Positions 1 through 64,000 of a DNA stretch of 64,000 nt are shown piece by piece (position 1 is the first letter of the stretch; the number at the start of each line of letters is the position of its first letter). The DNA lies in contig JAABUB010000005.1 in assembly GCA_011389575.1 (NCBI GenBank), positions 1 through 64,000 of the forward strand, read 5' to 3'. The notes under the pieces are model-generated. The model made no database searches. It was not told the DNA's origin and saw nothing but the letters and a program-made list of their open reading frames with translations. Source of the DNA: Desulfotignum sp. (lineage in GTDB: Bacteria; Desulfobacterota; Desulfobacteria; Desulfobacterales; Desulfobacteraceae). Position numbers and translations under genes: made by a program.

Positions 1-216
1 CGGAGAGACCATGTTATGATCTCCTTGGGGCACAACCCTGTCTGGATCCCTGAAAAACCAGCAGACATATACCCCGATACCGGCAGCCACCCAGGCTGGT
101 ACCATCCATCCTAAATAAAAAAACATCCCTGTAACAAGGATGGCCAATATAATATATTTTATTCCCGGAACCGCTACAGGCAGCACTGCACGCCCCGGCC
201 ATTTTGTTTTATCCAT
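1..216 (-). CDS. psd: Phosphatidylserine decarboxylase, N-terminal part (truncated by window edge)
   Basis: Minus-strand reading from ATG at 216: MDKTKWPGRAVLPVAVPGIKYIILAILVTGMFFYLGWMVPAWVAAGIGVYVCWFFRDPDRVVPQGDHNMVSP; FFRDPxRxxP...VSP is typical of Psd. The ORF listed at 14..202 is in another frame. Confidence 0.82.
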   Translation of the reverse strand, partial: MDKTKWPGRAVLPVAVPGIKYIILAILVTGMFFYLGWMVPAWVAAGIGVYVCWFFRDPDRVVPQGDHNMVSP

Positions 217-294
217 CTATTTCCTTCTGCCGCATCTTCAACCTCATATCCTGATTAAATTACCAAAATATTCAACACCCTGTCAATACCAAAC

Positions 295-960
295 TTATGA
301 ACCGTACCGGATGTAGGTAGGAGTGAGGATGTTTTCAGAAGATACAAAAAAATCAGAGGAAAAAACTGCAGGACGGGCCATGGCAGCAGCACTGATGTGG
401 TCCATGTCCGGATGTGCCAAACAGGCATGGCCGCGGGTATGCTCCAGGATCAGATCCTGGTAAGCCCTGGCCCCGGACCCGGCAAACAAGGCATCAGGGG
501 ATCGGGCCAGGGATATGGCCTGTTCCGGAGCACAGACCTTTTCAGGGGATTTGTGCACCAGCTGTCCATTGTCAAAATGGTATACCGCACAATACACCTG
601 GCTGCGCCGGGCATCAATCATGGCACACACCGGCACACCGGCATGGGCAAACCGAAAACCGATACCATCCAGGCTGGATGCGCCTGCTGCAGGCCGGGAC
701 GTGGCAAAGGCCAGCCCCATTACCGTGGATATGCCGATGCGCAGGCCGGTGAAGCTTCCCGGACCCCGAGCTGCCACAAATCCGTCCATTTGTGATAAGG
801 CAAATCCGGCCCGATCCGGGACCACAGCAGTGATCATGGACAACAGCCGCCTGGAATGGGTCAGGCGGCTTTGCCAGAATGCCTCGTACACAAGCTGTGA
901 CTGGTGAAAGACAGCCAGGCTGCACCCGGGTTCAGCCGTGCTCAGGGCCAGAATGTTCAC
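295..960 (-). CDS. tsaB: tRNA threonylcarbamoyladenosine biosynthesis protein TsaB
   Basis: MNILALSTAEPGCSLAVF..., GPGSFTGLRIGISTVMGLA motif. Confidence 0.93.
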   Translation of the reverse strand: MNILALSTAEPGCSLAVFHQSQLVYEAFWQSRLTHSRRLLSMITAVVPDRAGFALSQMDGFVAARGPGSFTGLRIGISTVMGLAFATSRPAAGASSLDGIGFRFAHAGVPVCAMIDARRSQVYCAVYHFDNGQLVHKSPEKVCAPEQAISLARSPDALFAGSGARAYQDLILEHTRGHACLAHPDMDHISAAAMARPAVFSSDFFVSSENILTPTYIRYGS

Positions 961-3371
961 GCCTGTTTTGTCTCCTGGTCCGGTATTTCACTCTTCGGGA
1001 TTTCTTCCAGGGCAATTTCAAGCACCTGGTTCACGTCCCTGACACAGGTGAACTTTAACTTGCTTTTGATGTTTTTGGGAATGTCATACAGATCTTTTTT
1101 GTTTTTTTCCGGTATGATCACGTGCTTGATTCCGGCCCGCAGGGCTCCCAGGGCTTTTTCCTTCAATCCGCCGATGGGCAGCACCCGTCCGCGCAAAGAG
1201 ACCTCTCCTGTCATGCCGACTTTGTTGTTCACCTTGCGGCCGCAAAATGCCGATACCAGTGCGGTGACCATGGCGATGCCGGCGGAGGGGCCGTCCTTGG
1301 GAATGGCGCCTGCCGGCACATGGATGTGGATATCATGGTTGTCAAAGGCATCCTTGTCAATACCCAGCCGTTCCTGGTTGGATTTGGTATAGGTAAGGGC
1401 AGCCCTGGCGGATTCCTGCATGATTTCGCCGATCTGTCCGGTAACCATGAGTTCGCCTTTACCCGGAAACAAAGACACCTCAATATACAGGGTTTCTCCT
1501 CCCACCTCGGTCCAGGCAAGTCCGGTGGCAAGCCCCACCTGACTTTCTTCCTGGTCCAGCTCGGTCAGGTAGTGGGGAGGTCCCAGGTACTGGGTGAGAT
1601 TCTGCCGGGTGATGGTAAATTTGCCTTTTTTGCCTTCGGCAATTTTTCTGGCAATTTTCCGGCAGATGGTATCCAGTTTGCGTTCCAGCTCCCGCAAACC
1701 TGCCTCCAGGGTGTGTTCGGTAACAATGGATTCCATGGCATTGGAACTGATTTTGATGGAACGGCGGATCAAGCCGTTGTCCCGCAGTTTTCTGGGCAAA
1801 AGATGGGTCCTGGCAATTTCCATTTTTTCCTGGGGTGTATACCCGGGTATCCGGATCACCTCCATTCTGTCCAGCAGAGCTGAAGGGATGGTGTCGGCAA
1901 TATTGGCCGTCAATATAAACATCACATTTGACAGGTCAAAGGGAATATTCAGGTAATGATCGGAAAATTCATAGTTCTGTTCCGGGTCCAGGGCTTCCAG
2001 CAGAGCGGATGAAGGATCCCCTCTGAAATCATTGCCCAGTTTATCAATCTCATCCAGCATGAACACCGGGTTATTGGTCCCGCACTGGCGCAGTCCCTGG
2101 AGTATACGACCGGGCATGGATCCGATATATGTTCTTCTATGGCCCCGGATTTCCGCCTCATCCCGTATGCCGCCCAGAGAGACTCTGTGGAATTTGCGCT
2201 TCATGGATTTGGCAATGGCCTGGCCAAGGGAGGTTTTTCCCACACCAGGAGGCCCTACAAAACAGATGATCTGCCCCTTTTTTTTGGGATTGAGCTTGCG
2301 TACGCTCAAATATTCCAGAATACGTTCCTTGATCTTTTCCAGACCAAAATGGTTGCGGTCCAGCACATCCCGGGCCCGGACAATGTCAAGCACATCCTTT
2401 GTGGAACGGCTCCAGGGCAGTTCCACAATGGTATCCAAGTAGGTTCTGACCACCGAGGCCTCAGAAGAATCCGAATGCATCTGCTCCAGGCGCTTGAGCT
2501 GTTTTACAGCCTCTTGCTCCCCTTCCTTTGGCAGTTTACACTTTTTTATTTTGGCTCTGAACTCCTTGAGTTCAGCCAGTTTTTCATCACTTTCCCCCAG
2601 TTCCCGGTGGATGGCCTTGACCTGTTCCCGCAGATAATAATCCCGCTGGTTTTTGGAAATTTCATCTTTGACATCGGTCTGGATTTTGGCCTGGACCGTT
2701 GACAGGGCCAGCTCTTTTGCCAGCAGATCATTGACTTTTTTGAGCCGCTCAGCTGTCTCTTTGATCTCCAGCAGCTCCTGGGCATCTTCCACCCGCAGAT
2801 GTAAATTGGAGGCCACAAGATCCGCCAGTTTGCCCGGTGAATCAATATGGGACAAAAGGTCTCCGATATCCCCGGACAATTCCCCTTTCAATGCCAGCAG
2901 TTTTTCACTGTTCTCCTTGACATTGCGCATCAATGCTTCAACAGCAATATCCATTTCTTCAGGGTCGTGTTCCTCCAGGATCTCGATTACCACTTTGAAA
3001 AAAGAGCGTTTTTTCACATAAGACACAGCCTTTGCCGTGACAATTCCCTGTACAAGTGCCTTGATGCGGCCGTCAGGCAGTTTTATCATCTTCTGGACAC
3101 GCCCCACAGTCCCAACTTCGTAGACATCTTCTATACCGGGTTTTTCAACCTCCGCATCCTTCTGGGCCGTCAAAAAGATATACCTGTCATAATCCATGCA
3201 TTCTTCCATGGCTTTGATGGATTTTTCCCGGCCCACAAACAAGGGCAGCAGCATATCCGTAAACACCACAATATCCCTGACCGGCATCATGGGAAGGGAT
3301 TTGGGTATATTTTCAATATTGCTTTCTTTTTCTATTACTTCAATGAGATCATCAATATCAGCTTCCGCCAT
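957..3371 (-). CDS. lon: Endopeptidase La (Lon protease)
   Basis: 804 aa, Walker A GPPGVGKTSLGQAIA, catalytic KDGPSAGIAM; 4-nt overlap with tsaB. Confidence 0.98.
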   Translation of the reverse strand: MAEADIDDLIEVIEKESNIENIPKSLPMMPVRDIVVFTDMLLPLFVGREKSIKAMEECMDYDRYIFLTAQKDAEVEKPGIEDVYEVGTVGRVQKMIKLPDGRIKALVQGIVTAKAVSYVKKRSFFKVVIEILEEHDPEEMDIAVEALMRNVKENSEKLLALKGELSGDIGDLLSHIDSPGKLADLVASNLHLRVEDAQELLEIKETAERLKKVNDLLAKELALSTVQAKIQTDVKDEISKNQRDYYLREQVKAIHRELGESDEKLAELKEFRAKIKKCKLPKEGEQEAVKQLKRLEQMHSDSSEASVVRTYLDTIVELPWSRSTKDVLDIVRARDVLDRNHFGLEKIKERILEYLSVRKLNPKKKGQIICFVGPPGVGKTSLGQAIAKSMKRKFHRVSLGGIRDEAEIRGHRRTYIGSMPGRILQGLRQCGTNNPVFMLDEIDKLGNDFRGDPSSALLEALDPEQNYEFSDHYLNIPFDLSNVMFILTANIADTIPSALLDRMEVIRIPGYTPQEKMEIARTHLLPRKLRDNGLIRRSIKISSNAMESIVTEHTLEAGLRELERKLDTICRKIARKIAEGKKGKFTITRQNLTQYLGPPHYLTELDQEESQVGLATGLAWTEVGGETLYIEVSLFPGKGELMVTGQIGEIMQESARAALTYTKSNQERLGIDKDAFDNHDIHIHVPAGAIPKDGPSAGIAMVTALVSAFCGRKVNNKVGMTGEVSLRGRVLPIGGLKEKALGALRAGIKHVIIPEKNKKDLYDIPKNIKSKLKFTCVRDVNQVLEIALEEIPKSEIPDQETKQA

Positions 3372-3544
3372 TCATACTCCTTTATCATTATTCAACCGGA
3401 ACCTCTCCATTTTTAATTGATGTTGGGTCATCCGGTTGTAACAATTGTTCAAATCAGGTATTTATATGTGAGACTACAATAAAACAGAATTAAATTTTTA
3501 CAATATCCAGGCTCAAAAATTTTCTTATTCAAGGAAACATTTAC

Positions 3545-4318
3545 ATGACAAACCAGTTTATGTGGACCCTGATACCGGCATTCATTTTGGGTGCCTGTGT
3601 GGGCAGTTTTTTAAATGTCTGTATCCACAGGATCCCGCGCAAAAAATCCATTGTATCACCCGGCTCTGCCTGTCCGGCCTGCAACAGGCCCATTCCCTTT
3701 TATGCCAATATCCCTTTGGCAGGTTTTTTTGCTTTAAGAGGCCGCTGCCTTTTCTGCCGCTCTGCTATTTCCTGGCGTTATCCGCTGGTGGAAGGCATCA
3801 CAGGTGTTGCAGGTGCGTTCATCTTTCTGCGCTTTGGACTGACCCTGGAAGCAGGAGTCTGGTTTTTCTTTGTGGCCACCTTGCTGCTGGTATCTTTCAT
3901 TGATCTGGATTTCCAGATCATTCCGGACTGCATCAGCATCCCCGGGATTTTCCTGTTCAGTGTCCTGGCATATTTTATTCTGGACATGCCGTTATCCGCC
4001 ATAGGATACGGAATTCTGGCCGGCGGAGGCATCTTGTATGCTGTGGCCCTGGTGTATTATCTGGTACGCAGGCAGGAGGGCATGGGAGGGGGCGACATCA
4101 AGCTGCTGGCCATGATCGGGGCTGCCACCGGCTTACCCGGGGTGTTTTTCACCCTTTTTGCCGGATCTGTTCTGGGCACCATTGCCGGCGTCGCCGCAAT
4201 ATTGATCACCCCGAAAAACGGCGAACAGATGAGAATTCCTTTTGGTCCGTTTCTGTCTGCCGGTGCCATACTCTATGTTTTTTACGGAAATTTTCTGATC
4301 ACCTGGTATTTGTCATAA
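3545..4318 (+). CDS. pilD: Prepilin peptidase (type IV leader peptidase, A24)
   Basis: GSFLNVCIHRIPR, CPAC..CLFCR Cys motif, DLDFQIIPD and GGGDIKLLAMIG motifs. Confidence 0.93.
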   Translation: MTNQFMWTLIPAFILGACVGSFLNVCIHRIPRKKSIVSPGSACPACNRPIPFYANIPLAGFFALRGRCLFCRSAISWRYPLVEGITGVAGAFIFLRFGLTLEAGVWFFFVATLLLVSFIDLDFQIIPDCISIPGIFLFSVLAYFILDMPLSAIGYGILAGGGILYAVALVYYLVRRQEGMGGGDIKLLAMIGAATGLPGVFFTLFAGSVLGTIAGVAAILITPKNGEQMRIPFGPFLSAGAILYVFYGNFLITWYLS

Positions 4319-4330
4319 TTTGGATCAAAT

Positions 4331-4795
4331 TTACCGGCTGTAACATACTTCAAGCACCACCTTGCCCATGGTGGTTTTAAACGGCAGCACAAGCACAGGA
4401 CTGGTGGATGCAATATGGTCAATTGGCTGTTCCGGGCCCTGGCACACCCGGATAAACTTTACCTTTATTTTTTTACCCTGTTCTGCAATTTTGGTGGTCA
4501 CATGGCCTGCAACCATGTTACAGATCTCGCCTACTGCATCATATATTTCCTCATCGATCCGGGTCATATCCTCCCCGAACATGGCAGACACAATGCCAAG
4601 GATGCTGGATTCAGTAAATGAAATGGCAGCAGACCCTTCAAGATCCCCTGTGATCTCCAGCAACCCTGAAATATCTGCCAGCGGTTTTGTATCGGTTTTC
4701 AAAAAAGGGGGGTCTGGTTTCACCTTTACAGAAGCTGTGGTGTCAAGAATGTGCAAAGTACCTTCAACAAATGGATTGACAAGGATTGCGTCCAT
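4331..4795 (-). CDS. CheX/CheC-like chemotaxis phosphatase-family protein
   Basis: 154 aa; AVGEICNMVAGHVTTKI resembles the CheC/CheX helical motif (ExxNxxxG). Confidence 0.75.
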   Translation of the reverse strand: MDAILVNPFVEGTLHILDTTASVKVKPDPPFLKTDTKPLADISGLLEITGDLEGSAAISFTESSILGIVSAMFGEDMTRIDEEIYDAVGEICNMVAGHVTTKIAEQGKKIKVKFIRVCQGPEQPIDHIASTSPVLVLPFKTTMGKVVLEVCYSR

Positions 4796-5010
4796 ATTTT
4801 CCTCCTGGTTTGTTCAACCTTACGTTTTTTCCACAACCAGGACAATGAATTTTTCAAAAAAAGTCAATAAATACTTGACACGCACTTCTCAACGACGTAA
4901 CGTACGCTCAAAAGCTGCTTCAAGTGAGTTTAATCCCATGCAATGCGGTTTTGAAAAGCAAATTCAAAATTTTGCACTTTCCAGAACCAAAAAAAAAAGG
5001 AGTGATCAAG

Positions 5011-5280
5011 ATGAACAAAGGCGATTTAATCAACAAGGTTGCAGAAGAACTGGACAGTAAAAAAGATGCCCAAGCAGCAGTCGACTGTATGGTTAAAGCC
5101 ATTACAGATGCGCTTTCAAACAATGACTCTGTAACCCTGGTTGGCTTTGGAACATTCAAGACAGCAGAAAGAAAAGCAAGAAAAGGCAGAAATCCCCAGA
5201 CCGGAAAAGAAATTGATATTCCTGCCAGAAATGTTCCCAAGTTCATCCCTGGGAAAGCCCTGAAAGAAGCTGTAAAGTAA
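5011..5280 (+). CDS. HU family DNA-binding protein
   Basis: MNKGDLINKVAEELDSKKDAQAAVD...GFGTFKTAERKARKGRNPQTGKEI; start placed at 5011 after AAAAAAGGAG. Confidence 0.96.
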   Translation: MNKGDLINKVAEELDSKKDAQAAVDCMVKAITDALSNNDSVTLVGFGTFKTAERKARKGRNPQTGKEIDIPARNVPKFIPGKALKEAVK

Positions 5281-5303
5281 AGTTTTATCATTGTTGTTCA
5301 TCC

Positions 5304-5344
5304 ATTCAGGCAGTATTGACATACAAACACAATACTGCCTGAAT
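5304..5344 (+). terminator. Hairpin downstream of the HU gene
   Basis: Perfect 15-bp inverted repeat ATTCAGGCAGTATTG (5304-5318) / CAATACTGCCTGAAT (5330-5344); no strong U-tract. Confidence 0.5.
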
Positions 5345-5358
5345 GGTTTCTGACCCCC

Positions 5359-6111
5359 ATGAAATTTGATTTCAATACCATATTTATGCCCTCCACAGGT
5401 GTGGACCTGGTATTCAATTTGAATTCACCGGCACCCGGGTCCCGTTCAAGCATTATTTTTGATGCGGATTACAAGGCCCATACGATTACCATTGCCCAGC
5501 CCCTTGTACCGGTTTTATCCACCACCCGGTTCGACACCCTTCATGTAACCACCATAGTTTGGGACAGACAGCAGCGCAAGCGTATGGGAACTGCATGTCG
5601 TCCGGACCGATTCATTGACCGTTACAGTCTTGCAGGCAATGGCGTATCCCAAGCACTGGTCCTGCAGTGTGAACCGCAGGTATTTGAAATCAATATCAGA
5701 TCGGCCTTCCGCCTTCCTTTGAGCAGCCGCCATCTTATCAGAGCAAAACTGGTTTTTCAGCAAACCCAATATTATACTGCGGCAGATTTTAAAATACGGG
5801 ACATTTCTTTTGCCGGTATCGGGCTGATGATTCCCAAAAAAGTCAAAACCGGGACCAACCCGCTTGCCAGCCTGAAGCGCAATGATATCCTGCCTATGGG
5901 GATGATACTTCTGGATACGGACAAAAAAGATCCGGTGGGCGCGTTTCCTGTTAAAACAATGGTCAGGCGGATCCACACGGATTATTCTGAAACACATATC
6001 CTGGCAGGACTAAAAATCATCCAGATATCCCGTGACCATGAGATAGTACTCAACAAATTCATCCATGAAGCCCAGATCGCTGAAATAAAAAGACTCAGTA
6101 CATTGCGTTGA
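5359..6111 (+). CDS. PilZ-type domain protein (putative c-di-GMP binding)
   Basis: YcgR/PilZ-like layout: 'RLPLSSRHLIRAKLVFQ...DISFAGIGLMIPKK...GLKIIQISRDHEIVLNKFIHE'; weak basic RxxxR start. Confidence 0.6.
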   Translation: MKFDFNTIFMPSTGVDLVFNLNSPAPGSRSSIIFDADYKAHTITIAQPLVPVLSTTRFDTLHVTTIVWDRQQRKRMGTACRPDRFIDRYSLAGNGVSQALVLQCEPQVFEINIRSAFRLPLSSRHLIRAKLVFQQTQYYTAADFKIRDISFAGIGLMIPKKVKTGTNPLASLKRNDILPMGMILLDTDKKDPVGAFPVKTMVRRIHTDYSETHILAGLKIIQISRDHEIVLNKFIHEAQIAEIKRLSTLR

Positions 6112-6148
6112 TTACAAAATGGTTCTTGACCGGCATTGGCAAGATTAG

Positions 6149-7582
6149 TCAGCCTGCCAGGGTGTCAAGATATGCCGTTATATGGGCCAGAGCAGTCCGC
6201 TGCCGTGCCCCAAGTCTGCTGGAATCTGCCTGCATCTGCCCCAGATGGGACAGGGCCCGGGACAGGCTATATTTTTCATCGCTGCGATATCCTTTGATCT
6301 GACCTTCTGATGTTGTCAAGCGATTCATGTGGTTTTCAAATTCCGGCGGTGCCGGCATATTATAATTGCGGGCCAGGATCCTGGCACCAAGGGTTTTGAT
6401 CCGGGGACACTGCAAAGTGTTCAGAACAGCTGCCGCTGCATCAGGATTCATGCCGGAAAAAGGCCCTGATACATGAAATCGGGCGATTTCTTTTTTTTCC
6501 GCTGAAGAAAAAAAACCCTCCTGGTACAGGGCTGCATCCGGATCAATATCTGGTATCAATGGATATGCATAGGAAAGGTGGGTCTCAATGGTGGCAAAAA
6601 ATCGCTCTGGATCAGATTGAAATGCGTGGATCACTGCACCGGCAATGTGGCGGGTTTCAGTTGAAAGACGTTGCTTGAAACGGTCCAGACAGGGCAACAG
6701 CAGCCACTGGTCTGCCGGTTTTTTTCTTATGGGGGCCCATGAATACAGTTTGGTCTCCGGATCGATTTCCAACCATTGGGGCTCATCCAGGCGAATCCAC
6801 AGATGCTGGTTCCCGTAGGGAATGGAATCGCCGATATGAAGTACCGGTGCCAGATAGCCGGCATCCGGACCAAAAACAGACGATACCATGATACCGGTGC
6901 GAAACATCCGGTTTCCTATCTGACAGTTTTTGGAAATTGAATCCATTCTGGATAGGTCTGCCTGTTTATCAAAAAATCCCAGGGCATATTCCCAGATATC
7001 GGACCGGCCCAAAAAAGCTTGGCTGAGAGCCACCAGGGCCTCCACATCCGCCATTGCTTCATGGGCATGGCCTGATGATGTGTCAAACTGGTTTTCCCGG
7101 GCAATCAATTCCAGTTTCAGGCTGGGCCGGCCGTTTTCCAGACAGGGCCAGGTGATAACCTGGTCGCAAAAAATTTTGAACAGCGCTGCCACAGGCAGGA
7201 TATCCGCCCTGGAGCAGCCATTGGCATACTGATGGGAATAAGGATCCAGCAGGTTACGGTAAAATAAAAATCGTAAAAACTCATCATCAAATCCCAGGGA
7301 GTTGTACCCTATGCTGCAGGTATCCGGGGTATTGAAAAGCGTGTGCAGCTGCCTGGCTGCAGCGTATTCACACAGGCCCCGGTCCAGGTCCTCAGGGTTC
7401 AGGCAATGGGTAACAAAGGCATGGGGGGATGGCACAATATCTTTGCGCATCTGTATGGTGAGGCTGGTTCTGTCAATTTCTTGCAGTTGTGTGTCGGTGC
7501 GGATAGCGGCAAAGGTCAGAATCTGATCAAAGGCAGGATGAAGACCCGAGGTTTCCAGATCATAAAACAGATAGGTTTTCAT
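6149..7582 (-). CDS. sbcB: Exodeoxyribonuclease I
   Basis: FYDLETSGLHPAFDQILTFAAIRTD, GYNSLGFDDEFLRFLFYRNLLDPY, HAHEAMADVEALV (exonuclease motifs). Confidence 0.92.
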   Translation of the reverse strand: MKTYLFYDLETSGLHPAFDQILTFAAIRTDTQLQEIDRTSLTIQMRKDIVPSPHAFVTHCLNPEDLDRGLCEYAAARQLHTLFNTPDTCSIGYNSLGFDDEFLRFLFYRNLLDPYSHQYANGCSRADILPVAALFKIFCDQVITWPCLENGRPSLKLELIARENQFDTSSGHAHEAMADVEALVALSQAFLGRSDIWEYALGFFDKQADLSRMDSISKNCQIGNRMFRTGIMVSSVFGPDAGYLAPVLHIGDSIPYGNQHLWIRLDEPQWLEIDPETKLYSWAPIRKKPADQWLLLPCLDRFKQRLSTETRHIAGAVIHAFQSDPERFFATIETHLSYAYPLIPDIDPDAALYQEGFFSSAEKKEIARFHVSGPFSGMNPDAAAAVLNTLQCPRIKTLGARILARNYNMPAPPEFENHMNRLTTSEGQIKGYRSDEKYSLSRALSHLGQMQADSSRLGARQRTALAHITAYLDTLAG

Positions 7583-7588
7583 GCCTTG

Positions 7589-7790
7589 GTTAGCTGTTAG
7601 CTGTTAGCTTTTTTGTAAAGCGGTTCAACATCTTCTTTGCCTCATTGGCCTTGTGATTCAATTCCGTGAAATCTTGGAAAAAGCGTAGTGCGTTACTCCT
7701 CAGTTCCTGTCAAAAAAACAAGAAACTGAAGATAGGCAATTGACTTGCGTGCTTCCCGCCTTAGGTTTTGAACTAACAGCTAACAGCTGT
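7589..7790. repeat. Inverted TTAGCTG/CAGCTAA tandem units flanking the remnant
   Basis: GTTAGCTGTTAGCTGTTAGC at 7589-7608 and AACTAACAGCTAACAGCTGT at 7771-7790 in inverted orientation. Confidence 0.75.
7590..7772 (-). pseudogene. Degenerate remnant of a four-helix-bundle (23S rRNA intervening-sequence / S23-like) protein
   Basis: Two frame-disrupted segments on the minus strand: REARKSIAYLQFLVFLTGTEE* and FFQDFTELNHKANEAKKMLNRFTKKLTANS*, matching the usual C-terminal helices of this family. Confidence 0.55.
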
Positions 7791-7818
7791 TTTTCCTACC
7801 GGCAGGATAAAACAGCAA

Positions 7819-7845
7819 AAGGGAACAACCAACAACTGTTCCCTT
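7819..7845 (-). terminator. Terminator downstream of rplM-rpsI
   Basis: Inverted repeat AAGGGAACA/TGTTCCCTT; followed by TTTTG on the minus strand. Confidence 0.65.
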
Positions 7846-7868
7846 CCGGGGCAAAAAAACAAAGGTGC

Positions 7869-8264
7869 TTATCTTTTTGAAAACTGGAAACTGGCTCTTG
7901 CGCCTTTTTTGCCGTATTTTTTACGCTCTTTCTGCCTGGAGTCCCGGGTCAAAAAACCGGCGCTTTTCAGCACGCCTCTCAGATCCGGATCCACTATTAC
8001 CAGTGCCTTGGACAAGCCCTGCCGGATGGCACCGGCCTGACCGGTCTGGCCGCCGCCCAACACCTTGATCCTGATATCAAAGGCATCATCCAGCTGTGTC
8101 AGAACAAGGGGAGAAGTCAATGCATCACGGTTCACACCGATATCAAAATAGTCATCCATTTCCCGGCTGTTCACCCTAATTTTACCGGTACCAGGGACAA
8201 GCCACACTTTGGCCACAGAATTTTTCCGTTTTCCTGTGGCGTAAAATACGTTTCCACTTTCCAT
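7869..8264 (-). CDS. rpsI: 30S ribosomal protein S9
   Basis: FYATGKRKNSVAKVWLVPGTGKI...GARASFQFSKR C-terminus. Confidence 0.98.
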   Translation of the reverse strand: MESGNVFYATGKRKNSVAKVWLVPGTGKIRVNSREMDDYFDIGVNRDALTSPLVLTQLDDAFDIRIKVLGGGQTGQAGAIRQGLSKALVIVDPDLRGVLKSAGFLTRDSRQKERKKYGKKGARASFQFSKR

Positions 8265-8288
8265 TGATATAATCGCGTCCTTTTTTCC

Positions 8289-8723
8289 TTAGATTTGTAC
8301 TGGTTCAGGCTTCTGGGCAGCATGCGGGTGCTGATCGCCTGCATATACAAACAGTTTTTTATTCAATTTTCTGCCAAGTCTGTTTTTGGGCAGCATCCCC
8401 TGAACCGCCTTTTTGATAACCTGCTCCGGTTTTTTCTCAAGTAATTGCCCGGCTGTTCGGGATTTAAGACTGCCCACATATCCGGAATGGCGGTAATAGG
8501 TTTTGTCATCCAGTTTGCTGCCTGTCAGGCGGATCTTATCCGCATTGATCACCACCACCCAGTCCCCCATATCCACATGGGGGGTAAACAAGGGGCTGTG
8601 CTTTCCCCGAATCCGGTAAGCCACCTGTGATGCAAGTCTTCCCAAAACCTGGTCTGTTGCGTCAATCACACACCAGTTCTCTTTGTTATCTGTTCTTTTG
8701 GCGCTGTACGTATATTTTTTCAT
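8289..8723 (-). CDS. rplM: 50S ribosomal protein L13
   Basis: MKKYTYSAKRTDNKENWCVIDATDQVLGRLAS...; start placed at 8723. Confidence 0.98.
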   Translation of the reverse strand: MKKYTYSAKRTDNKENWCVIDATDQVLGRLASQVAYRIRGKHSPLFTPHVDMGDWVVVINADKIRLTGSKLDDKTYYRHSGYVGSLKSRTAGQLLEKKPEQVIKKAVQGMLPKNRLGRKLNKKLFVYAGDQHPHAAQKPEPVQI

Positions 8724-8797
8724 GGTTCCCAATACTCCTGATTCATAAATACAATCCAAAACTTTTATACGCTATTGCAGTTCATGTCAAGCAAAAT

Positions 8798-9205
8798 CTA
8801 TAATTCAATGTGTTTTTCCGTCTTTAAATCAGCCAGAGAAGCAGTATCCCGGGAATTTTTCGTCATCCTGGAAGCATTCTTGCAGCTGACTTCCGCATTC
8901 AGGATACCGCCGTTTTCCACAATCAGGTCCTGGCATTCGACTTTACCGGCACAATTGCCGGTGCTCAAAATGATCAATTCTTTGGAGGCAGATAATTCTC
9001 CTGTGAAATTTCCCCCTATGGTAATGGAAGATACTGTGGTTGCACTGGAATTGACCTGCCCGTCCTTGGCAATGATAACCACATCTCCGTCAATGGTTCC
9101 TGTGACCTGGCCCCTGATAATAAGTTTTCCACTGCTGGATATGGACCCGTCAATCTTCAGTTCCTGGTCGATGATGGATAGATTTTTCAAATTTTTCTTT
9201 GCCAC
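8798..9205 (-). CDS. Bactofilin family cytoskeletal protein (CcmA-like)
   Basis: SIIDQELKIDGSISSSGKLIIRGQVTGTIDGDVVIIAKDGQVNSSATTVSSITIGGNFTGELSASKEL repetitive beta-helix pattern. Confidence 0.92.
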   Translation of the reverse strand: MAKKNLKNLSIIDQELKIDGSISSSGKLIIRGQVTGTIDGDVVIIAKDGQVNSSATTVSSITIGGNFTGELSASKELIILSTGNCAGKVECQDLIVENGGILNAEVSCKNASRMTKNSRDTASLADLKTEKHIEL

Positions 9206-9234
9206 TGCCCTTCTCCTTGCCTGCTTATAATTGC

Positions 9235-10725
9235 TTACAATTGCATATCAATATAGAGTTTGCCCACTTCCTTGTCCTCCAGTGTGGTAAGCACATGGTA
9301 ATGCCTGCCTTTTTTGTCCCTGGAATACCGGGGCATCAGCACCCCGTCAGCCCCTGTATCAATGGGGTATCCCCTGTCTTCCCCGGAATTAAAACTCTTG
9401 TTACCCACAAATCCTTTGAAATTCACCACATAGCTTGCAGGGTCCACAGGACTGTTCAACACATCTTCGATCACCAGAATATCGCCATGATCCAGGGTGA
9501 TACGGCTGTAATTGTCAACAAACTTTTGCTTTCCGTTAATCAGAAGTTTATACTGGAGGCCTGTTTTTTTTTCGGCACTGTCTGTTACTGCCAGACGGGT
9601 CGGCACATCTTTCCCTGGTTCATCTATATCCAGAAACACACTGCCGCAGGCATAAAAATCTTTTTTTGCTTCAATGCGGGTGGAAGCTTGGATCTGGATC
9701 TTTTTTTTCATGTCGTTGAAGTTGCTGCCCACCCCCAGAATATTCACGCTCAACCCCCGTTCATAATTGGCCACCACATCGAGCACCTGGACGGTATCAC
9801 CTTTGCGGATCTTGAGTCGCTGCATTTTTCCCACCACAACAGGAATGGAGTCATTTACCGATATGATCATATACTGCATCTGAGGTTTTTTCAGATCGAT
9901 TCCCGGGGTCTCGGGAATAATATCCAGGACCGCCATATACCCGTTGATGGCATCAATCATCTGGCGGACCTTCTGCTCCAGGGGAAGGGACTTTGCCGAT
10001 TCAATGCCAAAGGCCGGTATCCTGCAGATATCTGCGGCATAAAAAGTGGCGGAACGGCGCTGCTCCTTATGCCGGGTATCAGCCTGGCCGGTTCTGTGGT
10101 TGTTGAAATGAAAATGGTAAAACGGATCGTCAATGTTCTGGTTGATTTTTTCGATCACTGTCCCTGCCATGGCTGCCAGGTCCACCGGGGTACCTCCTTT
10201 GGCCGGATCCAGAAAATTATTGTCGGCAATAATGGACTGCCCGTATCTCTGGGGATTTTTCATTTGGCTTTCCCAGACAGGCGAATATATGCCTGATCCT
10301 TCATGGAGATTCAAAAAGCAGTCGCTCTCACAGATCAGTTTTTTCAACACATGCACCACCCGGGTTTCATAATTTACCACATGGTCATCTGAAAACTTTC
10401 TGTTCATATCCTGGTTGATCTGTCTTTCCCTTTTAAGAATGGAAGGAAAATTGGCCCTGGGCACCACGATGAGATTTCCCGTTTTCAAGGAAAAATCAAC
10501 ATAGGAATCAGCAGCCAGAAACCCGCAGGGTTCATCTCCCTGTATTCCACCGATGATCAGCAGCGTTTTCCCGGGCTTTGATCCTGAAATCCGGTATACG
10601 TGCAGTTCATTTTCCTGCCCCTCAAAATACACCGTGTGGGTCCGCCGGCCCGCCTGGGCCGGCTGGCAGACAAAAGCTGCCGCCACTGCCAGGATGAAAA
10701 CTGTTTTTGATACAAAGGGTATCAT
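9235..10725 (-). CDS. M99-family (Csd4-like) carboxypeptidase, secreted
   Basis: Signal peptide; GGIQGDEPCGFLAA (QxxE zinc motif), later FLNLHEGSGIYSP (His ligand); C-terminal beta domains. Confidence 0.85.
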   Translation of the reverse strand: MIPFVSKTVFILAVAAAFVCQPAQAGRRTHTVYFEGQENELHVYRISGSKPGKTLLIIGGIQGDEPCGFLAADSYVDFSLKTGNLIVVPRANFPSILKRERQINQDMNRKFSDDHVVNYETRVVHVLKKLICESDCFLNLHEGSGIYSPVWESQMKNPQRYGQSIIADNNFLDPAKGGTPVDLAAMAGTVIEKINQNIDDPFYHFHFNNHRTGQADTRHKEQRRSATFYAADICRIPAFGIESAKSLPLEQKVRQMIDAINGYMAVLDIIPETPGIDLKKPQMQYMIISVNDSIPVVVGKMQRLKIRKGDTVQVLDVVANYERGLSVNILGVGSNFNDMKKKIQIQASTRIEAKKDFYACGSVFLDIDEPGKDVPTRLAVTDSAEKKTGLQYKLLINGKQKFVDNYSRITLDHGDILVIEDVLNSPVDPASYVVNFKGFVGNKSFNSGEDRGYPIDTGADGVLMPRYSRDKKGRHYHVLTTLEDKEVGKLYIDMQL

Positions 10726-11669
10726 CCCAGATCTTCCTCTCCAATATCAATATCGCTTTTAAACATCAATTCTCCCTGTTCATTGAAAATAATAATTGAT
10801 GCAGTAGTGAAAAAAGCCTGGCCAGGAATATTTTTTATCCTGAACTTCACCGGTTTGAAATGGGCAATGGAAAAATACTGGCCTTTTTTTGCTTGGGATG
10901 GTATGCCGTTATCCAAAGGAGAGCTGGGAACCACCAGCCACTGCTCTGTATCTTTTTTTGTGGACCGGCTTTCCGGTTTAAGAATGGTAAAAATACGGCC
11001 GGACACCTCGCCCGGCTTTTCTGACACATTCCGGATATCAAAACGGACCAGCAGGTCCCCCTGGTCCCGATCCCTGGTTACGGAAAATTTTTCAATATCC
11101 ACCTTTCCCGCCTCTTTGGCCACAAGGGGAATTTCAGGATCTTCCTGCTGGAGTGTACCTGATGGTTCTTCCTGCGGAATGCCGGCATCTGCATCTGCAT
11201 CTGTGTCTGACATATCTTTTGTATCCTCAGTGCTTTGTGCCTGGATATGGGATTCCTCCTGTTCTTCTTTATTCTTTTTTTCCCCGCTATCCGTACCAGA
11301 ATCCGCTGAAACCGGGTCTGATACGTCTGATGCTAAATCCGGGTCCTGGCCTGACATGACCAGGCGTGCCATCAGGGTTTCTTTGTCACGGGTCAACGCT
11401 GCCACCCGGCTTTCCAGGGCTGCTGTCGTGGATGCCAGTTGTTTGTTTTCTCTGGACAGCTGGTCAAAAAAAGTGAAAAGCACCCCGGCTGCCGCCAGAC
11501 AGACCAGTGTTGTGCACAGCAGCAGAACCACAAGATATTTCAGGTACCCACCAGGCTTTACCCCGCCCATTTCATCCACGATGAGCACGCGTTTGTTTTT
11601 GCTTTTTTTATGGGGAGATGGTTTTGATCGGGCTATTTCTCTTTCCAGTTCTCTCGAAATATCTTCCAT
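10722..11669 (-). CDS. Uncharacterised bitopic membrane protein with coiled coil, acidic linker and C-terminal periplasmic domain
   Basis: Basic cytoplasmic N-terminus, TM YLKYLVVLLLCTTLVCLAAAGVLFTFF, coiled coil FDQLSRENKQLASTTAALESRVAALTRDKETL, acidic linker, C-terminal KFSVTRDRDQGDLLVRFDIRNVSEKPGEVSGRIF... Confidence 0.8.
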   Translation of the reverse strand: MEDISRELEREIARSKPSPHKKSKNKRVLIVDEMGGVKPGGYLKYLVVLLLCTTLVCLAAAGVLFTFFDQLSRENKQLASTTAALESRVAALTRDKETLMARLVMSGQDPDLASDVSDPVSADSGTDSGEKKNKEEQEESHIQAQSTEDTKDMSDTDADADAGIPQEEPSGTLQQEDPEIPLVAKEAGKVDIEKFSVTRDRDQGDLLVRFDIRNVSEKPGEVSGRIFTILKPESRSTKKDTEQWLVVPSSPLDNGIPSQAKKGQYFSIAHFKPVKFRIKNIPGQAFFTTASIIIFNEQGELMFKSDIDIGEEDLG

Positions 11670-12997
11670 AACCCATCCTTTTTAACAAGTGTCAACTGTT
11701 TTATGCCAGTGGTTGAAAATCCGCTGGATTCATAGGTTTGAAAAAACCGTATCTCCAGACCGTTTTTATTTTTAATAATTTTGAAATCTCTGCCTGTCAC
11801 CTTGATATAGCTGTACTTACCGGAAAGCTGTTTTTTACGGTTCACCCACCGGGTTTTATTCATGCCGTCGCTATAAAATCCGGGGGCATAAAACGCGGCA
11901 TAAGCATCCATGTCTTCGGCTGACCAGGCAGCCAGCCACTGGTCTACCATTTCCAGGGCAGAGGCGTGGTCATGCCCGGGTTCTTTTTTAGCGAGGGATG
12001 TGTGCAGCACGGAAGCCCCCGCCACCAGAGGCTCCGAACTTTTTTCATGGGGTTTTTCCAGTACCTGGAAGGTATCTCCTGTGATCTGCAGTTCAGGGTC
12101 GTTCCCTTTTTGGATAAACAGCTTGCGTTTGCCCAGAAACTGCCGGGCATCCTTGCCTACAAGCCCAAAATCCATCAGCACCACCACCATGTCCTGATGC
12201 TGGTAAATCCCCATGTCAGATATCTGGATATGGATATTTTCTGCAGGACTTTCAGTTGTTTTTCGCAGTTTTACCCAGGATTCCCACCAGGATATGTCCG
12301 GCAGATAACCGGGGCTGTAAAACGACAGATATTCATGATAACTGCCGGTGATGTGGGCCTGTATCCAGTTATTCACAAAAGACAGAATCCGGTCTTTTGT
12401 CTGCTGCTGTTCTTCGAAGGTCATATAGGCAATTTTTTCCACAATAAGCAGCGGGGTGGCATGCAAAGTGATATAATCGGAAAGCATCAGCACATCCTCA
12501 TTTTCAACAGCAATGCATCCGTTGGTATCCATGGATTTCAATGCTTTGTCCGTGCCGTGTATCCAGATGGCGGATCCGTTTTTGCCCTGGCGGAGATCCA
12601 TAAAATTGGGATAGTCAATGGGAAAGGCCCGTTTTCCGTAGATGGGTGTCAGGTATCTGTCTTCATATTCATCAATGAGAAAATAAATGCCTTCCGGTGT
12701 TTTTTTATCCCCGGCCTGTTTTTTGGGGCCGAACACCTCACCTGTGGAACAGGCGGTTTCAAATATCTGTTTCAGCATCCCGGCTTCCGGGTCTGCCCTG
12801 TAAATATAAAATTTCTGGGTCTGTTTTTCCACCAGAATGGCGTTTTCATTTTCCGGCAGGGCAATGATGGCAGCCGGAACAGACCCGGCAGATACCAGAG
12901 ACGGAAAAAAAACCAAAAACCATACCGCTGTCAACACTGCTGCCGACACAACCGCCAACCATCTGCATGTCTTTACATACGCTTTCATGGGCAACAC
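11633..12997 (-). CDS. Secreted L,D-transpeptidase-fold (YkuD/YafK, Csd6-like) protein with C-terminal NTF2/SnoaL-like repeats
   Basis: IWIHGTDKALKSMDTNGCIAVENEDVLMLSDYI (His...xNGC motif); two DxYxxFYxPGF repeats (HEYLSFYSPGYLPD; DAYAAFYAPGFYSDG). Confidence 0.85.
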   Translation of the reverse strand: MLPMKAYVKTCRWLAVVSAAVLTAVWFLVFFPSLVSAGSVPAAIIALPENENAILVEKQTQKFYIYRADPEAGMLKQIFETACSTGEVFGPKKQAGDKKTPEGIYFLIDEYEDRYLTPIYGKRAFPIDYPNFMDLRQGKNGSAIWIHGTDKALKSMDTNGCIAVENEDVLMLSDYITLHATPLLIVEKIAYMTFEEQQQTKDRILSFVNNWIQAHITGSYHEYLSFYSPGYLPDISWWESWVKLRKTTESPAENIHIQISDMGIYQHQDMVVVLMDFGLVGKDARQFLGKRKLFIQKGNDPELQITGDTFQVLEKPHEKSSEPLVAGASVLHTSLAKKEPGHDHASALEMVDQWLAAWSAEDMDAYAAFYAPGFYSDGMNKTRWVNRKKQLSGKYSYIKVTGRDFKIIKNKNGLEIRFFQTYESSGFSTTGIKQLTLVKKDGLWKIFRENWKEK

Positions 12998-13029
12998 ATC
13001 ACATCATTGTATTCCTTCAAGATGAACAT

Positions 13030-14061
13030 TCATTCTGAAGGGATCAGGTTAAGGTGTCTGTACGCTGTATCAGCGGCTTTTCTGCCGCTGGAGGTACGCA
13101 AAACAAGTCCGGTTTTCAACAAAAACGGTTCCACCACATCCACCAGGGTATCGGTTTCCTCCTGCAGGGTCGCAGCAATGGCCTCAATCCCCACAGGACC
13201 GCCTTTGTAAAAATCAATAATGGTGGTAAGATAATTTCTGTCCAGCCGGGTGAGTCCCAGGCGGTCAATCCCTTCAAGGGCAAGAGCAGCCTGGACAGTG
13301 TCTTTGGTCACCCGGCCGTCGGATCTGACCTGGGAAAAATCTCTTACCCGCTTGAGCAGGCGGTTGGCGATTCTCGGGGTCCCCCTGGACCGCCGGGCCA
13401 GGGCCAGGGCACCATCTTCTGAAATCCGGGTTTCCAGCAGCTGTGCCGACCGTCTGATAATAACCACCAGCTCTTCAATGGCGTAAAAATCCAGGGTCCT
13501 GAAAAGACCGAACCGGTCCCGCAGCGGAGACGACAACAGCCCTACCCGGGTGGTGGCCCCCACCAGCACAAATCTGCGCAGCCTATACCGGTGGCTTCTG
13601 GCATGGATTCCCTTGTCAAACACAAAATCCACGGCAAAGTCTTCCATGGCCGGGTATAAAAACTCTTCCACCACCTTGGGGATCCGGTGGATTTCATCAA
13701 TGAACAAAAATTCTCCGTCCGACAGATTGGTTAATATACCCATGAGATCCCCCCCCTTTTCAAGGGTGGGGCCGGAGGTAACGGTCAGTTCCTTTCCCAT
13801 TTCATTGGCAATGATATGACAGATGGTGGTCTTGCCCAGGCCGGGGGGACCATGGAGCAGGATATGCTCCAATGGTTCGTTTCGCAGCCGGGCTGCCTGG
13901 ATGGCGATCTTCAGGGTTTCCACTGTATCGGTCTGACCCACATAATCTTCAAACCGCACCGGCCGCAGAGAAACCATGTCCGGCATCTTGTCTTCCGGGG
14001 TGGCGGCCGGGCTCACCACCCCTTTTGTATCTGAAGAAAAAGACAGGATATCATCTGCCAT
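13030..14061 (-). CDS. ruvB: Holliday junction branch migration helicase RuvB
   Basis: [31 protein letters not shown]. Confidence 0.98.
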
Positions 14062-14063
14062 GT

Positions 14064-14693
14064 TTACAAACCTTCCTGATAAATGGCATCGAGCAGATTT
14101 TCCGGGGTATGAATTTCCGGATTTTTCTCAAAGGCAGCCTGTATCATGCGCCGGGCAGAGGCTGAAGAATGCCCCAGCTGATCCACCAGCACACCTGTCA
14201 CCTGAAGAGCGATCTCCTGTTTATCCGGACCCAGGGACACGGCCTGATCACAGGCACTGCCGGCAGAAACCTCCATGAATGCCATGGTTTTTCCATGCAA
14301 AGTGGCAATGATCTTTTCTGCGGTGCGTTTGCCGATGCCCGGCAGCTGTCCCAGAAAAGTTGCATCTTTTTGTTCAATGGCCCGGGCGATTTCCCCCACA
14401 GGCCGAACCAGCGCCTTTATCGCTTTCATGGGCCCGATGGCAGCCACGGAGATGAACAACTGGAAAAACGCCTTGTCCTCCATGGATGCAAACCCGATCA
14501 GTACCGGTTTGGGCTGTCTTTCACTCACATGGTAATAAACATAAAGACTGACAATGTCATCAGTGCCGGAGCCGTCGGTTACCTGCTCCATAATAAAGGA
14601 ATTCACCAGCACCTCATAGCCCACACCACCGGCAAGCAGCAGAACAGCATCTGTTTCACAATGGATGATATGTCCCTCAAGATATCCGATCAT
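14064..14693 (-). CDS. ruvA: Holliday junction branch migration protein RuvA
   Basis: [30 protein letters not shown]...[13 protein letters not shown]; start placed at 14693 within the longer ORF. Confidence 0.95.
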
Positions 14694-15174
14694 GGTTTTT
14701 CCTGTGCCTGTAATATCCGGTAATGGCCAGTGCCAGCGCATCTGATGCATGAAAAGGACGGATAGGTTCCGGATGGTGCAGCAGGTGCCGCACCCCCCGC
14801 TCCATCTGGATTTTGTCTGCATTTCCGTTTCCACAGATGATTTTTTTGGCCTCTCGTACAGCAATTTCCTCAACCCGTATGCCGGCCTTGCATGCCGCAA
14901 CCTGCAAAACCCCCGACACTTTGCCCAGCATAATACCGGATTGCGGATATTTTTCAAGGGAGTATATATCCTCGATAACCACAAAATCAGGAACCTGTTC
15001 TGTGAGAAAGTCATATATCCGTGTATAGATGGTGGTGAGGCGGAAAGGTGTGCTCTGGTCAGACCTGGTTGCCACACTGCCGAATGAATACCTGATGACC
15101 CTGACAGGATCACCTTCCAGGACCCCTATTCCTGTACCGGCAAGACCAGGGTCGATACCAACAATCTTTATCAT
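14677..15174 (-). CDS. ruvC: Crossover junction endodeoxyribonuclease RuvC
   Basis: MIKIVGIDPGLAGTGIGVLEGD...FVVIEDIYS...HASDALALAI. Confidence 0.97.
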   Translation of the reverse strand: MIKIVGIDPGLAGTGIGVLEGDPVRVIRYSFGSVATRSDQSTPFRLTTIYTRIYDFLTEQVPDFVVIEDIYSLEKYPQSGIMLGKVSGVLQVAACKAGIRVEEIAVREAKKIICGNGNADKIQMERGVRHLLHHPEPIRPFHASDALALAITGYYRHRKNHDRIS

Positions 15175-15207
15175 TTTTTTTTGCAGGACCTGATGATTTT
15201 GCAAAAA

Positions 15208-16098
15208 TCAGTCCAGATGTTTGAGTTTTTCCCTGGCAAAGATGGCTTCCCTGGAGTCGGGATACCGGTTCACAAGTTCATTTAAAATCAGCCGGGCATT
15301 GGCTTTTTCCCCGAGTTCAGCAAAAGAATATCCCTGCTTTAACCGGGCCGCAGCTGCTTTGTTTGAATCAGGGTATTGTTCCAGCACTTTCTGATATTCC
15401 AGAATGGCTTTTTCATACCATTTATCCACATAATAGCTGTCAGCAATCCAGAATCTCGCATTGTCTGCTTTGTCTGAATCCGGATACTTGTTGATAAAAT
15501 TTTCAAACTGGATCCTGGCTTCTTCCATGTTTCCATCATCAAACAATTTTTTGGCAAAGGTGTACAACCCCTGTTCTGAATCAATTTCCCGGGGGGCAGC
15601 GCCTGGGGTTTCACTACCGGGTTCCGGTCGGTCCGCCCCCTCCAAACCCATTTTTGCCGGCTCAAATCCCATATAGTTTTCCAGGGTGAGAATTTTTGTA
15701 TAATTGCGGGAAATGGCGTTGTCCAGCCGGTCCAGTCTTGTTTCCAAGTCCTGCTGACCGATCTGGCTTTTGCTGCCGAATCTGTGGTTAACTTCTTCGA
15801 TCATCCCCTGGAGCTGCCCGAATTTTTCCTTGAGCTGGGTAAGTTCATACTTGATCTCAGCTGTGGTTTCCTGATTTGCGGTTTCATTTTGGGCAATTTT
15901 TTGCTCAATCGCATCAAGGGTTGTTTTTACATCAGCCTCTTTCTCAAAAAAAGTTTCCTGTAACGCCATCTGCCGGTTATTTTCCATTTCAAGGGCTGTG
16001 ATACGGTTTTCCAGAACCTGGTATTGTTCCGGCGTTACACATCCTGAAAATACAAAAAAGAACCCCAGTGCACAAGCCCATAACAAAACATGTTTCAT
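15208..16098 (-). CDS. cpoB: Tol-Pal system protein CpoB/YbgF (TPR)
   Basis: Lipoprotein/coiled-coil N-terminus, TPR repeats AILEYQKVLEQYPDSNKAAAARLKQGYSFAELG. Confidence 0.92.
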   Translation of the reverse strand: MKHVLLWACALGFFFVFSGCVTPEQYQVLENRITALEMENNRQMALQETFFEKEADVKTTLDAIEQKIAQNETANQETTAEIKYELTQLKEKFGQLQGMIEEVNHRFGSKSQIGQQDLETRLDRLDNAISRNYTKILTLENYMGFEPAKMGLEGADRPEPGSETPGAAPREIDSEQGLYTFAKKLFDDGNMEEARIQFENFINKYPDSDKADNARFWIADSYYVDKWYEKAILEYQKVLEQYPDSNKAAAARLKQGYSFAELGEKANARLILNELVNRYPDSREAIFAREKLKHLD

Positions 16099-16133
16099 TG
16101 CAAAACCCCGCCAAAGTCAAAAAAACATAATAA

Positions 16134-16162
16134 GATCAGGCAGTGCCGCTGCATGCCTGATC
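16134..16162 (-). terminator. Hairpin between pal and cpoB
   Basis: GATCAGGCA (16134-16142)/TGCCTGATC (16154-16162). Confidence 0.45.
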
Positions 16163-16236
16163 CTGATTATTTTCCAAAAAAAGCGCAAAAAACAGGCCCG
16201 CCAGTATGCCTGACCTGTTCCTTCATCTATGCCGGT

Positions 16237-16833
16237 TTATTTTAACACAAACTGGGCCCGGCGGTTTTTGGCATAAGCTGCTTCTGTCTGTCCCGGATCC
16301 AGGGGACGTTCTTCGCCATAACTGACAGTGTCCAGACGAAATGCACCGATCCCCAGATCCTGCAGATAATTCTTCACTGCATTGGCACGGCGTTCTCCTA
16401 AGGCCAGGTTGTATTCGATGGTGCCTCTTTCATCACAATGGCCTTGAATGGTCACGCTTACATTGGGATTTTGTTTGAGCCATTGTGCTTTTTGTTTTAA
16501 CAGGTCTTTTGCTTCAGATGAAAGTTCTGAGCTGTCAAATGCAAAATGAATGTTCTTGTGCAGAAACCGGGTTTTGGCAGCCTGCTGCCTGGCTTGCTCA
16601 AGGGCTTGTTCACTTGCTTTCCGGGCTTCGAGTTCCTGCTGCCTGATCCGTTCAGCTTCGGCTTTTCTCTGGGCCTCAGCCTCGGCTGCCGCTTCTGCTG
16701 CTGTTTCTGCACCGGCCTGATCTTCTATGGTGCTGGCATCAGACACCACGGTTTTTTTTGCGCAGGACGTTGTCAAAAAAAGTCCTGCCACAAGAACCGC
16801 CATTACAACATTGATCCACAGTTTTTTGTTCAT
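16237..16833 (-). CDS. pal: Peptidoglycan-associated lipoprotein
   Basis: Lipobox LTTSCAKK; OmpA-like [36 protein letters not shown]. Confidence 0.96.
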
Positions 16834-16877
16834 CTTGCTGCCTCCTTGGTTAAAAAATTATGTTCTGTTTTAATATT

Positions 16878-18251
16878 TCAATCTTCATGGACCATGGGTC
16901 CGGACCAGCCGGGCTGGGTCTGTTTGCCTTTCATGTGCATGAGTCTGCGCTGGTCTGTACCGGCTGCTGTCATCACATAAAGGGCAGGGGTATTGGCTTC
17001 ACGGTTGGAAGTGAAAACAATCAGGTTGCCGTCAGGTGACCAGGAAGGGTCTTCATTGTCCTTCTGGTCCCGGGTCAGCTGCACCGGCATCCCCGGGCCT
17101 GATTCCAGATTGATCACATAAATATCTATCTTGTTTTTTTCAATCCCTACATAGGCCATTTTTTTCCCGTCCGGAGACCAGGCAGGTGAGGTATTGTACC
17201 TTCCCTCAAAGGTCACCCGCCCGGTCTTCCCGGTGCCCAGATTCTGTATATAAATCTGGGGGGTGCCTGAACGGTTGGAAACAAACGCCATTTTTTTGCC
17301 GTCCGGTGAAAACCGTGGTGACACATTGATTCCCCAGCTGTTTGTTACCTTTTTAATAATTTCTCCGTTCCGGGTCAACAAATATATTTGCTGGTTCCCG
17401 GAAAAACTTAATGCTGCCGCCAGTTTTGCCTGTCCCGGCATCCAGACCGGAGAAATATTCATCCCTTCACGATTGATAATAGTACCCCGGTTTTCCGCAA
17501 GATGCTTGATATAAATATCAGGTTTGCCTCTGGCATACGACACATAGGCCAGCCACTGGCCGTCCGATGACCAGGCCGGTGACAGACTGATGCTTTTGTG
17601 ATGGGTCACCTGCCTGGGGTTGTGTCCGTCAAAATCACTGATAAATATTTCTTTGTTTCCATTGACCGTGGAAACAAAGGTGAGTTTGCTGTTGAACACC
17701 CCCCATTTTCCGGTAAGCGCATAAGAAACCTCGGCACAGAACAAATGAACCATGCGCCTGATCTGGTTTGGCGGGCCGGTATAGATTTTACCCTTGAGCA
17801 GTTTGGTGTTAAAGGTATCAAACAGGCGCAGTTTGAGTTTTACCTGGCCCGGTTCTGCTTCAACACCGCCGGTGATGAGCAGCTCTGCGCCAATGCCGGT
17901 CCAGTCCCGAAAATTGATCTGTCCCAGCTGAATCCCGGTCTGGGCAGGATTGGACAAAAAAGCTTCCGGGTTCACCAGTTTCAGGTACCCGGTAAATGCC
18001 AGTCCCTCATTCAAAATCCGGCGGGCTTTCTGTCCCATCGCTGTTTCTGCGTCCTTGCCGGTGAGTGGCTTGAATTCAGGGACCGCCACCGGGGTTTTAT
18101 TCAAAAAAGGATTGCTTATGTTGATAGTATCATAGGATTTTGCCCAAACCTGTGGTGAGTGGACAAAAATCAGCAGCAGCACCAGGGCTGCAGGCATCGC
18201 CAATGCCGAAAACATTCCCTGCAGCGCTTTATTGCAATAACGTACAGCCAT
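16878..18251 (-). CDS. tolB: Tol-Pal system beta-propeller protein TolB
   Basis: Repeated WSPDGKKMAYVG / NRSGTPQIYI units. Confidence 0.96.
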   Translation of the reverse strand: MAVRYCNKALQGMFSALAMPAALVLLLIFVHSPQVWAKSYDTINISNPFLNKTPVAVPEFKPLTGKDAETAMGQKARRILNEGLAFTGYLKLVNPEAFLSNPAQTGIQLGQINFRDWTGIGAELLITGGVEAEPGQVKLKLRLFDTFNTKLLKGKIYTGPPNQIRRMVHLFCAEVSYALTGKWGVFNSKLTFVSTVNGNKEIFISDFDGHNPRQVTHHKSISLSPAWSSDGQWLAYVSYARGKPDIYIKHLAENRGTIINREGMNISPVWMPGQAKLAAALSFSGNQQIYLLTRNGEIIKKVTNSWGINVSPRFSPDGKKMAFVSNRSGTPQIYIQNLGTGKTGRVTFEGRYNTSPAWSPDGKKMAYVGIEKNKIDIYVINLESGPGMPVQLTRDQKDNEDPSWSPDGNLIVFTSNREANTPALYVMTAAGTDQRRLMHMKGKQTQPGWSGPMVHED

Positions 18252-18254
18252 ATT

Positions 18255-19244
18255 TTATTTTAATCCTTTTGGTGTGAAAATTACGACCACATCATAGGCA
18301 GCCATGCCTTTGGGCAGAGGCGGCAAAGGACTGGCCCGCTGAATTGCCCGTTTGGCACTCTGGTCCAGGTACCGGTTGCCGGACCTTGTTTCATACACTA
18401 TATCTCTTATTTCCCCGTTTTTCAAAATTTTAATCAGAATCCGGACTTCAATATTCTGGTCCATGCCTGCCAGCATTTCATTGAACACCCAGTTCTGCTC
18501 AATAGCAGTTTTTAACAGCATTTTATACAAGTCAATGGGGCTGACCCCTTTTTTGCCTGCACCACCGGCATTGCCGGATCCCGCACTGGGGCCGTTGCCG
18601 TCTCCATCAGATGTGGTGACCCGGGTATCAGCATCCTGCTGTTTTACGGCCCGGGAAATCCGCTCCATGGCCCGGGCCAGCTGTTCTTTTTTTTGGGCCT
18701 CCATTTCATCAGCCAGTTTCTGTCTGGCTTTTTCCAGCTCTTTTCGGGGATCTGGTTCCGGTTTTGGCTGTGGTTCCGGTTTTTTTTTCTTTTTTTCAGG
18801 GGGTTTTCTGCTTTTTTGGGCCATCAGCTCCTCCAGGTTTTTGGGCTTGGTCTTAAGGCTGATATCCGGTTTCATTGTGGGCACAGGTTCCGGTTCTGCC
18901 GGTTTTTCCATAACCTCCTGTGAGGGCTGTTTTTCCGGCACAACCACTGCATTATCTGAATCAGCAGCCTGTTCCTGCTGAACGGTTTCCCGGGCCGGCA
19001 CAAATTCAGCAGGGTTCTGTTCCCCGCCGCCCGGTTCCCCCGGAGCAAAGGAAACCAGATCCACCTGCACCACCTCTGGGGCAGGATTGTGTATCTCAAA
19101 CTGAACAAACCATATGGCTGCAATAAAAAACAGCACATGGGCGAAAACGGAAATTGCCAGGTACACGGCCACCTGCCTGTTGCTGTGACTGGAACCGGCA
19201 AATCCATGGCCTTTTTTATCAGAAAATTGAAAAAGGGTATTCAT
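18255..19244 (-). CDS. tolA: TolA/TonB-family energy transducer
   Basis: N-terminal TM, Pro/Lys/Glu-rich linker, C-terminal TonB-like domain; position in tol operon. Confidence 0.88.
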   Translation of the reverse strand: MNTLFQFSDKKGHGFAGSSHSNRQVAVYLAISVFAHVLFFIAAIWFVQFEIHNPAPEVVQVDLVSFAPGEPGGGEQNPAEFVPARETVQQEQAADSDNAVVVPEKQPSQEVMEKPAEPEPVPTMKPDISLKTKPKNLEELMAQKSRKPPEKKKKKPEPQPKPEPDPRKELEKARQKLADEMEAQKKEQLARAMERISRAVKQQDADTRVTTSDGDGNGPSAGSGNAGGAGKKGVSPIDLYKMLLKTAIEQNWVFNEMLAGMDQNIEVRILIKILKNGEIRDIVYETRSGNRYLDQSAKRAIQRASPLPPLPKGMAAYDVVVIFTPKGLK

Positions 19245-19257
19245 TGGCTATAAGACA

Positions 19258-19674
19258 TCAGGAAGCATCGGTATCATCCGGAAGGGTTATCATCCCCAGG
19301 CTCTGCACCCCGGCTTTCTTGATCTGGGACATGACATTGACCACCACCCCGTAAGGAACTTTTTTGTCGGCTTTAAGATACACCGCACCGGTATCCATGT
19401 TCTCCAGAACAGCCCCGAGTTTCTGGGTGAGAAAAGCAGCAGACACCTCCTGGTTGTTGATATACACCTTCAGGTCATTGTCAATGGAGATGATCAGGTT
19501 GTCTTCACTGGCTGACAGCGGGGCTGCGGTTGCCACGGGCAGGTCCACATCCAGCCCCTGAACCATCATGGGAGCTGTTACCATGAAAATGATCAGCAGC
19601 ACCAGCATCACATCCACAAAAGGGGTAACATTGATATCTGACATTAACGGATCATTGCCGGATCCCGTCTGCAT
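19258..19674 (-). CDS. tolR: Biopolymer transporter TolR/ExbD
   Basis: DINVTPFVDVMLVLLIIFMVTAPMM. Confidence 0.95.
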   Translation of the reverse strand: MQTGSGNDPLMSDINVTPFVDVMLVLLIIFMVTAPMMVQGLDVDLPVATAAPLSASEDNLIISIDNDLKVYINNQEVSAAFLTQKLGAVLENMDTGAVYLKADKKVPYGVVVNVMSQIKKAGVQSLGMITLPDDTDAS

Positions 19675-20384
19675 TATGCCTCCATCTGTTTTTGCATGTC
19701 GCGTTCAATAATGTTTAAAAGATCGGAAGAAAAACTCTCCAGTTCCGAATCCAGGATGCGGATACGGTCTGTAAAATAATTGTAGGCGATCACCGCAGGA
19801 ATGGCTGCGGCAAGGCCGGCAGCCGTGGCGATCAGGGCCTCGGAAATACCCGGGGCCACCACGGCCAGACTGGCGGATCCGCTCAGCCCGATGCCCTGAA
19901 AGGTGTGCATGATACCCCATACCGTGCCGAAAAGCCCGATAAACGGGGCGGTGTTTCCCACAGTGGCCAAAAAAGGTACCAACTGCCTGAACCTTCTTAT
20001 CTCAACACCGATGGACCGGCGCAATGTCCGCTGGATACTGCCCATGGTCTGGAGATAGGAAGCTTCTGTCTTACATGCTTTGCCTGTCTTGCCATCCTTT
20101 TTTTCAGCCCTGGCCATTTCCATGTAAGTGGTGATAAAAATTCTGGCCACAGGACTTGCCCGCAACGCCTTGGCCTTGGCAAAGGCATCTGCCAGGGTCC
20201 GACACTGCCAGAAAATTTCTGTAAAATCCGCAGATTCCCGGAACGCTTTGCGGAGATAACGAAATTTTATAAAAACGATGGCCCAGGTGATGATGGAAAA
20301 AAACAGCAGCAGGAGCATGACAAATTTTACAACAGGCCCGGCATCCGTGAGCATGTAAAGCAATCCGATTGATTCTGTGGTCAT
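19674..20384 (-). CDS. tolQ: TolQ/ExbB-family proton channel
   Basis: FLATVGNTAPFIGLFGTVWGIMHTF...PGISEALIATAAGLAAAIPAVIAYN. Confidence 0.95.
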   Translation of the reverse strand: MTTESIGLLYMLTDAGPVVKFVMLLLLFFSIITWAIVFIKFRYLRKAFRESADFTEIFWQCRTLADAFAKAKALRASPVARIFITTYMEMARAEKKDGKTGKACKTEASYLQTMGSIQRTLRRSIGVEIRRFRQLVPFLATVGNTAPFIGLFGTVWGIMHTFQGIGLSGSASLAVVAPGISEALIATAAGLAAAIPAVIAYNYFTDRIRILDSELESFSSDLLNIIERDMQKQMEA

Positions 20385-20473
20385 AAGTCCTCTCTTAAAT
20401 TACATCAGCACAAGATTTTATCAGATTAAGTATATGAGACAGGATATCCTGTCAAGGCCAATTTCCAATGAAA

Positions 20474-20503
20474 AAGCCCCTTTAAACAGTGTCAAAGGGG
20501 CTT
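20474..20503 (-). terminator. Rho-independent terminator of groEL
   Basis: AAGCCCCTTT/AAAGGGGCTT stem followed by TTTTT on the minus strand. Confidence 0.85.
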
Positions 20504-20545
20504 GTATCAGTCTTTATATACGAAATGAAACTTTTTTACATCAGG

Positions 20546-22195
<1,650 letters not shown>

Positions 22196-22318
22196 TCATC
22201 TCCATTATTTATTATATTAATTTTTTCATTTTTGCTTTTCGGGTATCATGTGTGTATCTACAGAAAATTATGGTCAATACGATTTTTTGTGACCAGGATT
22301 TTCCGTGATGCGATACAT

Positions 22319-22606
22319 TTATTCAATAATTCCCAGAACATCATCCTGGCGCAGGATCAGGTAGTCCTCACCATCGATTTTCACATCAGTTCCGCCGTAT
22401 TTGCTGAACAATACCCGGTCTCCGACTTTCACATCCATGGGCAGCAGCTTTCCATCCTCACCCATACGGCCGTTGCCTGTGGCAACAACCTTGCCTTCTG
22501 CCGGTTTTTCCTTAGCCGTGTCAGGGATGATAATCCCGCCCTTGGTTTTTTCATCTTCTGCAACACGCTGAACCAGAATTCTGTCACTCAGTGGTCTCAA
22601 ACTCAT
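22319..22606 (-). CDS. groES: Co-chaperonin GroES
   Basis: [35 protein letters not shown]... Confidence 0.99.
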
Positions 22607-22672
22607 GATACAATACTCCTTTTTGCGTTTTGGTTTGGTTGTATGGTTTTACATTGTAATGATCAACGTCTG

Positions 22673-22948
22673 CTATTTAGAATCCTCTTTTGTCTTTGCA
22701 GATGGGACTGCAGGCGTTGTTTCTGTAGGTGCGGATTGTGACTTGTCCGGGGAGTCTGTTTTTGTTTTTGTCCCGCCGTAGTCGGTGACATACCATCCAG
22801 ATCCCTTTAAATGAAAAGAACTGTGGGAAATAAGTTTTTCAAGGTGCCCCTTGCATTGGGGGCAGACCGCCATGGGGGGGTCTGAAATTTTCTGAAATGC
22901 TTCTTCAATGCGTTTACACGCTGAACACTGGTACTCGTAAACCGGCAT
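22673..22948 (-). CDS. FmdB-family zinc ribbon protein
   Basis: MPVYEYQCSACKRIEEAFQKISDPPMAVCPQCKGHLEKLIS. Confidence 0.92.
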   Translation of the reverse strand: MPVYEYQCSACKRIEEAFQKISDPPMAVCPQCKGHLEKLISHSSFHLKGSGWYVTDYGGTKTKTDSPDKSQSAPTETTPAVPSAKTKEDSK

Positions 22949-23056
22949 TTTCCTTTTCTCCCTTTTAACCGTAAATGACTGCTTGAAAAATCAATGATAA
23001 AGTAACAAGTCTTTTTCCCCTGTCAAGACACAGGATTTGAATTTTTTTTCCAGGGG

Positions 23057-23590
23057 TTACTGGCCATGGACAACACGCCATTTTTCAAAAAAATCAAATA
23101 TTTGGTTCATCCCTTCCATGGACAGGGGCTGCAGGATGGTATAGGTGAGGCCATGCACCTTTCTTTCTTCAGCAAAGGTCACGGATGCCTCTGATGCATG
23201 TTCATACCGGTGACTGAACGTAAGAAACCGGACCACATGCACCAGTTCATGCACCAGCACATACAAAAGAAACGGAAACAGGACCAGATTCCGGCGGGAT
23301 GTCACAGCAGACACAATGGCAGGGTCCTGGAGACAGACCGTGTACAGACTGAACCGGGAGGAACCCAATGGCACATCAGATTTTCTGCCCTCATATTTCA
23401 CCACCTGGGCAAAAGGACCTGTCACCTTTTCATGGGGGGCCAGATCCCTGGCTGTCTTTATGTCATAGCGGTTTTTAAGCCACTGGCCGGAAGACAGCTT
23501 ATAATAATTGTTCACCAGTTCTTCACAGATCAATACAGCCTGGTCCACCTGTTCCAGCTCTGCTCTGTTAAAATACCGGTCTGTTTTCAT
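23057..23590 (-). CDS. Uncharacterised protein with HExxH-like metalloprotease motif
   Basis: 177 aa ORF with HELVHVVRFLTFSHRYEHASE. Confidence 0.75.
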   Translation of the reverse strand: MKTDRYFNRAELEQVDQAVLICEELVNNYYKLSSGQWLKNRYDIKTARDLAPHEKVTGPFAQVVKYEGRKSDVPLGSSRFSLYTVCLQDPAIVSAVTSRRNLVLFPFLLYVLVHELVHVVRFLTFSHRYEHASEASVTFAEERKVHGLTYTILQPLSMEGMNQIFDFFEKWRVVHGQ

Positions 23591-23614
23591 GTCATTGGGT
23601 TCCCTGCAAGATCA

Positions 23615-23714
23615 GGGCAATCGCATGTAGTGCAATCTTTTTCAATTGACCGATGCCCGCCCCTGTGGGTGCCTTGGTCAATATATGTGGCCTTACATTT
23701 ACATGCTATTGCCC
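23615..23714. repeat. Intergenic structured repeat, copy A
   Basis: Terminal inverted repeats GGGCAATCGCATGTA / TACATGCTATTGCCC (14/15) enclosing TTGACC...CCCGCCCCTGTGGGTGC...GGTCAA. Confidence 0.7.
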
Positions 23715-23820
23715 GGGATATCGGGTAAAAAAAAATTGGACATTTATCAGAACAATATGCTATTATTTATGTTTAACCTGATACATTTCAAAATATCAAA
23801 ATACAAAGGAGGTGATTTTT

Positions 23821-23916
23821 TTGAGCAGTGTTATTAAAAAGAGAAGAAAAAAGATGCGCAAACATAAACACAGAAAGCTTCTTGCCAAAACACGGCACCA
23901 GAGAAAGAAGAAATAA
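23821..23916 (+). CDS. 31-aa AURKAIP1/COX24-domain-like basic protein (not in ORF track; TTG start)
   Basis: AAAGGAGGTGATTTT then TTG: (M)SSVIKKRRKKMRKHKHRKLLAKTRHQRKKK*. Confidence 0.82.
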   Translation: MSSVIKKRRKKMRKHKHRKLLAKTRHQRKKK

Positions 23917-23930
23917 GCATTTATTACTAG

Positions 23931-23967
23931 AAGGGTATCGGACCGGCTTTACCGATCCGATACCCTT
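23931..23967 (+). terminator. Hairpin after the 31-aa ORF
   Basis: AAGGGTATCGGA (23931-23942)/TCCGATACCCTT (23956-23967), 12 bp perfect. Confidence 0.7.
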
Positions 23968-24013
23968 GTGTGTTTACTTTATTACACAGACCTGTAGTGG
24001 TACAGGGCCCATC

Positions 24014-24982
24014 CTATTCTGCAACCCCCTTCATAAATTGCATCAGATCCGAATCTGTGGACAAAATCAATGTGCTGTCTTTTTCCAGGGCCTGGGAATA
24101 CAGATCCATGGTCTTTAAAAATGCATAAAATTCCGGATCTGTTCCATAGGCTGCGGCATAGATACCTGCTGCTTTTGCATCTGCCTTACCCTTTGTGGTC
24201 TGTGCGGTTTTATAGGCCTCAGAATTGATCTCCTGGAGGTCTTTTTCCTTTTCACCCCGGATGTTGCTGGCTTCTCCCCTGCCTTCGGCACGAAACTTTT
24301 CCGCAATCTGGTTTCTTTCTGCAATCATCCGGTCATAAACCGATCTTCTGACACTGTCAATATAGTTGATGCGCTTGATCTTTACATCCACCAGTTCAAT
24401 GCCGAACTCATCAAGTTTTTCGCTGGCCTGCTCAACAATACGGCGGGTAATTTCCTGCCGCCCCAGGTTTACGGTATACCGCACCCGGCTCGGCCGTTCC
24501 TCTTCCAACTGCTCTTCAGTGTCAATACCGAACCCCTCAAAGGTATCCATGGGCCGATCTGTATTGCGCACAATTTCAGCCAGGGGATAGGAGCTGATAA
24601 GGTTGCGCGTTGCCGGGTCAATAAGGTCATCCAGCCGTTTTTGCGCTGAAAATTCATCCCTTACCGTCTGAAAATAGGTTAAAGGATCGGTAATCCGCCA
24701 CCGGGCAAAGGTATCCACCCAGATATAGGTCTTGTCCCTGGTGGGGACCTGACCCGGACTGCCGTCCCATTCCAGCAGGTTTTTGGGAAAATAATTGGGC
24801 TTCTGGATAAAGGGTACCTTGAAATTCAATCCCGGCTCAGTGACCGGCTCTCCTGTAATTCTGCCGAACTGGGTGATGACCACCTGTTCGGTTTCATCCA
24901 CCACAAAGGCGGCATTGTAAACAACCACTGCCAGTATGACCAGAACAGCCACACCCAGTATTTTTATCTGCTGTGCATTCAT
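24014..24982 (-). CDS. hflC: Protease modulator HflC
   Basis: SPFH/prohibitin protein: VVDETEQVVITQFGRITGEPVTEPGLNFKVPFIQ. Confidence 0.95.
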   Translation of the reverse strand: MNAQQIKILGVAVLVILAVVVYNAAFVVDETEQVVITQFGRITGEPVTEPGLNFKVPFIQKPNYFPKNLLEWDGSPGQVPTRDKTYIWVDTFARWRITDPLTYFQTVRDEFSAQKRLDDLIDPATRNLISSYPLAEIVRNTDRPMDTFEGFGIDTEEQLEEERPSRVRYTVNLGRQEITRRIVEQASEKLDEFGIELVDVKIKRINYIDSVRRSVYDRMIAERNQIAEKFRAEGRGEASNIRGEKEKDLQEINSEAYKTAQTTKGKADAKAAGIYAAAYGTDPEFYAFLKTMDLYSQALEKDSTLILSTDSDLMQFMKGVAE

Positions 24983-24985
24983 ATA

Positions 24986-26059
24986 TTATTCACCTTTTTG
25001 AAGAAATCTGTCCTGGATTGTTGATGCGGAATCTCCCATATTCAATAAAGGAAGCAGGTTTTTCTGATCCGCATCAATGATATATTTGGCCCCGATTTTC
25101 GGCAATACATCCAGCATGGTTTCAAGATACATCCGCTTGCGCGTCACATCCTCGGCCTGTTTATATTCTTCATAAATGGCCATGAATTTGCTGGCATCAC
25201 CCTGGGCCCGGTTCACCCGCTCGATGGCATACCCTTCTGCATCCTTGATCACCCGCTGGGCCTCGCCTCTGGCCAGGGGAACCGCTTTGTTGTATTCTTC
25301 TCTGGCCTTGTAGATGGTCTGTTCTTTTTCTTGGATCGCCTGGTTCACTTCATTAAAAGACGCCTGCACCGGTTCAGGCACATTGGTCTTTTTCAATTCA
25401 ATGTTCACAATGGCAATACCGGCTTTGGCATTGTCCAGTTCCGCCTGGAGCATCACCCTGGCAGCCGCGGCGATCTCCGCTCTTTCTGTGATCACCTCAT
25501 TGATGCTGCGGTCTCCCACCACGGTACGCATGGTGGCTTCGGACATGTTCCTGAGCAAAGAGGTGACATTTTCCACATTGAACAGATAGGCCCGGGGGTC
25601 GGCCCGCCGGTACTGAACAATCCAGGGTACCACGGCCACGTTCAGATCCCCGGTGAGCATCAAAGATGATTCAGATGCGTTTCCGTAAGCCCCTGTGCCT
25701 TCCAGGGCCTTGACGCCGAACTCTTCGGTTTCAGGGGTTCTGATGTTTACTTTTGTCACCTTTTCAATGCCCGAGGGCAGTTTAAAATTCAAGCCGGGCT
25801 GGACAGTACGGTTAAATTTCCCGAACCGCTGCACCACCCCCACCTCGCTTCTGTCAATGGTAAAAAAAGTGGAAGACCCCAGGTACAATACCAGCAGAAC
25901 AATAATGGCAAGGAAGATCCCCGGAAATTTAAATCCCTTGAATTTATTTAAAATTTCATCCATCTGCGGCGGCCTGGGCATCCCCGGTCCACCGCTGCCG
26001 CCTTTGTTCTGTTCATACTTTTGCTGATTTTCCCTCAGCTTTTCCCAATCCCAATTCAT
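24986..26059 (-). CDS. hflK: FtsH protease activity modulator HflK
   Basis: STFFTIDRSEVGVVQRFGKFNRTVQPGLNFKLPSGIEKV. Confidence 0.95.
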   Translation of the reverse strand: MNWDWEKLRENQQKYEQNKGGSGGPGMPRPPQMDEILNKFKGFKFPGIFLAIIVLLVLYLGSSTFFTIDRSEVGVVQRFGKFNRTVQPGLNFKLPSGIEKVTKVNIRTPETEEFGVKALEGTGAYGNASESSLMLTGDLNVAVVPWIVQYRRADPRAYLFNVENVTSLLRNMSEATMRTVVGDRSINEVITERAEIAAAARVMLQAELDNAKAGIAIVNIELKKTNVPEPVQASFNEVNQAIQEKEQTIYKAREEYNKAVPLARGEAQRVIKDAEGYAIERVNRAQGDASKFMAIYEEYKQAEDVTRKRMYLETMLDVLPKIGAKYIIDADQKNLLPLLNMGDSASTIQDRFLQKGE

Positions 26060-26288
26060 AAAATACTTTCCTGTTTGTAAATTTTGCTTTAAAAAATCAA
26101 GAATGATTGATTACTCCTGAAAACATAATTACCAAATGTATAATTATCACGGCAAAAACGCAATATTTATTTGCAGCAGATCCTGCACATTCGCATCAAT
26201 CATGCCAGACGCCAGTGCATAATTGTGTTGTCAAAACAATACCGGGCCTGTATACTGTATATTGATATTTTAACACAGGATGTGACAG

Positions 26289-26609
26289 GTGAATAACAAA
26301 GAAAACAGCCATAAGCTGATCCATATCAGTGACATACTCAAAACCGCTTTGAAAAAATACCGGCCTGCCGGAGATACGGACATGACACGGATCTGGGATA
26401 TCTGGGATACGGCAGTGGGCAGGCCCATTGCCATGAATGCCAAACCCGATACCTTTAAAGACGGTGTTCTGATTGTCAATGTATCCAGCTCATCCTGGAT
26501 TCACCAGCTCAAATTTCTGGAAAAACAGATCATCTCCAATATCAACCAGCACATGGAGTCCTGTCTGATCCGGCAGATCCGTTTTAAAATTGGAAACATA
26601 CACAGCTGA
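26289..26609 (+). CDS. DciA/DUF721-like protein
   Basis: IWDIWDTAVGRPIAMNAKPDTFKDGVLIVNVSSSSWIHQLKFLEKQIISNIN. Confidence 0.85.
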   Translation: MNNKENSHKLIHISDILKTALKKYRPAGDTDMTRIWDIWDTAVGRPIAMNAKPDTFKDGVLIVNVSSSSWIHQLKFLEKQIISNINQHMESCLIRQIRFKIGNIHS

Positions 26610-27312
26610 CACCCTGTTCGATCCCCCGCTGACCATTTTTCAGCCCAAAACCGGTTACCGGTTTTCTTTGGATCCACTCATTCTGGCGGCCCATATCCAC
26701 CCTGCCCGCGGAGACCGGATCATCGACATGGGCTGTGGCTGCGGTATTATCAGCCTTATCCTCGGTGTTCGTCACCAGAATATACATATCACAGGTGTTG
26801 AAATCCAGAAAAACCTTGCTTTGCTGGCCCAAAAAAATACTGTGCAAAACCGGCTGGACAGCCGGATCCATATACTTCACCAGGATATTCGGAACCTTTC
26901 CCGGACAGAGATCACACAACCGGCTGAGATCATTGTATCCAATCCCCCTTACAAAAAAAAAGCCACCGGCCGCCTGAACCCGGACACAAAAAAAGCCCTG
27001 GCCCGGCATGAAATCACCCTGGACATCGCCACCCTGGTGGACAAAGCAGCCCTGTTTGTAAAACCCGGCGGACAGCTCTGCCTGATTTTTCCCGCCCCCC
27101 GTATGGAGGAACTGATCCTGTGCCTCACCTCTGCAGGATTTGCCCCCCACTGGATACGCCTGGTCCATTTCAGGCCCGCAGGTCCTGCCCAACGGGTTCT
27201 GGTCAGTGCTGTCAAATCAGACGATATATCCTGCACAACCCGCTCACCCCTTCATCTCTACAACCCGGACCACACCCCCACAGAGGACCATCTCAGACTG
27301 TTACGTTTGTAG
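26590..27312 (+). CDS. TrmN6-like tRNA1(Val) adenine-N6 methyltransferase
   Basis: QPKTGYRFSLDPLILAAH, DMGCGCGIISLIL, IIVSNPPYKK. Confidence 0.9.
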   Translation: METYTADTLFDPPLTIFQPKTGYRFSLDPLILAAHIHPARGDRIIDMGCGCGIISLILGVRHQNIHITGVEIQKNLALLAQKNTVQNRLDSRIHILHQDIRNLSRTEITQPAEIIVSNPPYKKKATGRLNPDTKKALARHEITLDIATLVDKAALFVKPGGQLCLIFPAPRMEELILCLTSAGFAPHWIRLVHFRPAGPAQRVLVSAVKSDDISCTTRSPLHLYNPDHTPTEDHLRLLRL

Positions 27313-27388
27313 TTTTGCATCCAGACCCCTGCTTTAATCCTTGACACAGGAACAAAAAGGTACTAATTTACCCGGATTAATTGACAAA

Positions 27389-27479
<91 letters not shown>

Positions 27480-27483
27480 CACC

Positions 27484-29163
27484 ATGCCGGACACCATGTC
27501 ATATCAAGTTTTAGCACGCAAATACAGGCCCCAGAGTTTTGGCGATGTGGTGGGCCAGTCCCATGTGACCACCACCCTTGTCAACGCCATTAAGCAGGAC
27601 CGGATGGCCCATGCTGTTTTGTTCACAGGTCCCCGGGGTACGGGCAAAACCACCATCGCCAGAATTCTGGCCAAGGCCATGAACTGTAAAGGCGGCCCTA
27701 CCCCCACCCCCTGCAACCAGTGTAAAATCTGCACGGAAATCATCACCGGTCATTGTGCTGATGTGTTTGAAATTGACGGGGCCTCCAACAACAGTGTGGA
27801 CCAAATCCGGGATTTGCGGGAAAACGTCATCTATATGCCGGCTTCCGCTTCTTTCAAAATTTATATCATTGATGAAGTGCATATGCTGTCCACAGCAGCC
27901 TTCAATGCCCTGTTGAAAACCCTGGAAGAACCCCCTGACCATGTTTTGTTCATTTTTGCCACCACAGAAGTGCATAAGATACCGGCCACCATTTTGTCCC
28001 GGTGCCAGCGCCATGATCTGGGCCGGATTCCGCTGGAATCCATATCCGGTCTGTTAAAAAACATCTGTGATAAAGAAGGCTTCATGGTCCAGGACCAGGG
28101 CCTGGATCTGATCGCCCGGGAAGCGGACGGGTCGGTACGTGATTCTTTGAGTCTTCTGGACCGGATTTTATCATTCGCACCGGATACCGACATCACCTAT
28201 GCCATGGTAACGGATGCGCTGGGTATCATCGACCGTAAACTGATGTCTGATATCATTACTGCCCTGGTTGAAAAAAATGGTTCCGCCCTGATCGCCCTGG
28301 TTGAAACCATCAATGACACCGGTATGGATTTGAAAAAATTTTATGGTGATCTCATTGTGCATTTCAGGAATTTGAACGTGATCAAACTCTGTGGTCCTGA
28401 GCATCCCGCCGTGAACATGACGTTCGCACAAAAACAGCAGATCCATCATATGGTATCTCCCCTGAGGGAGGGGTATCTGGAAATACTGCTCCAGGTACTT
28501 TTACAAGAAGAATCCATGGTGAAATTTTCATCCCACACAAAAATCGCCATTGAAACAGTTCTGCTCAAACTGCTCCAGGTCCGGCCGGGTATGGTTCTGG
28601 ATCAGATTATACAAAAACTGGATGCCCTTGCCCGGCAGATCGGTAAAAAATCAGCAGGCCCGGCATATGAAAAAACTGCTGAAACTGATTCTTCCGGTGT
28701 GCATGAACCCCTTGCTGCCCGGCAGAATGCCTGTGCACCAGGCAGTTCCCATCCGGTATCTGTGCCAAAAAAGCTTACTTATACTGAACCTGAAGCACAA
28801 ACCCGGGAACCTGAAAAAACATGGCAGGGGTTTTTAACCCGGATTGAAAGCACGCTGCCGTATTTATCTGCGCTGTTGGCCAAAGGGAAGGTCAAGGAAC
28901 CAGCAGCTGGTATCCTGGAAGTGTCTTTGCATAATTGCTCAGCTTTTGATAAGAACCGGCTGGAAACCAAACAACAAGAGCTGAAAAAAGACTGCCAGGC
29001 ATTTTTGGGAAAACAATTGCACATCCAGGTGGTATCCCAAACCCGTACCCTGCCCCAGGCTGCACCGGAAAAGGCGGATTTCAAGGCCATGCAGGCAGCA
29101 TTACATCACCCCCTGGTAAAAGAAGCACAGGAAATTTTCAACGGTGAAATTATCAATTATTAA
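27484..29163 (+). CDS. dnaX: DNA polymerase III subunit gamma/tau
   Basis: [32 protein letters not shown]..., [20 protein letters not shown]; start at 27484 or 27496. Confidence 0.96.
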
Positions 29164-29180
29164 ATGTCAGGAGCAACACA

Positions 29181-29489
29181 ATGAAAAATATGAACAATAT
29201 GATGAAGCAGGCCCAGCAACTGCAGAAAAAAATGCTCAAGGCCCAGGAAGAACTGGCATCCAAAACAGTTGAGGCTTCTGCCGGAGGCGGCATGGTCAAA
29301 GTGGTGGCCAACGGCAGCCAGAAAATTGAATCCATTGTTCTGGAAAAAGAAGTGGTGGATCCCGAAGATGTGGAAATGCTTCAGGACCTGATTCTGGCAG
29401 CAGTCAATGATGCCTTGAACAAATCCCAGGAAATGGTGTCCTCTGAGATGGGCAAACTTACCGGTGGGTTGAATATTCCCGGCCTCTAA
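29181..29489 (+). CDS. YbaB/EbfC nucleoid-associated protein
   Basis: [43 protein letters not shown]. Confidence 0.96.
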
Positions 29490-29493
29490 ACCT

Positions 29494-30093
29494 GTGAGCC
29501 ATTATCCCGATGCCATCCTGAAGCTGATCACCAGCTTTTCCACCCTGCCGGGAATCGGCAGAAAAACTGCGGAAAGGCTGGCCCTTCATTTGCTCCATGC
29601 ACCGGAACATGAAGCAGCAACTCTGGCAGCCGACATCATTGAGCTGAAAAAATCCGTACAGATATGTGCCACCTGTTTTTCCCTCAGTGATCAGGAAAAA
29701 TGCCGTATCTGCATTGATCCTGCCCGGGATCACGGGGTCATATGCGTGGTGGAAAACCCGGCAGACATGGCAGCCATTGAAAAATCAAAGGCGTTTTCAG
29801 GATGTTATCATGTGCTGGGAGGGGCCTTGTCTCCCATTGACGGCATCGGCCCTGATGATATCCGGCTGGCAGAACTCTTTGGCAGGGCCGATCCCGGCCC
29901 TGTCCGGGAAATCATCATTGCCACCCGCACCAATGTGGAAGGAGAGGCAACCGCAGCATATATTATGGACCGGCTCAAATCCAGGCATATCACCATCACC
30001 AGGATTGCTTCCGGCGTTCCCATGGGCGGGGATCTCCAGTATGTGGATCCGCTGACCATGCAGAAAGCAATGGAAAAAAGATATGGATACTGA
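29494..30093 (+). CDS. recR: Recombination mediator RecR
   Basis: FSTLPGIGRKTAERLALHLL, C4 zinc finger, TOPRIM. Confidence 0.97.
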   Translation: MSHYPDAILKLITSFSTLPGIGRKTAERLALHLLHAPEHEAATLAADIIELKKSVQICATCFSLSDQEKCRICIDPARDHGVICVVENPADMAAIEKSKAFSGCYHVLGGALSPIDGIGPDDIRLAELFGRADPGPVREIIIATRTNVEGEATAAYIMDRLKSRHITITRIASGVPMGGDLQYVDPLTMQKAMEKRYGY

Positions 30094-30514
30094 ATACAAA
30101 ACCACGGATGATCTTTTTACATGCCAATTGTGCGGCCAGTGCTGCAAAGGCTTTGGCGGCACCTATGTCACCGGCCGGGATATTGTAGACATCTGTGCAT
30201 ATATAACGGCTGATCCGGACACATTTGTGAGATCCTATTGTGACATGGCCGGCTCCAGGCCTGTGTTAACCCAGGGACCGGACGGGCATTGTGTTTTTTT
30301 TGATGCCCGGAAACAATGCACCATTCACCCGGTCAAACCCCGCATGTGCCGGGCATGGCCATTTATTGAAACCCTTGTGGCAAACCCTGAGAACTGGGAT
30401 GCCATGGCATCGGCCTGCCCCGGCATGAAGCCTTTGGTTCCCCCTCGTGATATCATGCGCATTGTGTCAGAAGAAATTGAAAAACGCAGAGTATCCTGTC
30501 CTGCCAAACTTTGA
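30083..30514 (+). CDS. YkgJ-family cysteine cluster protein
   Basis: CQLCGQCCKGFGGTYV...CVFFDARKQCTIHPVKPRMCRAWPF. Confidence 0.9.
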   Translation: MDTEYKTTDDLFTCQLCGQCCKGFGGTYVTGRDIVDICAYITADPDTFVRSYCDMAGSRPVLTQGPDGHCVFFDARKQCTIHPVKPRMCRAWPFIETLVANPENWDAMASACPGMKPLVPPRDIMRIVSEEIEKRRVSCPAKL

Positions 30515-30530
30515 CCTTTAGCTTTTCACA

Positions 30531-31346
30531 TCATTGTGGACTCATGCCGGCAAACTCGCGTGCAATACTGTCCCGCTCATACACGATTTCCACCCGCCGG
30601 TTCAAGGCCCTTCCCCGGGGGGTGTCATTGGTGGCGACCGGGTGATAGTGGGCATATCCTTCCGCAGATATATACTGGGGGGGAACACCGTTTGCCACCA
30701 AAAGCCGGACCACCATGGCTGCCCGTGCAGCAGACAATTCCCAGTTGGATGGATACAGGGCGGAAGTAATGGGCGTACTGTCGGTATGCCCTTTTATTTT
30801 CACCTGGTAGGCCAGTTTGGAAAGTACGGAAGCAACTTTCTGCAGAATATCCAGCCCTTTTTCTGACAGCCGGGTGCCTCCCTGGTTAAATAAAAGCAGA
30901 TCCGACATGGTGATCACCACCCCGGCCTCGTTTTTTACCACACTGACCTCTCCGCCGAGTTTATTGAACAATACCAGCTCCCGGACTTCAGAAACGATGT
31001 CATCCAGCTCTTTTTCTATCATTCCCCCGAGTTCATCTATCTGCTGGATTTCAGTGGGTTCTTCAGAAGGTACCGCATGCATGGTCAGCCCTTCTCTGGT
31101 GCCGGCCTCCGGAATTGTCTGGGCGCCCAGGGCACTGCGCAAAGATTGTACCAGTTCCTTATAGGTTTCCTGCTGGGTGGTGCTCATGGCAAACAGCAGA
31201 ACAAAAAAGCACATCAACAGGGTAACCAGGTCAGCAAATGTGGCCAGCCAGGTGGCCTGTTTCCTTGGCTTGGCATCGCCATCCGCCAGCAAAGGCTGGA
31301 CAGCCGGTTGATTTCCTTCTGCTTTTGCGTCAGTGTCTTCAGCCAT
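30531..31346 (-). CDS. motB: OmpA/MotB-family stator protein
   Basis: WLATFADLVTLLMCFFVLLFAMS; OmpA-like KIKGHTDSTPI...LSAARAAMVVRLLVANGV. Confidence 0.92.
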   Translation of the reverse strand: MAEDTDAKAEGNQPAVQPLLADGDAKPRKQATWLATFADLVTLLMCFFVLLFAMSTTQQETYKELVQSLRSALGAQTIPEAGTREGLTMHAVPSEEPTEIQQIDELGGMIEKELDDIVSEVRELVLFNKLGGEVSVVKNEAGVVITMSDLLLFNQGGTRLSEKGLDILQKVASVLSKLAYQVKIKGHTDSTPITSALYPSNWELSAARAAMVVRLLVANGVPPQYISAEGYAHYHPVATNDTPRGRALNRRVEIVYERDSIAREFAGMSPQ

Positions 31347-31370
31347 GTGCTTTGCTCTTTTTTCTAAAAT

Positions 31371-32135
31371 TTAGGTATTTTTTTCTTCTTTTTTTGTATC
31401 AGAAAGGTAAATATTGAGCTTGTCTTCCATGAGCTTGGGGTGTTCTCCTTCCCGTATGGAAAGGATCCCTTCAAAAATAATATTCATATTGGTGATTTCT
31501 TCTTCGTTTCTGCCCCGAAGCTTATCACTCATGGGAATAAAAAACAGGTTGGCCAGCACAGCGCCGTAAAAAGTGGTGATCATGGCCACTGCCATTTTAG
31601 GTCCAATGGAAGAGGGATCATCCAGATTGGCCAGCATCTGGATCAGCCCGATCAGGGTTCCCACCATACCGAATGCAGGTGCATACGCTCCCATGGCCCC
31701 GAATATCTCAGCACCGGTATCCAGTCCTTTTTTGGTCAAATGCATCTGTTTTTGCATGATAGCGGCTATATCCATGGTTTTCACCCCATCCACCGTCATT
31801 TGCAGGGCCTGGGCCAGATAGGGATTCGCAGTGGTCTCAATATCACCCTCAATAGACAAAAGCCCCCCTTTTCTGGCTTTGTTGGAAATTTCCACCAGGT
31901 TTTCAATAATATCCTGGGGTTTTTCAATTTTAAAAATGAACACTTTCACAGCGGTTTTAAATACACCCAGAAACTGGGCCAGAGGATAACCGATCATGGT
32001 GGCGGCAAATGTTCCCCCCACCACGACAAGCACCGCAGGAATATTCACAAACATCATGATGCTGCCGCCCAGCAATATGGTACCCAGAACAAATCCTATT
32101 CCTGAAACAACCCCGATAAACGAAGAAATGTCCAT
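31371..32135 (-). CDS. motA: MotA-family stator protein
   Basis: IGFVLGTILLGGSIMMFVNIPAVLVVVGGTFAATMI... and ...APAFGMVGTLIGLIQMLANLDDPSSIGPKMAVAMITTFYGAVLAN. Confidence 0.94.
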   Translation of the reverse strand: MDISSFIGVVSGIGFVLGTILLGGSIMMFVNIPAVLVVVGGTFAATMIGYPLAQFLGVFKTAVKVFIFKIEKPQDIIENLVEISNKARKGGLLSIEGDIETTANPYLAQALQMTVDGVKTMDIAAIMQKQMHLTKKGLDTGAEIFGAMGAYAPAFGMVGTLIGLIQMLANLDDPSSIGPKMAVAMITTFYGAVLANLFFIPMSDKLRGRNEEEITNMNIIFEGILSIREGEHPKLMEDKLNIYLSDTKKEEKNT

Positions 32136-32138
32136 TTT

Positions 32139-33482
32139 TTAAACCTTTATGTAGAGTATGTCATCCACAGGGAATTCCCTGTTGTATTGTATGATCTTGT
32201 CAATTGCCGCTCTGGTCAACACGGTATCAGCACTGAACAGCTTGGTGCCGTCAGCAGTGAACAGGGCACATCCCAGGCGCATACCAGGCGCAATCTGGTC
32301 TATCCCCACCTCCCGGATCTGGAAGGCATCCGCTCCCATGTGCAGCAGGGCATATTTTTCAAGCCGGTTGACAACCAGGGGATCCAGACGGGACCCTGCC
32401 AGATTTTCCAGGGCAGCCATAAGGTCTTCCAGGCACAGGATATCCTCCCTGTGCTTTACGGCATCAAACATATCTGCTCCGGCCAGAATCCGGGATGCCA
32501 GAGGGATATAGTCTTTTTTCAATCCCTTGGGGTAACCGGTACCATCTGCATTTTCATGCATATGCCGGATAATCTTTGCGGTTTTTTCAAATACCTGACA
32601 ATGGCTGAGCAGGTCCGCCCCTTTCACTGGATACTGTAACTGAATATTTTTCTCAAAAGCGGTCAACTGGTCAAATGGTTTTGTCTGTGCTGTCCGGGGC
32701 ATGAAAACAAGCCCGATTTCATGCAACATACCAGCTTTATGAATATTCTCCAACTTTTTTTCATCAAAGCCCAGACCTTTGCCGATAAAGCAGGCAATAT
32801 CTGCCACACGTTCTGCATGTCCCCGGCTGGTTTCAACCTGCCTGCGAATCAGTTGAGACAGCAGTTTTTCACAGCCGGCCATATTCTGATCAAGGGCCTT
32901 TTTTGCCTTTTGCACCTGGTTTTTCAGGTGGCTGCGCTCTTTGTTCATGTGGTGGATCTGCTTCAGGGCATTATTAAGACTGGTTTTTTCCTGGATAAGC
33001 TCACTTTTAACAACAGACAAGGCATTTTTGAATCTGTTCAGATACGTACTGGCTTGATTCATGGTCTGTTTACTATTAAAATTTTTTTGTTCCAGAATCT
33101 TATGCCGGAGGTAGGGGTATGAAAGATAACGCAGTGCCTGCTCTTGAACCGGGCGGGGTATCACCTCATCAAATCCGCATTCCCGAAAACGGTATTTTTC
33201 TTCCATGGAGATATCAGTGTCCACAACCAGAAAAAATCCGGGCCGGAAAAAAAAAGGCACTTCAGCCAGCCAGGCACCCCAGGTTTGTAACACATCCATG
33301 GTGACACAGGGTCCGGGATCCACCAATACAATATCCGGATGGAATCTGCGGGCAATCTTTTCGCACCGAACTTTTGTTTCACCAGATTGTACAATGAATC
33401 CGTCAGCTGTTTCAAAGGGATCAGTATGGGCTGTTCCAGAGGCATGTTTTGCAAAAAGAACAGATATGGTTTCTGAAGCCAT
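32139..33482 (-). CDS. Degenerate HD-GYP domain protein with receiver-like N-terminus
   Basis: N-terminal pseudo-receiver, coiled coil, then HAERVADIACFIGKGLGF...GMLHEIGL...HMHENADGTGYPKGLKKDYIPLASRILAGADMFDAV. Confidence 0.82.
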   Translation of the reverse strand: MASETISVLFAKHASGTAHTDPFETADGFIVQSGETKVRCEKIARRFHPDIVLVDPGPCVTMDVLQTWGAWLAEVPFFFRPGFFLVVDTDISMEEKYRFRECGFDEVIPRPVQEQALRYLSYPYLRHKILEQKNFNSKQTMNQASTYLNRFKNALSVVKSELIQEKTSLNNALKQIHHMNKERSHLKNQVQKAKKALDQNMAGCEKLLSQLIRRQVETSRGHAERVADIACFIGKGLGFDEKKLENIHKAGMLHEIGLVFMPRTAQTKPFDQLTAFEKNIQLQYPVKGADLLSHCQVFEKTAKIIRHMHENADGTGYPKGLKKDYIPLASRILAGADMFDAVKHREDILCLEDLMAALENLAGSRLDPLVVNRLEKYALLHMGADAFQIREVGIDQIAPGMRLGCALFTADGTKLFSADTVLTRAAIDKIIQYNREFPVDDILYIKV

Positions 33483-33505
33483 GACAACCCTAAGTTATTG
33501 GTTTT

Positions 33506-34057
33506 TTATTCAGTATAGTCATGGAGCCACCACTCATCCCAGCCGGTTTGCATAATGCTGCGGGCCATCTGTCTTCCTGTATCTGTTTTCAGCCGTTCCA
33601 AAACCACCAGGAGCCATTTGTCAGCAAAAGCCGCACCAGTATCCTTGAGTTTTTTTAATTCAAGGATAAAAGACAGCTGGTCAGCATCTTTTGCCAGCCG
33701 GGCCTCTCTGGTTTCACCCAGGTTGAATTCTGAAATCAGGGATATGATATCTGTGGCAAAGGGAAGATCCTTTGTCAGGTGGTCGATGGCTTTGGATTCA
33801 TCGGTGCTGGAATAGTGTTTCTGCACATAGTTGAAGTCCCCGGTCCTGGCTTCAGCCATATCATGAACCAGGGCCATGGCCATGAGCCGTTCACCATTGG
33901 CTTCAGGATCCAGCCGTGACATAACAAAGCAGATAAATGCCATGGAAAAACAATGTTCTGCAATGCTTTCCCGGCCTGCGCCCAAAAAGGCATACCCTGA
34001 CCGATTAAGATCTTTTAAAATCCTGGCTTCAAACAATAGATTGGCAATCTGCTTCAT
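33506..34057 (-). CDS. HD-domain (YfbR/HDDC2-like) hydrolase
   Basis: ESIAEHCFSMAFICFVMS...LVHDMAEARTGD. Confidence 0.88.
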   Translation of the reverse strand: MKQIANLLFEARILKDLNRSGYAFLGAGRESIAEHCFSMAFICFVMSRLDPEANGERLMAMALVHDMAEARTGDFNYVQKHYSSTDESKAIDHLTKDLPFATDIISLISEFNLGETREARLAKDADQLSFILELKKLKDTGAAFADKWLLVVLERLKTDTGRQMARSIMQTGWDEWWLHDYTE

Positions 34058-34155
34058 TTTTATAAATCCTGGTAATTTCAGGTAACAATTGCTGGGTTTT
34101 TATAAAACAGGCCTGCAAAAAAAGTCAAGAATTCCCGGCTATCCAAAGATGAATA

Positions 34156-35979
34156 TTAAAACTGATCCCAGGTAATGCGCAGAATTTCCTGATAGGTGGT
34201 CTCGCCCTGCAGCATTTTTTTAATCCCATTTTGGCGCAGCAGCACCAGTCCCTGTTCCACAGCCTTGTTCCGCATGGCTTTCAGGCTGCCATCCGGGGTA
34301 CTCATTTTTTTCAAAGATTCTGTATAAGGCAAAATTTCATAAATACCGATCCGCCCTTTATAACCGGTTCCCCGGCATTTGTTGCATCCTTTTCCATGAC
34401 AAAGACTGACAGGACCGCTTTTTGCCACCACAAGCCCCAGTTCTGAAAGCTCTCTGGCATCCATTTCAATCCCTTGAATACAATGGGGACAGATTTTCCG
34501 TACCAGACGCTGTGCAACGACCCCGTTCAGGGAGGCATGCACCAGATACGGCGGTATGCCCAGATCCAGCAGCCTGAAAACAGCAGACACGCTGTCATTG
34601 GTATGCAGGGTAGATAGCACCAGGTGACCGGTCAAAGCAGCCTGCACAGCAGCCTGGGCGGTTTCAAGATCCCGGATTTCCCCCACCATGATGATATCCG
34701 GGTCCTGGCGCATGATATTGCGCAGCACCGATCCAAAAGTCACATTAACCGCCGGCTGAACAGAAATCTGGTTGAACTCCTCATGGATCATCTCAATGGG
34801 ATCCTCAATGGTGGTGATATTCACCTCTGCAGATGACAGCATGCGCAGGCTGGAATACAGGGTAGTGGATTTGCCTGATCCAGTGGGGCCTGTTACCAGG
34901 ACAATACCAAAAGGAAGGGTGATCAGTTTCTTGAATTTTGCAAAATCCTTTCCGGAAAACCCCAGTTTTTCAAGATCCTGAAAAAGGATATCCGGATCCA
35001 TGACCCGCATCACCACTTTTTCCCCGAATGCCACCGGAATGGTAGACACCCGGATTTCCACCTCGGTTTCTTCTTTGATCATTTTGATGCGGCCGTCCTG
35101 GGGCCGTCTTTTTTCAGCCATATCCAGGCCGGACAGGGTTTTAATGCGGCTGACAACTGCATTGTGCAGCTGCTTGGGTAGTTTGTACACCGTATGCAGG
35201 GCACCGTCAATGCGCATGCGCACCAGGCAGATATCTCTTTTGGGCTCAATATGAATATCACTGGCTTTCTGGTCAAAGGAATAGGTAAACAAATGGTTGA
35301 CTGCATTGACAATATGCTGATCTGTGGACGGCAGATCATCCTGGGGTGTGAGATTGACAAACCGTTCCAGGTTTCCCAGATCCACCCCTTTGCCGGAAAA
35401 CAGATCCTGGGCTGCAGAAATGGAATACCGGAACCCGAAAAATTCCTGGATCAGTTTTTCAATGTCAGACCTGGGGCTGAGCACCGGCACCACCTTGAGT
35501 TTTGACACCATTTCAACATCTTTTATGGCTTCATAATTAAAAGGGTCGGGCGTTGCCACCATGAGTTTGCCAGCTTCAACCTTTACAGGCAGCAAAAGAT
35601 GTTTAAAAGCAAATGACTTTGAAATAAATCCGGTCACCAGGTTCAGATCCAGTTTCAGGGGATCCACTTTTTTATATGCAAGTTTCCAGGCCCCGGCCAA
35701 TGCCCGGTAGATCATGTCTTCATCCAGAAACCGGTTTGGCTGATTTCCTGATTTAAGCCGAAGATGAACCATCACGTCAATCATGGTCAGACGGGCCATT
35801 GCCTTTTGTCTGGAAACACCTTTGAATACAGTGTTTTTTCCTGCATTATAAAGACTTTCTTTCACCCCTTTTTCCCGGCGCATCAGATCCCTTGCCTGGT
35901 CAGGCGATACCAGCCTGGCATGTACCAGAATCCTGCATATGTTCTGGGATGAAAACCGGTTGTTTTGTTGTACCTGCAT
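34156..35979 (-). CDS. GspE/PulE/PilB-family secretion ATPase
   Basis: GPTGSGKSTTLYSSLRML, GEIRDLETAQAAVQAALTGHLVLSTLHTNDS, CPHC...CHGKGCNKCRGTGYKGRIGIYEI zinc motif. Confidence 0.95.
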   Translation of the reverse strand: MQVQQNNRFSSQNICRILVHARLVSPDQARDLMRREKGVKESLYNAGKNTVFKGVSRQKAMARLTMIDVMVHLRLKSGNQPNRFLDEDMIYRALAGAWKLAYKKVDPLKLDLNLVTGFISKSFAFKHLLLPVKVEAGKLMVATPDPFNYEAIKDVEMVSKLKVVPVLSPRSDIEKLIQEFFGFRYSISAAQDLFSGKGVDLGNLERFVNLTPQDDLPSTDQHIVNAVNHLFTYSFDQKASDIHIEPKRDICLVRMRIDGALHTVYKLPKQLHNAVVSRIKTLSGLDMAEKRRPQDGRIKMIKEETEVEIRVSTIPVAFGEKVVMRVMDPDILFQDLEKLGFSGKDFAKFKKLITLPFGIVLVTGPTGSGKSTTLYSSLRMLSSAEVNITTIEDPIEMIHEEFNQISVQPAVNVTFGSVLRNIMRQDPDIIMVGEIRDLETAQAAVQAALTGHLVLSTLHTNDSVSAVFRLLDLGIPPYLVHASLNGVVAQRLVRKICPHCIQGIEMDARELSELGLVVAKSGPVSLCHGKGCNKCRGTGYKGRIGIYEILPYTESLKKMSTPDGSLKAMRNKAVEQGLVLLRQNGIKKMLQGETTYQEILRITWDQF

Positions 35980-36128
35980 TACAGCCCCTTGGCATCGAAT
36001 CCGGGTTGAACAGGATCGATACCCCCCTGTGAACAGTGAAAGTATAAACCTGCTGCCTCCATGTTATACGGCAAATCCGGCAACATTGTAAAGGCCTGAT
36101 CAGCAAATGCCCGGGCAACAGGTATCCA

Positions 36129-36289
36129 GGGGCATCGCATGTAACCACATCCTGTTCAGCTGCTTGATACCCGCTCCCCTGAGGGTGCTGTGTGACCGGC
36201 CCGAGATTAATATCTGACGGTCCTGTCACACAGCACCCTCAGGGGAGCTATGGCAATACAGGTGACACTGCATCTACATGCGATTACCC
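36129..36289. repeat. Intergenic structured repeat, copy B, with internal 24-bp perfect inverted repeat
   Basis: Ends GGGGCATCGCATGTA / TACATGCGATTACCC; inner arms GCTCCCCTGAGGGTGCTGTGTGAC (36173-36196) and GTCACACAGCACCCTCAGGGGAGC (36225-36248). Confidence 0.75.
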
Positions 36290-36376
36290 TGAGCAGGTAC
36301 CAACTTGGGGTTGACTTTTGGCCGTGACTCTGTGCAAATAACCATTTTTACAAACCAGGATAAAAAGGATGCCCGG

Positions 36377-37270
36377 GTGACCTTTGTCAAACTTTTTTTA
36401 ACTGCTTTTTTCTGGGGCGGCACCTTTGTTGCCGGAAAAATAATTGCCGGACAGGTAAATCCCCAATGTGCTGCATTTTTACGATTTGCCATTGCGTCAT
36501 TTTTTCTGGTGATTCTGACCATCCGTCTGGAAGGCAGGCTGCCGCGCATAACACCGGCGCAGGTGTTCTGGATCATGTTATCCGGTCTGACCGGCATCTT
36601 TGCCTATAACCTTTTCTTTTTCACAGGCCTCACCTTTATCAATGCCAATCGGGCGTCTTTGATCATTGCCACCAACCCGATTTTCATCAGTGTGTCTGCC
36701 GCAATTTTGTTCAAGGAAGCGTTAACCCCGGCCAAAATAACGGGCCTGCTTCTGTCTGTGACCGGTGCTGTAACCGTCATCTCCAATGGCCGCCTCTCAA
36801 GCCTGTTCCACAGCGGTATCGGTCCCGGGGAACTGGCTATTCTGGGATGTGTGGTGTCCTGGGTGTCATATTCGCTTTTGGGAAAACAATTAATGAAAAC
36901 CCTTTCTCCGGTGGCAGCTGTCTGTTATGCCTCTGTGGCCGGCACTGTGATGCTGTTTTTTCCCGCCATGTTTCAGGGCCTGTTTCAGGCGGTTCCGTTG
37001 TATACGGCAGAAAACTGGTGGGCTTTGTTTTATCTGGGGTTTTTCGGCACTGTTCTGGGATTTTTCTGGTATTACCAGGGCATTCAAAAGATCGGACCCT
37101 CAAAAGCCGGTGTTTTTATCAATTTTGTCCCGGTCAGTGCCATTGTTTTGTCATACCTGATTCTGGGAGAGCCCCTCACCCCGGCCCTTGTTTTGGGGGC
37201 AGCGCTGGTTTTTGCCGGAATTTATCTGACCACCCGGCCGGACAAGGTCCTCACAGTCCCGTCCAACTGA
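36377..37270 (+). CDS. DMT/EamA-family transporter
   Basis: Multi-TM protein with two EamA-like halves (FFWGGTFVAGKIIAG; FFWYYQGIQKIGPSKAGVFINFVPVSAIV); GTG start after AAGGA preferred over TTG at 36305. Confidence 0.88.
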   Translation: MTFVKLFLTAFFWGGTFVAGKIIAGQVNPQCAAFLRFAIASFFLVILTIRLEGRLPRITPAQVFWIMLSGLTGIFAYNLFFFTGLTFINANRASLIIATNPIFISVSAAILFKEALTPAKITGLLLSVTGAVTVISNGRLSSLFHSGIGPGELAILGCVVSWVSYSLLGKQLMKTLSPVAAVCYASVAGTVMLFFPAMFQGLFQAVPLYTAENWWALFYLGFFGTVLGFFWYYQGIQKIGPSKAGVFINFVPVSAIVLSYLILGEPLTPALVLGAALVFAGIYLTTRPDKVLTVPSN

Positions 37271-37287
37271 TAATCAAGGAAAAAAAC

Positions 37288-38049
37288 ATGTTCACATACG
37301 CCATGGTCAAAACACCGTGTAAAAATATGATCAACGGCATCAGCCACGCCAATTTGGGAAAGCCGGATTATACCCTGGCTGTAAAACAGCATGAACACTA
37401 TATTCAGGCGTTGCAATCCTGCGGTCTTGAAGTGATTGTTCTTCCGCCTGATGAGGCTTTTGCAGATTCCACCTTTATTGAAGATACCTGTCTGGTCACG
37501 GGCCGCTGCACTGTAATCACCCGGCCGGGAGCTGTATCCAGGCGCGGGGAAACCCGGGCCGTATCACGGGCAATGGCACGGTTTGACCGGCCGATAACCG
37601 GCATCCAGGCCCCTGCCACCCTGGATGCAGGAGATGTGATGATGGTAAAGGACCATTTTTATGTGGGCCTGTCCGACCGGACCAATGCAGCAGGGGTTGA
37701 TCAGCTCACAAAAATTTTGGCCCCCCATGGGTACAGTGTATCCGCGATTGGACTTTCATCTGTACTCCACCTGAAAACCGGAATTTCCTATCTGGAAGAC
37801 AATTGTCTTCTGGCATGGGGGGAATTTTTATACAAGCCGGAACTGGCCGGCTTCAAAATCCTGCCGGTAGATGAGGCTGAAGCCTGTGCTGCCAACTGCG
37901 TATGGATCAATGACCGGGTGCTGGTACCCAAAGGGTATGAAAAAACCAGGGCCATGATTGAAGACCAGGGATATGAAACCATTGCAGTGGATGTATCTGA
38001 ATTCAGAAAACTGGATGGGGGCTTAAGCTGCCTGTCCCTGCGGTTTTAA
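37288..38049 (+). CDS. Dimethylarginine dimethylaminohydrolase (DDAH)-like amidinotransferase
   Basis: FIEDTCLV, DAGDVMMV, VLHLKTGISYLED (His), GGLSCLSLRF (Cys). Confidence 0.9.
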   Translation: MFTYAMVKTPCKNMINGISHANLGKPDYTLAVKQHEHYIQALQSCGLEVIVLPPDEAFADSTFIEDTCLVTGRCTVITRPGAVSRRGETRAVSRAMARFDRPITGIQAPATLDAGDVMMVKDHFYVGLSDRTNAAGVDQLTKILAPHGYSVSAIGLSSVLHLKTGISYLEDNCLLAWGEFLYKPELAGFKILPVDEAEACAANCVWINDRVLVPKGYEKTRAMIEDQGYETIAVDVSEFRKLDGGLSCLSLRF

Positions 38050-38090
38050 CCAGGGCCTGCATACAGCAGGGGCCGGGAGCCTGAAAAAAA

Positions 38091-38136
38091 ATGCCGGAAC
38101 CGCCCTGTGCATCTTTTACAAGGACGGTTCCGGCAT
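38091..38136 (-). terminator. Rho-independent terminator of the ferredoxin gene
   Basis: ATGCCGGAACCG/CGGTTCCGGCAT stem followed by TTTTTTT on the minus strand. Confidence 0.85.
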
Positions 38137-38205
38137 TCAGGCAGCCACCAGACAAATAACACCACGTGCTATACCGGTCCGGTGGAAGCCATATGTTCCA
38201 AGGTT

Positions 38206-38394
38206 CTAGTCTTCTTCAATAACGATTGCGTCTTCTTCACACACTTCTACACAGCTCTCACATCCCATGCATTCTTCCGCATTGACCGGAACTGATTTTT
38301 CGTTTTCCATTTCAAATACTTCCACAGGACAAACGTCCACACATTCTTCACAACCAACGCATTTTGCTTCGTCAACAATTGGGGTAAATGCCAT
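38206..38394 (-). CDS. 2[4Fe-4S] ferredoxin
   Basis: CVGCEECVDVCP...CMGCESCVEVCEEDAI. Confidence 0.96.
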   Translation of the reverse strand: MAFTPIVDEAKCVGCEECVDVCPVEVFEMENEKSVPVNAEECMGCESCVEVCEEDAIVIEED

Positions 38395-38514
38395 TTTTAC
38401 AGCCTCCTAAAAATAATTAACATCATTCGATTATAAACCCATTTTTATATCAATTTTGATGTAACTGATTTAAAAAACGCTTTTATAACATGTCCTTTGG
38501 TAAAATCAAGCTTT

Positions 38515-39483
38515 TTATGCTTTTACCGCCACCCGGCAGACCACATGTCTTTTACCCGGCAGTCCGGTATGATTTTCAAGTTCCAACCCTGAAAAAATAC
38601 CCACCTGGAGCCGGGCGAACATACTGCAGTCGTCCATGGCCGGCAACAGGTCTTCTGGCAGGTTATTCTGATTTTCCGGATATTGGTGTGTCACAATTTT
38701 TTCCAGTATATCCAAAAAATGATTTTGCCATTCAGGCCTGCGCACACAACCATGTTCATGCACTTTTATGTAACCAATGTCAAGGGCATTTATGAACCGG
38801 GGAGAAATTGCCGCAAGAAAGTCAAAAACCGCACTGCTGGTGGTGATAAGCACCATCGGCCGTTCACCTGCAAAAACGTTTTCTTCTCTGGCAAAAGCTG
38901 ACCACGCCCGGATACGTGCACCTGTCATAGACAAACCTGGATCCCGAAACCGTATCTGAGCTGTATCCGGCACGATGGCATCCGGATCTCCTCTCAGATC
39001 TGCAAACAGCGCAGCCCGCCTTTTTTCCAGATCAGCCAGTTCAGCATCAACGGCTGCATTATGGGCATCAGTGATCTGGGCAATCTTTAAAAACAGCAGG
39101 GGATCAACAGAAGGTGACGTCCCGATCTTACCGGGCACATCCTGCCGGATCCTGGCCCGAAGCTCAGACTGAATGACACCGGGTCCGGCATCATCGATAA
39201 AATAGGGACTGTCCTTGAGCAAAGACTTCAGGTTCCGCTGATTGCCCTTGTGCAGTGCTGCCCAGTCCAGCCAGGCTGCCACCTGAGACTCCACCTGCCC
39301 AAGGCGGTCGTCTGAGGTGAAGACAGGGGTTGCCACTTTTTTTTCCACCAAAGGCTTCATCGGGGAATTTTTGGGCAGGTCTGCTGCCAGGGGCAGATAT
39401 TGAAAATTGGGAAAAACCGTTGCCAAAGCCCTGCGCTGATGCTGGTCAACGTGGGAAAACGGAAAAAACACCATGTCCATCAT
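38515..39483 (-). CDS. Uncharacterised protein overlapping the cysK-cysS-like fusion gene
   Basis: 322 aa ORF MMDMVFFPFSHVDQHQRRALATVFPNFQYLPL...; start overlaps the stop of the upstream gene by 4 nt. Confidence 0.82.
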   Translation of the reverse strand: MMDMVFFPFSHVDQHQRRALATVFPNFQYLPLAADLPKNSPMKPLVEKKVATPVFTSDDRLGQVESQVAAWLDWAALHKGNQRNLKSLLKDSPYFIDDAGPGVIQSELRARIRQDVPGKIGTSPSVDPLLFLKIAQITDAHNAAVDAELADLEKRRAALFADLRGDPDAIVPDTAQIRFRDPGLSMTGARIRAWSAFAREENVFAGERPMVLITTSSAVFDFLAAISPRFINALDIGYIKVHEHGCVRRPEWQNHFLDILEKIVTHQYPENQNNLPEDLLPAMDDCSMFARLQVGIFSGLELENHTGLPGKRHVVCRVAVKA

Positions 39484-41783
39484 CTTATACCAACCTTTTG
39501 ATCATGTACCTGCACCCCTAAAGAAGCAAGCTTTTGTCTGATTTTGTCCGCGGTTTTCCAATCCTGGTTCTGCCGGGCTTCAGTCCGCTGCCTGAGAAGA
39601 TGTTTCACATCAGTGGAATATTGTTTTTTTTTGCTGAAATCGCATACCTGCAGGATATTGTCCATATCCCTGAACCCATCCAGAAGCTGGTTTGCATCAG
39701 CAGAACTGACCCGGTTTCGGGTCACCAAAGCATTAATTTTCCTGACATTGGCCAGAAGCCCGGCTATGGCTACAGAAATTTTCAAATCATCTGCCAGGGC
39801 GGTTAAAATGCCGTGGCGGATATCATAGACCAGCTGGTCTGTTTCCCCGTTGGACATCCCCTCTGTCATATTCCCGGACCTGATTTTTTCCAGAATCGCA
39901 ATACACCGGTTGATTTTGGCCAGGGTTGACTTTGCATCGGCAAGTGCCCGAAAAGATAATACCAGGCCTCTGCGGTAATGACCGGACAGAAGCCAGAAAC
40001 GGATGGTTCTATCATCCCACCCCTGGTCTGCCAGGGTATCAAGGGTGATATCATCCATGGATTTTTTCCCCAGAGAACCGTCATATCTTACCGGGTTGCA
40101 ATGCAGCCATATATTGGCCAGCTGCTGTCCGCATGCAGCCCTGGCAATGGCCCGTTCATTTTCATGGTGGGGAAATACCAGTTCCCGGCTGCCGGTATGG
40201 ATGTCAAAAGGCACACCCAGACAGGCCATGGACATGGCAGCACATTGCAGGTGCAAAGAAGGCCTGACAGTGCCCCATTCCGTTTTCAGACCTATCCCAT
40301 GGCGCAGCTCGGACAGGCGGACCCGCTTGAACAAGGTAAAATCTCTGGGGTTGTGTTTTTCATATTCATCCAGGTCCACAGTGCTTCCCAGCCTGATTTT
40401 ATGGATATCCATCTTGGACAATTGTCCATATTCAGGGACACTGGAGATATCAAAGTACACGGAATGCAGTTTTTCATAAGCATGGCCCTGATTAAACAGT
40501 TTGCGGGTCAGATCACTCATATCAGCGAAGTGGTCTGATACTTTAGGGTACGCCTGGGCCTGTCGGATCCTGAGGCGCGCAAGGTCTTGGGCAAAAGCCT
40601 CTATATGGGGGGTGGTAAAATCCTTGAGGGAACAGCCGGCCTGTTTTGCACCCTGGATGGTGCGGTCATCATAATCGGTAATATTGACCACGTGGTTGAC
40701 ATCTATCTTATGAAAAGCCAGGTACCGTACCAGCAGGTCTGTGAAGACAAACCGTCTGAAACGCCCGGGATTCAGACGCTGGTATACAGTGGGACCACAG
40801 GTATAAATGGACACAGTGTCTGGTTTCAAGGGCTTGAACCGCTGTTTTTCCGCTGTAAGGCTGTTAAACAGGTTCAAATGTATTTTGTTTTTCACTGAGA
40901 ACAGCGGTGTGGACAGATATCTTTCCCCGGAATCAGGAAAAATAACCACCACCACCCCTTTTTGCATCTGCCGGGCCTCTTTTATGGCAGCAGCCATGGC
41001 AGCACCGGAACTCATACCCACAAACAGCCCTTCACTGGATGCCAGTTGCCGGGCCGTATCAAAAGCCAGGTCATCATCTATATACAGCACCTGATCCAAT
41101 CTTTTCTTATCAAAAATTTCCGGGGTATAGGATTCTTTCATATTCTTGAGCCCTTGAATCCCATGGCCCAAAAAGGGTTCGGCACAGACAATTCTGGTGC
41201 CGGGACTGTTTTCCTTAAAGTACCGGGAAAGCCCCATCAGGGTGCCTGACGTTCCCACTGTGGCCACCACACTGGATATTTTCTGATGTACCTGTGACAC
41301 GATTTCCGGAGCTGTGGTATGATAATGGGCCTGCCAGTTGGCATCGTTGTTATACTGGTCAGTGATAAAATACGTATCCGGATTTTCCCGGGCCAGGCGG
41401 TAGGCTTCTTCAATGGCACCATCCGAGCCCAGATGCCGGGGTGTCAGAATGATTTTTGCCCCCCGGGCCCGAAGAATGTTTTTGCGTTCCTCGCTGGCAT
41501 TCTCCGCCATGGTCAGCGCAAGATGATAGCCTTTCACCGCACATATCATGGCCAGGCCGATACCGGTATTGCCCGAAGTGGCTTCAATAACGGTTTTTTC
41601 TTTGGTGAGCTGGCCGGATGCCTCGCCTGCAGTGATCATGTAGAGGGCAGCCCGGTCCTTGACAGATCCTCCGGGATTCATGTATTCCAGTTTGGCCAGT
41701 ATCTTCACCCCGGGCACAGGATTCATCCGCACAATTTCCACAACCGGGGTGTTACCGATGGCATCTATGATGGAGTCTATCAT
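39480..41783 (-). CDS. Cysteine synthase (CysK) fused to cysteinyl-tRNA synthetase-like domain with degenerate signature motifs
   Basis: N-terminus NPGGSVKDRAALYMI, TSGNTGIGLAMI, GERYLSTPLF (CysK); C-terminus YTCGPTVYQRLNPGRFRRFVFTDLLVRYL...LHLQCAAMS...FPHHENERAIARA (CysRS fold). Confidence 0.93.
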   Translation of the reverse strand: MIDSIIDAIGNTPVVEIVRMNPVPGVKILAKLEYMNPGGSVKDRAALYMITAGEASGQLTKEKTVIEATSGNTGIGLAMICAVKGYHLALTMAENASEERKNILRARGAKIILTPRHLGSDGAIEEAYRLARENPDTYFITDQYNNDANWQAHYHTTAPEIVSQVHQKISSVVATVGTSGTLMGLSRYFKENSPGTRIVCAEPFLGHGIQGLKNMKESYTPEIFDKKRLDQVLYIDDDLAFDTARQLASSEGLFVGMSSGAAMAAAIKEARQMQKGVVVVIFPDSGERYLSTPLFSVKNKIHLNLFNSLTAEKQRFKPLKPDTVSIYTCGPTVYQRLNPGRFRRFVFTDLLVRYLAFHKIDVNHVVNITDYDDRTIQGAKQAGCSLKDFTTPHIEAFAQDLARLRIRQAQAYPKVSDHFADMSDLTRKLFNQGHAYEKLHSVYFDISSVPEYGQLSKMDIHKIRLGSTVDLDEYEKHNPRDFTLFKRVRLSELRHGIGLKTEWGTVRPSLHLQCAAMSMACLGVPFDIHTGSRELVFPHHENERAIARAACGQQLANIWLHCNPVRYDGSLGKKSMDDITLDTLADQGWDDRTIRFWLLSGHYRRGLVLSFRALADAKSTLAKINRCIAILEKIRSGNMTEGMSNGETDQLVYDIRHGILTALADDLKISVAIAGLLANVRKINALVTRNRVSSADANQLLDGFRDMDNILQVCDFSKKKQYSTDVKHLLRQRTEARQNQDWKTADKIRQKLASLGVQVHDQKVGIR

Positions 41784-41918
41784 GGGGGTCCTTTTAACAC
41801 GGGCATCCCGGGCTGGCCGATTTACAGGAAAAAGGCCGGATTCCGGCTTGACATTTACAACATAAGATGGCTTTATACAGTAATTTTAATGGTTGTGCAA
41901 TTGATTACTGGAAGCTCC

Positions 41919-44174
41919 ATGCGCTGTTTATTACCTCCCAAAAACCTGATTTTGTCCTTCATATCTGTTTTGCTGTGTTTTTTTGTATGCCTGACAAGTA
42001 CAGGACAGGCAGTTGACCTGCCAAAAGATCCTGAAACCATTTCCTGGAATCTTTCAGCCATGATGGTCACTTATGATGACAAAAAAGATCTGTTCATTGC
42101 CGAGGACAATGTGGTCATTACCGGTGGAAAAACCCGCCTGGAAGCAGACTATGTTGAATTCTCAAATACAACCAGGGATGCTTTTGCCCAGGGAAATGTC
42201 AGGCTGATTTCCGGCGGAGATGTCATTTCCTGCAATGCCATGGAGATCAACCTTGCCTCCCAGACAGGATATATTCACAAAGGCACCATTTTTATCCAGA
42301 AAAACCATTTTTATATCCATGGTGAAAATATCCGCAAGACCGGCAAGATCACATACACTGCCCGGAAAGCATCCATCACCTCTTGTGCGGGTGACACCCC
42401 GGACTGGAAAATCACCGGCACAGATGTCAAAGTGACCATTGAAGGTTACGGATCGGCCAGAGACGCGACCCTGTGGGCAAAAAACATGCCGGCCCTGTAT
42501 GCGCCTTTTCTCACATTTCCGGTGAAAACCAAACGCCAGACCGGTTTTCTCACCCCCAGAGTTTCTTCTTCCGACCGTTTGGGATTTGTATATGAACAGC
42601 CGTTTTTCTGGTCCATTTCCCCCAGCACTGATGCCACTTTGTATGCAGGGTATCTGTCGGACCGGGGCCCCAAAATTGCCGGGGAATACCGATATCTGTC
42701 CGATGCCCGGTCCAAGGGCCTGTGGCGCCTGGATTTTTTTTCCGATGACAAAATCGATGACGGAACTGATGCCACCAAAGATTACCGGTTCGATACCACC
42801 CCTGTGAGAACCAAGACAGACCGCTACTGGCTGCGCATGAAAACAGACCAGGCACTGCCCAATGATTTTTTTGCCAAACTGGATGTGGATGTTGTGTCTG
42901 ATGCTGATTACCTGCTGGAGTTTAAAGACGGGCTTACCGGATATGACAATACCAACCAGATGTTTCAAGAGCAGTTTGGAAGGGGTCTGGATGAATATGA
43001 TGACACCATCAGAAAAAACAGTGTGATCATTGACCGTACCTGGTCCCAGCACGCCCTGATAACCAGGGCCCTGTGGTATGATGATGTCATTGCCAGGCGC
43101 AGCAATACCCTGGATACCACCCTGCAGACCCTTCCGGGTGTGGAATTTGATGCCGTCCGCCAGCAGATAGGGTCCACTGATATTTATTATTCCCTGGAAT
43201 CCGGGTTCACCTCTTTTTTCCGCCAGGATACCATAAACACGGCTGCTTCCCATCAGACAGATGCCAAAGTCAATGGACAACGTATGATTGTAAATCCCAG
43301 GTTTTTTTATCCCATGAAACTGGGAAAATCACTGGCTTTCCAGCCGTTTGTCGGTGTACATGCGACCGCCTACCATACAGACAGTTTTGTGGATATCAAC
43401 AAAGACGATGACAGTCTCAGATTCCGGGGAATCTATGATCTGGGCACAGATATTTCCACCCGGTTGAACCGGGTTTTCACAGTGAATTCCGGATTTGCCG
43501 ACAAAATCCAGCACCAGGTGACCCCGGCACTGGGGTACCGTTTTTTACCCCGGGTGGACCAGAAAGATCTGCCCTATTTTGATTCCCTGGATGACATCAA
43601 AAAAGAAAACACACTCACCTGGTCCTTGACCAACCGGTTTACCGCAAAAAAAACCATTGCCGGACAGGATCAGACCTTTGAAAACCAATACCGGGAACTG
43701 GGATGGATAAAATTCTTCCAGGACTATGATATCAAAAATGAGCGGGATGGCGCTGATGCCGAAGGCAGGCCCTGGTCTGATATCCAGATGGAAGCAAGAA
43801 TCTTTCCTTTTTCTTTTTTGGCATTGCATACAGATGTGGCATGGTCCCCTTACACCTATGATTTCACCATCCTGAATATTGATACCACTGTGACAGACAA
43901 AAGAGGGGATGCCGTCACCACAGCCTACAGATATACCAAAGACAAAACAGAATATTGGTATACCAGATTCAAGGCACAGATTACCCCGGTTTTGTCTGCC
44001 TATTATTCCTTTGAACTGGATCTTGCCCGTGAAAATACCATTGAAACCCGCACCGGTATCATCCTGGATGAAGCCTGCTGGGTTATGGGCCTGGAATTCA
44101 AGGAGTCAGATACAGACAGACGGATCGCCTTCATGATTACCTTGAAGGGAATTGGAGAATTCAGCACCCGATGA
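41919..44174 (+). CDS. lptD: LPS-assembly protein LptD
   Basis: N-terminal OstA-like domain (ISWNLSAMMVTYDDKKDLFIAEDNVVITGGKTRLEADYVEF), then LPALYAPFLTFPVKTKRQTGFLTPRVSSSDRLGF; start placed at 41919. Confidence 0.9.
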   Translation: MRCLLPPKNLILSFISVLLCFFVCLTSTGQAVDLPKDPETISWNLSAMMVTYDDKKDLFIAEDNVVITGGKTRLEADYVEFSNTTRDAFAQGNVRLISGGDVISCNAMEINLASQTGYIHKGTIFIQKNHFYIHGENIRKTGKITYTARKASITSCAGDTPDWKITGTDVKVTIEGYGSARDATLWAKNMPALYAPFLTFPVKTKRQTGFLTPRVSSSDRLGFVYEQPFFWSISPSTDATLYAGYLSDRGPKIAGEYRYLSDARSKGLWRLDFFSDDKIDDGTDATKDYRFDTTPVRTKTDRYWLRMKTDQALPNDFFAKLDVDVVSDADYLLEFKDGLTGYDNTNQMFQEQFGRGLDEYDDTIRKNSVIIDRTWSQHALITRALWYDDVIARRSNTLDTTLQTLPGVEFDAVRQQIGSTDIYYSLESGFTSFFRQDTINTAASHQTDAKVNGQRMIVNPRFFYPMKLGKSLAFQPFVGVHATAYHTDSFVDINKDDDSLRFRGIYDLGTDISTRLNRVFTVNSGFADKIQHQVTPALGYRFLPRVDQKDLPYFDSLDDIKKENTLTWSLTNRFTAKKTIAGQDQTFENQYRELGWIKFFQDYDIKNERDGADAEGRPWSDIQMEARIFPFSFLALHTDVAWSPYTYDFTILNIDTTVTDKRGDAVTTAYRYTKDKTEYWYTRFKAQITPVLSAYYSFELDLARENTIETRTGIILDEACWVMGLEFKESDTDRRIAFMITLKGIGEFSTR

Positions 44175-44695
44175 CACAATCCTTTCACTGGTTTGCCCTT
44201 TTGAGCAGGAGCAATTTTGAGCAGATGGTCTTTGACCAGGTTACCAGAAAAAAAATTACTGCGTTTTTGCCCAAAACCAGAAAACTCAGCCGTCGCAAAG
44301 ACCGCAAACGTATCATTGAAGTTCCCTTGTTTCCCGGATATCTGTTTGTCAGATCCTGCTTTGACTCTTCCCATCAGCTCAGCATTTTAAAAACACTGGG
44401 GGCCGTCCGGATACTGGGAAATACCCAGGGTCCCACACCCATACCAGACACCCAGATTCAGTCCCTTAAAATCATGACCTCAGCAGGTACGGACCTGATT
44501 ACCGGATCGTGCATCCAGTTGCAGAAAGGAGATCCGGTCATGGTGGTGGAAGGCCCGATGGCAGGCCTGAAAGGCGAATTTTTTCAGCATAAGGGACAGG
44601 GACGGGTGATTATTAAAGTCACGCTGCTCGGTCAGTATGCCGGGGTTGAGATAGATCGTGACAATGTTGAAAAAATACCGGCATTATTGTCATAA
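44171..44695 (+). CDS. NusG-like (RfaH/UpxY-type) transcription antiterminator paralog
   Basis: HWFALLSRSNFEQMVFDQV (NGN), PLFPGYLFVRSCFD, KOW QKGDPVMVVEGPMAGLKGEF. Confidence 0.92.
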   Translation: MTQSFHWFALLSRSNFEQMVFDQVTRKKITAFLPKTRKLSRRKDRKRIIEVPLFPGYLFVRSCFDSSHQLSILKTLGAVRILGNTQGPTPIPDTQIQSLKIMTSAGTDLITGSCIQLQKGDPVMVVEGPMAGLKGEFFQHKGQGRVIIKVTLLGQYAGVEIDRDNVEKIPALLS

Positions 44696-44773
44696 CTCCT
44701 TGACTTTTTATAAATTTTTAAATAAACCCTTTCAACATGACACGCTGTTTCTTACAAAAATTATAGAGGATGT

Positions 44774-45049
44774 ATGAACAAACTTGAATTGATTTCTACA
44801 TTAAAAGACCGCACCGACCTGACCAAGACAGAAGCTGCAGAGGTGATAAAAATCTTTTTTGATTCTCTTTCCCGGGCCTTTATAGAAGGAGAACGGGTTG
44901 AAATCAGGGGATTTTGCAGTTTTCACATCAAAGAATACAAAAGCTATGTGGGCAGAAATCCCAAAACAGGAGAAAAAGTGAAGATTCCTCCCAAGCGGCT
45001 GCCTTTTTTCAAATGCGGAAAAGAACTTAAAGAACGGGTCGACTACTAG
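44774..45049 (+). CDS. HU/IHF-family DNA-binding protein
   Basis: MNKLELISTLKDRTDLTKTEAAEVIKIFFDSL...RGFCSFHIKEYKSYVGRNPKTGEKVKIPPKRLPFFKCGKELKERV. Confidence 0.95.
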   Translation: MNKLELISTLKDRTDLTKTEAAEVIKIFFDSLSRAFIEGERVEIRGFCSFHIKEYKSYVGRNPKTGEKVKIPPKRLPFFKCGKELKERVDY

Positions 45050-45053
45050 TTTT

Positions 45054-46100
45054 ATGCCCCCCAAAGATACCGATTTTTCACCGGCAGTATCTGAACTGAA
45101 CCAGATTATTGACAACAAAAAAATTCCCAGTGCCATGTTGTTCACCGGCAGGCCGGGAGCCGGCAGAAAACAGGCTGCCTTCAGGTTTGCAAAGGCCCTC
45201 AATTGTGCATCAGACAGGCATCCTCCCTGCAACCGGTGCCGGTCCTGTAAAAAAATTGACAGCCGGATGCATCCGGACATGGTGCTTGTGGATCTGCCGG
45301 ATAAAAAAAAGGTTATCACCATTTCCCAGATCAGGGAAATGGAGGCATTGATTGCTGCAAGATCCAATGAGGCCAGATACCGCATGGTATTGATATCCCA
45401 TGCCGATCATATGAACATCCAGGCCCAGAATGCACTGCTCAAGGCTTTGGAAGAACCTGCTAAAGGTACTTTTTTTATACTCATCGCCCGGGATGCGGCA
45501 ACACTGTTACCTACCATCAAATCCCGGGTCCGCCTGCTGCAGTTCAGGCCCATAACCGGTGCTGCTCTGACAGACCATCTGTGCACATCCTTTTCAGCCG
45601 AGCCCCGGGCCGCCCGCATTGCTGCGGCCACAGCCGGATCAGATCTCGATCTGGCGTTGACACTTTTAAACATACAAAACAGGCCGGATCGGGCAGATAC
45701 AAAAACAAGCCAGGCTGCACCTGCGCCAAAAATGGACTGGCAGGCAGGCCGCGCCTGGATAATCCAGCAGCTTTTTGGCTTGATATCCGGAACATCTGCT
45801 GCCAGAATACAAAATGCATTGTATTTTTCCTGGCAGTTGGGCCTGGATACAGAGCGCATTATGCCGGGACTGGCTGTCATGAGAACCTTTTTCAGAGATT
45901 TATGTATTTTCAGGCATGCGCCTGAAAAAATAGTTAACCTTGATTTTTTGGCTGTTTTTGAAGATATTGGTCCCCATATTGATGACAGCCAATGTCTCAC
46001 CTGGATGACCGCCCTGCATGAAACAGAGCAGCGCATGGATTCCAACAGCTCTGTACGCATGTCCATGGATCGGTTTTTTTTGCGTATAATGCAGATATGA
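45054..46100 (+). CDS. holB: DNA polymerase III subunit delta'
   Basis: AMLFTGRPGAGRKQAAFRFAKALNC, CNRCRSCKKI, SHADHMNIQAQNALLKALEEP. Confidence 0.92.
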   Translation: MPPKDTDFSPAVSELNQIIDNKKIPSAMLFTGRPGAGRKQAAFRFAKALNCASDRHPPCNRCRSCKKIDSRMHPDMVLVDLPDKKKVITISQIREMEALIAARSNEARYRMVLISHADHMNIQAQNALLKALEEPAKGTFFILIARDAATLLPTIKSRVRLLQFRPITGAALTDHLCTSFSAEPRAARIAAATAGSDLDLALTLLNIQNRPDRADTKTSQAAPAPKMDWQAGRAWIIQQLFGLISGTSAARIQNALYFSWQLGLDTERIMPGLAVMRTFFRDLCIFRHAPEKIVNLDFLAVFEDIGPHIDDSQCLTWMTALHETEQRMDSNSSVRMSMDRFFLRIMQI

Positions 46101-46113
46101 GGATTACAAGCCC

Positions 46114-46902
46114 ATGATAAACGTGGCAGGTGTTAAATTCAAAACAGCCGGCAAAATTTATGATTTTGACAGCCAGGCCTTTGCCCTTGCAGAAGGTGAC
46201 CGGGTGATTGTTGAAACAGAACAGGGCCAGGGATTCGGCATTGTTGCAAGACCCCCTAAAGAAAAACAGGAAAACAGCAAAAACTTCAAGCAGATTATCC
46301 GGATTGCCACCCCGGATGACTTTATCAAACGCCAGGAACTCATGGCTTTGGAACAAGAGGCCCATGCATTCTGCAATGCCTGCATCAGTGATCTGGGACT
46401 GCTCATGAATCTTTTTTGTGTGGAAAGTACCTTTGACCGGAACAAACTGACCTTTTTTTATACAGCAGACGGCAGAATTGATTTCAGACAATTGATCAAA
46501 CTGCTGGTCAAAGAATACAACATCCGCATTGAAATGCGCCAGGTGGGCATCAGAAACCTGTCCAAACACTGCGGGGGCATCGGCAAATGCGGAAGGGAAT
46601 TCTGCTGTTCCTCGTTTATGCATACATTTGAACCAATTTCCATAAAAATGGCCAAAGAACAGGGACTGTCGCTGAACCCCACAAAGATATCCGGCGTCTG
46701 CGGCCGGCTCATGTGCTGCCTTACCTTTGAAAACCAGACATACCAGCATCTGAAAAAAAAGATGCCCAGGCTGGGCAAAACCATTGCCCTGGAACAGGGC
46801 ACAGGAAAAGTGGTACGCCAGAACATCCTCAAACAAAGCATTACTGTGCGGTTAGAGGACAGAACAGAAATAGAAACAAAGGTCTGTGAACTTAAATCAT
46901 GA
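46114..46902 (+). CDS. PSP1 domain / RicT-like protein
   Basis: RIEMRQVGIRNLSKHCGGIGKCGREFCCSSFM...LSLNPTKISGVCGRLMCCLTFE. Confidence 0.94.
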   Translation: MINVAGVKFKTAGKIYDFDSQAFALAEGDRVIVETEQGQGFGIVARPPKEKQENSKNFKQIIRIATPDDFIKRQELMALEQEAHAFCNACISDLGLLMNLFCVESTFDRNKLTFFYTADGRIDFRQLIKLLVKEYNIRIEMRQVGIRNLSKHCGGIGKCGREFCCSSFMHTFEPISIKMAKEQGLSLNPTKISGVCGRLMCCLTFENQTYQHLKKKMPRLGKTIALEQGTGKVVRQNILKQSITVRLEDRTEIETKVCELKS

Positions 46903-46961
46903 TGTGTTACAGATATCAAACAAAATTTGCTGTGCACAATACGCACTGATTAGGATACGAC

Positions 46962-48896
46962 ATGAAAACCAGAACCCAGTTTTTCACCACCCCCATATAT
47001 TATGTAAATGCCAAGCCCCATCTTGGCCATGCCTATACCACCATTGCAGCAGACGTAGCCACCCGGTTCAAGAAGATGGATGGCCATGAAACCTATTTTC
47101 TCACCGGCACGGATGAACACGGAGATAAAATTGTCCAGGCAGCCCAAAAACAAAACCAGACCCCAAAAGAATATGCCAATAAAATCAGCCGCCTGTTCCA
47201 GGACCTGTGGCCCAGGCTGTCTGTCCGAAATGACCAGTTCATTAGAACCACTGATCCGGCCCACATAAAAGTGGTAACAGACCTGCTCACAAAGATTCAT
47301 GAAAAAGGCGATATCTATTTTTCCAGCTATGAGGGCCAGTACTGCTTCGGGTGTGAGCGCTTTTACCAGGACAGAGAACTTGTGGACGGCAAATGTCCGG
47401 ACCATGGGGTTGCACCGTCCACCATCAAAGAATCCAATTATTTTTTTAAAATGGGACAGTACCAGGACTGGCTCATTGACCACATCAAAACCCACCCGGG
47501 ATTCATCCATCCCGGTCAGTATGAAACCGAACTGCTGTCATTTTTAAAGGAGCCTCTGGAAGATCTTTGCATCTCCCGGCCCAAATCCCGTCTCACCTGG
47601 GGCATCACCCTTCCCTTTGACCACGATTATGTCACCTATGTCTGGTTTGACGCTTTAGTGAACTACATTTCCGCTTTGGGATACCCGGACGGGGCGTTGT
47701 TCAAAAAATTCTGGCCCTGTGCCCGGCATTTTGTGGCCAAAGACATCATCAAACCCCACGGCATATACTGGCCCATCATGCTCAAGGCAGCGGGCATAGA
47801 TATTTATGCAGGCCTGAATGTCCACGGCTTCTGGAATGTCTCAGGCAGCAAAATGTCCAAAACCATCGGCAATGTCACAGACCCGGTGGCAGTCACTGAC
47901 CAGTACGGGGTGGATGCATTCCGGTATTTTCTGATGCGGGAAATGGTCTTTGGGCTGGATGCCAATTTTACTGAAGATGTGCTTGTGTCACGGATTAATG
48001 CAGACCTGGCCAATGACCTGGGAAATCTGTTTTCCCGGGTGCTGTCCATGAACTTCCGATATTTCAAAGGGGTTGTTCCAACCATGTTACCGGCAGCTGA
48101 TCTTTCTTTGGAAACTGATGCCTGCACAGCCATTCACAGTTTTCAAAAGGCCATGACCGGGTATGAATTTCACAAGGCCATAACTGCTGTGTGGCAGTTT
48201 ATTTCCTGTATGAACAAGTATATAGATACGCATGAACCCTGGCAACTGGCCAAAGATGCAGACAAAAAACCTTTGCTGTCTGCTGTTATCTGCAATCTGC
48301 TGGAAGGCCTTCGCACCGTGGCCTGCCTCATTTATCCGGTCATGCCCGACACCAGTAAAAAAATGCTGCCCGCCCTGGGCATCAAGATTCCTGAAAACGG
48401 ATTTTTCTCCCTGGATCGGATCCATATCTGGGGACAGATACAACCAGGCACCTGCCTTGCCAAACCGCAAATTCTGTTCCCCAGAATTGATGTACCCCGA
48501 AAAGAGGCTTCTGAACAGGAAAACCCTTCTGGAAAAAAAAAGAAACCACCGGTTGCAGCACCTGAACACAAACCCGAGATAACCATTGAGGACTTTGCAA
48601 AGATAGATCTGCGCACAGGCACCATCCTGGCAGCAGAAAAAATCGCCGGTTCAGACAAATTGTTAAAGCTGCAGGTGGACACAGGCAACCATACCCGTCA
48701 GATAGTCGCCGGTATTGGAAAATATTACGCCCCCGAAAATCTTGTGGAAAAACAGGTGGTGGTGGTGGCCAACCTCAAGCAGGCAACCCTGATGGGGGAA
48801 AAATCCCAAGGCATGGTCCTGGCTGCCGGCACAAAAAAAGAACTGATCCTGGCAGGATTTGATACACAGGTCCAACCGGGCAGTCCGATAAAATAA
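46962..48896 (+). CDS. metG: Methionine--tRNA ligase with C-terminal tRNA-binding domain
   Basis: FFTTPIYYVNAKPHLGHAYTTIAADV, SGSKMSKTIGN, C-terminal IDLRTGTILAAEKI...DKLLKLQVDTG. Confidence 0.97.
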   Translation: MKTRTQFFTTPIYYVNAKPHLGHAYTTIAADVATRFKKMDGHETYFLTGTDEHGDKIVQAAQKQNQTPKEYANKISRLFQDLWPRLSVRNDQFIRTTDPAHIKVVTDLLTKIHEKGDIYFSSYEGQYCFGCERFYQDRELVDGKCPDHGVAPSTIKESNYFFKMGQYQDWLIDHIKTHPGFIHPGQYETELLSFLKEPLEDLCISRPKSRLTWGITLPFDHDYVTYVWFDALVNYISALGYPDGALFKKFWPCARHFVAKDIIKPHGIYWPIMLKAAGIDIYAGLNVHGFWNVSGSKMSKTIGNVTDPVAVTDQYGVDAFRYFLMREMVFGLDANFTEDVLVSRINADLANDLGNLFSRVLSMNFRYFKGVVPTMLPAADLSLETDACTAIHSFQKAMTGYEFHKAITAVWQFISCMNKYIDTHEPWQLAKDADKKPLLSAVICNLLEGLRTVACLIYPVMPDTSKKMLPALGIKIPENGFFSLDRIHIWGQIQPGTCLAKPQILFPRIDVPRKEASEQENPSGKKKKPPVAAPEHKPEITIEDFAKIDLRTGTILAAEKIAGSDKLLKLQVDTGNHTRQIVAGIGKYYAPENLVEKQVVVVANLKQATLMGEKSQGMVLAAGTKKELILAGFDTQVQPGSPIK

Positions 48897-48962
48897 CAGC
48901 ACACACAAAACCGACAAAACAGGGCCTTTTGTCCGGGATTTACCAGGGAAAAAAACAAAACC

Positions 48963-50333
48963 GTGTATACCTACAAAAAACAAGATTCCTGGCGGGAGCA
49001 CCAGGCAGAATTTATTTACCGCAAAAGAAAAAAACGGTTTTTCCGCAGTACTGCCAGAAAAACAATGGTACTTTTTCTGGTATGTTTTGCTTTTGTGGGA
49101 GCATGGCAGTATTTCAGCCTGCACAAGCACCTGCAGCCATTATACCGCAAACCTCCGGCCGGCAGCTCCCGGGTCACCCAGCCGGTGATTGAACCATTGC
49201 AACTGTCCCGGATCCAGGTCCGGGAAATGGTGCAGGACAAAAACCTTTTAAATGCCCGTAAAAACATCTTTTTTACAGACACCCCAGAAGAAAGCTTCCG
49301 CATTGTCACCTCCCTGGATCCGGAGCTGACCTCCTTTCTCACATCACGCCTGGACCATCTGAAAACCCTGACCCGGGGAAAGCCCAGGCAGATAGCCATG
49401 GTGGTCATGGATGCCAATCTGGGCCAGATCCTTGCCATGGCAGGATTTGACCTGGAAAACCCGGAAACCAACCCCTGCACTGCTGCCATCTTTCCGGCTG
49501 CCAGTATTTTTAAAATCGTGACAGCTGCTGCAGCAGTGGATGCCCTGGGATATACCCCCCAGACCCCTTTGTATTTTAACGGCAACAAATACACCCTGTA
49601 CAAACGCCAGTTAAAGGATGTAAAAAACAAATATACCATAAAAGTTTCCCTTGCCAGTGCATTTGCCGACTCCATCAACCCGGTTTTCGGCAAACTCGGC
49701 CGGACCTATCTGGGAAAGGAAACATTGTCTGCCTATGCCCGGGCTTTCGGGTTCAACCAGACCCCGCTAACAGACCTTGTCTTTGAGGGGGGCCGTTTTT
49801 CCATAAAGAACGACAACTTCCATCTGGCGGAACTGGGATGCGGTTTCAACCGGGATACCCTTATTTCACCCGTATTTGGTGCCATGATGCTCACGCCCCT
49901 GTTCAACCATGGACAAATCCTTTTGCCTGCCGTTGTCACGCAGGTGACCAATGCCAAAGGAGAAACCGTGTATAAACACGCCAGAGAACACCTTGCATCA
50001 GCCATAGATCCTGCATCAGCCGCCGCCATTATCCAGCTCATGGAAAAAACCGTTTCCCGGGGAACCGCCAGAAAATCATTTGGCAGATTTTCCAGGGACA
50101 AAACCCTTTCCAGCCTGGTCATCGGCGGCAAAACAGGATCTCTTTCCAACCGGGAACATACCATAAAATATGACTGGTTCACCGGGTTCGGCAAAGAAAA
50201 AACCGGTACCCGGGCCATTGTGGTATCCATTGTGGTGGGCCATGGCAAATACATCGGTACCCGGGCACCCACCCATGCAAGATCAATATTAAAACACTAT
50301 TTTGCCACAAAACAGGCATCGTCATCCAGTTGA
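48963..50333 (+). CDS. Penicillin-binding protein, transpeptidase domain
   Basis: GTG start; MVVMDANLGQILAMAGFD, PAASIFKIVTAAAA (SxxK), KTGS (IGGKTGSLSN). Confidence 0.9.
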   Translation: MYTYKKQDSWREHQAEFIYRKRKKRFFRSTARKTMVLFLVCFAFVGAWQYFSLHKHLQPLYRKPPAGSSRVTQPVIEPLQLSRIQVREMVQDKNLLNARKNIFFTDTPEESFRIVTSLDPELTSFLTSRLDHLKTLTRGKPRQIAMVVMDANLGQILAMAGFDLENPETNPCTAAIFPAASIFKIVTAAAAVDALGYTPQTPLYFNGNKYTLYKRQLKDVKNKYTIKVSLASAFADSINPVFGKLGRTYLGKETLSAYARAFGFNQTPLTDLVFEGGRFSIKNDNFHLAELGCGFNRDTLISPVFGAMMLTPLFNHGQILLPAVVTQVTNAKGETVYKHAREHLASAIDPASAAAIIQLMEKTVSRGTARKSFGRFSRDKTLSSLVIGGKTGSLSNREHTIKYDWFTGFGKEKTGTRAIVVSIVVGHGKYIGTRAPTHARSILKHYFATKQASSSS

Positions 50334-50355
50334 AACCAACAGCATGAGAGGACAC

Positions 50356-53300
50356 ATGATATCCAAAACCATCCACCGGTTAAATCACCTGACCACCTGT
50401 ATTTTACAGCACATCCATGTGGGAAAATCCCTGGACCAGGTAGGAGAAAACAGTCTGATTTTCTTTCCTTTTCTGCCCAACCACCTGTCATGCGGTATCT
50501 GTGCGCTGGTGGCCTTCAAAGGTGCTGATCATAAACCACAGCTGATTGACCTGAAGGAACAGGTCGCCCACATTGAATCACTTACACTCTATGCTGATAC
50601 CCTTGATACCCTGGCTGACTACGAACAGTTTCTGGGAGGAGATGCGCTTTTAACCCGAATGTGGGAATCAGCCCAGTCTTTGAAACAAGAATCAATATTC
50701 CGGGAGGTGTTTTTTAATGTCGATCATGTAAAGTCCCTGTCTGATACCATAAAAGCAATCTTTCAGATCATCAGTACCCAGCAGGCCCGGTTCAAACAGG
50801 CAAAACCAGAACTTTCCCCCCGGGCAATGGAGGTAAGTTCACTGCGGATCGAAAAACTCAAAGATATCTACTGGTGCCTGAAAAAAGAGGTTATGGACAA
50901 CATTGCAGCCATAAAATCTCTGGCCCTGGATTTGCCCCGCACCCCTGAGGGAATGGTGGTTTTCAAACGCATCAATGCCGTACTTAACAGCATTGACCGT
51001 TTGGAGGTAAGGGGCCGGGATTCCGCCGGTATTTCAGTAATGTTCACCCTTGACACACCGGAATTTGAAAATTTTCGCCGCCGTGTTGCCACAGAAGGAC
51101 TTTCTGATATTTTAAAACAGCGGACCAACCACACCATCCTTTCCAATAACAGCATCAATATCCACCATACGGCCTGTCGGAAAAAAGACCGGGTATCCAT
51201 TTCATTTGTATACAAATTTGCAGCAGAGGTGGGTGCGCTGGGAGACAATGCCGCCTTTATCAGAAGCCAGATCAGAAATGATCTTGTTTTTCAGCTTCTG
51301 ATGGAATTTTGCGTTGCCTCCAACTCGATCAGTGCCCATACCAGATGGGCCTCTGTAGGAGATATCACAGAAGCAAACTGCCACCCTGTGGACAATACTC
51401 CCACAGACCGGGAAATTGAAACATCCGGTACCATCCATGTCTGCCTTAACGGAGATATCGACAATTACCTGGAACTTAAGACGGAATATGAGGCCAGGCA
51501 CGATAAAATTCACCCGGACATCAATACCGACACCAAACTGATCCCCTTGCAGATCCAGCACTATCTCAAGCAGGGGGCGGACATTGAAGAGGCTTTCAGG
51601 ATGGCGGTCAGCGACTTTGAAGGTTCCCATGCCATTTCCATGCACACAGACCTGGCACCCGGCAAAATATTTCTTGCCCAGAAAGGCAGCGGTCAGGCAA
51701 TTTTTGTGGGAATTGCCTCTGACCACTACATGGCTGCTTCCGAACTATACGGTATTGTGGAAGAAACCCCGAATTTCATTAAACTCAACGGCACAGACAA
51801 AGGACAGATTGCCATTCTGGACCAGAATTCTTCAGGCGGTGTCCAGGGTATCCGCTCCTTTTATTACAATGGAGACAGTATCGCTCTTCAGGAACAGGAT
51901 CTGCAGACCAGTCAGATCACCTCCAGGGACATCGACCGCCAGGAATTTTCCCATTATTTTCTCAAAGAGATCTGTGAAGCCCCGGAATCTGTGGAAAAAA
52001 CATTAGAAAACAAATTTACACAAAATCCGGCCACGCATTTGTTTAAAATTCGGCTGGGAGAACAGGTCATGCCCCGGATTATCCAGGAAGAACTTGCCGC
52101 AGGAAAACTGCAGAAAATTTATTTCATCGGCCAGGGCACTGCAGGGGTGGCAGCCCAGGGATGTGCTGACCTGCTCACCTGGTATCTGGGAGACCGGCAC
52201 ATTGATATCCGGGCCTTGAAATCCTCGGAGCTCTCCGGTTTCTGCATTGTGGAAGGGGATGATCCTGCCACAGCCATGGCCAATACCCTGGTGATAGCCA
52301 TCAGCCAGTCCGGTACCACCACAGATACCAACAGGACCGTGGACATGATCCGTTCCTGCGGCGCCAGGACCCTGGCCATTGTTAACCGCCGGGATTCAGA
52401 TCTCACCTTCAAAGTGGACGGGGTGCTGTACACCAGTTCCGGCAGAGACGTTGAAATGTCGGTGGCATCCACTAAGGCGTTTTATTCCCAGATTACCGCA
52501 GGCGCCATACTAGGGTTGCACATTGCCGCCATTACCGGGACCAGGTCACCGGAATTCATCACTGAAGAGATCCAGGAGATGTTGTCCATCCCGGACAAAA
52601 TGCGCGTTGTCTTAAACATGCGGGACCAGATCCGGGAATCCGCCTTTCGCCTGGCAGTCACAAAAAACTACTGGGCCACAGTGGGATCAGGTGCCAACAA
52701 AACCTCGGCTGATGAAATCCGCATTAAATTGTCAGAACTGTGTTACAAAACCATTTCCTCGGATTTTGTGGAGGACAAAAAACATATTGACCTGTCATCG
52801 GAACCGTTGATCATCATATGTGCCGCCGGCACACGGGAAAGCGTTCTTGGCGATATTATCAAAGACACCGCCATTTTCCATGCCCATAAAGCCACACCCC
52901 TGGTCATTGCCACCGAGGGAGAAGACCGGTTTGATCTGTATGCAAGAGACGTTTTCAAAGTGCCCCGGATAAAAGAACAGTTCGCCCCCATACTCAATAC
53001 CCTGGTGGGCCATATCTGGGGGTATTATGCGGCCCTTGCCATCAACGAAGGTTCCAGATTCATGTACCAGTGCCGGGCTGATGTCCAGGAGATGCTGGAT
53101 GAATTCACCGCCATGGGGCATGATGCATATGAAGTGCTCCTGGAAAAAAAATTCAGAGAACACATTGCAGCCTTTTATAACCAGTTTTCAAAAAAACGCA
53201 GAGAAAATGCTTTCCCGGCTGCCATGGGACTGGATAATGTGGCCAATATCACCCTGCTGCTCAAATATCTGTCCGGCAGACTGCCGGTGTCTGATTTTGA

Positions 53301-54048
53301 AATTGATTTTATGACCAAAGGCACCCCTTCTAATATGCTCAATGCCTTTTTTGAAAATCTGGGATTTGCCATCAACAATATGGCCAGGCCCGTGGATGCC
53401 ATCAAACACCAGGCCAAAACCGTTACCGTTGGCACCAGCAGAATAAAAGAAACCTTTCAGGGACTTGTGTTTGATGAACTGGGGTTTCATGATATCCAGA
53501 TTTCCCAGATCACCAATAAAAATGTGCTGGTTATCAAAAATCTCCAGGAAGTCATTGCCAGAATCAACGGGGGCCTGCTTTACCAGGTGACGGGACTTAA
53601 CCTTTTGGGAGAAGTCACCCCTGACACCAGGATACATGTAAAGGAAAAAACCGGGACACTGAAAAATGAAACCTCAAGGGTGGAAACCGATCCCCAGCTC
53701 AAAGGCACCAAACACATTATTGTCCGGGAAGGTAACGTGTATATCGGCAAAGGCCGCAAAGACAAAAAAAGTATTCTGGTGATCCCGGTATTATCTGCTT
53801 CCCCGGCCACCCCCAATATCATTGAATTCATTTTGTCTTTGAATGTGGATTTCAAGCCCTCTGAATCCGTATCCCTGCTCAAGAAAATCAAGGCCCTGGG
53901 CGGCAAATACACCCGACTGAAGGACTGGGTTCTGGAAAGCGAAAACATTGTATGGGATGACAAATTCCTCAACCTGGTACCAGTGGAAAACCTGTTCGGA
54001 GACACTGCCGAACAGGTGGTGGAAACCATTATTCAGAAAATCAAGTAA
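50356..54048 (+). CDS. Very large GlmS-like protein (class II glutamine amidotransferase + SIS isomerase domains + C-terminal extension)
   Basis: SCGICALVAFKG, RGRDSAGI, HTRWASVGDITEANCHPVDN, CLNGDIDNY, SIS: AISQSGTTTDTNRTVDMIRS; AGAGAGG start preferred at 50356. Confidence 0.9.
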   Translation: MISKTIHRLNHLTTCILQHIHVGKSLDQVGENSLIFFPFLPNHLSCGICALVAFKGADHKPQLIDLKEQVAHIESLTLYADTLDTLADYEQFLGGDALLTRMWESAQSLKQESIFREVFFNVDHVKSLSDTIKAIFQIISTQQARFKQAKPELSPRAMEVSSLRIEKLKDIYWCLKKEVMDNIAAIKSLALDLPRTPEGMVVFKRINAVLNSIDRLEVRGRDSAGISVMFTLDTPEFENFRRRVATEGLSDILKQRTNHTILSNNSINIHHTACRKKDRVSISFVYKFAAEVGALGDNAAFIRSQIRNDLVFQLLMEFCVASNSISAHTRWASVGDITEANCHPVDNTPTDREIETSGTIHVCLNGDIDNYLELKTEYEARHDKIHPDINTDTKLIPLQIQHYLKQGADIEEAFRMAVSDFEGSHAISMHTDLAPGKIFLAQKGSGQAIFVGIASDHYMAASELYGIVEETPNFIKLNGTDKGQIAILDQNSSGGVQGIRSFYYNGDSIALQEQDLQTSQITSRDIDRQEFSHYFLKEICEAPESVEKTLENKFTQNPATHLFKIRLGEQVMPRIIQEELAAGKLQKIYFIGQGTAGVAAQGCADLLTWYLGDRHIDIRALKSSELSGFCIVEGDDPATAMANTLVIAISQSGTTTDTNRTVDMIRSCGARTLAIVNRRDSDLTFKVDGVLYTSSGRDVEMSVASTKAFYSQITAGAILGLHIAAITGTRSPEFITEEIQEMLSIPDKMRVVLNMRDQIRESAFRLAVTKNYWATVGSGANKTSADEIRIKLSELCYKTISSDFVEDKKHIDLSSEPLIIICAAGTRESVLGDIIKDTAIFHAHKATPLVIATEGEDRFDLYARDVFKVPRIKEQFAPILNTLVGHIWGYYAALAINEGSRFMYQCRADVQEMLDEFTAMGHDAYEVLLEKKFREHIAAFYNQFSKKRRENAFPAAMGLDNVANITLLLKYLSGRLPVSDFEIDFMTKGTPSNMLNAFFENLGFAINNMARPVDAIKHQAKTVTVGTSRIKETFQGLVFDELGFHDIQISQITNKNVLVIKNLQEVIARINGGLLYQVTGLNLLGEVTPDTRIHVKEKTGTLKNETSRVETDPQLKGTKHIIVREGNVYIGKGRKDKKSILVIPVLSASPATPNIIEFILSLNVDFKPSESVSLLKKIKALGGKYTRLKDWVLESENIVWDDKFLNLVPVENLFGDTAEQVVETIIQKIK

Positions 54049-54064
54049 CTTCTTTCCAAATGCA

Positions 54065-54127
54065 CAAGGTACCCGCAGGGGGCGGGTTTCGCTCAACCGA
54101 ACAAAATCATGTTACATGCGGTTATCC
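54065..54127. repeat. Intergenic structured repeat, copy C (partial, one half)
   Basis: ACAAGGTACCCGCAGGGGGCGGGTTTCGCTCAACCGAACAAAATCATGTTACATGCGGTTATCC aligns with the reverse complement of copy A. Confidence 0.6.
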
Positions 54128-54132
54128 GGGGG

Positions 54133-54939
54133 TCATGCCCGGGCCAGCACCAGCACATCCACCCTGTTGGCACCGGCAGCCAGAAGGACCCGGGCAGCCT
54201 CGGCACAGGTAGCGCCGGTGGTGTATACATCATCCACCAGCAAAATATTGCGATCTTTGATGGCAGCCGTATCTGTCACCTGAAACGCGTTTTTCAAATT
54301 TTTGCGGCGCACTGCAATGTCAAAACCGGTCTGGGGACTGGTATATCTGACCCGCTTCAAAGAGGTTGTGTCCACCTTCCACAACGGCTTTGTCCCATGG
54401 ATTTTGCAATATGTTTTGGCAAAACCGCGCACCAGCAGAAAAGACTGATTAAATCCCCGCTGGCGCAGTTTTCTGGTATGCAAGGGGATGGGCAGGATAC
54501 GGTGAATCTCTTTATTTTCAAAAAACCGGGAAAATGCATCAAACATCAACGGCTCAAAAAACCGGGTCAAAGAAAGCCTGGCCTGGTATTTAAAAAGGGG
54601 CAGGATATCCCGCACAAGCCCCTGGTATGCAAGGGCAGCCCGCACCCGGCGTATCCGGGGCAGCCTTTTTAAACAGGTTTCACAAAGATGGTTTTCCCCC
54701 GCATCAAACATATGTCCGCACCGGGTGCAAAAAGGCGGTTCAAACAGAGGCAGCCCCCTGGCAAGGCATTGTTTGCAGAAACATGCCTGGCCGGTATACG
54801 GTCCTGCCGTGCCCGGATTTAGCAGAATCCGGCAGTTCAGGCACAGGTAGGGAAACACAAGTGCCTGAAAGAACCGGGCGGTCTTTGTCAGGTGCCGGCC
54901 AAAAGTTTTTCCTTTATTATTTGTGAAAACCCGGAGCAT
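54133..54939 (-). CDS. ComF-family phosphoribosyltransferase-like protein
   Basis: CLNC...CTRCG...CETCLK zinc ribbon; LRQRGFNQSFLLVRG; RNILLVDDVYTTGATCAEAARVL. Confidence 0.94.
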   Translation of the reverse strand: MLRVFTNNKGKTFGRHLTKTARFFQALVFPYLCLNCRILLNPGTAGPYTGQACFCKQCLARGLPLFEPPFCTRCGHMFDAGENHLCETCLKRLPRIRRVRAALAYQGLVRDILPLFKYQARLSLTRFFEPLMFDAFSRFFENKEIHRILPIPLHTRKLRQRGFNQSFLLVRGFAKTYCKIHGTKPLWKVDTTSLKRVRYTSPQTGFDIAVRRKNLKNAFQVTDTAAIKDRNILLVDDVYTTGATCAEAARVLLAAGANRVDVLVLARA

Positions 54940-55037
54940 GAGACATCCTTTATCCCAAAGAGACTGCCGGCCAGATCCGGGGTGAGACAGCCCCCGGAGC
55001 AATGCCCAGCCCGCCCACCTGGGCAGCCGGGGCAACA

Positions 55038-55826
55038 TTATCCGCCAGGGTGCATACTGCGCTGGCGCAGCGCTTCATACATGGCCATACCGCCGGCAAC
55101 CGAGGCATTAAGGGAATTTATGGGACCTTTATTGGGAATGGATACCAGAAAATCACATTCCTTGCGGACCCCGGGGCGGATCCCCTTGTGTTCTCCCCCC
55201 ACTACCAGGGCCAGGCAGCCTGTCAGATCAGCCTGAAACAGCCGTGTATCCCCCCCGGCATCCAGGCCTGCTGTCCAGGCCTGGTTTTCCTTTAAGGTGC
55301 GCAAAGTAGCGGCTGTATTGGTTACAATAAAAATCTGTGCGTGTTCCATGGCCCCGGCAGAGGCCCTGGAAACCCCGGGAGTCGGCAAAGCTGAACGGTT
55401 TTTGGGAATCATGATGCACTCCACACCCGTGCACAGGGCAGTACGGATCAAAGCCCCCAGGTTCTGGGGATCCTCGATCTGGTCCAGCACAAGGGCCAGA
55501 AAAGAGCCCTGCCGGCTTTTGATCCAGGGCACGATATCAGAGCCTTTATACACCGGAAATACAGATGTTCTGGCGGCAATGCCCTGGTGGGCATCTGACT
55601 GGCTCAGTTCCTCCAGGTGTCCGGCATCTGTAACAACCACCTTTATGCCTGCAGCAGCAGCCAGAGACACAATTTTATCCCCCCGTTTACCAGACCGGCT
55701 TTGGGAAATAAAAATAGTGTCAAACCAGCGTTTCGCTGCCTTGAGGGCCTCATACACACTGTGAAATCCAAAAAGTATTTCTGTGTTTTTTTTACCTGTA
55801 TTTTGTCTGCCTGTATGTTTTATCAA
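55038..55826 (-). CDS. rlmB: TrmH-family (RlmB-like) 23S rRNA 2'-O-methyltransferase
   Basis: LFGFHSVYEALKA, LVLDQIEDPQNLGALIRTAL, LVVGGEHKGIRPGV. Confidence 0.93.
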   Translation of the reverse strand: MIKHTGRQNTGKKNTEILFGFHSVYEALKAAKRWFDTIFISQSRSGKRGDKIVSLAAAAGIKVVVTDAGHLEELSQSDAHQGIAARTSVFPVYKGSDIVPWIKSRQGSFLALVLDQIEDPQNLGALIRTALCTGVECIMIPKNRSALPTPGVSRASAGAMEHAQIFIVTNTAATLRTLKENQAWTAGLDAGGDTRLFQADLTGCLALVVGGEHKGIRPGVRKECDFLVSIPNKGPINSLNASVAGGMAMYEALRQRSMHPGG

Positions 55827-56392
55827 CTGGTTTCCATTTCTTTTTCAAAAATGTGACACAATTGCGCAAATGCGGTTTCCAGGTCATCATTCACCAGCAC
55901 ATATTGAAACATATGTTTTTGTCTGATCTCTTCTTTGGCATTTTTCAGGCGCCGGGCAATGGTTCGGGGGTCATCTGTGCCACGATTTTCCAGGCGGCGG
56001 CCCAGCTCTTCAAGCGAAGGCGGCATGATGAATACCGATACCGGATCCAACCCGGAAGCCATGATCTGAGCTGCCCCCTGAACATCAATGTCCAGCAGCA
56101 GGATGCTCCCGTTTTCAAGCTGTTCTTCCACAAAAGTGCGGGATGTGCCGTAATAATGGCCATGAACCCTGGCCCATTCCAGCCAGAGGTCTGCATCGAT
56201 CATATCCACAAATTCAGATTCATGGATGAAAAAATAATCTTTGCCATGGGTCTCCCCCGGCCGGGGTGGGCGGGTGGTATGGGACACGGAATAGGAAATC
56301 TCTGGAAATTTTTTCAAAACCTGTTTTATGAGTGTTGTTTTACCAGCGCCTGACGGAGCGGATATCACAAACAACCGTCCTTTTCTGGCCAT
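55823..56392 (-). CDS. gmk: Guanylate kinase
   Basis: LFVISAPSGAGKTTLIKQVL, YSVSHTTRPPRPGETHGKDYFF. Confidence 0.97.
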   Translation of the reverse strand: MARKGRLFVISAPSGAGKTTLIKQVLKKFPEISYSVSHTTRPPRPGETHGKDYFFIHESEFVDMIDADLWLEWARVHGHYYGTSRTFVEEQLENGSILLLDIDVQGAAQIMASGLDPVSVFIMPPSLEELGRRLENRGTDDPRTIARRLKNAKEEIRQKHMFQYVLVNDDLETAFAQLCHIFEKEMETS

Positions 56393-56393
56393 G

Positions 56394-56666
56394 CTATTCC
56401 TCTTCCTGTGCTTCCCCGTCCTTTATCAGGGACGCAAACCGGGAAGCCACAGTCTCTGCCTGGATGGCTGATAAAATCACATGGTTGCTGTCCGTGATTA
56501 TGATGGCACGGGTTTTTCTGCCGTGGGTGGCATCGATGAGGCAGCGCTCATCTTTTGCTTCATCCTTGATACGTTTCATGGGACTTGAATTGGGTGACAA
56601 AATGGCCACCACCCGTTCAGCCACAACTGTATTACCAAAACCAATATTTAACAGCACCTGTTCCAT
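56394..56666 (-). CDS. remA: DUF370/RemA-family regulator
   Basis: [73 protein letters not shown]. Confidence 0.94.
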
Positions 56667-56785
56667 ATCATTTTTCCACCCTGAAATAATCATCTGATTT
56701 GCGCACGTATGTCTTGCCTGATCCGGGACAGGCCTGTTTTATTGTGCAAATCCGCCCCCCTGGCATATCAACGCCGAAAATTGCG

Positions 56786-57667
56786 TTACTCAATATTTTG
56801 TACCTGTTCCCGGATCTTTTCCAGCCGGGATTTCAAATCCACTATTATATGCGATAATTGTGCATTGCCTGCCTTGGAACCGATGGTGTTGAATTCCCGG
56901 TTAAATTCCTGGATCAGAAAATTCAACTTCTGTCCCTGGGACCGAGCAGCTTTCATCACATCCCGGAACTGCTGAATATGGCTTGATATGCGGACAATTT
57001 CCTCGGACACATCACTTTTATCCGCCAGAATGGAAACTTCCTGGGCCAGCCGTACCGGATCAATACCCTCTTTGTCTGGTGCCAGCCTTTCCAGACGTTC
57101 CTCCAGTCGTTTTTTATAGAGAACGGGAATTTCTTTTGCCTGTTCTTTTACCAGAACCATCTGATTTTCAATGGCATCCAGTCTGGCTGCCAGATCCTGG
57201 TACAGGTTGGTGCCTTCTTTTTGCCGCATCTGGTCCAGTTCCCGGGCAGCATTTTTTACAGCTGCCGACACCACCTGCCACAGCAGCTGCGAATCCAGTT
57301 GTTTTGGTGCCGGCACAATAATATTTTTTGCACAAAGAATCTGGTCCAGTCCGGGTTTTTCTGGAAGGTTCAGGCATTTGTTTATCTGCTGCAGGGCCTG
57401 AAAATAGGCTGCCGCTTTTGCCTCATCCACTGCAAACTGATCCGATTCCGGAGAATCATCCTGGACAGTGATGCGGATTTCCATACGGCCCCGATGGTGG
57501 TATTGGGAAATGATCTTTTTAATATCCTCTTCAAAGGCCTGGCAGGCCTCGGGGAGGTATACATTAAAATCCAGATGCCTGGAGTTGAAGGATCGCACGA
57601 TCACTTCTGCTGTGATGGTTTCCTGGGTGTGGCCGGCTTTTGCAAACGCGGTCATGCTTTTTATCAT
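56786..57667 (-). CDS. YicC-family endoribonuclease-like protein
   Basis: MIKSMTAFAKAG...VRSFNSRHLDFNVYLPE...LNFLIQEFNREFNTIGSKAG. Confidence 0.94.
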   Translation of the reverse strand: MIKSMTAFAKAGHTQETITAEVIVRSFNSRHLDFNVYLPEACQAFEEDIKKIISQYHHRGRMEIRITVQDDSPESDQFAVDEAKAAAYFQALQQINKCLNLPEKPGLDQILCAKNIIVPAPKQLDSQLLWQVVSAAVKNAARELDQMRQKEGTNLYQDLAARLDAIENQMVLVKEQAKEIPVLYKKRLEERLERLAPDKEGIDPVRLAQEVSILADKSDVSEEIVRISSHIQQFRDVMKAARSQGQKLNFLIQEFNREFNTIGSKAGNAQLSHIIVDLKSRLEKIREQVQNIE

Positions 57668-58206
57668 GAATGTTTCCTTTTAACAGCTGTAAGATCTTGC
57701 ATGTATTTGTCTCTCACCTGTTCCAGAAACCGGATAATATCAGGGCCGGCATAATCCGGATAGGTCCAGTCCAGAGGGACAAACTCCTGGCGTGTATACA
57801 TCAGGGTCAGGTCTGCATATATGTTTTCACCAATATAAATTCTGTGGGAATAGTCCTTTCCCGTAGCCAGAACAAACCGGGAAGGCAGCAGATACCCGGG
57901 ATCGATATTGACCCGGCGCAGATTTTCACAGCTGAACCGCTCTTCCACTGCATTGGTTGCCTGTTTGACAGATGCCAGTTTTGCCTGGTCCATGAGGGGT
58001 TTAAAGGCCAGCACCCGCCTGAAAAGGGGGGTTCCCATTTCTTTGTGGTAGTAGCCGGTATAATTGAAATCCAGCCATCTGGAAATCAGATCCACAGGCC
58101 CGCCAATGGTTTCCAGAAAAGCGAACACCTGTGCAAACAACGGCTTTTCTTTCATGAAAACCGACATCACAAGCTTGGCTGGATCTGGTGGTTTCGGCAC
58201 GCTCAT
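57664..58206 (-). CDS. DUF4416-like protein
   Basis: 180 aa, ...NYTGYYHKEMGTPLFRRVLAFKPLMD...NIDPGYLLPSRFVLATGKDYSHRIYIGENIYADLTL; overlaps yicC. Confidence 0.85.
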   Translation of the reverse strand: MSVPKPPDPAKLVMSVFMKEKPLFAQVFAFLETIGGPVDLISRWLDFNYTGYYHKEMGTPLFRRVLAFKPLMDQAKLASVKQATNAVEERFSCENLRRVNIDPGYLLPSRFVLATGKDYSHRIYIGENIYADLTLMYTRQEFVPLDWTYPDYAGPDIIRFLEQVRDKYMQDLTAVKRKHS

Positions 58207-58376
58207 GGGGTGACAGGTTTTGCCTCTTCCACAAGCATGATGGGGATATCGTCTTTGATCTCATACAAAAGCAGACAGGAGTCGCACACCAGCCCGTCCT
58301 GTGTTTCTGTCATCCTGATGGGCCCCTTGCATTTGGGACAGACCAGAATGTCCAGCAGGTCTTTGGAAATACCCAT
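58203..58376 (-). CDS. Trm112-family small zinc protein (not in ORF track)
   Basis: MGISKDLLDILVCPKCKGPIRMTETQDGLVCDSCLLLYEIKDDIPIMLVEEAKPVTP*. Confidence 0.93.
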   Translation of the reverse strand: MGISKDLLDILVCPKCKGPIRMTETQDGLVCDSCLLLYEIKDDIPIMLVEEAKPVTP

Positions 58377-58417
58377 TTTTTTCTCCTTATTATTCTAATA
58401 TTTGTTCATTCCATGAT

Positions 58418-60184
58418 TCATGTACCGGCACTTGCTGGTGCAGCCTGCAGCGTGGCCAAGGTGTAAAACACCCCTTTGCGCCCCATGAGCTGGGCCCGGG
58501 TTCCCTGCTCGGCAATGGTGCCGTTTTTCAATAAAACAATACGGGAAGCATAGTCAATGGTGGACAGCCGGTGGGCAATGACAAAGGATGTCCTGCCCTT
58601 CATAAGGTTTTCCAGGGCTTTTTGCACCAGCTGTTCCGCCTGGGAATCCAGGGCTGAGGTTGCCTCATCAAGGATCAGCACAGGTGCGTCCTTGATCAGG
58701 GCCCTGGCAATGCATATGCGCTGTTTTTCTCCGCCGGACAGCCGGGACCCCAGCTCTCCGATCAGGGTATCATACCCCTTGGGAAATCCGGTGATAAAGT
58801 CATGGGCATAGGCGGATTTTGCAGCCGCTGTTATCTGTTCATCAGTTGCATCCATGCGGCCGTAGCGGATATTGTCCCGCACGGTTTCATTGAACAAAAT
58901 AGGCTCCTGGGTCACAATGGAAATATGGTCCCGCAAAGATTTTACAGAAAGGTCCCTGACATCTTTTCCCCCAACGGTTACCCTGCCTGCGGTCACATCA
59001 TAAAGCCGGGGCACCAGATTCACCAGGCTGGTTTTGCCGCCGCCGCTCATACCCACAATGGCCAAAACCTCCCCCGGTGCAACCGTAAGGTTGATGTTTT
59101 TCAATGCAGGAGCTTCATTCAGGCCATAGCTGAAAAAGACTTTTTCAAAGGCCACATCCAGGGTTCTGCCCCTGAGAACTCCGGGGTCGGGCTTTTCTTT
59201 TATGGTCTGTTCTTCTTCCAGCACATCAAAAATCCGGGAGGCTGCTGCCGTCCCTTCCTGGATGGTATTGTTGAGTTTGGATATTCTTTTCACCGGGTCA
59301 TAGAGCATCATGACAGCGGTTAAAAAGGAAAAAAAGATGCCCGGGGTGGAGGTACCGTTGATGACCCGCAATCCCCCGAACCAGATGATAAAGGCAATGC
59401 CCAGGCCCCCCAAAAACTCCATGACCGGTGAAGACAGGGCCTTGACCATCACTTTTTTCATTTCCAGCTGGAACAGGCGGCCGGTTTTTTGCCTGAACCG
59501 CTTTTTTTCAAAAGTCTGGAGATTGAAAATCTTGATAATTTTGCTGCCGGTAAATGTTTCATGGAGAAATGAATTGAGTTCCGCCATGGTTTCCTGGGTG
59601 CCGATGGAAAATCTGCGCACTTTTCGGCCGAACACCAGAATGGGATAAAATGCCAGGGGCAGGACAACAAAGGCACCGCAGGCCAGCTGCCAGTCCCGGT
59701 AGAAGATCACGAACAAAAAGGCGATAATGGAAAAAAAATCCCGGAATATATTGATCACGGCCGTGGATACCATGCCTTTGACAATGTTTACATCATTGGT
59801 AATCCTGGACATGAGCGCCCCTGTTTTTTCTTTTTGTATAAAAGCCAGGGGCAGGTCTGTGATCCGTTCGTACAAAGAATCTCTGAAAAACCGGATGATG
59901 CGCTCTCCGATATGGTTCATCAGATACTCCGACCCGAATGTGCCCATGCCCTTGAGCAGAAACACCAGCACCGCCAGTCCTGGAATCAGAACCAGCATTT
60001 CCCGGTTCCGGGCCACAAAAATATCATCAATCACCGGTTTGACCAGAAATGCCATGGCCCCGTTGGCACCCGCCACCACAACCATGCACAGGGCTGCTAT
60101 GACCAGCCGCATCCGGTATTTAAATACCAGATCAAATATCTTTTTGCGCCGGCTCTTGGACAAACCGGGGTGTCTTTTCTCCAT
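58418..60184 (-). CDS. MsbA-type ABC transporter (lipid flippase family)
   Basis: TM region plus VGMSGGGKTSLVNLVPRLYD, LSGGEKQRICIARALIKDAPVLILDEATSALD; adjacent to kdtA. Confidence 0.94.
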   Translation of the reverse strand: MEKRHPGLSKSRRKKIFDLVFKYRMRLVIAALCMVVVAGANGAMAFLVKPVIDDIFVARNREMLVLIPGLAVLVFLLKGMGTFGSEYLMNHIGERIIRFFRDSLYERITDLPLAFIQKEKTGALMSRITNDVNIVKGMVSTAVINIFRDFFSIIAFLFVIFYRDWQLACGAFVVLPLAFYPILVFGRKVRRFSIGTQETMAELNSFLHETFTGSKIIKIFNLQTFEKKRFRQKTGRLFQLEMKKVMVKALSSPVMEFLGGLGIAFIIWFGGLRVINGTSTPGIFFSFLTAVMMLYDPVKRISKLNNTIQEGTAAASRIFDVLEEEQTIKEKPDPGVLRGRTLDVAFEKVFFSYGLNEAPALKNINLTVAPGEVLAIVGMSGGGKTSLVNLVPRLYDVTAGRVTVGGKDVRDLSVKSLRDHISIVTQEPILFNETVRDNIRYGRMDATDEQITAAAKSAYAHDFITGFPKGYDTLIGELGSRLSGGEKQRICIARALIKDAPVLILDEATSALDSQAEQLVQKALENLMKGRTSFVIAHRLSTIDYASRIVLLKNGTIAEQGTRAQLMGRKGVFYTLATLQAAPASAGT

Positions 60185-60248
60185 AAACCTTTATCTTTGG
60201 TTCCAGACCTATTGTCAATCATTTAAAAACATGAGAGCATATGTTCCC

Positions 60249-61523
60249 ATGACAAAGATCGCCTTTATACCCAATTTTCTGGCATTTTACAATATTCTCT
60301 GGACCGCTGCCCTGCCTTTTTTGCGAAAAAGCCCCAGGCTGACGGATTCTTTTGCCCGGCGGATGTGTGCCGCCCATCTGGCACCGGCGGATCTCTGGAT
60401 CCAGGCAGCCTCGGCAGGGGAAGCACTTCTGGCGGTCAGCCTGATCCGGCATCTTTCACCAGACAGCCCTGTTACAGTGCTGGTCACCACCACCACAAAT
60501 CAGGGTATGCAGATCCTGAAGACAGAACAATCCAGGGCCTTTTTCCATCCCCATGTATCAGTATCACTGGCATGGTTTCCCTTTGATGTACCCCGGGTGG
60601 CGCAGGCAGCGGTAAAACAGGTAAATCCCAAAGCCATGGTGCTGCTGGAAACCGAACTGTGGCCGGCCCTTTTGTATTATTTGCGGCAAAACCGCTCACA
60701 GATACTGGTGGTCAACGGCCGCATGTCCAGAAGAAGCAGCCGCGGCTACCAATGGACAAAACCTTTGTGGTCACAGGTCAGCCCCCACCATATTCTGGCT
60801 GTTTCCGACCCGGATGCTGACAGGTTCCGCAGGATATTTTGCCGGGCAACAGTGTCCACCATGCCCAACATCAAATTTGAATCCATTGGTCCCCTGCCCC
60901 CGGAAAAAACAGGGCCTCCTTTGGCAGACATGTTCCCCTGCCCCCTGCCGGTGTCCATTTTTGCATCCATCCGCCGCCAGGAGGAAAAGCAGGTTCTTCA
61001 GATGGTCCATCGCATTCTCGACAAATTTCCCCATCAGGTGGTGGCGATTTTCCCCAGGCACATGCACCGGCTCTCCGCCTGGAAACGCAGGCTCAACAGA
61101 CCCGGGCACCGGTTTTACCTGCGCTCCCGGGTAACAGCCCCCCTTTCCTCTCCCGGCATCATCCTCTGGGACCGGTTCGGAGAGATGCGCAGTGCCTTTG
61201 GCCATGCTGATGTGGTGTTCATGGGTGGCAGCCTTGCCCCTCTTGGGGGTCAGAATTTCATGGAACCGCTTCTCCAGGGAACACCTGTGGTGACCGGCCC
61301 TTTCTGGGATGATTTTTTCTGGGTGGGAAAAGCGGTGTTTGATACCGGGCTTGTGGAAAGAAAAACCAACTGGCACGCGGCAGCAGATACCATGACACAC
61401 CACCTGTTACACCCGGGGGACAGGCAGATCCGCCGACAAACCGCGTTGGCCTATGTCACTGCCCGGGCCGGCGGTGCGGACATGGCCTGCCAGGCTATCC
61501 TGGCAGCATTATCAGGTGCCTGA
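60249..61523 (+). CDS. waaA: 3-deoxy-D-manno-octulosonic acid transferase (KdtA/WaaA family)
   Basis: DLWIQAASAGEALLAVSLI, TTTTNQGMQIL, PKAMVLLETELWPALLYYLRQN, GGSLAPLGGQNFMEPLLQGTPVVTGPFWDDF; start 60249 or 60231. Confidence 0.93.
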   Translation: MTKIAFIPNFLAFYNILWTAALPFLRKSPRLTDSFARRMCAAHLAPADLWIQAASAGEALLAVSLIRHLSPDSPVTVLVTTTTNQGMQILKTEQSRAFFHPHVSVSLAWFPFDVPRVAQAAVKQVNPKAMVLLETELWPALLYYLRQNRSQILVVNGRMSRRSSRGYQWTKPLWSQVSPHHILAVSDPDADRFRRIFCRATVSTMPNIKFESIGPLPPEKTGPPLADMFPCPLPVSIFASIRRQEEKQVLQMVHRILDKFPHQVVAIFPRHMHRLSAWKRRLNRPGHRFYLRSRVTAPLSSPGIILWDRFGEMRSAFGHADVVFMGGSLAPLGGQNFMEPLLQGTPVVTGPFWDDFFWVGKAVFDTGLVERKTNWHAAADTMTHHLLHPGDRQIRRQTALAYVTARAGGADMACQAILAALSGA

Positions 61524-61531
61524 GCAGTCAC

Positions 61532-62644
61532 TTACGGCAGGGGGCGGACCAGATCCTGAATACGGCCGGTGTGTGTGGCTTCAAGAAATGCATCCCCCAG
61601 AACCCGTCCCATGTCAGCGGCCTTTTCCCAGGCATTTACCCGTACCTCATCCTGTCCCATGAGACGGGTAAAATCTTTTCTGTCCGGGATCCGGCCAAAG
61701 GGAAGGCGTGATACAAATTTTTCAGACGGTGCCACAAGAATGATCCGGTCGGCATCTGATCCGTTTACTCTCCGGTTGACATTTTTTTTATCAAACCATC
61801 CCGGAATAATATAGGGATAAAAATGGGGATAGAGAATGAATCCTTTCCGTTCGGAAGACAAGGCAAAAGCGGGATGATAATCCAGTATGCCGCCGTCTCT
61901 GTACATGCCTGAGGGTGCGCCGGGAATATCGGACACCCCTTCCATAACATAGGGAATCGCACCGGATGCAGTCAGGGCCGGCTGAAAATTCTGTTTCCCA
62001 AGAGGTACAAACCGGGTTGGAAAATTTGAAAAATCCACTGCCCGGGTGTCAAATTGCGGGTGGTGAAACACAAACCGTTCCAGATACAACCGCTGCAGCT
62101 TCCGGGACACCCGGTTCACCCCGACCCCTGCCACAATGCCCAGTAACTGGACCAGCCGATGCCTGGAAGCCAGCATATACCGGCAACGGACCGCTTCGAA
62201 AGCGATGCGGATAAACGGATGGCGCAGGATGTCCTCCACCCGGGTCTGGTCAAGAAACGCTTTCATGATACGCTCAGATTCACGCGTGACCTGGGCAGGG
62301 GTCACCCGGCCCTGGTAATACTGATGGATATAGGCATGCTTCAGGGCATCAAAGGCCAGGGCCGGATTTTTCCGGGCAGCTGCGGCAAATTTCCAGGCAC
62401 CGATGGAGGTGCCCAGAACCAGCAGCGGATCTTTGCGGTCTTTGAACCAGTGGGAGAATATGGCGGTATCCAGGCCGTGGAGCACCAGCCATTTGGCAGC
62501 ACCCGAAGCCCCCAGCACCAGGTGGATATCATCCGGGGACAACCCGTTCGTCCTTATATGTTCATAGGCAGTCTTTCCCGCCAGCACCACCAGATCGCCT
62601 GTTTTTTCACCCATACTGCTGCCATGCCTCCTTATGTCATACAA
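61532..62644 (-). CDS. Patatin-like phospholipase family protein
   Basis: LGASGAAKWLVLHGL...LVLGTSIGAWKFAAAA (GxSxG), DGGILDYHPAFAL. Confidence 0.85.
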   Translation of the reverse strand: MYDIRRHGSSMGEKTGDLVVLAGKTAYEHIRTNGLSPDDIHLVLGASGAAKWLVLHGLDTAIFSHWFKDRKDPLLVLGTSIGAWKFAAAARKNPALAFDALKHAYIHQYYQGRVTPAQVTRESERIMKAFLDQTRVEDILRHPFIRIAFEAVRCRYMLASRHRLVQLLGIVAGVGVNRVSRKLQRLYLERFVFHHPQFDTRAVDFSNFPTRFVPLGKQNFQPALTASGAIPYVMEGVSDIPGAPSGMYRDGGILDYHPAFALSSERKGFILYPHFYPYIIPGWFDKKNVNRRVNGSDADRIILVAPSEKFVSRLPFGRIPDRKDFTRLMGQDEVRVNAWEKAADMGRVLGDAFLEATHTGRIQDLVRPLP

Positions 62645-62736
62645 ATAAAAAAAGATAGTTTTAAAGTGTAAAGAATGTATAGCAGGCAGGTACTATACCA
62701 TTGACCGTTTCACCATTCAATGGGCGTTTTCCCACC

Positions 62737-62784
62737 CTGGATATTTGCAATAGTAGCGTGTACGCTACTATTGCAAATATCCAG
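62737..62784. repeat. 48-bp near-perfect palindrome
   Basis: 23-nt arms CTGGATATTTGCAATAGTAGCGT / ACGCTACTATTGCAAATATCCAG separated by 2 nt. Confidence 0.9.
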
Positions 62785-62845
62785 TTCCCACCAGGCAGAG
62801 AAATGTCACATGGTGATCTCATCCCCCGCTCTTGTTCTTCGACCC

Positions 62846-63035
62846 GTGGGGGGCGGTGCCGGTTGCCCTCACCCGTCTGTCCCGGTTGACAGGGTGTAGG
62901 GCATGGCGCAGCTAAACGGCAAAAACTGCGGGCAGGTATGTCCTCAAACAGTTTGCCGTTCTTAACGCTGCGCATGCCCACACCCTGTAACAACCATACC
63001 AGAATGGGATGCGAGCAACCGGCACCGCCCCCCAC
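62846..63035. repeat. 190-bp nested imperfect inverted repeat
   Basis: Outer perfect 21-bp arms GTGGGGGGCGGTGCCGGTTGC (62846-62866)/GCAACCGGCACCGCCCCCCAC (63015-63035); inner arms ACAGGGTGTAGGGCATGGCGCAGC / GCTGCGCATGCCCACACCCTGT and AAACGGCAAAAACTG / CAGTTTGCCGTT. Confidence 0.88.
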
Positions 63036-63175
63036 TAGCCGCTGACAAAGTCCGACGACAACCGGTAGAATAGAACTGAGGTTTGTGGCAGATTGTCTGG
63101 ACTTATGGCTGCAAATTCTGTATACAGCCCTTTTAATTTTACACAATTATGATCAAAATATGGACAGGAGAAACC

Positions 63176-64000
63176 ATGGACAACGCAATACATCCCGGCA
63201 CACTGGCAGTATGGGGCGGGGAAGCGCAATCTTTGATGCAGGGTGCCACCCAGGTGCCGGTGGTTCACAGTGTGTCTTTCGGATACAAAGACCTGGATGA
63301 ATGGATCCAGGTTGCCCAGGGGGAAAAACCCGGCCACATTTATGGCAGAAACACCAACCCCACGGTCCAGGCATTTGAAGAAAAAGCGCGGCAGATGGAA
63401 GGGGGCGAAGCTGCCACCAGCGCTGCCACCGGCATGGGCATCATCAGCAGTGCCCTGTTCGGTCTGCTGTCTCCCGGGGACCGGATTGTATCTGTAAAAG
63501 ACACCTATGGCGGAACCAACAAGCTGTTTATCGAATTTCTGCCCCGGTTCAAGGTGGATGTGACATTGTGCGACACCACGGACCATGAGGCCATTGAAGC
63601 GGAAGTGGCAAAAGGGTGCAGACTTTTGTACCTGGAAACCCCCACCAACCCCACCATCAAAGTGGTGGATCTGGAACGGCTGATCACGGCGGCCAGAAAG
63701 GCAGGGGCCATTGTGATCGTGGACAACACCTTTGCCACCCCCATCAACCAGAATCCACTGCAGTACGGGGCGGATCTGGTGCTCCACAGTGCCACCAAAT
63801 TTCTGGGAGGCCATGCCGATGCCTTAGGCGGGGTGATCTGCGGGGACAAACACCTCATAGAGCAGATCTACCATTTCCGGGAAATCAACGGGGCCACCCT
63901 CCACCCCATGTCAGCCTATCTGCTGCTGCGGGGCATGAAAACCCTGCACCTGAGAGTTGCCCAGCAGAACAAAAGCGCCCTGGAAATCGCCCGGTTTCTG
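63176..64000 (+). CDS. Cys/Met metabolism PLP-dependent enzyme (cystathionine gamma-synthase / methionine gamma-lyase family), truncated at window end
   Basis: MDNAIHPGTLAVWGGEAQSLMQGATQVPVVHSVSF...IYGRNTNPTV...YLETPTNPT...VDNTFATPINQNPLQYGADLVLHSATKFLGGHADALGG. Confidence 0.92.
   Translation, partial: MDNAIHPGTLAVWGGEAQSLMQGATQVPVVHSVSFGYKDLDEWIQVAQGEKPGHIYGRNTNPTVQAFEEKARQMEGGEAATSAATGMGIISSALFGLLSPGDRIVSVKDTYGGTNKLFIEFLPRFKVDVTLCDTTDHEAIEAEVAKGCRLLYLETPTNPTIKVVDLERLITAARKAGAIVIVDNTFATPINQNPLQYGADLVLHSATKFLGGHADALGGVICGDKHLIEQIYHFREINGATLHPMSAYLLLRGMKTLHLRVAQQNKSALEIARFL

Follow-up and report, generated by a model that had tools for sequence, protein, structure and literature searches.

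In Helicobacter, Campylobacter and Bdellovibrio, periplasmic peptidoglycan-trimming enzymes bend the cell, and there is no agreed account of how they come to sit on just one side of it. For the Bdellovibrio enzyme Bd1075, the known requirement for placement is its own NTF2 domain. In the sulfate-reducing bacterium Desulfotignum sp., a 64,000-nucleotide stretch of DNA (the window; positions 1 to 64,000 of contig JAABUB010000005.1) carries four head-to-tail minus-strand genes between 8798 and 12988, coding for a bactofilin, a predicted M99 DL-carboxypeptidase (m99), a membrane protein referred to here as mid and a YkuD/NTF2 protein (ldt). The locus raises the question of whether the four products act as one cell-shape module and, if so, what mid does in it.

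Organization of the locus

A sequence-only reading of the window had described four consecutive, tightly packed or overlapping genes, and all the open reading frames lie where it placed them (Table 1). The mid and ldt genes overlap by 37 bp and m99 and mid by 4 bp (ATGA), while a good Shine-Dalgarno sequence precedes the bactofilin GTG. The start of ldt was set at the ATG at 12988; an alternative GTG at 12997 is likewise possible. Purifying selection acts on each of the four genes (dN/dS 0.09-0.32 against relatives), and their order, whose uniqueness the earlier reading had proposed to check, recurs in dozens of other genomes. The low dN/dS and the kept gene order argue that the locus is not a chance arrangement. 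Predicted promoters were at shuffle level (10 versus 10.2 in shuffles) and terminators slightly above it (16 versus 11.5), so that no internal break of the four-gene unit can be called. A scan for inverted repeats gave nothing notable.

Table 1. Genes and features of the locus, in window coordinates
Feature	Coordinates	Strand	Size or residues	Description
ldt	11633..12988	-	451 aa	Secreted YkuD-fold protein, Csd6/Pgp2/Bd1075 family, two NTF2-like domains
ldt NGC catalytic motif	12515..12523	-		Reads TNGC; catalytic C158, A160 at Cys+2
ldt first NTF2-like domain	12155..12388	-	201-278	SnoaL_3, 1.5e-5
ldt second NTF2-like domain	11648..11956	-	345-447	Cds6_C, 5.1e-23
mid	10722..11669	-	315 aa	Bitopic membrane protein without named family
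mid cytoplasmic beta-hairpin	11553..11585	-	29-39	Predicted; directly before TM helix
mid TM helix continuing as coiled coil	11355..11549	-	41-105	One helix, pLDDT mostly >90
mid periplasmic Ig/FnIII-like beta-sandwich	10746..11102	-	190-308	Model-based
m99	9235..10725	-	496 aa	Secreted M99 protein, Csd4/Pgp1 family
m99 QxxE metal-binding motif	10531..10542	-	Q62, E65	
Bactofilin	8798..9205	-	135 aa	GTG start

Profile searches upheld the family assignments made from sequence (YkuD/NTF2, M99 and bactofilin), each product falling in the expected family. In ldt, Pfam matches to YkuD (3.3e-17), SnoaL_3 and Cds6_C define the fold and the two NTF2-like domains. The m99 product matched Peptidase_M99 at 4.6e-40 (138.2 bits, cut-off 27) and Csd4 (PDB 4q6m) at 2.6e-34. 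At the metal motif it reads GGIQGDEP, and the third ligand H141, the substrate residues R101 and R109 and the catalytic E242 also match Csd4 (residue roles from PMC4220969 and PMC3310797). Together with Q62 and E65, these positions are invariant in an alignment of 20 cassette M99 proteins. QxxE in place of HxxE had been taken as a hallmark of Csd4; this is supported, since IQGDEP is identical in Csd4 and QxxE...H is strictly conserved among Csd4 homologues (PMC4220969). The bactofilin (Pfam PF04519, 8.5e-19, residues 10-106) is the only one found in the genome, which is 83% complete. With mid, these three enzyme and filament families in one operon make a peptidoglycan-trimming cell-shape module the reading that we somewhat favor.

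A predicted hairpin in mid and a family-level resemblance to LmdC

No Pfam match was obtained for mid, and attempts to name it by sequence searches of Pfam, NCBIfam or the PDB returned just transmembrane and coiled-coil noise. It fits no named family, in agreement with the earlier view of the gene between the csd6 and csd4 homologues as an uncharacterized component. A Foldseek search with the mid model gave generic Ig/FnIII-like beta-sandwich matches (glycosidases, factor XIII) that were uninformative on function. A first AF2 model built from 47 sequences had isolated strand residues only at the hairpin, whereas 86 sequences resolved it, with strands at residues 29-31 and 37-39 and a mean pLDDT of 82-90 in those blocks. 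The position of the hairpin before the TM helix is conserved in the mid family.

This predicted architecture resembles that of LmdC in the LmdC-BacA systems of Hyphomonas neptunium and Rhodospirillum rubrum, a bitopic, bactofilin-linked protein with a cytoplasmic hairpin, a TM helix and a coiled coil, whose hairpin is required for bactofilin recruitment (PMC10945521). The mid family aligned with the N-terminus of LmdC-type M23 proteins with an hhalign probability of 95%, and 0/150 column shuffles of the mid cytoplasmic part attained the real score. The TM part alone reached 3%, and signal-peptide controls 18-23%. The window's own clade alone (23 sequences) gave 6.7%, the hairpin sequence having drifted there; at the level of sequence, the window's mid is linked to LmdC by way of the other members of its family. 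However, LmdC carries an M23 endopeptidase domain, whereas mid had no M23 peptidase match, ends in a non-enzymatic Ig/FnIII-like sandwich and is encoded beside separate carboxypeptidases. Lacking an M23 domain, mid was rejected as an LmdC. By description, mid also recalls the H. pylori Csd5/Csd7/CcmA complex, which unites non-enzymatic transmembrane proteins, a bactofilin and cell-wall enzymes (PMC9507126), although the enzyme linked there is the M23 peptidase Csd1. We tentatively propose, giving it slightly less than even weight, that mid is the founder of an undescribed family of non-enzymatic adaptors in which an LmdC-type hairpin connects bactofilin to carboxypeptidases instead of endopeptidases.

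Gene neighborhoods and the partners of mid

Of the 80 nearest M99 loci, about 55 keep the order ldt-mid-m99-bactofilin; in most of these 80 loci the bactofilin gene closes the unit. Across 395 sampled genomes of the phylum, ldt-mid-m99 was found in 44, made up of 41 with the three genes as such and 3 with an ldt-mid fusion. A majority of the cassettes in this sample lack an adjoining bactofilin. A bactofilin is encoded in 50/51 cassette-bearing genomes, against 195/344 others (p = 1.5e-10, a value that overstates the support, as the genomes are phylogenetically non-independent). In three loci (L044, L090 and L091) the Ig-like C-terminal domain of mid is fused to the LDT; these chains open with a signal peptide and have no hairpin ahead of the Ig-like domain, so a tether is not required everywhere. 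In L042 and L086, m99 and the bactofilin gene are separated by an LmdC-like M23 gene; in L050, such a gene separates mid from the bactofilin gene. Other loci pair mid with an adjoining bactofilin and no M99 (L036, L039, L040 and L041), or ldt with m99 and no detected mid (L060, L067, L084, L087 and L088).

From these data, mid probably ties the periplasmic trimming enzymes to bactofilin. The tie to the enzymes is suggested by the LDT fusions, and that to bactofilin by the conserved hairpin, the family match to the LmdC hairpin, the M23 neighbors and the co-occurrence in 50 of 51 genomes. Bactofilin would polymerize beneath the inner membrane, and mid, spanning that membrane, would dock on it through the short cytoplasmic hairpin. 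The periplasmic coiled coil and Ig-like domain could then keep the secreted enzymes close to the polymer. There, the YkuD/NTF2 enzyme would take the terminal D-Ala off tetrapeptides as an LD-carboxypeptidase, and the M99 protein would trim the resulting tripeptides to dipeptides as a DL-carboxypeptidase; both reactions and their order are put forward by analogy with characterized relatives. Trimming confined to a bactofilin-marked patch may bias local wall growth and so produce cell curvature or set width. We give a confidence a little above even to this explanation as a whole, in which mid is inferred to bind both bactofilin and the enzymes, and the module to affect shape.

Alternatively, mid could be a membrane scaffold or regulator of the two periplasmic enzymes only, its hairpin binding another cytoplasmic partner such as an elongasome protein, with a bactofilin that acts via an M23 enzyme of LmdC type elsewhere and is merely co-expressed. 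The ldt-mid-m99 core is more constant than the adjoining bactofilin, the LDT-mid fusions involve enzymes and not bactofilin, the genome has an LmdC-like M23 of its own (P0005), and the hairpin of the window clade has no direct match to LmdC. Against this, the wider mid family does resemble the LmdC hairpin, almost every cassette genome encodes a bactofilin, this gene comes last in most of the nearest loci, and four loci join mid to bactofilin without an M99. We consider such an enzymes-only scaffold unlikely, though with a real share of the probability.

Relatives of the enzymes and cell shape

The nearest solved relative of ldt is Bdellovibrio Bd1075, a curvature enzyme (7o21, 1.3e-43), ahead of Helicobacter Csd6 (4xzz, 5.6e-18) and Pgp2 (6xj7, 6.1e-18); all three are LD-carboxypeptidases that set cell shape. 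The label 'Helicobacter-type' given to the locus from sequence is therefore too narrow. Bd1075 likewise combines a YkuD LD-carboxypeptidase domain with an NTF2 domain ending in a pocket Trp, and gives vibrioid curvature (PMC8938487). In contrast to the window's ldt, with its two NTF2-like domains and its place in one operon beside m99, mid and the bactofilin gene, Bd1075 has one such domain and is monocistronic. H. pylori Csd6 and C. jejuni Pgp2 share with ldt the LD-carboxypeptidase fold, the D-Ala-pocket residues and an NTF2-like domain, but are more distant, and their N-terminal dimerization domain is not aligned. Similarly, m99 has the QxxE...H motif, the two substrate Arg and the catalytic Glu of H. 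pylori Csd4 and C. jejuni Pgp1, whereas many of its relatives have a longer C-terminal part and m99 itself is in a unit with an LDT and bactofilin. In H. pylori, csd6 (HP0518), csd4 (HP1075) and ccmA (HP1542) are scattered; their homologues in the window form one unit.

These relatives make it a putative role of the module to bend Desulfotignum cells. A literature search gave no usable description of cell shape for Desulfospira joergensenii, Desulfotignum or Desulfosudis oleivorans. The module might instead serve peptidoglycan turnover, envelope maintenance or width control with no specific role in curvature, the link to shape stemming only from the best-studied relatives. Pgp2-type proteins are not confined to curved bacteria (PMC3961634), and many cassette carriers are uncultured. 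On the other hand, deletion of Csd6, Pgp2, Bd1075, Csd4 or Pgp1 each leads to straight or rod-shaped cells (PMC3844677, PMC3961634, PMC8938487, PMC3310797, PMC3310789), reports of close Csd4 homologues come solely from organisms with curved or helical cells (PMC3310797), and bactofilins, where linked to wall hydrolases, set the curvature locally (PMC10945521). A function unrelated to curvature has, in our estimate, about one chance to three against it.

The active site of ldt bears on its chemistry. The protein has the YkuD domain and C-terminal NTF2-like domain of the LD-carboxypeptidase family, catalytic His and Cys, a pocket Tyr and Trp and no Arg at Cys+2 (residue roles from PMC10653827 and PMC8938487). 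The D-Ala-pocket residues Y117 and W142, upstream of the NGC motif, correspond to Csd6 Y133 and W158, the Trp being absent from DpaA (PMC10653827), and Ala at Cys+2 is shared with Csd6 and Pgp2 (PMC10653827, PMC8938487). The first NTF2-like domain aligns to the NTF2 region of Csd6 and Pgp2; the second aligns with 7o21 and ends in a Trp that is pocket-forming in Bd1075. The sequence-only reading had singled out xNGC in place of the usual xHGC. That is correct for generic YkuD proteins, but Csd6 has KGC, Bd1075 RGC and the cassette relatives mostly NGC, KGC, QGC or RGC; this family normally has K, R, N or Q ahead of GC, and xNGC was rejected as a sign of altered chemistry. With its YkuD fold, ldt could in principle be a DpaA/YafK-type amidase or a true transpeptidase making 3-3 cross-links or attaching lipoproteins. 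This we judge quite improbable given the NTF2 domains and best PDB matches, the retained pocket Trp (Met in DpaA; PMC10653827), the missing Arg at Cys+2 that is usual in transpeptidases (PMC8938487) and a linked M99 expected to use the tripeptide product, as in the Pgp2-Pgp1 order (PMC3961634).

Finally, plain inherited synteny without functional meaning is largely refuted: close relatives of the window do share a wider synteny with ruvC-ruvA-ruvB upstream, but elsewhere ldt-mid-m99 holds together in several unrelated genomic contexts while its flanks change completely between lineages, and its genes overlap and fuse.

Discussion

Earlier work reported neighboring pgp1 and pgp2 homologues in one delta-proteobacterium (PMC3961634), Csd4 homologues among Delta- and Epsilonproteobacteria (PMC3310797) and, for Bdellovibrio, an LD-carboxypeptidase that acts in curvature (PMC8938487). 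The locus is less new than first implied: neither the enzymes, nor their pairing, nor their distribution among delta-proteobacteria is a new finding. The claim of a peptidoglycan-trimming module outside Epsilonproteobacteria is supported, and the proposed adaptor mid and the four-gene unit appear to be undescribed. For one phylum, a concrete and testable answer to how trimming is placed is offered by an operon that encodes both trimming enzymes together with a bactofilin and a partner spanning the membrane. The mid family is absent from Pfam and NCBIfam, and deletion of mid should uncouple trimming from the cytoskeleton. If the proposal is true, this adaptor family would be a second, general way for the bactofilin cytoskeleton to position peptidoglycan trimming, widespread in Desulfobacterota.

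Gene order and conservation of the cassette

The window belongs to a Desulfotignum-like bacterium in the family Desulfobacteraceae, and the two nearest M99 loci (90% identity) both belong to Desulfotignum MAGs. Four genes, coding for a YkuD/NTF2 protein (ldt), a bitopic membrane protein (mid), an M99 peptidase (m99) and a bactofilin, are tightly packed: ldt overlaps mid by 37 bp, mid overlaps m99 by 4 bp and a gap of 29 bp separates m99 from the bactofilin gene. A window scan revealed no convincing terminator from ruvC-ruvA-ruvB through the cassette to rplM-rpsI; a terminator-like stem follows rpsI (7848-7816). All four genes are under purifying selection relative to relatives (dN/dS 0.09-0.32). 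In the searches, the window's genome (83% complete) yielded a single M99, a single YkuD protein and a single bactofilin; an LmdC-like M23 peptidase is encoded on a different contig.

Coordinates of the cassette, its flanks and M23 genes in related loci
Feature	Position	Strand	Remark
ldt	11633-12988	minus	
mid	10722-11669	minus	
m99	9235-10725	minus	
bactofilin	8798-9205	minus	
ruvC-ruvA-ruvB	13030-15204	minus	one flank; named from translations
rplM-rpsI (ribosomal protein genes)	7869-8759	minus	other flank; named from translations
LmdC-like M23 gene	L042:2703-3560		immediately upstream of bactofilin in cassette
LmdC-like M23 gene	L050:3306-4160		immediately upstream of bactofilin in cassette
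LmdC-like M23 gene	L086:6869-7723		immediately upstream of bactofilin in cassette

Of the 80 M99 loci closest to the window, 50 keep ldt-mid-m99-bactofilin in unbroken order and a further 5 keep it with a single gene split or fused; many of the remainder are truncated at contig ends. In a phylum-wide sample, M99 occurs in 73 of 395 genomes, consecutive ldt-mid-m99 in 41 and an ldt-mid fusion in 3 more. Bactofilin is found in 50/51 cassette-bearing genomes versus 195/344 others, a contrast inflated by relatedness. Flanks vary between lineages, and the unit is therefore held together for its own sake.

Several relatives carry variants. An LmdC-like M23 gene lies between m99 and bactofilin in L042 and L086 and between mid and bactofilin in L050; in these cassettes a single operon combines both known types of bactofilin-hydrolase module. 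M99 is missing from L039 and L040, which have ldt, mid and bactofilin, and from L041, with mid and bactofilin; this suggests that mid and bactofilin can pair with an LD-carboxypeptidase alone. In a MAG of the Olavius algarvensis Delta 4 endosymbiont (L189:6947-9133), M99 and bactofilin form a single stop-free open frame of 729 aa, joining an expected periplasmic product to an expected cytoplasmic one; possible causes are loss of the stop codon, misassembly or a GTG start inside the frame.

The two enzymes

The window M99 matches Csd4 across the catalytic domain (2.6e-34). Csd4 metal ligands Gln46, Glu49 and His128 correspond to Q62, E65 and H141, Arg86 and Arg94 to R101 and R109, and catalytic Glu222 to E242 (residue roles: PMC4220969, PMC3310797); all six are invariant across 20 diverse cassette M99s. 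HxxE replaces QxxE in M99 relatives at L060:5153-6496 and L088:5595-6482, loci that have ldt and lack mid.

The YkuD protein, with two NTF2-like domains, matches Bd1075 (1.3e-43), Csd6 (5.6e-18) and Pgp2 (6.1e-18), all three shown by experiment to be shape-determining LD-carboxypeptidases (PMC8938487, PMC4599014, PMC3961634). It retains the D-Ala-pocket Tyr and Trp, by which LD-carboxypeptidases can be told apart from the DpaA amidase (PMC10653827). Cys+2 is Ala, as in Csd6 and Pgp2. Its NGC motif, which the sequence-only reading had set apart from the usual HGC, is ordinary for this family. L088 has two ldt copies, one with the catalytic Cys changed to Ser. Homology gives good support to the predicted trimming chemistry. 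Since Pgp2 acts before Pgp1 (PMC3961634), the cassette enzymes would be expected to convert tetrapeptide to tripeptide and then to dipeptide.

The middle protein

No Pfam or NCBIfam family was found for mid (47 members, each scanned singly). AlphaFold2, run with 86 relatives, predicts a short cytoplasmic beta-hairpin (strands 29-31 and 37-39), a single long helix comprising TM and coil (41-105), an acidic, disordered linker and a well-predicted domain (190-308); a structure search with the first model indicated an Ig/FnIII-like C-terminal domain. Three loci, L044, L090 and L091, carry this domain as a fusion with LDT, linking mid to the enzymes. The bactofilin is here found upstream, not downstream, and L091 has a separate mid gene in addition.

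The conserved cytoplasmic element of the family precedes the TM helix, the same location as the conserved beta-hairpin through which LmdC, a bitopic M23 peptidase, reaches bactofilin (PMC10945521). In profile comparisons, mid and LmdC-type N-termini matched with 95% probability across hairpin and TM, the cytoplasmic part outscoring 150/150 column shuffles; TM alone gave 3%, and control signal-peptide regions of M99 and LDT gave 18-23% against mid. The window's own mid clade, clearly a member of the family (97%), did not match LmdC by itself (6.7%). We infer that mid tethers bactofilin to the enzymes, the one weak point being the hairpin in this clade; the lineage with ldt-mid fusions seems to do without the tether.

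A candidate shape module

Csd4 homologues have been reported from Delta- and Epsilonproteobacteria, the close ones exclusively from organisms with curved or helical cells (PMC3310797). Pgp1 occurs chiefly among helical and vibrioid bacteria (PMC3310789), and in a few genomes, including that of a delta-proteobacterium, pgp1 and pgp2 are neighbours (PMC3961634). Bactofilin-LmdC modules (PMC10945521) and, in Bdellovibrio, an LD-carboxypeptidase that acts in curvature (PMC8938487) are already described; the literature searched, with most subscription journals and preprints outside its coverage, held no account of the mid family or the four-gene unit. The cassette is most simply explained as a shape module whose mid protein would link cytoplasmic bactofilin polymers to two periplasmic wall-trimming carboxypeptidases. 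By analogy with its relatives, the cassette may act in cell curvature.

Follow-up and report, generated by a model that had tools for sequence, protein, structure and literature searches.

The HisRS-like domain of GCN2 is a dead synthetase domain that governs another activity. HisZ, of the HisZ-HisG pair, is likewise a dead synthetase and regulates the synthesis of its own amino acid (PMC9437257). Among paralogs of cysteinyl-tRNA synthetase (CysRS), MshC acts outside translation and uses ATP, and the Desulfobacterales have a second CysRS paralog, CysRS* (Mukai et al. 2017), an enzyme without the anticodon domain that acts on selC* tRNA and is encoded beside selB*/selC* (PMC7609411). While repurposed synthetase paralogs are therefore already known, the fusion analysed here appears to be new in its architecture, spread and context, and a search of the open-access literature, reaching only a minority of subscription papers, found no published description of it.

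The gene lies in a window of 64,000 nucleotides (the whole stretch of DNA that was analysed) from a Desulfotignum sp. and joins a cysteine synthase to a CysRS-like region. The synthase half shares the fold, the PLP motifs and the positive substrate-loop residue of CysM/CysK enzymes, O-phosphoserine sulfhydrylase included, and differs from them in the CysRS-derived region added to it. This added region has the fold of cysteinyl-tRNA synthetase, its zinc site (in the window protein) and its anticodon module with the G34-contacting residues, but HIGH, GxD and KMSKS are lost, it is fused, and a canonical copy exists elsewhere in the genome. Like MshC, it is a CysRS paralog outside translation, but it has lost the ATP site that MshC uses; unlike CysRS*, it keeps the anticodon-binding domain. 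The likeness to HisZ and the GCN2 domain is one of working principle only: both are of class II HisRS origin and not homologous to the fusion region, which has the class I CysRS fold. The features of the locus are as follows.

38515..39483, minus strand: downstream 322-aa gene, with an ATGA overlap with the fusion; candidate partner (homologs beside other fusions)
39480..41783, minus strand: fusion gene, CysM/CysK-type cysteine synthase plus CysRS-like region, 767 aa, ATG start (ORF, Pfam, AlphaFold2 model)
40896..41783, minus strand: cysteine synthase half, residues 1-296 (PALP 1e-70; TIGR01136; CysM 2bhs fold)
41658..41660, minus strand: PLP Schiff-base lysine K42 in SVKDR (K in 168/168 fusions)
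41145..41147, minus strand: K213, positive residue of the substrate loop, equivalent to E. coli CysM R210 (alignment; K in 168/168 fusions)
39483..40877, minus strand: CysRS-like half, residues 303-767 (tRNA-synt_1e 4e-72; CysRS fold; single fusion clade)
40797..40799, minus strand: zinc ligand C329, E. coli C28 (alignment)
40761..40772, minus strand: degenerate HIGH position, residues 338-341, NPGR (alignment)
40242..40244, minus strand: zinc ligand C514, E. coli C209 (alignment)
40155..40169, minus strand: HHENE with zinc ligands H539 and E543, E. coli H234 and E238 (alignment)
40059..40073, minus strand: degenerate KMSKS position, residues 571-575, LGKKS (alignment)
39483..39626, minus strand: C-terminal anticodon-binding module, residues 720-767 (CysS_C; five invariant positions, each kept at 98-99%)

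An earlier note on this DNA had read the 767-aa frame as a complete CysK-type synthase followed by a CysRS-like fold, which domain and structure comparisons bear out. Pfam places PALP at residues 7-284, tRNA-synt_1e at 316-618 and CysS_C at 723-763; the protein reaches 353 bits with the TIGR01136 cysKM model (cut-off 344) and, at 331 bits, misses the TIGR00435 CysRS model of NCBIfam (cut-off 340). Both folds are present in an AlphaFold2 model built with 19 family members as input (pLDDT 83.8, pTM 0.58), which matches the CysRS structures 8qhp (TMt 0.90) and 1u0b (TMt 0.82) as well as CysM 2bhs (TMt 0.92).

Residues of the CysRS-like half were numbered by alignment to E. coli CysRS (1li5) together with the family alignment. 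The HIGH region reads CGPTVYQRLNPGRFRR and the KMSKS region DGSLGKKSMDDITL, exactly as quoted in the earlier note, which had rightly called both motifs lost. In the ATP site, H37, H40, D229 and K266 of the E. coli enzyme are replaced by N338, R341, E534 and L571, and the K269 column holds K574, a lysine found there in only about 5% of the family. The zinc-site residues were also correctly described as kept, all four ligands (C28, C209, H234 and E238) being present as C329, C514, H539 and E543; W205 corresponds to L510. R733, R737, W742, D746, R749 and D761 of the anticodon module are equivalent to E. coli R423, R427, W432, D436, R439 and D451, of which R423, R427, W432 and D436 contact G34 of tRNA-Cys in the E. 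coli CysRS complex (PMC12684709). The earlier note's reading of the region as a CysRS paralog is supported, a canonical cysS being present elsewhere in the genome, and so is its view that normal ATP and aminoacylation chemistry should not be expected; the CysRS-like region of the window protein very probably does not aminoacylate.

A sequencing error as the source of the motif changes was ruled out because the same trend is seen across 168 distinct homologous fusions, compiled from a first set of 99, mostly from the order, and a phylum set of 69. An initial search of the genome collection gave 18 near-full-length fusions; at E 1e-140 or better, matches that were nearly all whole-length were present in 98 of 116 genomes of the order and in 117 of 297 genomes of the phylum sample, and named loci include Desulfocicer, Desulfotignum, Desulforapulum and Desulfopila (Desulfobacterota/Thermodesulfobacteriota). 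In a 94-row tree every fusion falls on one side of a single branch (SH-aLRT 99), apart from the phylum's own canonical CysRS, and the nearest group contains Acidobacteriota, Verrucomicrobiota and one Nanohalarchaeota sequence; the simplest reading is that the fusion arose once, long ago, and has since been inherited mostly vertically. In two genomes (G110 and G004), what look like stand-alone or split copies are probably contig-end effects, the G110 match stopping 5 bases short of the contig end. Between the window fusion and its nearest relative (L005), dN/dS is 0.065 for the CysK half and 0.123 for the CysRS half, and close pairs range over 0.03-0.19 and 0.04-0.33, respectively. The CysRS half is thus under purifying selection (dN/dS about 0.12), and the low dN/dS together with the 168 homologous fusions led us to reject a pseudogene.

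Three side observations concern the distribution. Two genomes carry two diverged fusion copies each (L169 and L177 in G073; L165 and L171 in G100). Five genomes of the order apparently lack the fusion; their CysM-like protein (L179-L183) stands alone and shares about 50-52% identity with the synthase half. One fusion (L217, on G241:C2) lies inside a 1403-aa open frame, which could be an extra fused domain or a chance open frame.

The degenerate motifs are common to other fusions of this type, as the earlier note had thought worth checking: KMSKS is absent in all 99 fusions of the first set and a HIGH-like motif in 94, the other five having one. Across the phylum there is a gradient, with few near-canonical fusions, many intermediates and one group also without the zinc site (L244, L246, L247, L250-L255 and L258-L260), so that a single clade offers a natural evolutionary series from a near-intact to a fully dead synthetase. 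Canonical invariants are kept in the 168 fusions at 39% in the ATP site, 86% in the Zn/Cys site, 99% in the anticodon module and 80% in the rest, and in the 16 zinc-lost fusions at 19%, 39%, 100% and 64%, the anticodon values referring to five strictly invariant positions only, which may partly have structural roles. The synthase half is intact, its PLP lysine and its substrate and phosphate loops being invariant or nearly so.

The search for a separate cysS that the earlier note had called for found a canonical gene with HIGHAR and KMSKS on another contig of the window's genome (G000:C10). Indeed, a second, much higher-scoring CysRS was present in all 49 fusion genomes checked, a count that leaves out G198, which was in the list but has no fusion. 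The fusion as sole CysRS was thereby rejected, and the CysRS-like region is therefore free of translation duty. In 28 of 50 genomes, including several one-contig assemblies at 99-100% completeness, a search with the cysKM model at 1e-50 brings up no CysK/CysM-family match other than the fusion. A strong CysE match was found in none of 24 such fusion-only genomes, whereas all 11 genomes with a second CysK had one (Fisher p 2.4e-9, 35 genomes); weaker CysE matches were to shorter proteins, in G092 and G193. No SepCysS was found in 25 genomes, and a SepCysS-type tRNA-dependent cysteine route was rejected on this ground; fusion-only genomes may still harbour an acetyltransferase that escaped detection, or may obtain cysteine in another way. 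The window's own genome carries a separate cysE-cysK pair (L085 and L090, G000:C44), so cysteine synthesis there does not depend on the fusion alone.

How cysteine is made in bacteria without CysE is often unclear, and the best reading of these patterns is that the fusion is a CysE-independent cysteine synthase. K213, aligned with E. coli CysM R210, is invariant, and we take it to occupy the position of Arg297 in the A. pernix enzyme. Arg297 recognises phosphoserine in A. pernix, and T. kodakarensis, which has no clear CysE, has a CysK with Lys at that position (PMC5120207). The invariant K213 and the absent CysE therefore suggest O-phosphoserine, as argued for T. kodakarensis; by this analogy the substrates are probably O-phosphoserine and sulfide, K213 itself being only a suggestive pointer to such activity.

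We tentatively propose that the fusion combines a working CysE-independent synthase with a non-aminoacylating domain that docks tRNA-Cys and couples synthesis to charging. The PLP synthase half would make cysteine independently of serine acetyltransferase, the CysRS-derived region would no longer form cysteinyl-adenylate, the retained anticodon module would dock tRNA-Cys, and the charging state of the docked tRNA would set cysteine synthesis; where the zinc site persists, as in most lineages and in the window protein, free cysteine might also be sensed. The tRNA binding, the regulation and the substrate are the parts that we infer. Judging from the retained residues, the CysRS-like region may well, on balance, bind tRNA-Cys; that tRNA-Cys charging controls the synthase is possible, if somewhat doubtful, and a phylum-wide CysE-independent synthase controlled by, or acting on, tRNA-Cys through an inactivated CysRS domain in one polypeptide seems rather unlikely. 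If the proposal is true, one bacterial polypeptide would both make cysteine and adjust that synthesis to the charging of tRNA-Cys. This connection between tRNA charging and the synthesis of an amino acid can be tested directly. In any case, many genomes from a major sulfur-cycling phylum have, as their sole recognisable CysK/CysM-family enzyme, one that is physically tied to a decayed synthetase which keeps its anticodon reader.

Part of the proposal could be dispensed with if the zinc pocket bound free cysteine and exerted feedback on the fused synthase with no tRNA role, in the manner of HisZ (PMC9437257). The earlier note had suggested such a cysteine sensor regulating CysK, and it is possible because 101 of the 168 fusions have all four zinc ligands; three remain in 43 more, and the 86% retention of the Zn/Cys invariants fits as well. 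However, several lineages keep the fusion and have lost the zinc site, 16 sequences have one ligand only, and the zinc state changes at least 5 times on the tree. Furthermore, the residue equivalent to W205 is Leu in the window protein, and the retained anticodon residues would be left unexplained. We consider a sensor of this kind, acting alone, unlikely.

It is more doubtful still that the region is a stability or oligomerisation domain without a ligand, its conservation being structural. The fold-defining Y436, Y452-G453, D481-F482 and F537-P538 are invariant, ligand residues decay in some lineages, and many catalytic-domain positions with other roles are conserved as strongly as the anticodon positions, whose retention gave a Mann-Whitney p of 0.007 in the zinc-lost sequences and 0.10 across all fusions, on rows that are related. 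Against a purely structural role stand the low dN/dS, the polar anticodon residues kept at 98-100% and the fusion-specific polar invariants R344, R487 and Y474. D436, R439 and the aromatic residue at 432 change once each on the tree; at W432, 33 fusions have F or Y, a substitution that many canonical CysRS share.

The kept anticodon module and the constant co-occurrence of a separate CysRS would also suit a scaffold or channel that would place the synthase next to tRNA-Cys and the canonical enzyme, so that new cysteine could be loaded on the spot, with no allosteric sensing, but two proteins reading one anticodon would compete, and we regard this arrangement as improbable.

That the protein is still a working CysRS, possibly one that charges a special tRNA just as CysRS* serves selC* tRNA, is very improbable. 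Such activity would suit three near-canonical fusions elsewhere in the phylum (L191, L207 and L208), in which HLGN and KMSRS are found and the zinc site is full; by these features they can possibly still activate cysteine, although the genomes tested have a separate CysRS. However, KMSKS is missing in the window protein as in the whole first set, CysRS* lacks the anticodon domain (PMC7609411) that the window protein keeps, and no selC-like tRNA was found in the window, its only tRNA gene being a tRNA-Ser. Separately, we noticed third CysRS-like ORFs in two genomes (G400:C32:31657-32559 and G381:C34:19151-20050, in open frames of 476 and 424 aa), which could be CysRS*.

The MshC-like, ATP-dependent cysteine ligase that the earlier note had also offered is hardly credible: MshC, likewise a paralog of CysRS, has a similar fold (3c8z, TMt 0.85), but it needs the ATP site, which the fusion has lost, the TIGR03447 MshC model gives the protein 154 bits where its cut-off is 485, and there are no conserved biosynthetic neighbours across the phylum.

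No conserved operon or farther neighbours of the fusion were seen across the phylum. The downstream 322-aa protein has no Pfam family over cut-off and no fold match in the PDB; it evolves fast, and F7-P8, H78, R190 and A193-W194 are invariant among 14 aligned members. A homolog of this gene lies beside 82 of the 99 first-set fusion loci and 4 of the 69 phylum-set loci, and since the latter include the near-canonical L207 and L208, the association of the two genes is probably old.
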